Source: Candidatus Lokiarchaeota archaeon (lineage in GTDB: Archaea; Asgardarchaeota; Thorarchaeia; Thorarchaeales; Thorarchaeaceae). Taken from it: 36,190 nt of DNA. A model generated the notes under the pieces. The model was not told the origin of the DNA, made no database searches, and saw only the letters and a list, made by a program, of their open reading frames with translations. The stretch is from positions 1 to 36,190 of the forward strand of contig WJIL01000006.1 of the NCBI GenBank assembly GCA_014730275.1. Direction: 5' to 3'. The number at the start of each line of letters is the position of its first letter. Positions within the stretch are counted from its first letter, which is position 1. A program made the translations under genes and the position numbers. Shown here one piece after another: positions 1-36,190 of the stretch.

Positions 1-308
1 CCATCCATGATTGCCTTAAGCTCACCCGTTTGAGAATCTGCAAGTAGAATGGTCCCCATAATGGTGGGTTTTCCTCGTTCCTTGTTCTTGGGGTAATCAC
101 AGACGACTTTACAGGCAACCCCCATATCTTCAACATATGCAGGCATAAAGGCCCACCAACGCCATTCTTCTCCTGGCAACGTGAATTGGCTTTTTGATGG
201 ATAGACAGTCCTTCCCTTTGCATGCTTGCGGAAGGCCTCTTCTACGACCTCAATGCATTCCTCCATGCTTACGAGTTGGGCAATATCTTCGCCTTTCAGG
301 ATTATCAT
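1..308 (-). CDS. Ornithine cyclodeaminase / mu-crystallin family protein (N-terminal part, cut by window edge)
   Basis: The reverse strand from an ATG at 308-306 is open to the window edge, giving about 102 residues. The peptide starts MIILKGEDIAQLVSMEE, continues with EECIEVVEEAFRKHAKGR, and later has ACKVVCDYPKN, PTIMGTILLADSQTGE and a final AIMDG. This is the N-terminal substrate-binding half of the ornithine cyclodeaminase/mu-crystallin/alanine dehydrogenase family, NAD(P)-dependent enzymes acting on amino acids or ketimines. The Rossmann half lies outside the window, so the substrate cannot be decided. No strong ribosome binding site precedes the ATG. It diverges from the helicase gene across 177 bases. 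Family call is good; activity is open. Confidence 0.85.
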   Translation of the reverse strand, partial: MIILKGEDIAQLVSMEECIEVVEEAFRKHAKGRTVYPSKSQFTLPGEEWRWWAFMPAYVEDMGVACKVVCDYPKNKERGKPTIMGTILLADSQTGELKAIMD

Positions 309-434
309 TGCACTTAACCATAGAAGAACATGCAGAAAAGGTCTACTATAAGCGGCAAAAGGTTGTAGTTAAAATTGGTCTGACCACTACATGAAACCGG
401 TGAAGGTGTACTCTCGCGCGACGAGTGAAGGTTC

Positions 435-440
435 TTTAAA
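435..440 (+). promoter_or_regulatory. Possible TATA element for the helicase gene
   Basis: TTTAAA preceded by a purine-rich stretch (GAAGGTTC) lies 46 bases before the ATG at 486, a reasonable archaeal BRE/TATA spacing if the transcript has a short leader. The divergent region 309-485 holds nothing else I can identify. Weak, from sequence resemblance only. Confidence 0.25.
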
Positions 441-485
441 GCCATCTTCACAGCTCAAATCAGCACCAGACTCGATTACACACGG

Positions 486-2516
486 ATGCCGAAACTGATG
501 CAGAAGGAAAAGGAAGAGCTCTTCAAAATACGACAATTGCCAGAGGATGTGGACAGGCGGTTTCAAGAGGAGCTAAATGATGAACAATATGAAGCCGTTA
601 CCCATGAAGCAGGACCGGCACTTGTTATTGCTGGTCCCGGATCGGGAAAAACAAGGGTACTGACATACAGAGCTGCCTGGTTGCTTGAGAAAGGAGCTTC
701 CCCAGAAGCAATCGCACTCATGACATTTACAAAGAAAGCAGCTCAAGACATGATTCGTCGTGTCGAGTATCTTACAGGAGGAAAAGGCAATCGCATTATT
801 GCAGGAACGTTCCACCACATATGCAATCGCTTTCTGAAGAAAAATGCCGACGCCTTGGACTGGGGATACACTTCTGATTTCACGATTCTAGACAGAGAAG
901 ATGCTGAAGATCTCATGAAACTCGTTGTTGGTAGACGCATTCCCGAAGAACAGCAAGGACATCACCCTCGGCCGTCTCAACTGGTCAATATCTATTCGAA
1001 AGCGTTGAATCTTGCTGAGAAGATAAAGGAGGTCGTGAAGGAATTCTATCCGGGGTATGAGGAACAAGCGGGTTTCATCATCAGAATGATTGATGCCTAT
1101 CAAGTACGCAAACGAGAAATGAATGTGATGGACTTCGATGATCTCCTGGTGAATTTCCTCAATCTTCTACGCACGGATGATGTTGGTAATCAAATCAAAA
1201 GCCAGTTTGAGCATGTTCTCGTAGATGAGTATCAAGATGTGAATACCCTACAAGCGGACATCGTTAAAGAGCTGAGCTCGGAGGCTCAGTCAGTAATGGT
1301 AGTTGGAGATGATGCTCAAGCAATCTATTCGTTTCGGGGTGCACAAATCGAACACATGCTGGAGTTCCCTGAAAGGTATGATGGTACTACCGAGTACAGG
1401 CTCGAAAGCAACTATAGAAGCGTTCCGGAGATACTTAACTTCGTTAATGCATCAATCGCTCATAATGAATCTCAGTTCGAAAAAACACTACAACCAACAA
1501 GAGAATCGGGTGATAAACCATACCTGACCCCTTGCTTAGATGTCAGAGAAGAGGCGAATTTGACTTGTTCCAGAATACTTGAACTCAACGAGCAGGGTGT
1601 TCCTTTGAGCGAACAGGCTGTTTTATTTCGGGCCAGACATCACTCTCTTGAAGTTGAAAGGGCGTGTATTAATTACGGGATACAATATGAGATGCGAGCC
1701 GGCTTACGCTTCTTCGAGCGTGCTCATATCAAGGATGCAATGGCTCACCTGATTCTACTTGTCAATCCCGCTGATGTTGTACAGTGGATGAGAGTACTCA
1801 CAATGCAGAGAGGAATAGGAGATGTGACAGCCTCAAAGGTACTCGATGAAGTGCTTGAAGCGGACAAACCCATGTCCAGATTTGTGAGACTGAATATGTC
1901 TGCTGCAATGTCAGGGAAAAGGGTATACAAGACAGGTATGGAAAGCCTCCAGCGGATTCAGAAATTCTTCCGAGATGATCTCCCACATTCATCAAACGAG
2001 GGCCTTCCATCTTTAGATGTCATACTTGAAAGGATTATCGAGTTTATTGAACCAATTGTACAAGATAACTACGATAATGCGGATGAGAGAATCCAAGATC
2101 TCCGTGAGCTGGTGAATTTCTCGGCAAGGTACGAGGACCCCACTGAGTTCCTCTCCGATGTTCTCACAATGTACAATCTGGTGGGAGCAACCAGAGACGA
2201 AGCCGCTGAAGAAGATTCAGAGAAAATCGTTCTATCAACGATACATCAAGCAAAAGGGTTGGAGTGGGATGCGGTCTATATTATTAGGCTCCTCGAGGGG
2301 GCATTACCATTTCACCGAGCTTTCAATAAGCCAGAAGAGATAGAGGAGGAGAGACGCCTCTTCTATGTAGCCAGTACGAGAGCCAAAGACTATCTGTTTC
2401 TAACCTATCCAGATGTTCTCGATTCTCGATGGTCTGATGAGATTGGTACCCCCTCTCGATTCATTGAGGAAATCCGTGATGAGGGGGTCTTCCAAGAATT
2501 GGGTGTTCTTGAGTAG
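486..2516 (+). CDS. UvrD/PcrA/Rep-like superfamily 1A DNA helicase
   Basis: A 676-residue ATP-dependent 3'-5' DNA helicase of the UvrD/PcrA/Rep family, expected to act in repair or fork processing. Motifs appear in order: Q-motif region LNDEQYEAV (30-38), Walker A AGPGSGKT (49-56), motif Ia MTFTKKAA (79-86), motif II VDEYQD (246-251), motif III GDDAQAIYSFRGA (274-286), motif IV region ESNYRS, motif V STIHQAKGLEWD (about 583-594) and motif VI EERRLFYVASTRAK (about 620-634). Length is typical of the family, and no nuclease domain follows. The start is the first ATG at 486; a second in-frame ATG is at codon 5, and neither has a clear ribosome binding site, so the transcript may be nearly leaderless. 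It stands alone between the cyclodeaminase gene and the exporter. Confidence 0.95.
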   Translation: MPKLMQKEKEELFKIRQLPEDVDRRFQEELNDEQYEAVTHEAGPALVIAGPGSGKTRVLTYRAAWLLEKGASPEAIALMTFTKKAAQDMIRRVEYLTGGKGNRIIAGTFHHICNRFLKKNADALDWGYTSDFTILDREDAEDLMKLVVGRRIPEEQQGHHPRPSQLVNIYSKALNLAEKIKEVVKEFYPGYEEQAGFIIRMIDAYQVRKREMNVMDFDDLLVNFLNLLRTDDVGNQIKSQFEHVLVDEYQDVNTLQADIVKELSSEAQSVMVVGDDAQAIYSFRGAQIEHMLEFPERYDGTTEYRLESNYRSVPEILNFVNASIAHNESQFEKTLQPTRESGDKPYLTPCLDVREEANLTCSRILELNEQGVPLSEQAVLFRARHHSLEVERACINYGIQYEMRAGLRFFERAHIKDAMAHLILLVNPADVVQWMRVLTMQRGIGDVTASKVLDEVLEADKPMSRFVRLNMSAAMSGKRVYKTGMESLQRIQKFFRDDLPHSSNEGLPSLDVILERIIEFIEPIVQDNYDNADERIQDLRELVNFSARYEDPTEFLSDVLTMYNLVGATRDEAAEEDSEKIVLSTIHQAKGLEWDAVYIIRLLEGALPFHRAFNKPEEIEEERRLFYVASTRAKDYLFLTYPDVLDSRWSDEIGTPSRFIEEIRDEGVFQELGVLE

Positions 2517-2571
2517 ATATGTAGAGAAAGCGGTTGATGGGATTCATCCAATGGCTAGTCTCGACCAGGTA

Positions 2572-2629
2572 ACCTTCTCAAATTGCTTCAAGTGATGCTT
2601 TTGAGTACCTGCTTTGTACCTGAGAAGGT
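2572..2629. repeat. 9-bp inverted repeat downstream of the helicase gene
   Basis: ACCTTCTCA at 2572-2580 is matched by TGAGAAGGT at 2621-2629, a perfect 9-bp inverted repeat with a 40-base interval that also holds two copies of GTACCTG. It lies about 55 bases after the helicase stop. No long T-run follows, so a terminator is not well supported. The rest of the 243-base gap (2517-2759) shows no gene. Confidence 0.3.
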
Positions 2630-2759
2630 ATAGCTGTCGTTACGTGAAGAGAACCCAATACTATTAATGGCATTTTCTAACTTAACAAGCAAAGCAGTTT
2701 CTCACTTCTTGTTATGAACATACACAGCATAGAGTAATCCCAGCGAAGGTGAATCGTAC

Positions 2760-3692
2760 ATGAATGAAATCTTATTGCCAATTATGGTGCTATTCTTAGT
2801 GGGCTTCATAGGTAAGCTAGTGGATTCCACTCTAGGACTAGGATATGGTACAATCCTAGCTCCATCGCTTCTTCTACTAGGATTTTCTGTAGATAGAGTG
2901 ATACCTGGAGTGCTCCTTTCAGAGTTCATATCAGCAGCATTGACAGCTATTTCACACAGAGGGATGGGTACCATAAGCTCACACCCACGATCTGAGGATT
3001 TCAAGGTCAGTTTTGTTCTTTCAACTCTTGGTGTCATCGGGGCAGGTGTGGGTGTTTTTGTGGCATTAGCAACACCCTCCACATTCATCACTTTCTACGT
3101 TCTTGCAACAGTAATATTCACAGGAACACTAGTAATTGCAGGTTTCAAATGGAGATTCTCATGGGGACGAATCACCGTTTTAGGATTCATAGCCTCACTC
3201 AATAAGGCTCTAAGTGGAGGAGGATATGGCCCAATAGTTGCAGGAGGACAGATGATTTCCGGACGAGATGGTAAAGAAGCTCTTGGCACAACAAGTACAG
3301 CGGAAGCTTTCACAACAGGAGCTTCTTGGTTTCTTTACATAATGGTTGGCAAGGCTTCGTTGAATTGGGCATCACTTTCTGTCTTTGAAGTGCCATTACT
3401 TGTGGGTGCGGCAGCTTCTGCTCCAATAGCAGCATACGTAGTCAATAAAATTGATTCTCATAAGATAACTCCCTTCGTGGGCGCCGCCGCTGTTTCGTTA
3501 GGTATTGTTGCTATGGCCAATCTTGTCTTCGGCGGAATTGTTGTCATCGGAGCAGCTCTAGGTGTACTGATCATATTGGTATTTGGAGCAGGCTGGCTCC
3601 AATACGAAAAACAAGAGTTACAACGAGCAGGTAAATGGCCATCGCCTTGCGAAATTTATGATGAACCACCTTGTGATGACAAAGAGGAATAG
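2760..3692 (+). CDS. TauE/SafE family membrane exporter
   Basis: A 310-residue polytopic membrane protein of the TauE/SafE (DUF81) family, which exports sulfite, sulfoacetate or other organic anions. The fold is two inverted halves, and both signature stretches are visible: GKLVDSTLGLGYGT near residue 20 and NKALSGGGYGPIVAGG near residue 145, each in a glycine-rich helix, with about eight hydrophobic segments overall. The C-terminus ends in a short charged tail (CEIYDEPPCDDKEE). AAGGTGA at 2746-2752 is a good ribosome binding site 7 bases before the ATG. It is 67 bases upstream of the dehydrogenase gene on the same strand and may be co-transcribed. The substrate cannot be read from sequence; sulfite or a sulfonate is known for relatives only. 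Confidence 0.88.
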   Translation: MNEILLPIMVLFLVGFIGKLVDSTLGLGYGTILAPSLLLLGFSVDRVIPGVLLSEFISAALTAISHRGMGTISSHPRSEDFKVSFVLSTLGVIGAGVGVFVALATPSTFITFYVLATVIFTGTLVIAGFKWRFSWGRITVLGFIASLNKALSGGGYGPIVAGGQMISGRDGKEALGTTSTAEAFTTGASWFLYIMVGKASLNWASLSVFEVPLLVGAAASAPIAAYVVNKIDSHKITPFVGAAAVSLGIVAMANLVFGGIVVIGAALGVLIILVFGAGWLQYEKQELQRAGKWPSPCEIYDEPPCDDKEE

Positions 3693-3759
3693 ATACAGTC
3701 CGAGAAGAAGTAAGAAACGACCAAAGAGATTATAGTCGCTACTCGGTGTTGGTTGGATT

Positions 3760-4794
3760 ATGTCAAAACCATTTAGAGTTCTACAAATTGGCTTGGGTGC
3801 CATTGGTAAGCCAATCGCATCCGAAATACTCGCAAGGGACAATCTCAAGCTCATTGCCGTCGTGGATATCAATCCGAAGTACAAGGGGAAGAAAATCGCT
3901 GAAAGCAGCTCAAGTGATGCAGGAAAAGAAGTTCCCATCTTCTCAGATCTAACAGAAGCACTAGAGAGAACATCAGCCCGCCCTGCAGACATTGCTCTCA
4001 TAGCTACGTCTTCTCACTTGGAGCAAGTGAAGAAGGCTATCCTCACCTGCCTAGATGTAGGCCTACACGTAGTTTCAATATGTGAGGAGCTCTCATATCC
4101 GCACAGGAGATACCCTAAGCTCGCGAACAAAATTGACTCAGAGGCTGAGGAAGTAGGTCGAACAGTTCTCGGCACAGGTATCAACCCGGGCTTTCTCATG
4201 GATCTTCTACCCATTATGCTAACGGGGCCATGTATACGATTCAACAAGCTAAAGGTTACGAGAGTCATCGACTCCAGTACTAGACGCAGCTCCTTCCAAG
4301 AAAAAGTAGGAACCGGAATGACAACAGACGAGTTCGAGAATGCAATCGAAGAGGGAAGAATTACAGGGCACGTGGGATTACTGGAATCCATTTACATGAT
4401 TGATGATGCTCTCAAGCTTTCACTTGATGAGATTAAGGAAATGCCGCCGGAAGCAGTGATAGCGGATGAGGGGATGGAAACTCCAATTGGCAAAGTCGAG
4501 AAGGGCAATGTTTTGGGCCTCAAAAGCAGAGGTTTAGGTCTCAGAGCCGATGAAGAGATTGTTACGCTGGAATTTGTTGCACATGCAAGCGCTTCACCCG
4601 AGTACGATGAAATCATCATTGACGGGCAACCAGCAATCACACAGCGAATAGAGGGTGGAGTCATGGGTGATCATGGAACCGTTGGGATGGTGCTGAACGC
4701 GATACCACTTGTAATTAGCGCACCAGCAGGATTAGTTAAAATGACAGATCTTGCCATTCCCAGAAACACTCAGCATTACTACAAAATGAAATAG
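3760..4794 (+). CDS. 2,4-diaminopentanoate dehydrogenase-like NAD(P)-dependent oxidoreductase
   Basis: A 344-residue soluble oxidoreductase. A Rossmann domain opens with GLGAIG (11-16), and an aspartate at the end of the second strand (VVDINP, D36) suggests NAD preference. The middle has GTGINPGF (138-145), and the C-terminal part has GTGMTTDEFENAIEEG, GHVGLLESI and GGVMGDHGTVGMVLNAIP. These match my recollection of 2,4-diaminopentanoate dehydrogenase, which oxidatively deaminates 2,4-diaminopentanoate to 2-amino-4-oxopentanoate in clostridial ornithine fermentation. The N-terminal domain also resembles dihydrodipicolinate reductase, but the C-terminal half does not. The ornithine aminomutase and the 2-amino-4-ketopentanoate thiolase of that pathway are not in the window, so the true substrate may differ. 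It is followed after 26 bases by the aminotransferase gene, probably one operon. Confidence 0.8.
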   Translation: MSKPFRVLQIGLGAIGKPIASEILARDNLKLIAVVDINPKYKGKKIAESSSSDAGKEVPIFSDLTEALERTSARPADIALIATSSHLEQVKKAILTCLDVGLHVVSICEELSYPHRRYPKLANKIDSEAEEVGRTVLGTGINPGFLMDLLPIMLTGPCIRFNKLKVTRVIDSSTRRSSFQEKVGTGMTTDEFENAIEEGRITGHVGLLESIYMIDDALKLSLDEIKEMPPEAVIADEGMETPIGKVEKGNVLGLKSRGLGLRADEEIVTLEFVAHASASPEYDEIIIDGQPAITQRIEGGVMGDHGTVGMVLNAIPLVISAPAGLVKMTDLAIPRNTQHYYKMK

Positions 4795-4820
4795 AATTCG
4801 AATTCAAGGAGTTTGAGAAC

Positions 4821-6101
4821 ATGCTTGAAGACTATGAATCAGCAACGCCCAAATCTAAAAAATTGTGGGCAAGAGCATTGAAAGTATTCGCGGGTGGTGT
4901 GAATCATAATATCCGGACTTTCGGTCTAGATGTATGCAATTCACATCCTCCATTTATAGCAAGAGGTGAAGGCTCTCATCTCTGGGATGTAGATGGAAAC
5001 GAATATGTTGATTATTGGCTAACTCACTATTCTGCAATCCTTGGTCACAACCATCCAATCATCCAAAAAGCCATTGTAGATCGAGCACAAGATGGACACC
5101 ACCTTGGAGCCTTGAACGAGCACCAAGTCGAAATGGCTGAAAGGATGCAGGATGCCATTCCCTTCTTCGAGAAGATGAGGTTCTGTAGCACGGGTGGGGA
5201 AGCAACTATGTATGCTGTTCGGCTCGCAAGGTTGTTCACTGGTAAGCCATTGGTGGCAAAAGCATTTGGTGGATGGCACGGGGGCAATGATGCGGTTGGC
5301 TATCATATCAAACATCCATATGATGATGAACCTTGGTATGATGGAGTCACATTCAACTACAATGACAAAGAAAGCGTAGATCGATTGCTCGAGCGCCATG
5401 GCGAGGATATTGCAGCTTTTATCGTGGAGCCAGTGTTGGGAGCTGGAGGTGGTCTTCCACCACGCAATGGATTCTTGAGTTATCTTCGAGAGGAAACTGA
5501 GAAGCGAGGTATAGTTCTTATCTTCGATGAGATTATCACAGGTTTTCGGTTGACCTATGGTTCTGCCGGTCTGAACTTGTTTGGTGTTGAACCTGACCTA
5601 GCTACGTTCGGAAAGATTGCCGGCGGGGGAATGCATCTGGGAGCCTACGGAGGACGTAAGGACATCATGCATCTAGCTGCCCCGCATGCGGAAGGAGGGC
5701 GATGGGTTGGTGGAGGCACGTTTTCAAGCCATCCTCTGTCCATGGTTGCAGGATCTGCGGCCTTAGATGAGTTACAGAAGCGAAGAGATGACTTCTCTAA
5801 ACTCAACGATAAGGGGGACCAATTCCGGGAAAAAATAAACGAAATACTTCACGATAAAGGCCAATCCGCCATTTCCACCGGTACGGGATCGATTGTGTTT
5901 ATCCACACATTGAAAGATAATATAGACCTACCATTAACGGGCGAGAAACTGGGTAGGCTCCTTGACCGCAAGAGTCTTGCAGAATTTCAATCAAAACTCA
6001 TCGAAAAAGGGGTATTTGGCCACCACGGGCTTGGTGCACTGTCTTTTGCTCATTCAGAAGAAGACCTCGAGTTCACGCTAGACGCAATAGCTGAGGTATG
6101 A
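4821..6101 (+). CDS. Class III PLP-dependent aminotransferase, HemL (glutamate-1-semialdehyde aminomutase)-like
   Basis: A 426-residue fold-type I PLP enzyme. Visible motifs: LWDVDGNEYVDYW (54-66), GHNHPII, FCSTGGEAT (121-129), the PLP-ring aspartate in IFDEIITGF (D236), and the Schiff-base lysine in TFGKIAGGGMHLGAYGG (K265). The last motif is close to the GKIIGGG-PVGAYGG pattern of glutamate-1-semialdehyde aminomutases. The usual 'AFGGWHG' substrate loop is also present. Against a role in haem synthesis, no other tetrapyrrole gene is nearby and the gene follows an amine dehydrogenase gene; many HemL-like enzymes are really omega- or beta-aminotransferases. AAGGAG at about 4806-4811 is a good ribosome binding site for the ATG at 4821. 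Family secure, substrate unknown. Confidence 0.88.
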   Translation: MLEDYESATPKSKKLWARALKVFAGGVNHNIRTFGLDVCNSHPPFIARGEGSHLWDVDGNEYVDYWLTHYSAILGHNHPIIQKAIVDRAQDGHHLGALNEHQVEMAERMQDAIPFFEKMRFCSTGGEATMYAVRLARLFTGKPLVAKAFGGWHGGNDAVGYHIKHPYDDEPWYDGVTFNYNDKESVDRLLERHGEDIAAFIVEPVLGAGGGLPPRNGFLSYLREETEKRGIVLIFDEIITGFRLTYGSAGLNLFGVEPDLATFGKIAGGGMHLGAYGGRKDIMHLAAPHAEGGRWVGGGTFSSHPLSMVAGSAALDELQKRRDDFSKLNDKGDQFREKINEILHDKGQSAISTGTGSIVFIHTLKDNIDLPLTGEKLGRLLDRKSLAEFQSKLIEKGVFGHHGLGALSFAHSEEDLEFTLDAIAEV

Positions 6102-6185
6102 TCAGCTGACTCGGTTCCATTGAGCATCAAAAATATAATACTCCAGCTTACCGATGCTTCAGCTTTTGTAGAGGAGTATTTGATA

Positions 6186-6941
6186 ATGGACCGACCGAAA
6201 GTAGTAGTCTATACCGTAGCATCAGCAGATGGGAGAGTAGCCATAGCTCCAAACAAGACCATGTTCGATGGAGATGACCGATTTGACAGTTTCATGCACA
6301 AACCAGAACTAGATGTTCAGAAGCATCTATTTTCTATTCATGAACCAACAGTGATTATGGAAGGGAGTGGATCCTTTGTTCCAGAGAATGTTGTACCAAA
6401 GCCCCTTCCGCCCAGTGAAATGGAAGACTCTATTCTCTATGATGACTTCTTACCCCCGGATATCGTGGAAGTGGAGGAGCGCTGTGGTTGGTGCGTAGCT
6501 GTAGATGGAAGAGGAAGAATGAGAGGGTGGGCGAAGGAATTCGATGACATGCCCGGCTGGCATATTCTAATCATGGTTGGGTATCATACGCCTGCTGAGT
6601 ACCTAGCTTATCTCAGACGCGAGAAAATACCGTATCTCGTTGCGGGTGAAGGCCATGTGAATTTAGAAGCGGTCTTCAAGAAACTGCGATCGAAGCTTGG
6701 TGTAGATTGTATTCTCTCAACCGCAGGAGGAAAACTGAACGGAGCTCTGCTTCGAGCAGGACTAATAGACGAGGTGAATATCGAGATTACGCCGGGGCTT
6801 GTTGGAGGTACAAATACGCCAATTCTTTATGAATCACCAGACCTTGAGGAGGAGGAGCTTCCAACCAAGTTGAAGCTGCTTTCGACCCATGTGGACAAAG
6901 GTGGCCATGTCTGGCTAAGATATGAGGTGCTATGTTCTTAG
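6186..6941 (+). CDS. RibD C-terminal domain (dihydrofolate-reductase-like) reductase
   Basis: A 251-residue member of the RibD-C/dihydrofolate reductase-like family, NAD(P)H-dependent reductases that include the archaeal 2,5-diamino-6-ribosylaminopyrimidinone-phosphate reductase of riboflavin synthesis. VVVYTVASADGRVA (6-19) matches the family's N-terminal strand, and TAGGKLNGALLRAGLIDEV (about residue 178 on) is the glycine-rich cofactor loop with the following helix. A central insertion (about residues 60-115) makes it longer than the usual 220 or so. I place the start at the ATG at 6186 because GAGGAG at 6171-6176 lies 9 bases upstream and the family motif begins directly after it; the frame is open to a TTG at 6120, which has no such site. 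It lies 84 bases after the aminotransferase gene. It may be a riboflavin enzyme or a paralog serving the cassette. Confidence 0.82.
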   Translation: MDRPKVVVYTVASADGRVAIAPNKTMFDGDDRFDSFMHKPELDVQKHLFSIHEPTVIMEGSGSFVPENVVPKPLPPSEMEDSILYDDFLPPDIVEVEERCGWCVAVDGRGRMRGWAKEFDDMPGWHILIMVGYHTPAEYLAYLRREKIPYLVAGEGHVNLEAVFKKLRSKLGVDCILSTAGGKLNGALLRAGLIDEVNIEITPGLVGGTNTPILYESPDLEEEELPTKLKLLSTHVDKGGHVWLRYEVLCS

Positions 6942-7076
6942 ACCCTCAAAAGCAATTCTGATCGTTTGGGGCTTCTTAGGTAGCTTCTATACAGATTCGA
7001 AAAGAGGAATTCGAAGATACTGACGAATAGTGATATAAGACATGACCACACTGGACGGTGAAGAGGATAGAATAAA

Positions 7077-9683
7077 ATGCGTCACCGTGCATTTGCACTC
7101 ACATTATTCACAGTTATGTTACTTTCAGGATTCTTGGGCGTAGCTACTCACCAATCATTGCCCCGAGCAGAAACAGGGTCTCAATTGAAGACCAGTTCTG
7201 ATTTACCATCCGGAACGAATCTAAGTAGGGTAGAATGGAGGGCAGATCACAATCCCAACCACGGATTCGAGTATTGGAGAACGGAACATGTTCCAGAGGA
7301 GCTGGACACATACCGAAGCACAGACAGATATCTGTGGTATGCCGAGAATCCTTGGCCAGTAAATGAGGGGTCAAAATCAATGGGTATACAAGCACGAGCA
7401 ATCGATTCCGATCACCCCAGTCAAGCAGAGCTTAAGCAAGGAACCCAAGTTTCTCAGGATAACCCAGTGAATCTCACCCTTGATTTCGACTATTACATAA
7501 ATCAGACTTCAAACCCTGATACCGACTATTTCTATCTTCATTTGGAGTTGAAGCAGTCTGGCACGAAAGAGCTCTACTACTATCTTAGTGGCGTTGATGA
7601 TTCAGTTTCAAACTCATCATATTACAGGTACTTTGTAATGAACCAAACGCAGAATACTTGGTTGAGTTTTGATAGAAACATCACGGAGGATTTCTTTGCA
7701 GCATTTGGAGAATATCCGGAGTCCCAGAATATTATGGAATTCATTCTATTCAGTGAGACTTCATCATATACCCGAGTCTTTGTGGATGACTTGAACTTGG
7801 TCAATGGTACAAATAAAATCGTATCTGGATCGACTAACAATGGAGATTTTGAAGGGGGTGGAGGATGGGTTATCAGCAACAGAGAAGCTGGTGACATTGC
7901 TCGTACCGATATGCACAAGGAAGGCGATTATGCTCTCAATGCTACAGTAGCATCGAGCGGTAACATAAGCCAGGCAAGATTCTCATTCCATACAGACAGA
8001 CGTTTGACTGCTAGTAACCAAGACCAGTTCCGTTTCTGGTGGCGAATCCACGAATACCAGGGTGCATCTAACTATACCTATGCATATATTCATGTCAGTT
8101 GTAGTAATGCAACAGAAGAATTCAGCATTTACTATATGTTTGCTCAGGGGTTGGAATCCCCGGTACATGGATACTCACAGGTAATCCAGATACAACCATC
8201 TGGATTCAATACGACTGATACATGGACATATTTCAATCGGAGTATCTGGGATGATATCACCGCCCATAATCAGACAAGTGAGGTTTTTGTGGAAGAAGTA
8301 GAATTGAGGATGTACACAAGCCACAAGTATTCACGGCTCTCCATGCTATTTGATGATATGGTATTGGAATGCTCGGCACTAAACGACAGGGGCTATGAAG
8401 ATCAACCCGGTGTTGGTGAAGAAATTCGAGCTTGGGGTATTCCTAGCACAGAGTCGTACTTCACAGTTACAAATGATGCGTTGAATGGGGACAAAGCCGC
8501 CAATCTGACGGTTCAAAATGGTGACTCCTACTATGGCGATCAAGAAGGTGCCTACCGCCCTCTCAACAATGAAACAGATACCTATCTTGAAGTGAGCTGG
8601 AAACTTGAAACATTCACATCACAAGTAGACGAGATGGTGCATATCATCATTGAGTTTGCCGACAACAAAGAATACTCATATGTTTTCGCCAATGGCAGCG
8701 ATCCAACTGGAGGAGAGGGTGTAGATGACTACATCATTTTGCCCAATGGAAATACCATAGGTCAATGGTTCACTGTGCAACGGAATATCGCTGAAGATTA
8801 TGAGTTGCTGTTCGGCTCAGCACCCGAAACCGCAATTGACCGAGTAAATCTTGAAGGTTACTCAGAGACAGGAGGCACCGTTGAGATTCTATTTGACGAT
8901 GTTTACTTGTACAATGACGCAGCTCCAGAGATTTCTGAACTCAGCTACACCCCGATATCCCCAGAAGTTGATGAGGCGGTAGAGGTCAACGTGTCGGTCT
9001 ATGATCTTGGTACTGATACTGTGAAACTACATTATAGAGTTGATTCAGGGGGGTGGAGTAGTATCCCCATGACTGACCTTGGTGATAATAGATACACTAC
9101 TTCGATTCCTGGACAAGCCTTCGACGCAGTTATCGAATTCTACGTGTCTGCTAATGATACCTCAGGCAAGTCCACAACTTTGCTCGATGATTCAGATTAC
9201 TTCAGCTATACAGTCACAGATACAATCGCACCAGAAGTAGAAATCGTGTCTCCAGAGCAAGGTGACACCGTTAGTGATTCGGTCCAAATCAACATCACAG
9301 CGAGTGATAGTGGAAGTGGAATCGACCGAGTGGAAATCTACATGGATAACACCAGCTTGACAAACCTCACGAGCGAACCGTTTCTCTACAGCTGGAACAC
9401 AACCACGGTATCAAATGGTGATTACAACCTTACTGTCCGAGCTTATGATGAAGCCGGCAATTGCGCGGATGTACAAATAAGCGTTTCAGTAGAAAATGAA
9501 GCAACTACCACAACTACTACAACTACTACAACTACCACTACTACAACGTCTACAACTGAAACGACAACTACCACCACAACAGTCCCACCACCTGATTTCA
9601 CGGTAGTACCGGCCATAATAGCTGCAATCGTGGCCATCGTTATCATCGTGATTGTCCTATATCAGAGACAACAAAGAAGCTAA
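7077..9683 (+). CDS. Large secreted surface protein: signal peptide, three beta-sandwich-like modules, two Ig-like domains, Thr-rich stalk, C-terminal membrane anchor
   Basis: An 868-residue exported protein of unknown function. A basic N-terminus and hydrophobic segment (to about residue 24) form a signal peptide. Three related modules of about 185 residues follow (about 45-240, 245-430 and 435-613), each rich in aromatic and NxS/T residues and ending in a similar strand: VFVDDLNLVNG, MLFDDMVLE and ILFDDVYLYND. This pattern suggests carbohydrate-binding-module-like jelly rolls. Two Ig-like domains follow (about 616-715 and 717-807; the second has SGSGIDRVEIYMDN and YNLTVRAYDEAGN, typical of bacterial Ig repeats). 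A threonine stalk (810-835), a transmembrane helix (about 843-862) and a basic tail QRQQRS end the protein, so the bulk faces outside. Dense N-glycosylation sequons fit an archaeal cell surface. It has its own terminator-like hairpin and no operon partner. A cell-envelope, adhesion or polysaccharide-binding role is inference. Confidence 0.82.
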   Translation: MRHRAFALTLFTVMLLSGFLGVATHQSLPRAETGSQLKTSSDLPSGTNLSRVEWRADHNPNHGFEYWRTEHVPEELDTYRSTDRYLWYAENPWPVNEGSKSMGIQARAIDSDHPSQAELKQGTQVSQDNPVNLTLDFDYYINQTSNPDTDYFYLHLELKQSGTKELYYYLSGVDDSVSNSSYYRYFVMNQTQNTWLSFDRNITEDFFAAFGEYPESQNIMEFILFSETSSYTRVFVDDLNLVNGTNKIVSGSTNNGDFEGGGGWVISNREAGDIARTDMHKEGDYALNATVASSGNISQARFSFHTDRRLTASNQDQFRFWWRIHEYQGASNYTYAYIHVSCSNATEEFSIYYMFAQGLESPVHGYSQVIQIQPSGFNTTDTWTYFNRSIWDDITAHNQTSEVFVEEVELRMYTSHKYSRLSMLFDDMVLECSALNDRGYEDQPGVGEEIRAWGIPSTESYFTVTNDALNGDKAANLTVQNGDSYYGDQEGAYRPLNNETDTYLEVSWKLETFTSQVDEMVHIIIEFADNKEYSYVFANGSDPTGGEGVDDYIILPNGNTIGQWFTVQRNIAEDYELLFGSAPETAIDRVNLEGYSETGGTVEILFDDVYLYNDAAPEISELSYTPISPEVDEAVEVNVSVYDLGTDTVKLHYRVDSGGWSSIPMTDLGDNRYTTSIPGQAFDAVIEFYVSANDTSGKSTTLLDDSDYFSYTVTDTIAPEVEIVSPEQGDTVSDSVQINITASDSGSGIDRVEIYMDNTSLTNLTSEPFLYSWNTTTVSNGDYNLTVRAYDEAGNCADVQISVSVENEATTTTTTTTTTTTTTTSTTETTTTTTTVPPPDFTVVPAIIAAIVAIVIIVIVLYQRQQRS
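9504..9581 (+). repeat. Threonine-codon triplet repeat (ACT/ACA/ACC) encoding the stalk
   Basis: About 26 codons in a row are nearly all ACT, ACA or ACC, broken only by one serine and one glutamate codon. They encode the O-glycosylation-prone linker of the surface protein. Stretches such as ACAACTACT recur, so the tract could change length by slippage. Confidence 0.85.
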
Positions 9684-9712
9684 ATCAACAGACCCCCTAG
9701 CTGAGGGGTATG

Positions 9713-9741
9713 GAAGCATCTCAGGATTGGGATGCTTCTTT
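9713..9741 (+). terminator. Hairpin followed by TTT after the surface-protein gene
   Basis: GAAGCATC (9713-9720) and GATGCTTC (9731-9738) form a perfect 8-bp stem with a 10-base loop, followed by TTT. A second small GC-rich stem (ACCCC and GGGGT, about 9692-9709) precedes it. The position, 30 bases after the stop and between convergent genes, fits transcription termination. The T-run is short. Confidence 0.5.
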
Positions 9742-9791
9742 GCCTCCTCTCATCTGTGAATACAAAGGGTTATTCATAAGACGTAGCAAAA

Positions 9792-10514
9792 TCAGAGAAT
9801 AAACAGTTCATTCCTTTGCCTATTTAAGACTCGCCTTTTTCTGCCGAAGAGAATCTCTATTCCTGACTTCCGGGTTCGTAGAGCTATGCCGCCCAGATAG
9901 GGTTCACGTTCAGATTGGCTTAGTGGTTCACCAAGTATAGCTCTCTTAGCCGTCATGAGAGTCAGGTCATGCGTAATATTGATGGACATACATCCAGCCT
10001 CTAGGGCTCCCAGATTATTGAAAACGGTGGTATCCAGCCGATCCAAATAGTCTCCAAAGCTTTCCATTTCTCCATCATATCTTCCGTGAGCCCAATTGTT
10101 GATGAATTCAGTAACGTTTTCACCATCTGGATGCAGCTCGCGTGAGATTACATTCATTGCGTTTTCTGGGCCAACTAGAGCTGGAAGGGTATCAATGGTA
10201 TCCACAGTGTATCCTTGTTCTGATAGACCGTCAGCCAAATGTTCAGCAGTTTCATAGCAGCGAGAAATGAAGCTGGTCGATATGTGGACATTGCTACCAA
10301 CTCTAAGCCTACAACCCATCTCATATGCGGTCTTCCTTCCCAAGTCTGTAAGACCAGCCCCCATCATCTCTTCATGATTGTTGAGTCGCTCTCTATGGGA
10401 GTGTCGGAGCAGAAGAACTGTCTGAACTCCTGCAGGGGTTTCTCTTGTCCATTCGACAATGTTCCTAGCAGAATCCAACCACTCAAATGAATACCAACTC
10501 TTCGCATGAGGCAT
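9792..10514 (-). CDS. Histidine phosphatase superfamily protein (phosphoglycerate-mutase-like)
   Basis: A 240-residue protein with the histidine phosphatase core. LLLRHSHRE carries R37 and the nucleophile H38 (RHS in place of the common RHG), LTDLGRKTAYEMG follows as in the family, R85 lies in ISRCYETAEHL, and the second catalytic histidine is H182 in ITHDLTL. These enzymes remove phosphate from small molecules or proteins, or move it between positions; the substrate is not predictable here. No signal peptide is visible, so it should be cytosolic. The ATG at 10514 has only a weak ribosome binding site. It is 65 bases downstream of the small membrane protein gene on the same strand; a tandem TTTGATTA repeat (10549-10564) lies in that gap and might hold a promoter of its own. 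Confidence 0.85.
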   Translation of the reverse strand: MPHAKSWYSFEWLDSARNIVEWTRETPAGVQTVLLLRHSHRERLNNHEEMMGAGLTDLGRKTAYEMGCRLRVGSNVHISTSFISRCYETAEHLADGLSEQGYTVDTIDTLPALVGPENAMNVISRELHPDGENVTEFINNWAHGRYDGEMESFGDYLDRLDTTVFNNLGALEAGCMSINITHDLTLMTAKRAILGEPLSQSEREPYLGGIALRTRKSGIEILFGRKRRVLNRQRNELFIL

Positions 10515-10579
10515 GTGTCTTCACTGACCATTACTGATGGGCATGTCGTTTGATTATTTGATTATCATTTGTTCTGATG

Positions 10580-10996
10580 CTAAGCCGAGTTCTCAGTGTT
10601 CATTCTCCCATCGATCACTTCATCCACAAGTTCGACAAGAGCTCTCACTAGTGCAGCTCCAAATCCTCCCAATAGCGCACCAATTATGATGCTGATGACT
10701 ATGACTAGCCAGCCCAAGCCGCTCAGGCCTAGCAAGGCAATGAAGAAATCAGCAATTGCCAACGCTTGAGATGTTAAAATGAGATATCCGAAGAGGATGG
10801 CCCAAGCCAGTCCAACACCAAGAAATCCTGCTATGAAGGCACGTTTGAGCCTGCGGCAAAACAGAGCTCCAATACCCCCTGCAAGTAGCATCAGGATCCA
10901 TAGTCCAGTCAGCTGGAATAGTACTCCAAGTATCAGTACGAAAACAATAACTAAAACAAATGGTAATTTCGGAATAGATTCATCGATTTTTGGCAA
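10580..10996 (-). CDS. Small four-helix integral membrane protein, function unknown
   Basis: A 138-residue protein, not recognised as any named family. It has four hydrophobic segments (about residues 12-28, 30-46, 52-73 and 83-117, the last long enough for two short spans) separated by a basic CRRLKRAF turn, and a charged C-terminal tail (ELVDEVIDGRMNTENSA). It starts at TTG (10996): AAGGAGG lies 7 bases upstream and overlaps the TAA of the penicillin-acylase gene, so translation of the two is very likely coupled. That arrangement suggests the membrane protein serves, anchors or protects against the hydrolase, but this is inference from context only. Confidence 0.75.
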   Translation of the reverse strand: MPKIDESIPKLPFVLVIVFVLILGVLFQLTGLWILMLLAGGIGALFCRRLKRAFIAGFLGVGLAWAILFGYLILTSQALAIADFFIALLGLSGLGWLVIVISIIIGALLGGFGAALVRALVELVDEVIDGRMNTENSA

Positions 10997-11008
10997 TGTA
11001 AAGCCTCC

Positions 11009-13618
11009 TTAGGGTAGAAAAGAAATTTCGCGTTCCATCAGTGTGTCCTCAGTATCATCTTCCAAGAAATCCTGAGATGTAGAATAAAAGAGCATCTGAT
11101 GGTAGCCATAATGCTCTGTTTCAGAATCATAGCTATACCAGAGGTCGAACATGTCGTGCCAATGAGGGCTGAAGATGTTTCCACTTTGACCGCCGGGATA
11201 CACATTGTATGATTCAGAAATATCACTCAAATCTGCGACCATGCGCCATGATGGGCCACCTCGAACAACCCATCGTGCATCCCATCCGCGATGTCTGCCA
11301 CCTCCAGCTGCATTGAGCGTATAACCCGATCCTCGGTGGGGACCTCCGCCAAGATATGTCAACCCGACAAGATGGTCTACAACAATGATGTGTTGATGCC
11401 CATATTCCCAGTTGCTTTGGTCGTTCCCCAAATCTTCATTCATATTATCAAGAGCACGATGAAGGGATTGCACAATCATAGTTTTTCGCGTTTCTATATC
11501 CTCAGTTGTGTGGTCATCCAGGTAATATGTCCAGTTTTCCTTGAGAATATGTTCGAGTACAGGATTCCGGGAAAGGCGCAACCGAGAATCTATAGTCCTG
11601 AGCTCATCAAAAACCTCGTAGGACAAGGCCTTCAACAGGTATCGCCATAGCGTCGGTGTCTTTGAATCGGTTTTCATAACGAAATCCCAGTCGCGAAACC
11701 AATCGATTGCTGTATCAATAGTGGTGTTCGATTCTTCAGCAGAGTCCCAGTCATCGATAACAATGGGTACAATCTCTTGGGCCGAAACATCAAGAGAATC
11801 AGCTTGGAATTGCATCATCTTTTCCACAGTAACGTCATCATCAGTACTGAGTAAATCATCAATTCTTCTTCCCCGATAGCCGTCCGCAAACAGACCCTGT
11901 AACGTAAAAGCAGAGTCTTCTGGAGCAATAGAACGCTGATTGCAGGATTGCAAGTACCCTTGCGTAGGATTGACTGATCGAGGATTACATGCGTACGGGA
12001 TATTGCTTACCATCCCGACGGAATCATTGAGAGCTTCTATAGGAAACTCACCAGTATATCCAGCACGTATAGGAAAGCGACCAGCCACTGTCATTGCGAT
12101 GTTTCCTTCGTCATCTGCATAAACGATATTCTGCGGAGGGCTATCCCACCAGTAAACTGCTTCATAGTAATCTGTGATGTTCTTGGCTTGATTTAGAAGC
12201 GACAAGGCGAGAATCTCATGGGTTACACCACTCCCCGTCCAGTTCATTGCCATATTCACGCCATTAGCAGAATAGTTATCGTATCCTCCGATAACAGAGT
12301 CAATACACGGACCATGAATGGATTTCCGGACTTCGAAATCCACCGTACCCTGGTCACTGGTTTCGATAGGTTCATTCAAAATTTCAAAATCTCTCCAATC
12401 ATCGCCATAATAGTACTGTGTCTCGTTGTCAGGATTCAGTCTTTCGACGAATAGATCCAGAACATCAACGCCAACATTGGTGAAGCCCCAAGCAATCTGA
12501 TCCGTATGACCCAGCAGAATTCCCGGTAAACCTGGTAATGTAACTCCTGCGACATCTAATGCCCCAGGAACAACGATATGGGCTTCGTACCAGAGTGACG
12601 GCGCCTGAAGGCCTAGGTGAGGATCGTTAGCAAGAAGTGGTTTTCCAGTTGCTGTTCTGTCTCCATGTACAACCCAGTTATTGCTTCCCACTAACTCTTG
12701 GGGTCCAAGAGCTTCTGCCACGTTTGAAATTGCATCGAGTACCATTTTGAGCTTCTCGACGCCTAGAGTATCTTCATCACAATGTTTCGATTGAATCTGC
12801 TTTGGGGGATTAGTTGTTGCAGGAAAGTCCCCGGGTGCATTCGGAAATTCAGTCAAACTCAAGTTATGCTGTTCAGGAATGATGGGGACGGTATAAGGCA
12901 TAACAGAGGGGTACATATCCTGGCGTAGGCTTTCGTTTTCTATCGTTGCCCATATGAATTGACGCTCAAGATCAGCGAACCCTCCAGACAGACCCCAAGT
13001 CATCATTTTGCTCCAAAGGAAGATGTCATGTGGAGTCCATTTTCGAGCTTGTATGCCTAGCATCTTGAATTCGAGTGGTGTGGTTGCTTGTGTCATGGAT
13101 TCTATGAAAGCATTTACTCCCGCCACTTCAGCATTAACCAAGTCTAAGGCATATGCTATCTCAGGATTACTGTCTTGATGGCTCAGAAACCACTCGTAGG
13201 TTCTTTCAGCAGCCCGTGCAAGGCCAATTGTTCGATAGTATTTGTCGGTTGAAAGAGCAGGAGACCCGACAAGCTCACTAAGCCTGCCCGCTGCCATGTG
13301 ATTCTGTAAAATCATCTGAAAGAGACGTTCTTTGGCATGCAAATATCCAAGCACACGAAATGCATCTTCAACGGTCTCAGCGTAGATGTGAGGGACCCCC
13401 CATGTGTCAATAATGACATCAACTGGAGCATCCAAGATGGACAGAGAGACGGTCATATCTGATTGGGGGTTGGCGACTCTTCCACTATCGAATATCCCAC
13501 CCCATGGTTGGAGTATCCCTAAGCCGCCAGCAAGTGGTCCAATGGGCATAGTTAGTAAGATAATCAAAGCAATTGGTCCCACAAACGATAACCCAAGTTT
13601 CGCAATCTTTTTTCTCAT
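11009..13618 (-). CDS. Penicillin acylase family N-terminal nucleophile hydrolase, exported
   Basis: An 869-residue member of the penicillin G acylase/acyl-homoserine-lactone acylase/cephalosporin acylase family (peptidase family S45). The N-terminal alpha region has GVPHIYAETVEDAFRVLGYLHAKERLFQM, the spacer ends at GPQELVG, and the beta chain would start at the nucleophile serine in GSNNWVV (S312), followed by LLANDPHLGLQAPSLWYE. The C-terminal part has HRGSGYTLNAAGGGRHRG. Family members self-cleave before the serine and hydrolyse amides. A hydrophobic N-terminus (about residues 6-34) directs export or anchors the protein. I place the start at the ATG at 13618: GAGGAGG lies 5 bases upstream, while the frame is open 13 codons further to an ATG without such a site. 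Natural substrate (N-acyl homoserine lactone, N-acyl amino acid, other amide) is unknown. It is first in a minus-strand group with the four-helix protein. Confidence 0.92.
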   Translation of the reverse strand: MRKKIAKLGLSFVGPIALIILLTMPIGPLAGGLGILQPWGGIFDSGRVANPQSDMTVSLSILDAPVDVIIDTWGVPHIYAETVEDAFRVLGYLHAKERLFQMILQNHMAAGRLSELVGSPALSTDKYYRTIGLARAAERTYEWFLSHQDSNPEIAYALDLVNAEVAGVNAFIESMTQATTPLEFKMLGIQARKWTPHDIFLWSKMMTWGLSGGFADLERQFIWATIENESLRQDMYPSVMPYTVPIIPEQHNLSLTEFPNAPGDFPATTNPPKQIQSKHCDEDTLGVEKLKMVLDAISNVAEALGPQELVGSNNWVVHGDRTATGKPLLANDPHLGLQAPSLWYEAHIVVPGALDVAGVTLPGLPGILLGHTDQIAWGFTNVGVDVLDLFVERLNPDNETQYYYGDDWRDFEILNEPIETSDQGTVDFEVRKSIHGPCIDSVIGGYDNYSANGVNMAMNWTGSGVTHEILALSLLNQAKNITDYYEAVYWWDSPPQNIVYADDEGNIAMTVAGRFPIRAGYTGEFPIEALNDSVGMVSNIPYACNPRSVNPTQGYLQSCNQRSIAPEDSAFTLQGLFADGYRGRRIDDLLSTDDDVTVEKMMQFQADSLDVSAQEIVPIVIDDWDSAEESNTTIDTAIDWFRDWDFVMKTDSKTPTLWRYLLKALSYEVFDELRTIDSRLRLSRNPVLEHILKENWTYYLDDHTTEDIETRKTMIVQSLHRALDNMNEDLGNDQSNWEYGHQHIIVVDHLVGLTYLGGGPHRGSGYTLNAAGGGRHRGWDARWVVRGGPSWRMVADLSDISESYNVYPGGQSGNIFSPHWHDMFDLWYSYDSETEHYGYHQMLFYSTSQDFLEDDTEDTLMEREISFLP

Positions 13619-13643
13619 TTGGGCCTCCTCACCTAATACCTTG

Positions 13644-13668
13644 GCATGACGCATCATGCGACTTAAAC
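13644..13668 (-). promoter_or_regulatory. Candidate promoter and operator of the penicillin-acylase gene
   Basis: On the minus strand GTTTAAGT (13668-13661) resembles a TATA box, and just downstream GCATGA-CGCA-TCATGC (13644-13659) is a perfect 6-bp dyad with a 4-base centre. It lies between the TATA-like box and the GAGGAGG site, where archaeal repressors commonly bind. Visible symmetry; regulatory role is inference. Confidence 0.4.
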
Positions 13669-13765
13669 ATTCCTAGTCAATTCTGATATCACAAAAGACT
13701 GAAATAGAACAGTTCGTGCATTCCTGTAATAGTGTCTAGAATCAGAGGAGGAGTGTTCGGTCTAC

Positions 13766-14152
13766 ATGCCTTTAACAGAAGTAGCATTGACGTTCGTACT
13801 GGCTGTTGCGGGAATGATAATCTGTTCAGGTATCATGTACATAAGTATTGGCAGAATGATTGCCCCATTGTTAGCATTTGTTGTTGCGGGACTGATTATT
13901 CCAGTCATCATGAATATTGTTTGGACTATGCTTTTGCCCTTTGTGACAATAATGGATTATCCAAAAACATCATTCATAGTCCCCACTGGTCCAGGTGTTG
14001 CAGTTGCAGTTGGTTGTTGGGCGGGTTTGTTCATAGAATACTACGCAGGTTTGCAGCTAGATGAATATGGAGATACGTCATGCTATAGATGCAGCCTGAT
14101 GATTTTTGCGGCGATGTTGATTGGTATCCTTGCGTTCATAATGATTCCATAG
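13766..14152 (+). CDS. Small polytopic membrane protein, function unknown
   Basis: A 128-residue hydrophobic protein not recognised as a known family. It has four likely transmembrane segments (about residues 5-25, 31-58, 68-88 and 106-127). A loop with two cysteines (TSCYRCSL) precedes the last helix, a possible metal or disulfide pair. GAGGAGGAG at 13745-13753 is a strong ribosome binding site, somewhat far (12 bases) from the ATG at 13766. It diverges from the penicillin-acylase gene across a 147-base shared control region. Codon use and the binding site make it very likely a real gene; nothing indicates its job. Confidence 0.65.
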   Translation: MPLTEVALTFVLAVAGMIICSGIMYISIGRMIAPLLAFVVAGLIIPVIMNIVWTMLLPFVTIMDYPKTSFIVPTGPGVAVAVGCWAGLFIEYYAGLQLDEYGDTSCYRCSLMIFAAMLIGILAFIMIP

Positions 14153-14481
14153 CTCAAGCGAATGCCATCATACTCAAAGAACAAGAAAGGCCGATCTGTA
14201 AACGCTTTTCAAGCTGAACCAGGCGGTAGAGGGGGTTTCCATCTTGAATCCGATTTTGTTCGATATAGGAATGATAAAAGAATTGTCAGACAAGGAGACC
14301 TCAAGCTATCTCTTCAAAGGGTATTTCGGAAATGCTCAACCCGTACATCCCTAAAACACCAATAGCCTGTTCAATCCAAGTCTAGAAAAGCCAAGTTACC
14401 CTTAAGCAAGCGGCGCCAAACCAACTATTTATCACGAATATACCTGCTAAGTTCGACCAGCAAAAAGTGGAGTAGACTGAT
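14153..14481. other. 329-base intergenic region upstream of tldD
   Basis: No supported gene. A 67-codon basic reading frame (14162-14365) starts 9 bases after the preceding stop but has no ribosome binding site and no recognisable domain. Near the right end TATTTAT (14426-14432) is a plausible TATA box about 50 bases before the tldD start, and GGAG at 14469-14472 is the tldD ribosome binding site, 9 bases before its TTG. Confidence 0.4.
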
Positions 14482-15870
14482 TTGTTTGAGCACCTTGATG
14501 GTATTGTAGAAAAAGGAACCAGCATGGGCGCTTCGTACGTTGAAGCGCGTGGTGAAAACAGCTTCGTAGAATACATTCAGATGGATGATGGCAGAGTCAA
14601 TGCTCTCAGCCGTCGTATTGAACAGGGCGTCGCTCTGAGAGTGCTTGTTGATGGTGCGTGGAGTTTTGTTTCAACGGGACAACTTGATAGACTTGATGAG
14701 TATATAGATGATGCAGTTTCTATGGCAAAAGCAGCAGCAAGGAGTCGCAGAGAACCTATAGAACTTGCCGAAGTAGATACATTCGAAGATACAATTGAAG
14801 CGGATATTGAAAGAGATCCTCAGAACGTTCCGATTGAAGAGAAGATCGAGTATCTGAAGAATTTAACAGCTGCTGCCAAGGACTATGACGAACGAATCAG
14901 TGCGGTGACCGGGAAGCTGAGAAGTATTTCTGGCGAAACATTCCTTGTTACATCTGAAGGGTCGCGTATCAAGAAACCCAAGCTTCTGGTTTGGGTATAT
15001 CCGTGGATAAGCGGAAAAGAAGGAACGCAACTGACAGCTGCCAGATATGAAGAGGCATCAACCCATGAGGGCTGGGAATTCATGGAGAACACCGCCACAC
15101 CCGAACTAATCGCAGAAGAGGCCGCCAAGCGGGTCGTGCTACAGCTAGATGGAGTGAAAAGCAAGGCAGGTTCATTTCCCTGCGTGTTGGGCCCGCGAGT
15201 AATTGGCGTGCTTGCCCATGAAGCCCTCGGCCACCTGGCAGAAGCAGATCTCACAGTGAAAAGCGCCTTTGCAGGCAAAGTTGGAGAAGTCGTTGCTGCG
15301 GAGGGAGTAAATATGATCGATGACGGCACGGATGAAAACAATCTGGGCACAGAAGCCTATGATGAAGAAGGAGTTCCTCCAAGCAAAGTGGAGATAATCA
15401 AAGATTCCGTACTAAACGAGCTCATGACGAACCGGGAATACGCTGCCAAGACCGGACAACGAGTTACCGGAAATGCACGTGCAGAAAGCTACTTGTATCC
15501 ACCAATAATCCGTATGAGAAATACATACTTCGAGAAAGGAAATTATGCACCAGAGGAAATTTTTGAGGGGATTGATTTTGGGTATTATTGTGCCGACTTC
15601 CGAGGGGGGCAAGCCCAGATGAATGCTAGCTTTCAAGTGGGTGTTCAAGAGGCCTATGAGATTGTCGATGGGGAACTCGGGAACCCAATCAAGGATCTAT
15701 CGATTTCGGGAATCGCTACTGATGCACTTTTCAAAATTGAAGGTGTAGCGAATGAGGACTTCCCCTACGAGTTGGGCAGATGTGGTAAAGGCCAGACAGC
15801 CTATGTGGCCTCAGGGGGACCAAAGATTCGATTTTCTAAAGGCGGAATAACCTTTGGAGGCCAGGAGTAG
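14482..15870 (+). CDS. tldD: TldD-family metalloprotease subunit
   Basis: A 462-residue TldD, the catalytic subunit of the TldD/TldE heterodimeric zinc protease, which degrades unfolded peptides and in bacteria matures some peptide antibiotics. The metal site HEALGH (246-251) in VLAHEALGHLAEADL matches the family's HExxxH motif. The C-terminal part has the family pattern GNARAESYLYPPIIRMRNTY and a conserved-looking cysteine in LGRCGKGQTAYVASGG near the end. It starts at TTG (14482) with GGAG 9 bases upstream; the first ATG would cost 14 residues of the conserved N-terminus. The tldE gene follows after 3 bases, so the partners are made together. Cytosolic. Confidence 0.95.
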   Translation: MFEHLDGIVEKGTSMGASYVEARGENSFVEYIQMDDGRVNALSRRIEQGVALRVLVDGAWSFVSTGQLDRLDEYIDDAVSMAKAAARSRREPIELAEVDTFEDTIEADIERDPQNVPIEEKIEYLKNLTAAAKDYDERISAVTGKLRSISGETFLVTSEGSRIKKPKLLVWVYPWISGKEGTQLTAARYEEASTHEGWEFMENTATPELIAEEAAKRVVLQLDGVKSKAGSFPCVLGPRVIGVLAHEALGHLAEADLTVKSAFAGKVGEVVAAEGVNMIDDGTDENNLGTEAYDEEGVPPSKVEIIKDSVLNELMTNREYAAKTGQRVTGNARAESYLYPPIIRMRNTYFEKGNYAPEEIFEGIDFGYYCADFRGGQAQMNASFQVGVQEAYEIVDGELGNPIKDLSISGIATDALFKIEGVANEDFPYELGRCGKGQTAYVASGGPKIRFSKGGITFGGQE

Positions 15871-15873
15871 AAG

Positions 15874-17235
15874 GTGACGAAAATGAATGAAAAGACACTC
15901 TTAGACCTATGTACGGATGCGTTAGACGTAGCTGAGAAGAAAGGTGTTGATGCAGCCGAAATCCAAGCTCATCATGAGTCTGAATTGGAATCTGAGGCAG
16001 AAATGGGACAAGTAAGTAGTGTTAATCAAAAAACTGGCAGCGAAATCGCAGTCAGGCTCTATATAGGGCAAAGAATGGGGTCTGCTTTTACGAGTATTGC
16101 AACTTCAGATTCTGTGGAAAAGGCGGTAGATCTTGCAATCGCAGCCGCGAAGGCATCCACTGTGGACGAGAAGTGGGAAGACCTGCCCACTCCCGCAGAC
16201 TACCCGTCAGTAGAGGAATTATGGAACTCCGAAGTTGCAAATCTGGAGTCGTCAACAATTGTAGAAAGAACCAATGAACTCATAGCCAGAAGCAGTTCAG
16301 AAGAAGGGCTCATTCCTGCATCTGCGGGTGGAGGAATCTCTCTCTATCAATCAGCTTATGCCAACACAAATGGCATTGAGCATTCGGAACGAGGTTCTCT
16401 TGCTTATGCATTTCTAGCCGCAGTTGCAAGAACTGAATCTGGAATGACACCGATGACATTCTGCTTTGATATGAAGCGGTCACCAGATTTGGACTTGGAC
16501 TATGTAATTGATGAGGTTACATCTACGATTCGAGTGATGAAGGAAACCGCAAAGGGAAGGGCAGGAAAGCATGATGTTGTAATGCACCCATCTGCATACG
16601 GACAATTGCTTCAATACACGCTTGTACCCTCAATCCGCGGTGATAACGTAACGAGAGGCAAATCGAAGATTGGCGACAAATTGGGAGAGAGTATAGCAGC
16701 AGAAACTCTGAATGTGTATGATGACGGGACGAACCCACGTGGAATTCAAGCATCAATTGCTGATGATGAGGGGGTTCCACGTCAGAAAACACCAATTCTT
16801 GAAGATGGAATCCTTCAATCATTCATTTGGGACAACTACTGGGCAAACAGAAGAGGGGTTGAAAGCACAGGAAACGCTAGTCGTAATAGGCGACAAGGGC
16901 TCGTCGAAGTAGCCCCATCGAACGTAGTAGTGGAATCAGGCTCCGTCTCCGATGAAGAGCTTATCAGTGGAATCGATTACGGATATCTCATCAAGGGATT
17001 ACAAGGTGCACATAGCTCAAATCCAGAATCAGGTGATTTCAGCGTAGTTGGTAACCCGGCGATTCTCATTGAAAATGGAGAACCAGTAGGAGCCGTACAC
17101 GGGCTTGCATTATCAGGGAATGTTTACGACCTGCTGAAGAGCATAAACAAGATTGCAAGCGAAGAAATAGTACTTCAGCAATTAATCGGTCCGCTGATTC
17201 TATTCAGTGATGTGAGTGTAGTAACGAAGGGCTAG
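15874..17235 (+). CDS. tldE: TldE/PmbA-family protease partner subunit
   Basis: A 453-residue TldE (PmbA), the non-metal-binding partner of TldD. It shares the two-domain layout of TldD but has no HExxxH motif, as usual for TldE. Family stretches include AEIQAHHESELESEAEMGQ near the N-terminus, a central GKHDVVMHPSAYGQLLQ where TldD carries its metal site, and GLVEVAPSNVVVESG followed by ISGIDYGYLIKGLQGAHSS. The start is GTG at 15874, 3 bases after the tldD stop, with GGAG at 15864-15867 overlapping the end of tldD; an ATG 9 bases further on is too far from that site. Clear operon with tldD. Confidence 0.94.
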   Translation: MTKMNEKTLLDLCTDALDVAEKKGVDAAEIQAHHESELESEAEMGQVSSVNQKTGSEIAVRLYIGQRMGSAFTSIATSDSVEKAVDLAIAAAKASTVDEKWEDLPTPADYPSVEELWNSEVANLESSTIVERTNELIARSSSEEGLIPASAGGGISLYQSAYANTNGIEHSERGSLAYAFLAAVARTESGMTPMTFCFDMKRSPDLDLDYVIDEVTSTIRVMKETAKGRAGKHDVVMHPSAYGQLLQYTLVPSIRGDNVTRGKSKIGDKLGESIAAETLNVYDDGTNPRGIQASIADDEGVPRQKTPILEDGILQSFIWDNYWANRRGVESTGNASRNRRQGLVEVAPSNVVVESGSVSDEELISGIDYGYLIKGLQGAHSSNPESGDFSVVGNPAILIENGEPVGAVHGLALSGNVYDLLKSINKIASEEIVLQQLIGPLILFSDVSVVTKG

Positions 17236-17438
17236 CATGGGACTTGTTTCAATCCTATTGCAGGAGGGGGGGTTTCTTCATCAATATGGGGAAGTGGGTA
17301 AGTGAGCATCGATTCCCGATTCTAATCTATCGTGACAAGAGCGGGCAAAGTTTCCAGTCACTCCAGTAAGAAACAAAGGAGCAATGTTCCGAAGATTTAT
17401 TTGAGAATGAATGATTAATATTACAATTAAGGCTGTTC

Positions 17439-17867
17439 ATGGACCAAATCAAACAAAGAACAGTCTATAATGAACAACATCCAAAACAGAAAAGCAAAAG
17501 GTGTGATATCTTGAAAAGTGTGAGTGAAGGCGGAATCACGGTATATGTCCAAAGCAATGGCAGGTCAATGAGGGTAATAGAGTTGCCCCCTAACCAGGCG
17601 GAATCAGAGAGTTCCCTCAATACCTTGAAGAGCGGTGAAAGGAAATTGCCTGAAGACCAGATGATAATGCTCTTCGCTGCTACCAAAGCAGCTAGCGAGC
17701 TGGGCTGTCAATGCAAAGTTGTTGATGTTGGTCAATGGAGCTATCTGAAAAGCTTGAAGGGACCGAAGGTACCAATTCCAAGTGTGAGTGTTGGCCATCG
17801 AATACTGAAAGGAAGGCCAAAGACAAGCGAGATAGTAGACACTTACAAACAGGCGGCGAGTAGATAA
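17439..17867 (+). CDS. Orphan protein, C-terminal half possibly thioredoxin/glutaredoxin-like
   Basis: A 142-residue soluble protein. Residues 1-60 are charged with no recognised domain. Residues 70-135 read like part of a thioredoxin fold: a helix (MIMLFAATKAASELG), a CQC motif (C90, C92) leading into a strand (KVVDVG), then a proline-flanked turn VPIPSVSVGHRILKGRP, which resembles the cis-proline and following strand of glutaredoxins, and a last helix. A canonical CxxC at the start of the domain is missing, so redox activity is uncertain. The ATG at 17439 has no clear ribosome binding site; an AT-rich stretch (TTTATTTG, about 17396-17403) may be its TATA box. The 203-base gap before it holds only a 27-codon reading frame at 17286 that I do not accept. 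Confidence 0.55.
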   Translation: MDQIKQRTVYNEQHPKQKSKRCDILKSVSEGGITVYVQSNGRSMRVIELPPNQAESESSLNTLKSGERKLPEDQMIMLFAATKAASELGCQCKVVDVGQWSYLKSLKGPKVPIPSVSVGHRILKGRPKTSEIVDTYKQAASR

Positions 17868-17907
17868 TCGAAGCTCAAGATTCCACACGTTGCCATAGAT
17901 AGCCAGA

Positions 17908-18678
17908 TTACTTTTCGACTGTAACAATGAGATTTCGGTCACGTGTTCTGTCAAAGGGACTACCATCATAGGTGGAGTAGAGCTTCATATCATGAAATCC
18001 AGCCTCATTCATGATTTCATGAACAATATTGTGGTTCAATTGTAGTACTTGAGTTGTATTTAGATTCATCTGCCATTCTTCATCTTCTTTGTGAAAAACG
18101 CTTAGAACTAATGTTGAAAAGCTAGAATCCTCAATATGATCAAAGAAACGGAAGAAAACTAAATCATCACCACTGGCAGATTTAGTTCCCTTTGGGGTTA
18201 TGAAGCGAAATCCCGTTTGGTCCATACTCTCAAAGTTGAGTATTTGATACAGGAACATTCCTTCAGATACTAGTACATCATGAACGTCTGACACCACTTG
18301 TTGGAGGGTTGCAAGATTTGGAAGCAGTGCAAGAGAATTGCCCAGACATAAAACAAGATCGAAGTCATCTGAAATTGACTCCTTCATATCTCTCATATCT
18401 GCAACCATGAACTCCGCGTCGCTATGATGTCGATTCGCAATTTCTCTTGCCTTTTCTATCATGTTGGAACTGCTGTCAATCCCGAGTGCTTCAGCCCCTT
18501 GTCTTTCAAGTTCAATAATGTGTCGACCGGTTCCGCACGCAAGATCTAGTATTCGCTTGCCATCGATATTTCCGATTGTGTCGATTATGAAAGGAATCTC
18601 CCTACGGAGTCTTTCCTCCCAGTTAATACTATGATCATATGCAAGTGCAATGTCATCAAATTTCCCGCTAGACACCAT
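17908..18678 (-). CDS. Class I SAM-dependent methyltransferase
   Basis: A 256-residue class I methyltransferase. FDDIALAYDHSINWEERL at the N-terminus is a common lead-in, motif I is RILDLACGTGRH (about 42-53), the acidic ribose-binding residue follows in ALGIDSSSNMI, motif II/III are in FMVADMRDM and FDLVLCLGNSLALL, and a beta-rich C-terminal half may form the substrate lid. The substrate is unknown. I prefer the ATG at 18678, preceded by GGAGG four bases away; the next codon is GTG with a more usual 7-base spacing, and the frame is open to a TTG at 18705. It follows the histidine kinase gene on the same strand by under 50 bases and is probably co-transcribed. Confidence 0.85.
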   Translation of the reverse strand: MVSSGKFDDIALAYDHSINWEERLRREIPFIIDTIGNIDGKRILDLACGTGRHIIELERQGAEALGIDSSSNMIEKAREIANRHHSDAEFMVADMRDMKESISDDFDLVLCLGNSLALLPNLATLQQVVSDVHDVLVSEGMFLYQILNFESMDQTGFRFITPKGTKSASGDDLVFFRFFDHIEDSSFSTLVLSVFHKEDEEWQMNLNTTQVLQLNHNIVHEIMNEAGFHDMKLYSTYDGSPFDRTRDRNLIVTVEK

Positions 18679-18725
18679 AGAACCTCCATTTCCTTTCAAA
18701 TACAAAGATTCAGGGCGTGCTTTGC

Positions 18726-19976
18726 CTATTCACTTTTCGATATTGGGTTTTCGTTTGTATCTATTTTGGGCAACCAAACTTTGAATCGGGCACCTTTCTT
18801 ACGCTGTTCTTCAATACGATTCTCGACTGTTATCTGTCCATCATACTTGTCCAAAATCAGCTTGGCAAGATGTAAACCAAGTCCGCCATACCTACGAGAT
18901 AAATCAAAGAGAATCTCTTTTCGTTTATCCTCGATTCCCACTCCATTATCTGCAATGGATACTGAATAGCCCCCAAGTGATTCTTCCATTCGCACCCAGA
19001 CTTTTTTCTCACTACGTGGATTATGTTCTACTGCATTCTCCAGAAGAATATGAAAGAGCTCGGCGATATTTCTATCTGCATTTACAAAAGCCTTCGATAC
19101 ACAAATTTCCGATTCCATAGTAGCTTCAGGGAATTCAGTCCCAAAAGCATCCAAAGAACTACTTAGGATGTTGGTAACCTCGATTGGCTTCAATTCCCCA
19201 TGATCAACTGAATCTAGTTTCTTGGCATCCCGAATAAGGCTGCTACTTTCCTGTAAGGTATTAATCGCGCTTTCAAGTACAGCAAGAGTCTCTCGATCCG
19301 CAGTCTCTTTTTCAGCGAATTCGAGTGCCAAAAGAACAGCTTGAAGATCGTTCGTAATATCGTGTCCAAGAATATCAAGATACAGCATAGCTTGGTTTCT
19401 TTGAATTTGGAGACGCTCCTGTGATTGTGCCAAGCTACCAATGGCGTTCTCAAGATAGGATGACAGCTTCCATACAAGAATAGCCAGAATATGGAATGTT
19501 GCGATAGCAGGTATGTTGGGTAGGATGTGACCAGCTATCTGGGACATTATTGAGATGATAACAGAGCTTACTGAAGCAACCAAAACTGCAGTCCAAGGGC
19601 GAACAAGGAAAGCCGACATGGTAATTGGAACTGCGAAGATTAGCAGAGATCGCCCATGAGAGACATGATACGGAGTTTCGGTAAAGATAATTATCAGAAG
19701 AATAGCTAGTATCAAAAGACCAGTGATTGTTCTTGATTCTGTTTTGTGGAGTAATCGTTCCATAACCAACACGAAAACGAAAAGTGAAAAAGAAGACAGA
19801 AGCAAGAGTGTAACATCGTTCCAGCCGGAAACCCATCCGCTTGGAACAGAAATTACGGAAAGAATCATCACAACAGAAGAGCCAAGAGCTATTATCCGTA
19901 GCGTGTGTCTAGTCATACGGTCTTGGAGCTCTTCAATTCGTGAAGGGCGATTGAATAGGTGTTCTCTCTCCTTCAT
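18726..19976 (-). CDS. Membrane-bound sensor histidine kinase
   Basis: A 416-residue kinase. Residues 26-172 hold about five or six transmembrane segments with little extracellular sequence, so the sensing part is probably within the membrane. A short coiled coil follows (180-197). The phospho-acceptor is H205 in LGHDITNDLQ, an HDxxN-type H-box common in archaeal kinases. The ATPase domain has the N-box LLENAVEHN (312-319, N314), G1 DNGVGI (343-348) and G2 GGLGLHLAK (364-372). No receiver is fused and none is adjacent; the nearest receiver gene is about 8 kb away. ATG start at 19976. Likely co-transcribed with the downstream methyltransferase gene. Signal unknown. Confidence 0.92.
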   Translation of the reverse strand: MKEREHLFNRPSRIEELQDRMTRHTLRIIALGSSVVMILSVISVPSGWVSGWNDVTLLLLSSFSLFVFVLVMERLLHKTESRTITGLLILAILLIIIFTETPYHVSHGRSLLIFAVPITMSAFLVRPWTAVLVASVSSVIISIMSQIAGHILPNIPAIATFHILAILVWKLSSYLENAIGSLAQSQERLQIQRNQAMLYLDILGHDITNDLQAVLLALEFAEKETADRETLAVLESAINTLQESSSLIRDAKKLDSVDHGELKPIEVTNILSSSLDAFGTEFPEATMESEICVSKAFVNADRNIAELFHILLENAVEHNPRSEKKVWVRMEESLGGYSVSIADNGVGIEDKRKEILFDLSRRYGGLGLHLAKLILDKYDGQITVENRIEEQRKKGARFKVWLPKIDTNENPISKSE

Positions 19977-20134
19977 TTCGACACTTTGCTCATACTTGCT
20001 CGCTGCTATATGAAGAATCCCCAGATGTATTCGCGAGGTATTTTCAGGCCGAATCTACCTAAAGCGAACGAAATTGTCACCATGATAGATACAATTGCAA
20101 CCACTGGACACCACATCAATGGTATATGGCAATC

Positions 20135-20182
20135 TTAATATATTGATTTATCGCAATTATTCGATGTATTTAGATGTAAATA
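20135..20182 (+). promoter_or_regulatory. Candidate promoter and ArsR operator of the acr3-arsR operon
   Basis: TTAATATATTGA (about 20135-20146) is a good TATA candidate. TATTTA-GATG-TAAATA (20167-20182) is a perfect 6-bp dyad around the expected transcription start and directly before the GAGGGT ribosome binding site. A short direct repeat of GATGTA (20163-20168 and 20173-20178) overlaps it. AT-rich dyads of this kind suit a winged-helix ArsR dimer. Binding is inferred. Confidence 0.4.
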
Positions 20183-20196
20183 ATGAGGGTAGAAAG

Positions 20197-21270
20197 ATGG
20201 AATTAGAATTACCTGCAACCGAAAAGGAACTATCATTATTCGAGAAGTATTTGCCAATTTGGATTGCAATCTGTATGGTCGGCGGGATAGTCATGTCCCA
20301 AGCACTCCCGGGGATAAGTGCTGTTATTGATTCATGGCAAGTCGGAGGAGTTTCAATCCCGATAGGCATTTGTTTGTTCCTCATGATGTATCCAGCAATG
20401 CTCAACTTCCAAGTCTCAGAACTGAAGAAACTGGGAAGGAATCCGCAACCGATACTATTGACGCTCATTTCGAACTGGATTGTAGCGCCCTTGGTGGGAT
20501 ACGGACTGGCAACATTGTTGCTTCCGGGACAGGAGCAATTAATCGTTGCAGTTATTTTGTTAACATCTAGTCCCTGTACAGCAATGGTTCTGGTATGGGG
20601 ATATCTTGCAAATGGGAATCAAGAACAAAATGTAATCACAACCAGCATCAATACGTTTACACTCATTCTTCTTTATGCACCTCTAGTTGCCATTTTCACC
20701 GGACTCTCCAATATCCCAATAGACCGATGGCTGCTGCTGGTCTCTGCGTTTGTATTTATTGGGCTGCCTCTATTGCTTGGAGTTGTGAGCAGGAGAGTTC
20801 TAGTTGATTGGAAGGGGAAAGAATGGTTTGAAAGTACATACCGACCAGCTGTAGGAAACTTAGCCCTAGTTGCCCTCTTGACAACTCTCATAGTATTGTT
20901 TTCGCTCAACGGAAGCATAATGCTGGATCGCCCAGACCTTCTAGTCTTAGTATCTGTTCCACTTATAGCCGGTTTCGCTATCGTTGTAGGATACAACCTT
21001 TTGGTAACGAGGATCGTGGGCCTTGCATATCAGGAGGGGGTTATTAGTGTCATCATCGGATCTTCAAGCCATTTCGAAATAGCGATTGCGACCGCTGTTT
21101 CAATCTATGGCGTTGGTTCTATCGCTGCACTAGGAACTACGATGGGATTGTTCTGGGAAGTGCCCATTATGCTTGGGCTGGTGTATCTGGCCAAGCACTT
21201 GAAAAGCAAAGACTACTGGAAACAACCTTCAGAAACAACAAAAAGGGAAGCTGTCCAGTATACAGAATAG
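20197..21270 (+). CDS. acr3: ACR3-family arsenite efflux permease
   Basis: A 357-residue membrane protein with about ten hydrophobic segments, of the ACR3 family in the BART superfamily, which expels arsenite (sometimes antimonite) using the proton gradient. SSPCTAMVLVWGYLANG contains the essential cysteine of the family (C127 here) and GSSSHFEIAIATA contains the conserved glutamate (E294), where other family members have GASN-FE. I start it at the ATG at 20197, 8 bases after GAGG, just before the usual N-terminal region (LSLFEKYLPIWIAICM); the frame is open another 34 codons upstream through the promoter, which I reject. The arsR gene begins one base after its stop codon, confirming the arsenic link. 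Confidence 0.93.
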   Translation: MELELPATEKELSLFEKYLPIWIAICMVGGIVMSQALPGISAVIDSWQVGGVSIPIGICLFLMMYPAMLNFQVSELKKLGRNPQPILLTLISNWIVAPLVGYGLATLLLPGQEQLIVAVILLTSSPCTAMVLVWGYLANGNQEQNVITTSINTFTLILLYAPLVAIFTGLSNIPIDRWLLLVSAFVFIGLPLLLGVVSRRVLVDWKGKEWFESTYRPAVGNLALVALLTTLIVLFSLNGSIMLDRPDLLVLVSVPLIAGFAIVVGYNLLVTRIVGLAYQEGVISVIIGSSSHFEIAIATAVSIYGVGSIAALGTTMGLFWEVPIMLGLVYLAKHLKSKDYWKQPSETTKREAVQYTE

Positions 21271-21271
21271 A

Positions 21272-21577
21272 GTGCTAACATTGGTATCCGATGACAAGCT
21301 CCTAGATTGGCGGGTGGAATTCCACAAAGCCTTGAGTAACCCAATTAGACTTCGAATTGTTGAGGATTTATTGGAAGGTGAAGAATGTCAGTGTGAAATA
21401 TTTCCTCGGATAGGACTATCTCAGTCAACGGTATCCTCTTATCTCTCTCAATTAGTTGATGCAGGAATACTCGAATCAAGACGTGATGGCAAGAGGAAGC
21501 TATATTCTATTTCGAATGAGGAAATCGCAGGTCTTTTACAAAAAATCAAAGAGACTGTGGAGTCCGTGCGGCAGTGA
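21272..21577 (+). CDS. arsR: ArsR-family arsenite-responsive repressor
   Basis: A 101-residue winged-helix regulator. FHKALSNPIRLRIVEDLLEGEECQCEIFPRIGLSQ includes a C-x-C pair (C39, C41) at the position of the arsenite-binding ELCVCDL motif of classical ArsR. SQSTVSSYLSQLVDAGILESRRDGKRKLYSI is the recognition helix and wing. It should repress the operon and release DNA on binding As(III) or Sb(III). It starts at GTG (21272), one base after the acr3 stop; a TTG three codons later is an alternative. Placing the regulator second means its own level follows operon output. Operator candidate: the dyad at 20167-20182. Confidence 0.9.
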   Translation: MLTLVSDDKLLDWRVEFHKALSNPIRLRIVEDLLEGEECQCEIFPRIGLSQSTVSSYLSQLVDAGILESRRDGKRKLYSISNEEIAGLLQKIKETVESVRQ

Positions 21578-21613
21578 AGTCAAGGATAGCCGAACTAATA
21601 TCCCGTACTCATT

Positions 21614-23455
21614 CTAGTCATCTTTTCTCAGCCAATAGACAGCAGTTGTAGTTACCACCAAGCCCGAAAGAACACCCACAACCAGAGCTAATTCCTCAAA
21701 TGTTAGACCCAAGAAAGACGGATCAAGAGAATCTCCAGATATCCGTTGAAGGATTCGGAAATAATGGTCATTGGCGTCGAACTCAATCATTTCGCTTGGT
21801 ACGTAGGTTGACACATTGAAGGGACCGGATGTAACCATTTCATTCTCTGAGGGTTTTGGATTCCAAGTATTCCAGCCGTTTAGACCAATCTCGACGAATA
21901 TATGCTTTGGAATTATTGGTTTGTAGCCGATAGAACCTAGATGCCAAATCGACTCAATATTGAACTGGAATCGGACCTTATAGGTGGTCATCTCTACAGC
22001 CTGAGTCATGTTCCAAAAATCTGGCCCGTATGGCCCCCCGGAGGTGTCGCGATAGTAATTGATTGAAAAGGCAATATCTTCAGCCGTGATGGGGCTACCA
22101 TCAGTCCAAGTGAGATTATTATAGAGTTCAAATGTTACCCGCGTGAAACCGTTAGGAACTGCAGGATTGTCGTCATGTGTTTCCATGTTGTATGACTTTG
22201 CCATCCATCCCATTTCTACACCGTTTGGACCCTGTTTCAGCAGGCTATCATACATCACACTGAGCATCGCTTCAACTGGATAATCATCCACCAAGGTCAT
22301 GAAATTGAAACTCGGAATTTCCATGTCATAAGTGGTGCGGAATGTGCCTCCAAACGGGCCGCCATTTGCTAGTTTGGGATGAGACCTGTAGTAGGTCCAC
22401 CAGCTTGGAACACCAGTATGTACATCATTCACAAAACCATCAAAACGATCAGTACGATATGCTGAAATCACTGATTTCTGATAAAGCACAATCTCTGGAC
22501 ATTGATACGTCCATATCTGCTGAAGACATTGTGCTGCTTCGTATACTGCATCATAATCTGGTGTGTGAAGGAGTTTATCAGCCCAGAAATCAAATGTTTC
22601 GTTTTGAAAGTTTGCCAGATTGTATCCACGATAATCCCTAAGTTCTGACCAGAAGTTGTATCCAAGCCAATCAACATACATAGTATTGAACTGTCTTGAG
22701 AGAATAGCCATATCATAATCGCCATGCCAGTATAGACGCTCTAAATAGTCATAATACCAGCCTTGAGTAATCAAGGCATCAATATGGAGAGCTTCAAAAG
22801 CCACTTCAAGTTGATTCTTCACGGGTTCGCTCTTGATGAAATGATCTGAGGACCAAACCACAACATCGAAGTTATCTCCATTGGGAGCTTCTCGGTACCC
22901 ATCGCCGTCAACATCGAGAAAACCAGTTTCATTCAGCAGTTTATTCCCATAATCGATATCAGCATCATAGTAGCTGAAATTCAGTTTTCCCTCAACAGAG
23001 TAGGGATTGGCAGCAGGCACACAGGAATCTAAGGTGTTGGCATATCCACCCCAGATATCCTCAGCTATAGCATTCTTATCTATTGCAAAAGCCAGAGCTC
23101 GTCTGAATCCTGTGTAGTTGAATGGATATTTCTCAGTATTGATGGACAAGCAGACGTAACCATTTTGTGGAGTTGTTGAAACATTGATATTTTCTGTTTC
23201 CTGTAGTTCCGCAACGAGATCAGGGGTTATTCCTTCTCCAATCAAATCAATCTCATCATCCGTAAGTGCTTCCACCTGTCTCGCTTCGCTCGGGATATGA
23301 CGTGCCACTAATTTGTCAATGGATGGACCATTGATTTTCGAATAGGGTTCTGGCTTTGTTGCGGCTACCATTACTGAAGAAACCGTAGGAAGCAGAAAAG
23401 AGAGAAGCAGACATAGAACAAAAACGATTCGTCCATCATACGATGCCCTGCACAA
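21614..23455 (-). CDS. Membrane-anchored family-5 solute-binding protein with the two halves of the fold in swapped order
   Basis: A 613-residue exported protein related to peptide-binding proteins of ABC transporters (SBP_bac_5, OppA/DppA-like). Residues 1-31 are a signal peptide and about 583-607 a C-terminal transmembrane helix, so it is tethered outside the cell. The order is unusual. Residues about 42-350 match the second half of the family: ALTDDEIDLIGEG, then YPFNYTGFRRALAFAIDKNAI (110-130). Residues about 362-567 match the first half: GGTFRTTYD, LTWTDGSPITAEDIAFSINYY (448-468), and the TSGPF...ANDHYF region (542-566). The end of the second block (NDHYFR) would run directly into the start of the first (GPSIDKLVARHIPSE). 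It starts at TTG (23455) with AGGAGGT about 8 bases upstream. No permease or ATPase gene adjoins it. Ligand unknown. Confidence 0.85.
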   Translation of the reverse strand: MCRASYDGRIVFVLCLLLSFLLPTVSSVMVAATKPEPYSKINGPSIDKLVARHIPSEARQVEALTDDEIDLIGEGITPDLVAELQETENINVSTTPQNGYVCLSINTEKYPFNYTGFRRALAFAIDKNAIAEDIWGGYANTLDSCVPAANPYSVEGKLNFSYYDADIDYGNKLLNETGFLDVDGDGYREAPNGDNFDVVVWSSDHFIKSEPVKNQLEVAFEALHIDALITQGWYYDYLERLYWHGDYDMAILSRQFNTMYVDWLGYNFWSELRDYRGYNLANFQNETFDFWADKLLHTPDYDAVYEAAQCLQQIWTYQCPEIVLYQKSVISAYRTDRFDGFVNDVHTGVPSWWTYYRSHPKLANGGPFGGTFRTTYDMEIPSFNFMTLVDDYPVEAMLSVMYDSLLKQGPNGVEMGWMAKSYNMETHDDNPAVPNGFTRVTFELYNNLTWTDGSPITAEDIAFSINYYRDTSGGPYGPDFWNMTQAVEMTTYKVRFQFNIESIWHLGSIGYKPIIPKHIFVEIGLNGWNTWNPKPSENEMVTSGPFNVSTYVPSEMIEFDANDHYFRILQRISGDSLDPSFLGLTFEELALVVGVLSGLVVTTTAVYWLRKDD

Positions 23456-23566
23456 ATTCGGAGACCTCCTGTTGAAACAATAAACTTCTATGAACGATTC
23501 AAGAAAAGAATTCTTGTGTATGTGTGAACAATTTGTTCACGATTCGAAGAAGGAATATTCCTATCG

Positions 23567-24394
23567 TCAGGCATCTTGCTTTCTATCATCAAAATATTCA
23601 ATCTTCGCCAATTTGGTTGTATCATCTCTAGCTCTAATCTGACTCTGGCTCATACTTCGAAGGTCGATGCTCAATTTGTCCGAGTTTCGCGTTAGCCACA
23701 GTTCATAAGCATCACGAGCAAGAATACTAGCCGCAGCCACAGCCATTGTCTCTTCAGCACCATGTTTCTGAACAAGCCTAATCTCACTCAAATCGAAAAC
23801 TTGACTCATCCGCTTTCTTGTTTTGACCCGAGCAAATTCATCTACAACAATCTGAATATCTGAATCAGCAAAATTCTGTTTCACTAGTTCGTAGATTTCA
23901 GAGACAGCCTTTGAATGTGCCCATGCTAGAATATCATTGAGGTTCTTGCTTTCCGCCCTGAAATCAGCAAACATGTTGTTGAATTTGTGAGGTGAGATGA
24001 CCAAAACGTGTTTGGATTCACAGTATCCAACGATATCCTGAGCTTTCTGAGCGATTCTGTGGCGGGGAAGATCTTTACTGTCCATGATTCCAAGCGCTCT
24101 GAGATGCTTGGATTGTTGAGGTGTGAGTGCGACCGCGGCAACAGTAAGAGGGCCCAACCACTCACCTTTTCCTGCCTCATCTGAACCAATGATAATCTCA
24201 TATCCCTCATCTTCGAATTGCATCTTCTGTATCGTTCTGTAAATCAATGCAGCACATTCAGAGGTATTAGACACAACTTTCCCGGTCCTATATCCAACAA
24301 TGATGCCGCCTGAATATGCTAGTCTAAACTCCTCATGCCTGCTCTTAGCATCCAGCTGTGAAACCGGTTCATCTTTCAGAATCAAATCACGCAT
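23567..24394 (-). CDS. rnhC: RNase HII/HIII-type ribonuclease H, HIII-like
   Basis: An endonuclease that cuts RNA in RNA-DNA hybrids. GSDEAGKGEWLGPLTVAAVAL carries D72 and E73; D185 (VVDEFA) and E214 (KHGAEETMAVAAASILAR) complete a DEDE set as in RNase HIII, where RNase HII has DEDD. The region before the catalytic domain (AYSGGIIVGYRTGKVVSN, about 26-43) resembles the small substrate-binding domain of RNase HIII, which RNase HII lacks. Coordinates use the first ATG, giving 275 residues, but that ATG has no ribosome binding site. The frame extends to a CTG at 24439 with AGGAGGT 8 bases upstream, and the added residues (ESSTVIVPPSKIIE) resemble the start of known RNase HIII proteins, so 290 residues is more likely. 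Family call strong; subtype fairly good. Confidence 0.88.
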   Translation of the reverse strand: MRDLILKDEPVSQLDAKSRHEEFRLAYSGGIIVGYRTGKVVSNTSECAALIYRTIQKMQFEDEGYEIIIGSDEAGKGEWLGPLTVAAVALTPQQSKHLRALGIMDSKDLPRHRIAQKAQDIVGYCESKHVLVISPHKFNNMFADFRAESKNLNDILAWAHSKAVSEIYELVKQNFADSDIQIVVDEFARVKTRKRMSQVFDLSEIRLVQKHGAEETMAVAAASILARDAYELWLTRNSDKLSIDLRSMSQSQIRARDDTTKLAKIEYFDDRKQDA

Positions 24395-24436
24395 CTCGAT
24401 AATCTTGCTAGGTGGAACTATTACAGTGGAAGATTC

Positions 24437-24476
24437 CAGATGAGACTACCTCCTCCTGCAGCCATGCATCTGCAGG
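24437..24476 (-). promoter_or_regulatory. Leader of the RNase gene: hairpin, seven-codon frame, strong ribosome binding site and CTG start
   Basis: Reading the minus strand, CCTGCAG (24476-24470) and CTGCAGG (24461-24455) form a perfect 7-bp stem with an 8-base loop. Immediately after comes GGAGGAGGT, then 8 bases later CTG (24439-24437), in frame with the RNase. An ATG in the loop (24469-24467) opens a frame of seven codons (MHGCRRR) that stops at TAG (24448-24446), in frame with the RNase; its three AGG codons are the ribosome binding site. The TACCT at the start of the stem could also pair with AGGTA of the binding site, which would hide it. Confidence 0.45.
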
Positions 24477-24699
24477 TATTTAGATGTACTCATAAAAGAG
24501 TCGAAGAATCTTAAGGAGGTAGAAAACCTATTCAGAATAATAATATCACGAATTGGGCTCAGAGGTTCAAACGAACATAGTGAAACATGCTCATAATGCG
24601 AGCCCTAAGGAAAACCAGTACTTCCATGTAAGAAAGAGGTTGTAATCATCAAGAATAAGATTCCACCAATGACACGTAAGCAATGGCCACATTAGCAGC
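24477..24699. other. Remaining intergenic region between the biotin ligase and RNase genes
   Basis: No supported gene. AAGGAGGT occurs on the plus strand at 24513-24520 but no start codon follows at a usable distance. GGTTCAAAC at 24564-24572 resembles a tRNA T-loop, but the flanking bases do not pair and no other tRNA part is present. Confidence 0.4.
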
Positions 24700-25488
24700 C
24701 TAGAGACTAACTCTTGTAACATCTCCAATAGTGACGGCCTTCTGAATTCCAGATTTGGTTTCAATTACTAATGCACCATCATCCCGGATATCCACGGCTG
24801 TCCCTTCAATCGTATCAGCTCCAGTATCAACTACCACATGATAGCCAAGAATCTTGTTCAGCCATTTCCATTCCTCAATGGTATCATCGTAAGATCCGTT
24901 TTCTTTCACAACTCCGATTCGTTTGTCAATTGCCAGAAGGATTTCCCTCAGTAATTCTTTACGAGAGATTTCATTTCCAGTGACTTCGATGAGACTTGCA
25001 GCAGGATACCTAAACTCAGTTGACAAGCCACTCATGGGATGGTTAAGATTTATGCCAACACCAACCACAACTCCTTCAATTTTGCCACCTTTAGATATGG
25101 CCTCGCAGAGGATTCCACCAACCTTGTTTTCATCAATGATGATATCATTAGGCCATTTTATGCTGGAATCAACTCCCACAACATGTCGAATAGACTCCGT
25201 CACAGCACAAGCCACAAGCATCCCCAGAATGGGTGAAGGTATTCCTTCCAGTGGACTTTCAAGAAAAACCGAAAAATAGAGTCCACCAGGGGGGGAAATC
25301 CAAATTCTGTTCATCCTCCCTCTTCCAGCAAGCTGCTCATCGGCAATTACTAACAGACCATGGTGCTGACCAGCGAGGGCTTCCTTCTTTGCCGTCTCGT
25401 TTGTGGAGTCCAATTTCTTGAAATAGCGAATCCTAGGTTTGAAATATCTAGTTTCCAGATTATCTGCGAAGGATTCGGGCTCGAACAT
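24700..25488 (-). CDS. birA: Biotin--[biotin carboxyl-carrier protein] ligase (catalytic domain only)
   Basis: A 262-residue biotin protein ligase, which makes biotinyl-AMP and transfers biotin to the lysine of carboxylase carrier proteins. Motifs: LDSTNETAKKEA (27-38), the nucleotide loop GRGRMNRIW (55-63), PPGGLYFSVFL, KWPNDIIID (111-119) and GGILCEA, then GVGINLN. The C-terminal SH3-like domain (GTAVDIRDDGALVIETKSG) is present. There is no N-terminal helix-turn-helix, so it is not a BirA-type repressor. The ATG at 25488 has no ribosome binding site, and a short leader is likely. It diverges from the Ntn-hydrolase-like gene. It could serve the propionyl-CoA carboxylase that would feed the methylmalonyl-CoA pathway encoded 7-11 kb away; no carboxylase is in the window. 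Confidence 0.95.
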   Translation of the reverse strand: MFEPESFADNLETRYFKPRIRYFKKLDSTNETAKKEALAGQHHGLLVIADEQLAGRGRMNRIWISPPGGLYFSVFLESPLEGIPSPILGMLVACAVTESIRHVVGVDSSIKWPNDIIIDENKVGGILCEAISKGGKIEGVVVGVGINLNHPMSGLSTEFRYPAASLIEVTGNEISRKELLREILLAIDKRIGVVKENGSYDDTIEEWKWLNKILGYHVVVDTGADTIEGTAVDIRDDGALVIETKSGIQKAVTIGDVTRVSL

Positions 25489-25564
25489 CGTTTTCTTGTC
25501 CTATTGTCTTTTTCTCCAAATAGAATTTTCGCTGGAATTTCGAACAGGTTCTACCGCAAGAACC

Positions 25565-25570
25565 TATATT
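25565..25570 (+). promoter_or_regulatory. TATA-like element for the Ntn-hydrolase-like gene
   Basis: TATATT in the context AACCTATATTTG lies 42 bases before the ATG at 25607. Almost the same string (CCTATATTTT, two bases of C upstream of TATA here) precedes the threonine aldolase gene at 30963, supporting a shared promoter motif. Confidence 0.4.
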
Positions 25571-25606
25571 TGTGGGTACTGGTATTCCTATCTCGTGGGG
25601 TCCCAG

Positions 25607-26437
25607 ATGACGAGTCTAGCAGGCGCTGTTATACTGGCAGACCGGAAGAAAACAGTGCTTTTCAAAAACAGAGACGTACTGAACACAGAACAATGCGACA
25701 CCCTTTTCTATGATGTCGATTGTTTCGGAATTCGAGGGGTCGATAAGGCAACACAGAAGGAATCGGGATTGACTGTCGGTGTGAATCGGCATGGGTTGGC
25801 TGTAGCAAGTACACATGTACACAAAACAGTTGACCCAAACTATGACCTCTTGGCCGAACAGATTGTCATGTTTGCAAAAGACGCGGAAGATGGCTTGAAA
25901 ATGACCAGAAGCTACCTAAAAGGGGGGCGAAAGTATCAGTGGGGTAATTTGATTCTGGCTGATCACGATAGCATCCTTGTCATAGAAATAGCCGGTAGTA
26001 ATCATTCCATTGAACGGTCTGAAAGAAAAGCGCTTCGGACGAGTCATCATGTTATGCTAGATACTGAAGACACACTTAGACAATCTCTTGCCAAGTCTGG
26101 AGAGTACACATACGAAAATTCAGTAAATCGACTCTACAGAGGTTATGAACTCGTGAAAGAAGTATCTAGGGTCGATGGTGTATTTGACATGCTAAAAGAT
26201 CACGGAGACAATCCAAGCAGTGAAAGCATGTGTGTACATGGCGAAAACGGAGAAGTGCCTGAAACAAGAAGAAGCTATGTCATCGAGGTGAATCATGGCA
26301 AGGACGCAAAGCGGCCCAGTGTTCTATTCCACGTAGCAAAGGGCAGGCCATGTGAGAATGAATTCATGGCAATACCATTAGTGTTTCCTGCAGACGAACA
26401 GGTTATGGAACGAGCTCGGTCTATGTATTTCGAGTAA
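25607..26437 (+). CDS. Ntn-hydrolase-like protein (linear amide hydrolase / NRDE-type resemblance)
   Basis: A 276-residue protein. I start it at the ATG at 25607, where MTSLAGAVILADRKKTVLFKNRD begins; the frame is open 56 codons upstream, but that part overlaps the divergent biotin ligase start and reads as non-coding. NRD (21-23), GVNRHGLAVAST (58-69), LILADHDSILVIEIAG and the later RTSHHVML have the order and spacing of the acyl-CoA:6-aminopenicillanate acyltransferase (C45), C69 and NRDE/TANGO2 group, all Ntn-type hydrolases with a nucleophile at the very N-terminus. Here the residue after the initiator Met is Thr, not the usual Cys, so either Thr acts as nucleophile or activity is lost. 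Monocistronic with a GTGGGG site before the start. Fold assignment moderate; function unknown. Confidence 0.6.
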   Translation: MTSLAGAVILADRKKTVLFKNRDVLNTEQCDTLFYDVDCFGIRGVDKATQKESGLTVGVNRHGLAVASTHVHKTVDPNYDLLAEQIVMFAKDAEDGLKMTRSYLKGGRKYQWGNLILADHDSILVIEIAGSNHSIERSERKALRTSHHVMLDTEDTLRQSLAKSGEYTYENSVNRLYRGYELVKEVSRVDGVFDMLKDHGDNPSSESMCVHGENGEVPETRRSYVIEVNHGKDAKRPSVLFHVAKGRPCENEFMAIPLVFPADEQVMERARSMYFE

Positions 26438-26514
26438 GTATTCAACAATCAAGTTTCTTTAGCGAAAAGCCAAGTTTAATCGATAGTTGGAAACAGTTAG
26501 TTACATTAGTAATA

Positions 26515-26606
26515 GCGAACCCATAATACTTCAAAAAATACTGAAAAAAAGGATGAATAGACGAATAACATTCATAATCTATCCATCTTCTATTAGTTTT
26601 GTTCGC
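26515..26606. promoter_or_regulatory. Nested inverted repeats upstream of the PAS kinase gene
   Basis: GCGAAC (26515-26520) pairs with GTTCGC (26601-26606), and inside lies ATGAAT (26553-26558) with ATTCAT (26570-26575). GATGAATAG also pairs imperfectly with CTATCCATC (26580-26588 region). The 209-base gap between 26438 and 26646 is AT-rich, contains A-runs and holds no gene, so these may be regulator sites or a structured leader. Confidence 0.3.
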
Positions 26607-26646
26607 CAAATTCAAATCTTACGTCCCCCAGAAAAGGCGTGGATAC

Positions 26647-27744
26647 ATGATGGATACTGAGCAGTTGTATAGCAATATCCTTGAAGGTTCAACTAGCCTG
26701 ATTCACAGCATAAAACCAAATGGGTCCTTTGAATTCGTGAATCGGGCATGGAAGAATACTTTGGGATATACAGAGGAAGAAACAGATGAAATGACTATTG
26801 ACAGGATAATCTTCCCTGAAATGATACATAAGCATAAAGAAATGTTAGATTCGGTTTTTAATGGCAACAGAGTCACGGATTTCAATTCTATCTTCGTATC
26901 AAAGGATGGCGAACGGGTTTTTGTGGAAGGGAATATACTCCCGAGAGTTGAAGAGTCACAGGTGGTAGCTGCGCAATGCTACTATAGAGATATAACCAAG
27001 GAAAAAGAAACGCGAATAAGATTAAAGGAAGAGAGGAAACAATCAGAATTCCTACTAGATTTGATGCTACATGATATCACCAATATCAACCAAGAAATCA
27101 TTACAACTTTCGAAATAACCTTACATCATCCAGATCTACCAAGTGACCTCAAGGAAATCGTTGAGGAGGGGCTTGAAGAAGTGGATAGAGCGTCAAACCT
27201 CATATCAAATGTCCGAAAAATCTCAATCATTGAAGAAAGAAGCCATTCTACAGAGAGCAAGGATCTGGGAAAAGCAATTCTTGATGCTGCTGCTGAAGTA
27301 GATTCTACTTTTCCCGACAAGAAGATGAAGTTGAATACAAACGTCAATGAAAATGAATACTTCATCATGGCGGATGAATTCCTAGATGATGTGTTCTTTG
27401 CTCTCCTGCATAATTCAATGAAATTCGATGAGAAAAAAGAAGTCGAAATAGATATTGAACTGGAGGAAATATCTCACACCCCGTTCTTGCGTATCGATAT
27501 TAAAGATCGGGGACCTGGTATCCCAGACAAAGACAAGGAGCAAGTCTTTGCGAAAGTGAGCGGGAAAAGAGAAGGAATTCTAGGGTTGGGGCTGGGACTG
27601 ACTCTTGTGAAAAAGGTTCTAGAGAATTACGGAGGACAAATTCGAGTGGAGGACAGAGTGCAGGGCGAGTACACAAAGGGAGTGAATTATGTGATTCTAC
27701 TCCGTCGCGAATACGATAGTGATTCAGATAGAGGGGGCCGTTAA
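26647..27744 (+). CDS. PAS-domain sensor histidine kinase
   Basis: A 365-residue cytosolic kinase without membrane segments. A PAS domain (about 5-118) has GSFEFVNRAWKNTLGY and ends YYRDITKEKETR, the usual PAS-PAC boundary. The phospho-acceptor is H142 in LLDLMLHDITNINQE. The ATPase domain has N256 (ALLHNSMKF), G1 DRGPGIPD (287-294) and G2 GLGLGLTLVKK (313-323). The start is the ATG at 26647 (or the ATG directly after it); the frame is open upstream to a TTG at 26599, which lies within AT-rich control sequence. The gene ends one base before the ATG of the receiver gene, with the receiver's GAGGGGG site inside its last codons, so the two are a coupled two-component pair. Confidence 0.93.
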   Translation: MMDTEQLYSNILEGSTSLIHSIKPNGSFEFVNRAWKNTLGYTEEETDEMTIDRIIFPEMIHKHKEMLDSVFNGNRVTDFNSIFVSKDGERVFVEGNILPRVEESQVVAAQCYYRDITKEKETRIRLKEERKQSEFLLDLMLHDITNINQEIITTFEITLHHPDLPSDLKEIVEEGLEEVDRASNLISNVRKISIIEERSHSTESKDLGKAILDAAAEVDSTFPDKKMKLNTNVNENEYFIMADEFLDDVFFALLHNSMKFDEKKEVEIDIELEEISHTPFLRIDIKDRGPGIPDKDKEQVFAKVSGKREGILGLGLGLTLVKKVLENYGGQIRVEDRVQGEYTKGVNYVILLRREYDSDSDRGGR

Positions 27745-27745
27745 A

Positions 27746-28108
27746 ATGGTAAGCGTATTGATTGTCGATGATGACAAGTTCATCCATAAAGTGCTTGAGC
27801 GAATAATAGAACTTGGAGGACACGACGTAGTTGGTCATGCCAGCAATGGGGCAGAAGCAGTTGAGCAATTTGTTGCATTAGAAGAAAAACCAGATATTAT
27901 CCTGATGGATGAACGCATGCCAGTGATGAAAGGTGCAGCTGCAACAGCAGAAATCCTTGCATTGGATAGCAACACCAAAGTGCTATTTGTAAGCGCCGAC
28001 GAATCTGTTAAACCCAAAGCAATGGAAGCTGGTGCTGTGGGATTTCTCACCAAACCCATTCGCAGTGCTCATCTCTTTGAAGCTATCGAGAAACACACCA
28101 GTTGCTAA
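27746..28108 (+). CDS. Single-domain response regulator (CheY-like receiver)
   Basis: A 120-residue stand-alone receiver. VLIVDDDKF holds the acidic metal-binding residues, D55 in IILMDERMP is the phospho-acceptor, FVSADE supplies the switch serine and LTKPI the conserved lysine. There is no output domain, so it must act by protein-protein contact or as a phosphate relay. The ATG at 27746 follows the kinase stop by one base with GAGGGGG 8 bases upstream; the frame is open nine codons further into the kinase gene, but that start has no binding site. It ends 48 bases from the convergent kinase gene. Confidence 0.95.
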   Translation: MVSVLIVDDDKFIHKVLERIIELGGHDVVGHASNGAEAVEQFVALEEKPDIILMDERMPVMKGAAATAEILALDSNTKVLFVSADESVKPKAMEAGAVGFLTKPIRSAHLFEAIEKHTSC

Positions 28109-28156
28109 ACCCTGCTTCTGCGGTGTATTGATTTCTAGTAGCACTAGCCAGAGAGA

Positions 28157-29512
28157 CTACACAGAAAGAGGAATTAGAACCTCGAAAGTGGCTCCAGAGT
28201 CTTCTTGTGGTTCGAGCAATTCAATGACTCCGCCAACAGCCTCTACGACCTGCCTTGAAAGATAAAGGCCTAGTCCCCCACCCCGTGTTGACACCCCTTT
28301 TTCAAAGAGATTATCACGGATTTCCTCTGCAATTCCGGGGCCGTCATCCCTAAAGATGACCTTTGCATTGTTTCCCTCCCGGGATAGCTCCACTGTGATT
28401 TTCGGATTCGTGCCTGCATGAACGGCAGAGTTTCTAAACAGATTCTCGAAAACCAACGGAAGTAGCTTGCTTTCCGTTATTCGCAGATTATCTGCTTCTT
28501 CATCAATCCGTAAGTCTACGGTGATATTTGGGTTAGCCCTTTCTGATCTAGAAGCGATATTTCGCAACATTTTGGCTATTTTGCGCTCCTCAGAATCAGT
28601 CGCTCGTCCAAAAGTTCTGAGAAGTTTCATCATTCGTTGGAACACAGCTTCGGAAGAAGACAATGCTTGTTTTACCATGTCATCTTGTGATTTCAGGACC
28701 ATCTGAAGCAATTCATGATTTCCGATGATTACAGAAAGATCATTTCTCAAGTCGTGCCTAAGTAGTTTAGAGTATATTTCTAACTCCCGATGCTGCTGGC
28801 GTCTTATATCCTCATTGTGTTTCCTTTGGAGATAGCGTTCAAGCTCATTTGCCAAAGTCTGAATTAATGTCCGTTCTTCATTCGAGAAAGGCACTTCATC
28901 TTCTGGAGAGCGGTTCTCAAGATAACAGACCTCTAGCTTCCCTTTCAGCCCCTCACCATATGAGAACTCCTCAGTTTGCTTCCATTCGGTATCGGCATAG
29001 TTGGCAGAACTAACAATGGTCGGTCCAAGTGTGACTCTAGCTGCGGTTATACTAGGATATTGCCAACCTTCAGGAATCAAATGAACAAAGGTGTTTAGGA
29101 CTTGTTTTAGAGGTGTTTCTGTTTGAGAAAAAAGCTTCGTAACAGCTCTATAGCAAATAATCTGATGTGCAATATTCTCAAGGTCCTCTTTTCTCTTCCG
29201 CTTCTCAGTGATATCATCAACAGTCGCTAAGAGGATTGAGTTTCGTTCCTCAGGCCCATTGATGGGAATGATGGAGGCCATAAGGATTCTTTTCTCACCA
29301 TTTTGATTTACTGATTCGAATTCTCTAGATTCTGATTCCCCCAAGCCATCCAGATAAGGTAGTTTTGAACCTTTTAGCTCTTCCGGATTTGTATTCAACA
29401 TGAAACCCAGAGTAGTGTTAGCAATATCGATTTCCCTCTCATCATCAAGAACAGCGACGCCCATGGGAAGAGCCTGAAGTATGGGTATCAGGAGATCGGA
29501 ATTCTCGGACAT
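28157..29512 (-). CDS. PAS and GAF-like sensor histidine kinase
   Basis: A 451-residue soluble kinase. A PAS domain (about 5-105) begins LQALPMGVAVLDDEREIDIANT and ends TVDDITEKRKRKED. Residues about 118-230 look like a GAF domain (FVHLIPEGWQYPSITAARV, then FSNEERTLIQTLANELERYLQ, a typical GAF end). A coiled coil leads to H253 in LLRHDLRNDLSVI. The ATPase domain has N361 (ENLFRNSAVHAG), G1 DDGPGI (389-394) and G2 GGGLGLYLSRQVV (411-423). It faces the PAS kinase/receiver pair tail to tail. It has no own receiver, so the neighbouring CheY-like protein is a candidate partner (inference). ATG start at 29512 with AAGGGG about 10 bases upstream. Confidence 0.92.
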   Translation of the reverse strand: MSENSDLLIPILQALPMGVAVLDDEREIDIANTTLGFMLNTNPEELKGSKLPYLDGLGESESREFESVNQNGEKRILMASIIPINGPEERNSILLATVDDITEKRKRKEDLENIAHQIICYRAVTKLFSQTETPLKQVLNTFVHLIPEGWQYPSITAARVTLGPTIVSSANYADTEWKQTEEFSYGEGLKGKLEVCYLENRSPEDEVPFSNEERTLIQTLANELERYLQRKHNEDIRRQQHRELEIYSKLLRHDLRNDLSVIIGNHELLQMVLKSQDDMVKQALSSSEAVFQRMMKLLRTFGRATDSEERKIAKMLRNIASRSERANPNITVDLRIDEEADNLRITESKLLPLVFENLFRNSAVHAGTNPKITVELSREGNNAKVIFRDDGPGIAEEIRDNLFEKGVSTRGGGLGLYLSRQVVEAVGGVIELLEPQEDSGATFEVLIPLSV

Positions 29513-29544
29513 CGAATAGTAGTCCCCTTGCTTGATTGGAATAC

Positions 29545-29572
29545 ATAACGACTGTTTCGTTATAACTTATAT
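29545..29572 (-). promoter_or_regulatory. Candidate promoter and operator of the PAS-GAF kinase gene
   Basis: On the minus strand ATATAAGT (29572-29565) is a TATA candidate. Directly downstream is a perfect 7-bp dyad, ATAACGA-N5-TCGTTAT (29545-29563), lying between the TATA box and the expected transcription start. A bound protein there would block initiation. Symmetry is seen; function is inferred. Confidence 0.4.
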
Positions 29573-29588
29573 CCAGCTATGGTTGCTC

Positions 29589-30896
29589 TCAGGTTACATC
29601 CGGTGCCTCTGGAGCCTCTTTCTCACGTTTGATTTTAGCCTTACGCATTGCGCTAAGTTCCTTCTCCTTACCTCTGAAGAAAGTGTAGAAGAATAGGACA
29701 CCAAGCAGATATAGACCAGATACCAATAGATAGGGAACTCGATAAAGCCCCCGAGCTAGCAGCCATCCCCCGATTATGGCAGCGACCCCCCTTACAAAAG
29801 AGTCTCCTGTGCGTGTTATGCCTACTGCAGTAGCTCGTTCCTTCTTGGTTAAACCTTCCATGAAAAACGCGTTGCTAACGGGGCCAGCCATATTCATCAG
29901 CACAGTACGTGATACATAGGCTATGACACCGATGTACAGAACTGGTGCCCACCCCAGCATGAGTAAGAAGGGAATAGATAGTGCTTCGGTTACAATTACC
30001 GTCTTCACCTTTCCTATTCTATCTGCCAAGGCTGGTGCTGAGAATTGTCCTACAGACAGCAAGATTGTATTGATAGCAAAGATTAGCCCGATTGTAGCTT
30101 CATCAACTTGGAAAACCGAACTGAAGTACAAGTTGAAATAAAGGACAATCACGCCTGCGCCAAGGCCAATTGTACTAGTAGTGATTGTGTATTTTCCAAT
30201 GAAATCCCAATTTCGAACGTTAGCAAAGCCAAGCCTCTGCTCAGATTCTTGCGGTTCATCAGGCGTCATCGGTAGAAGAGCAAGACTGGATATGGCAATT
30301 GGAATGAGGCTAACCCACAAGGTGAGACGATAGGACCAGAGGAGATCGATTGCAATTCCCAAGCCTCTCAAGACTCCCGGAATATACCCACCCAAGATAT
30401 TGCCTCCAAGTACTGCAAGCAATGACATTCCGCCACTGAACCCGAATAGATGGGCTCGTTCTTTTTCCGTTGACACATCACTTACGTAGGGTGACATCGC
30501 AACTTGAGTGAACGCTTGGGAGAAGCCTAACATCACTTGAGAGAAGAGGAGAATATACGGTTGAATCGCAGTATAGCGAATTGCTGTAGAAAGGAATGAA
30601 ACGAAACTTGCGGCGAGCAAAATGCGTTTTCTGCTCCTCCGGTCTGTAATCATTCCAGCAGCTATTGCTATACCAGCCGTCGCGAACATTGATATGGATA
30701 GAAAGAAGCCAAGAAAGTCTTCACCAAAACCCACTTCAATCATATAGAGATTAAAGATTACATTGCTGATTCCGTAACCAAGAGTGCTTGCAACCCGAGA
30801 AAAAATGTATAGTTTGGCATCTTTCTGAAAAAGCCTAATTTTGTCCAAGTACCCCAGTTCGTCGCCAGCTGTCAAGCTCGTGGTACCGTCCTGCAA
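29589..30896 (-). CDS. Major facilitator superfamily transporter
   Basis: A 435-residue transporter with about 12 hydrophobic segments. GMITDRRSRKRILLAAS (about 80-96) is the MFS loop 2-3 signature (G-xxxD-RxGRR type), with a second copy in the other half, ALADRIGKVKTVIVTEA. The cytoplasmic loop between halves is around 210-230 (MTPDEPQESEQRLG) and the tail is basic and charged. The substrate cannot be deduced; drug or metabolite export is common for such proteins. It starts at TTG (30896); the only in-frame codons before an upstream stop are CAC, GAG, CAG and ATT, so this start is constrained although it lacks a good ribosome binding site. It diverges from the threonine aldolase gene. Confidence 0.88.
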   Translation of the reverse strand: MQDGTTSLTAGDELGYLDKIRLFQKDAKLYIFSRVASTLGYGISNVIFNLYMIEVGFGEDFLGFFLSISMFATAGIAIAAGMITDRRSRKRILLAASFVSFLSTAIRYTAIQPYILLFSQVMLGFSQAFTQVAMSPYVSDVSTEKERAHLFGFSGGMSLLAVLGGNILGGYIPGVLRGLGIAIDLLWSYRLTLWVSLIPIAISSLALLPMTPDEPQESEQRLGFANVRNWDFIGKYTITTSTIGLGAGVIVLYFNLYFSSVFQVDEATIGLIFAINTILLSVGQFSAPALADRIGKVKTVIVTEALSIPFLLMLGWAPVLYIGVIAYVSRTVLMNMAGPVSNAFFMEGLTKKERATAVGITRTGDSFVRGVAAIIGGWLLARGLYRVPYLLVSGLYLLGVLFFYTFFRGKEKELSAMRKAKIKREKEAPEAPDVT

Positions 30897-30962
30897 AATC
30901 TGCTCGTGTTAGAGGAAGTCCATCACCTTTATGCGTTGTCAAAACAGCAAAACCACAGACCT

Positions 30963-30969
30963 ATATTTT
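30963..30969 (+). promoter_or_regulatory. TATA-like element for the threonine aldolase gene
   Basis: TATATTTT-type sequence in the context ACCTATATTTTCG lies 28 bases before the ATG at 30991, a near-ideal distance for a short-leader archaeal transcript. On the other strand CATAAAGG (about 30929-30936) could serve the divergent transporter gene. Confidence 0.45.
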
Positions 30970-30990
30970 CGTGTCAACTTCCGAGGTATC

Positions 30991-32028
30991 ATGTCACCAA
31001 TTGATCTTCGCAGCGATACGATTACTGAGCCAACTGATGACATGATTCAGGCAATCGTTCAGGCTCACGAAACAGGAAGGCTTGGAGATGATGTGATTGG
31101 CGAGGATGAAGTGGTAAATGAACTCCAAGAAAAAGCCGCCAAAATTCTTGGAAAAGAAGACGCATTGCTCGTCACTTCAGGCACACAAGGAAATGTGATA
31201 TCACTTCTTGGACAGACAACTCGGGGGGGCGAAGTAATTGTTGAAGAGAACAGCCATACGTTTCTCTTTGAGGCGGGAGCTATGTCATCTCTTGGCGGCT
31301 TATTCCCCAAACCAGTGGAGGGGAATAGAGGATACATTGAACCAGAAACACTAGAAGGGGCAATTAGGCCAGATGATCCTCACTATCCTGAAAGCCAGTT
31401 GGTTGTAATAGAAAATACACACAATTATGCTGGGGGCGTGGTTGTGACCCCTGAGCGGGTTGATGCCCTCACTGAAGTTGCACATGAACACTCATTGAAG
31501 GTTCATTGTGACGGTGCTAGACTATTCAACGCAGCAGTAGCACTTGGAATCCCTGCAAAGAATCTTGTAGATACAGTAGATAGCGTTCAAATCTGCTTGA
31601 GTAAGGGGCTATCAGCACCTGTTGGCTCAATCATAGCTGGATCCGAGGAATTCATCCATGAAGCAGTAAGAATCAGGAAGCGTTTGGGAGGAGGAATGAG
31701 GCAAGCGGGAATCATAGCAGCTCCTGGACTTATTGCCATCGAGAAGATGGTTGATAGATTAGAGGATGATCATAAGAACGCGAGGTTTCTCTATGACAGA
31801 CTGTCAGAAATTCCAAATCTAGAGGTAACTGAACCTGACACGAACATAATATTCGTCGATATCAGTGCGTACGATATGAATTCGATGGAATTCTCCAAAG
31901 AATTGGAAAAAGAGGGTATTCTTGTCTACGGGGGGTATGGATCCAGAGTGCGATTTGTAACCAACAGGATGGTAGACAGAGCAGACATGATAAAGACAGC
32001 TAATGCTATCGAATCTATTTTAAGCTAG
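30991..32028 (+). CDS. ltaE: Low-specificity L-threonine aldolase
   Basis: A 345-residue fold-type I PLP enzyme that splits L-threonine and L-allo-threonine to glycine and acetaldehyde. MSPIDLRSDTITEPTDDM is the typical N-terminus; H89 in ENSHTF stacks on the cofactor, D174 in HCDGARLFNA contacts the pyridine nitrogen, and K205 in CLSKGLSAPVGS is the Schiff-base lysine, followed by RKRLGGGMRQAG. I start at the ATG at 30991 with GAGGT close upstream; the frame is open 20 codons further through the TATA-like box, which I reject. Monocistronic, cytosolic. It adds to the amino-acid-degrading character of the window. Confidence 0.94.
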   Translation: MSPIDLRSDTITEPTDDMIQAIVQAHETGRLGDDVIGEDEVVNELQEKAAKILGKEDALLVTSGTQGNVISLLGQTTRGGEVIVEENSHTFLFEAGAMSSLGGLFPKPVEGNRGYIEPETLEGAIRPDDPHYPESQLVVIENTHNYAGGVVVTPERVDALTEVAHEHSLKVHCDGARLFNAAVALGIPAKNLVDTVDSVQICLSKGLSAPVGSIIAGSEEFIHEAVRIRKRLGGGMRQAGIIAAPGLIAIEKMVDRLEDDHKNARFLYDRLSEIPNLEVTEPDTNIIFVDISAYDMNSMEFSKELEKEGILVYGGYGSRVRFVTNRMVDRADMIKTANAIESILS

Positions 32029-32066
32029 AATGGGTAATTGGTCCGTGCTGAAGACATAGGGAAGGT

Positions 32067-32125
32067 AAGCCCACTATCTAGTAAGCCATCCTCATCGTGT
32101 GTATGAAGAGGATTACGGGCTTTTT
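32067..32125 (+). terminator. Nested stem-loops with T-run between convergent ltaE and TPR genes
   Basis: AAGCCC (32067-32072) pairs with GGGCTT (32117-32122), enclosing ATCCTC (32088-32093) paired with GAGGAT (32108-32113); TTTTT follows at 32121-32125. The structure runs over the stop codon of the TPR gene on the other strand. It could end ltaE transcription. Confidence 0.4.
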
Positions 32126-32403
32126 CCTGCAGTATCTAGTATTTTATTGACATGCTTTTTCCAGCTTGGCTCAAGTTCTAGTGCCTTCTCAGCACAACAT
32201 ACAGCAGCTTCATACTCTTTCAGCTTCGTGTGAAGGAGACCTTTGTAGAACCAAGCATGGGCATACTCTTCATTCATATCGATGGCCTTCTGATAGGCCT
32301 CTAATGCTTCTTCGAATTCTCCCTTCTCTTCATAGCTTTTGGCTATTCTATAGTAGTCGTAATGGGTTACTGGAATCTCATCCGACAACCTATAACACCT
32401 CAT
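32113..32403 (-). CDS. Small tetratricopeptide-repeat protein
   Basis: A 96-residue protein made almost entirely of TPR helices. Residues about 15-48 (YYRIAKSYEEKGEFEEALEA and on) and 49-82 (AWFYKGLLHTKLKEYEAAVC and on) are two full repeats with the canonical W/Y-G-Y-A-F-A-P spacing, followed by a capping helix (WKKHVNKILDTA). Such proteins are protein-binding scaffolds; no partner is evident. It has an ATG start and a TATA-like AATTTATT about 30 bases upstream, suggesting a nearly leaderless transcript separate from the mutase operon. Confidence 0.8.
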   Translation of the reverse strand: MRCYRLSDEIPVTHYDYYRIAKSYEEKGEFEEALEAYQKAIDMNEEYAHAWFYKGLLHTKLKEYEAAVCCAEKALELEPSWKKHVNKILDTAGKSP

Positions 32404-32430
32404 CGAGGCGTTGTATTGGTAATCTAATCA

Positions 32431-32439
32431 AATAAATTT
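32431..32439 (-). promoter_or_regulatory. TATA-like element for the TPR gene
   Basis: AAATTTATT on the minus strand, 28-36 bases upstream of the ATG at 32403, within a 115-base gap to the epimerase gene. The spacing implies a leader of only a few bases. Confidence 0.35.
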
Positions 32440-32518
32440 GCCGTAATTAAAGGGATTGCAGCCTAATTCATTGGAGTACAAAAGAGGAAATAGATATCTT
32501 AAGATGACACTGGAAGGT

Positions 32519-32926
32519 TTACCCTTCATGTTCACATAGTTCGAGAAGAACGCCACCAGTTGATTTTGGATGTACGAACGCTATCTTCGTGCCATGTGCC
32601 CCTAGTCGTGCTTCATGATCAATCATTCTTGTTTCATCTGCAAGCAATTCGTCAATAGCACTATCGATATCATCTACCTGAATAGCTATATGATGCATAC
32701 CAGATCCACGCTTGGCAAGGAATTTGGCAACGGGACTTTCGTCAGTGGTGGGTTCAAGGAGCTCTATTCGGCTCTCACCAATCTCAAAGAAAGCTACTCG
32801 TACTCCTTGATCAGAAACCTCTTCTGAGCCAAGGTAGTTCATTCCAAGGGTATCTCGATAATAGGGGATTAAATCGGCTATGCTGTTCACAGCAATTCCA
32901 ATATGATCTATTTTCTCTGGTCTCAT
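32519..32926 (-). CDS. mce: Methylmalonyl-CoA epimerase
   Basis: A 135-residue vicinal-oxygen-chelate protein that interconverts (S)- and (R)-methylmalonyl-CoA. KIDHIGIAVNSI gives the first metal histidine (H8), HHIAIQVDDID the second (H78 or H79), and LLELCEHEG the metal glutamate (E129), at the spacing known for the family; RIELLEPT lies at the end of the first half. Its ATG is preceded by GAGGT, which overlaps the end of the mutase large-subunit gene 6 bases away, so it is the last gene of the mutase operon. Cytosolic. Confidence 0.95.
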   Translation of the reverse strand: MRPEKIDHIGIAVNSIADLIPYYRDTLGMNYLGSEEVSDQGVRVAFFEIGESRIELLEPTTDESPVAKFLAKRGSGMHHIAIQVDDIDSAIDELLADETRMIDHEARLGAHGTKIAFVHPKSTGGVLLELCEHEG

Positions 32927-32932
32927 TAGTTG

Positions 32933-34612
32933 CTACCTCAATGTATCAGGGCTTTGGTATTCTCCAAATTCATCTCGAAGAACCGAGCAAATCTCTCCAA
33001 GGGTTGCATACACTCTAACTGCTTCCAGAATTGGTGGCATCAAATTAGCATCACTTCTAGCTGCTTCCCGCAAAGCATCGAGAGCTACTTTAACGGTATT
33101 GTCATCGCGGGTTTTACGAAGCTTGTTCAATCGTTCTATCTGCGCTCTTTCGGTTTCTGGGTCGACTCGTAGATATTCGAATTCTCGTTCTTCCGTTGTA
33201 GTAAATTCATTTACGCCAACAACGATACGCTTACCCTCATCGACCTCTTTTTGATGTTTATATGCACTTTCACTTATTTCCCTTTGAATGAAGCCTCTCT
33301 CGATTGCTGATGGCGATCCTCCAAGATCATCAATCTGCTGTAGATACTCTCTAGCCTTTTCTTCGATGCTGTTTGTCAGAGATTCTACATAGTAGGAGCC
33401 AGCCAGCGGATCTATGGTGTCTGCAACACCTGTCTCATGTGCGAGGATCTGTTGGGTTCTCAGCGCAATCTGAACAGATTTCTCAGTTGGCAATGACAAA
33501 GCTTCATCTCGTGAATTTGTATGTAGAGACTGTGTTCCTCCCAGAACTCCTTGCAATGCCTGTAGAGTCACTCGTACAACATTGTTGTCAGGTTGTTGTG
33601 CTGTAAGGGTGCACCCCGCGGTCTGAGTATGAAATCTAAGCCTGCAAGATTTGTCATCCTCAGCATCGAATCTCTTCTTCATTATACGCGCCCATAAGCG
33701 TCGAGCGGCTCGGAATTTCGCAATCTCTTCAAAGAAGTGACTATGTGATCCGAAGAAAAATGATAGACGGGAGGCAAATCCATCTACATCAAGACCAGCA
33801 TCCAAAGCAGCTTCTACATAGGCAATGCCGTTGGCCAGTGTGAAAGCCACCTCTTGAACAGCTGTCGAACCAGCCTCACGAATATGATAGCCGGATATGG
33901 ATATAGTGTTCCATAAGGGCATGTTCTCCGAGCAGTATTCGAAAACATCAGTTATTAGTCTCATAGAGGGTTCTGGAGGGAAAATGTAGGTTCCTCTCGC
34001 AACATATTCCTTGAGAATATCGTTCTGAATCGTGCCTCGAAGCTCCTTAGCCGGAACACCTTGCTTCTCTGCCAGAGCTACATACATAGCCAAGAGTACA
34101 GCTGCAGGAGCGTTGATTGTCATCGAGGTGCTGACTTCATCCAAGGGAATACCATCGAATAGAATCTCCATATCAGCCAAAGAATCGATGGCAACGCCAA
34201 CTTTGCCAACTTCCCCTTTCGCTAGGGGGTAATCCGAATCATATCCAACTTGTGTTGGCAAATCAAAAGCCACAGAAAGGCCAGTTTGCCCCTGTTCAAG
34301 CAAGAATTTGAAGCGTTCATTGGTCTCCTGTGCGGTTCCAAAGCCACTGTACTGTCGCATAGTCCAGAGGCGACCCCTGTACATAGTAGTATAGACACCA
34401 CGGGTGTACGGAAACTGACCAGGAAAGCCCAAATCCTCCAAGTATTCTGTATTTTTCGTATCCATTGGAGTATACAATCGATTCGTAGGAATTCCTGAAA
34501 CTGTGGAAAAATCCTGTTTTCTCTCAGGAAACCTCTCGATTGTTTTCTTGACCACACTGTCTCGCCATTTCTTGTATTGCTGGTTTATTTTCTCATCCTC
34601 CAAGCATATCAC
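32933..34612 (-). CDS. mcmA1: Methylmalonyl-CoA mutase large (catalytic) subunit
   Basis: A 559-residue barrel subunit that rearranges (R)-methylmalonyl-CoA to succinyl-CoA with adenosylcobalamin held by a separate small subunit. Substrate residues argue for methylmalonyl-CoA over isobutyryl-CoA: Y88 in RQYSGFG, R206 in [10 protein letters not shown] and H243 in SGYHIREAG match Tyr89, Arg207 and His244 of the Propionibacterium enzyme, where isobutyryl-CoA mutases have Phe and Gln at the first two. The cobalamin domain is absent, as usual in archaea. It starts at GTG (34612), directly after the meaB stop codon, and is third in a four-gene operon with the small subunit, MeaB and the epimerase. 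Confidence 0.96.
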
Positions 34613-35572
34613 CTACTCTTCTTGTTCCGCAAGGAATTTCACAATCAGTCTTTCAGCAACAGTATAGGGATCTTCATGGCGTTTGGCAATCTTATTGATG
34701 GCTTCTTCGTAGTCTGTACTTCCACGGAGCTTTCCGAGCAGTTCTTGCGTTAGCTTATACTCCATAATGTCTTCAAGCTCCTCACGGCTCCGTTCAAGTC
34801 CCCTCTCATCAAGAAGACCACTAGCCTTGAGATAACGCATATGCTCCTCAATTTTCTCAACAAGCGTCTCAACACCTTCACCAGTTCGCGAGTTTGTTTG
34901 GAGAACTGGTGGCCTCCATCCGTCATCCTCAGGCGCAATATCGAGCATAGCATTGAGTTCGAGGACTTTCTTATCTGCCCCTGGAAGGTCGGACTTGTTG
35001 ACGACAAAGATGTCAGCAATTTCCATGATTCCGGCTTTTATTGCTTGAATGTCGTCCCCGCTCCCAGGAACATCCGTTACAACTACTGTATGCGCAATCT
35101 CGATGACTTCAACTTCTGACTGGCCAGCACCTACAGTCTCAACGATGATTATGTCTTTTCCGAATGCATCTAATGCACGAACAGCGTCAGATGTCGCCCG
35201 GGATAGTCCTCCCAGATGACCCCGAGTACCCATGCTACGGACGAAAACCTTCTCATCGAGGGTATGTTTCTGCATCCGTATCCTATCACCGAGAAGTGCA
35301 CCACCAGAAAACGGACTTGAGGGATCTACACAGATTATACCAATCGTTTTGTCTCTTTCACGATAGGCAGTTGTCAATTTGTTGACAAGAGTGGATTTGC
35401 CAGAACCTGGAGGACCTGTTACGCCAACAACATGAGCCTCACCGGTATGTCTATACAGCTGACTAAGAGCATCAAGAGCAATTGGTTCTTCATTTTCAAT
35501 AAAGGTGATTAAACGTGCTAATGCTCGTTTCTCCCCGTTCAGGACGCCTTCAACCAACTTGTTCGCAGACAA
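34613..35572 (-). CDS. meaB: MeaB/ArgK-type G-protein chaperone of methylmalonyl-CoA mutase
   Basis: A 319-residue SIMIBI-class GTPase that guards the mutase, controlling loading of adenosylcobalamin and removal of damaged cofactor. GVTGPPGSGKSTLVNKL has the P-loop GPPGSGKS (53-60), VDPSSPFSGGALLGDRIRM follows, VETVGAGQSEVEV is the switch III/Walker B region, and VVNKSDLPGADK holds the NKxD guanine motif. A helical C-terminal dimer arm (from about 235) completes the family length. The TTG start at 35572 has GAGGT 7 bases upstream. It sits between the two mutase subunit genes, whose products it serves. Confidence 0.95.
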   Translation of the reverse strand: MSANKLVEGVLNGEKRALARLITFIENEEPIALDALSQLYRHTGEAHVVGVTGPPGSGKSTLVNKLTTAYRERDKTIGIICVDPSSPFSGGALLGDRIRMQKHTLDEKVFVRSMGTRGHLGGLSRATSDAVRALDAFGKDIIIVETVGAGQSEVEVIEIAHTVVVTDVPGSGDDIQAIKAGIMEIADIFVVNKSDLPGADKKVLELNAMLDIAPEDDGWRPPVLQTNSRTGEGVETLVEKIEEHMRYLKASGLLDERGLERSREELEDIMEYKLTQELLGKLRGSTDYEEAINKIAKRHEDPYTVAERLIVKFLAEQEE

Positions 35573-35601
35573 CTAGCGTACCTCACCAATGATTCAGTGG
35601 A

Positions 35602-35994
35602 CTATACACGTGACCGGATATACTCGACGATTTCACCCAATGGAGTACCTGGCCCAAATACCTCGGCAATTCCCGCTTCCTTCAATCCAGGTATGTCATC
35701 TTCGGGAATAATACCTCCACCAATGACCAATATATCATCTGCACCTTTCTCTCGTAGAAGCTCAGTAACTCTTGGGAAAAGCGCATTGTGAGCCCCACTC
35801 AGAATGCTTAGTCCTATGCAGTCAACGTCTTCCTGCAGAGCGGATTCAACAATCATTTCGGGTGTTTGACGCAGGCCTGTATATATGACCTCCATGCCAG
35901 CATCCCGCAAGGCTCTTGCAACTACTTTGGCTCCCCGGTCATGACCGTCTAGGCCTGGCTTCGCTATGAGCACGCGTATTTTTCGTGAATTCAA
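35602..35994 (-). CDS. mcmA2: Methylmalonyl-CoA mutase small (cobalamin-binding) subunit
   Basis: A 130-residue B12-binding domain. [18 protein letters not shown] contains the DxHxxG motif (D16, H18, G21) that supplies the lower axial histidine to cobalt; LSILSGAH (SxL motif) and [11 protein letters not shown] (GG motif) line the nucleotide-tail pocket. It pairs with the large subunit to form the active enzyme. It is first in the operon. The start is TTG (35994) with GAGAGGT about 7 bases upstream; no ATG exists in frame near it, so this start is needed for the conserved N-terminus ([11 protein letters not shown]). Confidence 0.96.
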
Positions 35995-36012
35995 GGAATC
36001 TACCTCTCAGGT

Positions 36013-36051
36013 CAATGTCAGAATCGACAGACACTGGAAGACGGATATAAA
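36013..36051 (-). promoter_or_regulatory. Promoter of the methylmalonyl-CoA operon with a possible operator
   Basis: On the minus strand TTTATAT (36051-36045), preceded by GAAAGCC, is a strong TATA candidate about 55 bases before the small-subunit start. Between it and the ribosome binding site, CAATGTC (36013-36019) and GACACTG (36030-36036) form a 7-bp dyad with one mismatch across 10 bases. Confidence 0.45.
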
Positions 36052-36096
36052 GGCTTTCAATCTAATTGGTGAAAACAACCATCAATAAAGCAAGAG

Positions 36097-36190
36097 TTAA
36101 ACCCTAAGCCGGTATTCAGAACAAGTATGCCCCTTTTCGCCGACCTTTGCCTTATGAATGCCAATGTAATCACCGTTGTCCAGGATAATC
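36097..36190 (-). CDS. Possible C-terminal end of a gene running in from the right edge
   Basis: The minus strand is open from the edge to a TAA at 36099-36097, giving about 30 residues (IILDNGDYIGIHKAKV, ending SEYRLRV). Composition looks protein-like and the stop lies about 45 bases before the next promoter, a natural layout. The plus strand here is also open from an ATG at 36127, so this is only a weak call. No family recognised. Confidence 0.3.
   Translation of the reverse strand, partial: IILDNGDYIGIHKAKVGEKGHTCSEYRLRV

Follow-up and report, generated by a model that had tools for sequence, protein, structure and literature searches.

Sequence and structure models support a circularly permuted family-5 solute-binding protein in a Thorarchaeota genome and a second permuted order of the same fold

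A 613-residue protein encoded by a Thorarchaeota genome is best described as a true circular permutant of the OppA/DppA-type family-5 solute-binding fold, a reading supported by profile and chain alignments and by a predicted structure. Its gene lies in the window, the whole 36,190-nucleotide stretch of DNA analysed here. Segment models, Pfam and PDB matches agree that its three segments run S1-S2-S3, the order termed type 1 below; the normal family-5 order is S3-S1-S2. Taken as a whole, the explanation that we consider probable is a permuted two-lobed fold of type-1 order that acts as a tethered receptor and feeds a shared Opp-type importer. With less confidence, we incline to a broader picture in which family-5 binding proteins exist in three natural circular orders, each permuted one having viable ends in a different region of the fold and one of them having been reached repeatedly, and in which Thorarchaeota shifted nearly their entire receptor set, moving the membrane tether. 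The gene, its parts and its nearest neighbours are as follows.

21614..23455, minus strand: predicted type-1 circularly permuted family-5 solute-binding protein, 613 aa, TTG start, intact ORF
23357..23455, minus strand: signal-peptide-like N-terminus, residues 1-33; Kyte-Doolittle peak 2.4 (18 aa), model helix 8-33
22868..23332, minus strand: segment S1, residues 42-196, holding FRRALAFAIDKNAI; middle of the normal fold, beginning right after the NPDYW position
22388..22861, minus strand: segment S2, residues 199-356; the normal fold's C-terminal third
22358..22387, minus strand: short linker, residues 357-366, from the old C-terminus to the old mature N-terminus
21755..22357, minus strand: segment S3, residues 367-567, holding WTDGSPITAEDIAFS; the normal fold's N-terminal half, last residues NDHYFR
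21620..21700, minus strand: predicted C-terminal membrane helix, residues 586-612, from model helix and hydrophobicity
21272..21577, plus strand: ArsR-family regulator, a convergent neighbour and not part of the system
23567..24394, minus strand: RNase HII, upstream on the same strand, no functional link seen

Pfam PF00496 (SBP_bac_5) matches the window protein with E=1.3e-46 and 159.9 bits (cut-off 32.4), and in a profile match on the DNA its positions 140-363 come before positions 12-141 along the gene. phmmer against the PDB aligns the protein as two separate stretches, swapped relative to normal-order chains; in 7ebm, query residues 115-354 correspond to chain residues 269-516 and query residues 435-565 to chain residues 63-187. 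The A1 profile, built from 30 relatives, likewise matches normal-order chains in two separated stretches of reversed order. The original prediction had noted a second-half signature (FRRALAFAIDKNAI, residues 117-130) ahead of a first-half signature (WTDGSPITAEDIAFS, residues 450-464). Both are found at these places in the translated ORF, and the swapped profile parts and PDB stretches bear out the reversed order of the halves. The break had been put at the family's NPDYW-equivalent position, which agrees with the family alignment, where NDHYFR of the window protein lines up with NPNYFY or NPNYFH of its relatives. Each half of the fold is present once and swapped, with the old termini joined, and normal-order homologs exist. 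The signal peptide and membrane helix said to bracket the protein correspond to model helices at residues 8-33 and 586-612, with hydrophobic termini in the relatives as well; together, the signal-like helix and the C-terminal hydrophobic helix predict export and membrane tethering. Beyond the membrane helix, the chain continues for only a few residues.

Structure prediction, which had been proposed as a check, returns one confident fold for the whole chain: AlphaFold2, with a 30-row alignment as input, reaches pLDDT 87.4 and pTM 0.81. In a Foldseek search of the PDB, the top of the list consists of family-5 binding proteins, with alignments of about 290-345 columns at TM 0.4-0.54; the aligner is order-bound, and such an aligner is expected to be limited in length and TM when it meets a permuted protein. 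Domain I of OppA is made of three chain segments and includes the two chain ends. It is apparently the middle one of these segments that carries the type-1 cut, which would place the old and the new ends both in this domain.

The permuted order is widely shared. The homolog search and order comparison suggested with the prediction find co-linear relatives of the same order in many Asgard genomes, and named relatives are from Thorarchaeota and other Asgard MAGs. Full-length co-linear relatives with 25-53% identity occur in the Thorarchaeota family of the window genome and in other Asgard families. Of 39 relatives searched, 30 match, and within the same family most matches span almost the full length. 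Most other genomes of this family hold near-full-length co-linear proteins at 40-50% identity to the window protein, and the single-contig genome G021 has one at 39%. A phylum-wide search gives matches in 44 of the 47 genomes of the window genome's family, and full-length co-linear type-1 proteins in Asgard families f9, f18 and f19. Across 117 complete relatives, the S2 and S3 models are separated by a median of 7 residues; a hydrophobic N-terminal end is present in 115 of them, and so is a hydrophobic C-terminal end (115/117). Outside Asgard archaea, no plasmid record matched type 1 with at least 80% query coverage, and the best 80 matches of a genome-wide scan are all from Asgard or archaeal MAGs.

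That an assembly artefact or a decayed gene explains the swapped order is next to impossible. The fragmented source assembly (151 contigs) speaks for such an artefact, but the window ORF is intact and full-length co-linear relatives stand in dozens of independent genomes, the single-contig G021 among them. An assembly error, which the original prediction had named as grounds for rejecting its claim, is ruled out as the cause of the order by these relatives, which keep the permuted arrangement elsewhere. Circular permutation, the first of the two readings offered there, is upheld by the co-linear relatives in many genomes, the confident single-fold model and the normal-order sisters in the tree described below.

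In the source genome (G000), permutation extends to every family-5 receptor detected: 14 binding proteins, 13 of type 1 and one of a second permuted order (type 2). The 29 PF00496 matches resolve into the 13 type-1 genes, one short fragment on contig C61 and the type-2 gene on contig C1; no normal-order family-5 copy was found in this assembly of 151 contigs. One type-1 gene is split across contigs C52 and C96, which share an exact 141-bp overlap. Another, on contig C44 (L058:5104-7040, minus), is present as two overlapping ORFs of 299 and 352 aa and is either a decayed copy or the product of a sequencing error. The type-2 gene (L060; contig C1, 7799-9532, minus) encodes 577 aa and sits inside a complete oppBCDF operon. 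It had been a candidate for the lone normal-order protein of the genome; reading of its sequence showed the second permutation, S2-S3-S1.

The type-2 cut follows AGYxDxDGDGxRE, at about profile position 285, and would sit in domain III. Many proteins of other Asgard families have this order, which is also found on haloarchaeal plasmids (Halorussus, Halomarina, Haladaptatus, Halalkalicoccus) and in alphaproteobacteria (Nitratireductor, Neorhizobium, Maritalea, Roseomonas, Ketogulonicigenium). At the type-2 plasmid loci (L266-L270, L293-L297), permease genes mostly adjoin the binding-protein gene, and M28 peptidase genes stand beside three. PDB matches to type-2 proteins cover the swapped pieces separately. 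AlphaFold2 of the C1 protein, run on a shallow alignment of fragments, gives pLDDT 55 and pTM 0.44, values too low to support a fold. C1 and its orthologs, which are 45-68% identical and mostly of normal order, form a 100/100 clade; normal-order orthologs in related genomes are about 60% identical to C1. At the junction of C1, the mature N-terminus follows immediately on the old C-terminus (ahead of the membrane helix), and no intervening sequence is left. C1 is the clearest case of a recent permutation.

The origin of both orders was addressed with segment models, which classified 227 proteins as 150 type 1, 39 type 2 and 38 normal order, and with a tree of 98 rows in which the three segments were re-ordered into a common frame. 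In this tree, type 1 without L048 forms one clade (85/93), and its sister is a group of normal-order proteins from families f28 and f29 (94/97). The exception, L048 (G031, a 0.9 Mb genome of family f8), has type-1 order, yet it groups with a normal-order protein; it is possibly an independent permutation, its placement being weak, and a single type-1 origin that includes it is not rejected (AU p=0.066). A single type-2 clade is rejected (AU p=4e-49); type 2 arose more than once. The type-1 permutation would thus have arisen in Asgard archaea from a normal-order protein, probably once for the clade of the window protein, and the gene would then have multiplied through duplication in Thorarchaeota.

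The second reading in the original prediction was a larger ancestor with the order first-second-first half that lost its front copy. Such an ancestor is no longer visible, since none of the 227 classified proteins has a doubled segment (N-C-N), although tandem duplication and trimming is possible as a route. Tandem duplication followed by trimming is the standard way in which circular permutants arise, and these genomes often have binding-protein genes in tandem (for example on contig C61 of the source genome). These points speak for an origin in which a tandem copy (N-C-N-C) lost sequence from both ends, by way of a larger first-second-first ancestor, as opposed to direct cutting and joining. 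The 0/227 count tells against this route, as does the recent C1 junction, which lacks any remnant between old C-terminus and mature N-terminus, and we entertain it tentatively. A surviving N-C-N ancestor was sought among the 227 proteins, and none was found.

Genomic context bears on function. The gene was predicted to be an orphan, and it is one: its neighbours are genes for an ArsR regulator, an SBF-family transporter, RNase HII and biotin ligase, and no permease or ATPase gene of the oppBC/oppDF type adjoins it. The SBF-family transporter and ArsR regulator genes lie in tandem (20095-21577, plus strand), convergent with the binding-protein gene, and are possibly an arsenic-response pair. 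Other genes in the window encode a Penicillin-amidase-family protein of 882 aa (11009-13657), an acyl-CoA:6-APA acyltransferase-family protein (25439-26437) and an 868-aa protein (7077-9683), probably a surface protein, that carries a bacterial Ig domain (Big_7) close to the C-terminal end.

The further suggestion that the protein is a receptor and not part of a transporter is only partly borne out. Its own gene is an orphan, but close type-1 relatives adjoin oppB in at least eight genomes, the source genome included, and this indicates that the permuted fold belongs to transport systems. In the source genome, the relative split across C52/C96 comes after a pair of oppB genes and one oppC-like gene, and two oligo_HPY ATPases are encoded close by; oppB also lies beside the type-1 gene at loci L035, L038, L044, L120, L137, L141 and L143, which belong to genomes G019, G010, G014, G219, G004, G006 and FT1_004. 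At L055 and L140, the type-1 domain is fused to Peptidase_S8 (subtilase), with weak matches to Ig/PKD-like repeats. The L055 fusion (source-genome contig C20, L055:4876-12414, minus) is about 2500 aa long and has a C-terminal membrane helix, and genomes G002, G008 and G016 have open frames of more than 2300 aa that contain a type-1 domain. From the relatives beside oppB and the subtilase fusions, the window orphan is read as a tethered receptor for a shared ABC transporter.

Two other roles can be weighed against this evidence. A pure sensor or receptor that binds at the surface for signalling or regulation, and delivers nothing to a transporter, is in keeping with the absence of adjoining transporter genes and with the greater number of orphan paralogs than transporter-linked ones in the source genome. 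This role is unlikely, however, because relatives are located in opp loci and the few residues past the membrane helix leave no cytoplasmic signalling domain. The fusions to Peptidase_S8 and Ig/PKD-like repeats would fit a surface capture or adhesion protein, for instance one that offers substrate to a protease bound to the cell, and that takes no part in import. The window protein itself carries no such domains and transporter-linked relatives exist, which makes this role more improbable still.

As a tethered receptor, the window protein would most likely fold as a usual two-lobed binding protein, with the short linker connecting its former termini and a new opening in the chain directly behind the NPDYW position. 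The signal peptide and membrane helix at the new ends would place it on the outer face of the cell membrane. There it would most likely be one of many alternative receptors that catch small oligomers, most likely peptides, and the captured ligand would be passed to an ABC importer of the Opp type that the receptors share and whose genes lie elsewhere in the genome. We infer ligand capture, hand-over to the shared transporter and the class of ligand from this context. The aspartate that we take to anchor the amino end of the peptide (DppA D436, OppA D445, precursor numbering) has its equivalent in 9 of 150 type-1 proteins; it is replaced in the window protein, and the position is mostly Ser, Asn or Gly in type-1 relatives, which raises the possibility of a ligand other than an ordinary peptide. 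Oligosaccharide binders account for several of the best PDB matches by sequence; together with the non-conserved aspartate, this makes peptides a provisional choice of ligand class.

Few protein folds have been studied as thoroughly as that of solute-binding proteins, and engineered circular permutants of these proteins serve in biosensors. No description of natural family-5 permutants was found in the literature searched, a body that takes in few subscription papers, and none of the solved PDB chains whose alignments to type-1 or type-2 proteins were inspected shows a permuted order. Annotation that is blind to domain order hides permuted binding proteins; the annotated type-2 examples examined are named only 'ABC transporter substrate-binding protein', and the L270 record is unannotated. 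With permutation recurring in nature, variants are already at hand for examining the fold's tolerance of different end points and the effect of tether position on transport. If true, the three circular orders amount to a natural experiment on the docking of receptors to an ABC importer.

The closest known parallels in organization are the Borrelia Opp system (OppA1-5) and the Pseudomonas Dpp system (DppA1-A5), in which, according to the accessible parts of the reports, many receptors serve one transporter (PMC5736914, PMC4206461). The source genome resembles them in having many binding proteins and few transporters. The receptors of these two systems are not described as permuted in those parts, and the transporter of the source genome would be shared by analogy. 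Type-2 permutants (Nitratireductor WP_113156578.1, Halorussus WP_158059621.1, many Asgard proteins and C1) belong to the same fold family and are also permuted; unlike type 1, they have another cut point, the order S2-S3-S1 and more than one origin, and they often lie in operons with permease and ATPase genes. Compared with OppA and DppA, which keep the peptide-anchoring aspartate, type 1 does not conserve it. All three segments of the family-5 proteins (OppA, DppA, AppA, NikA, chitooligosaccharide-binding and TM1223-type) are detectable in the window protein too, but here they follow the order S1-S2-S3, with termini opened after NPDYW and a predicted membrane helix at the new C-terminus.
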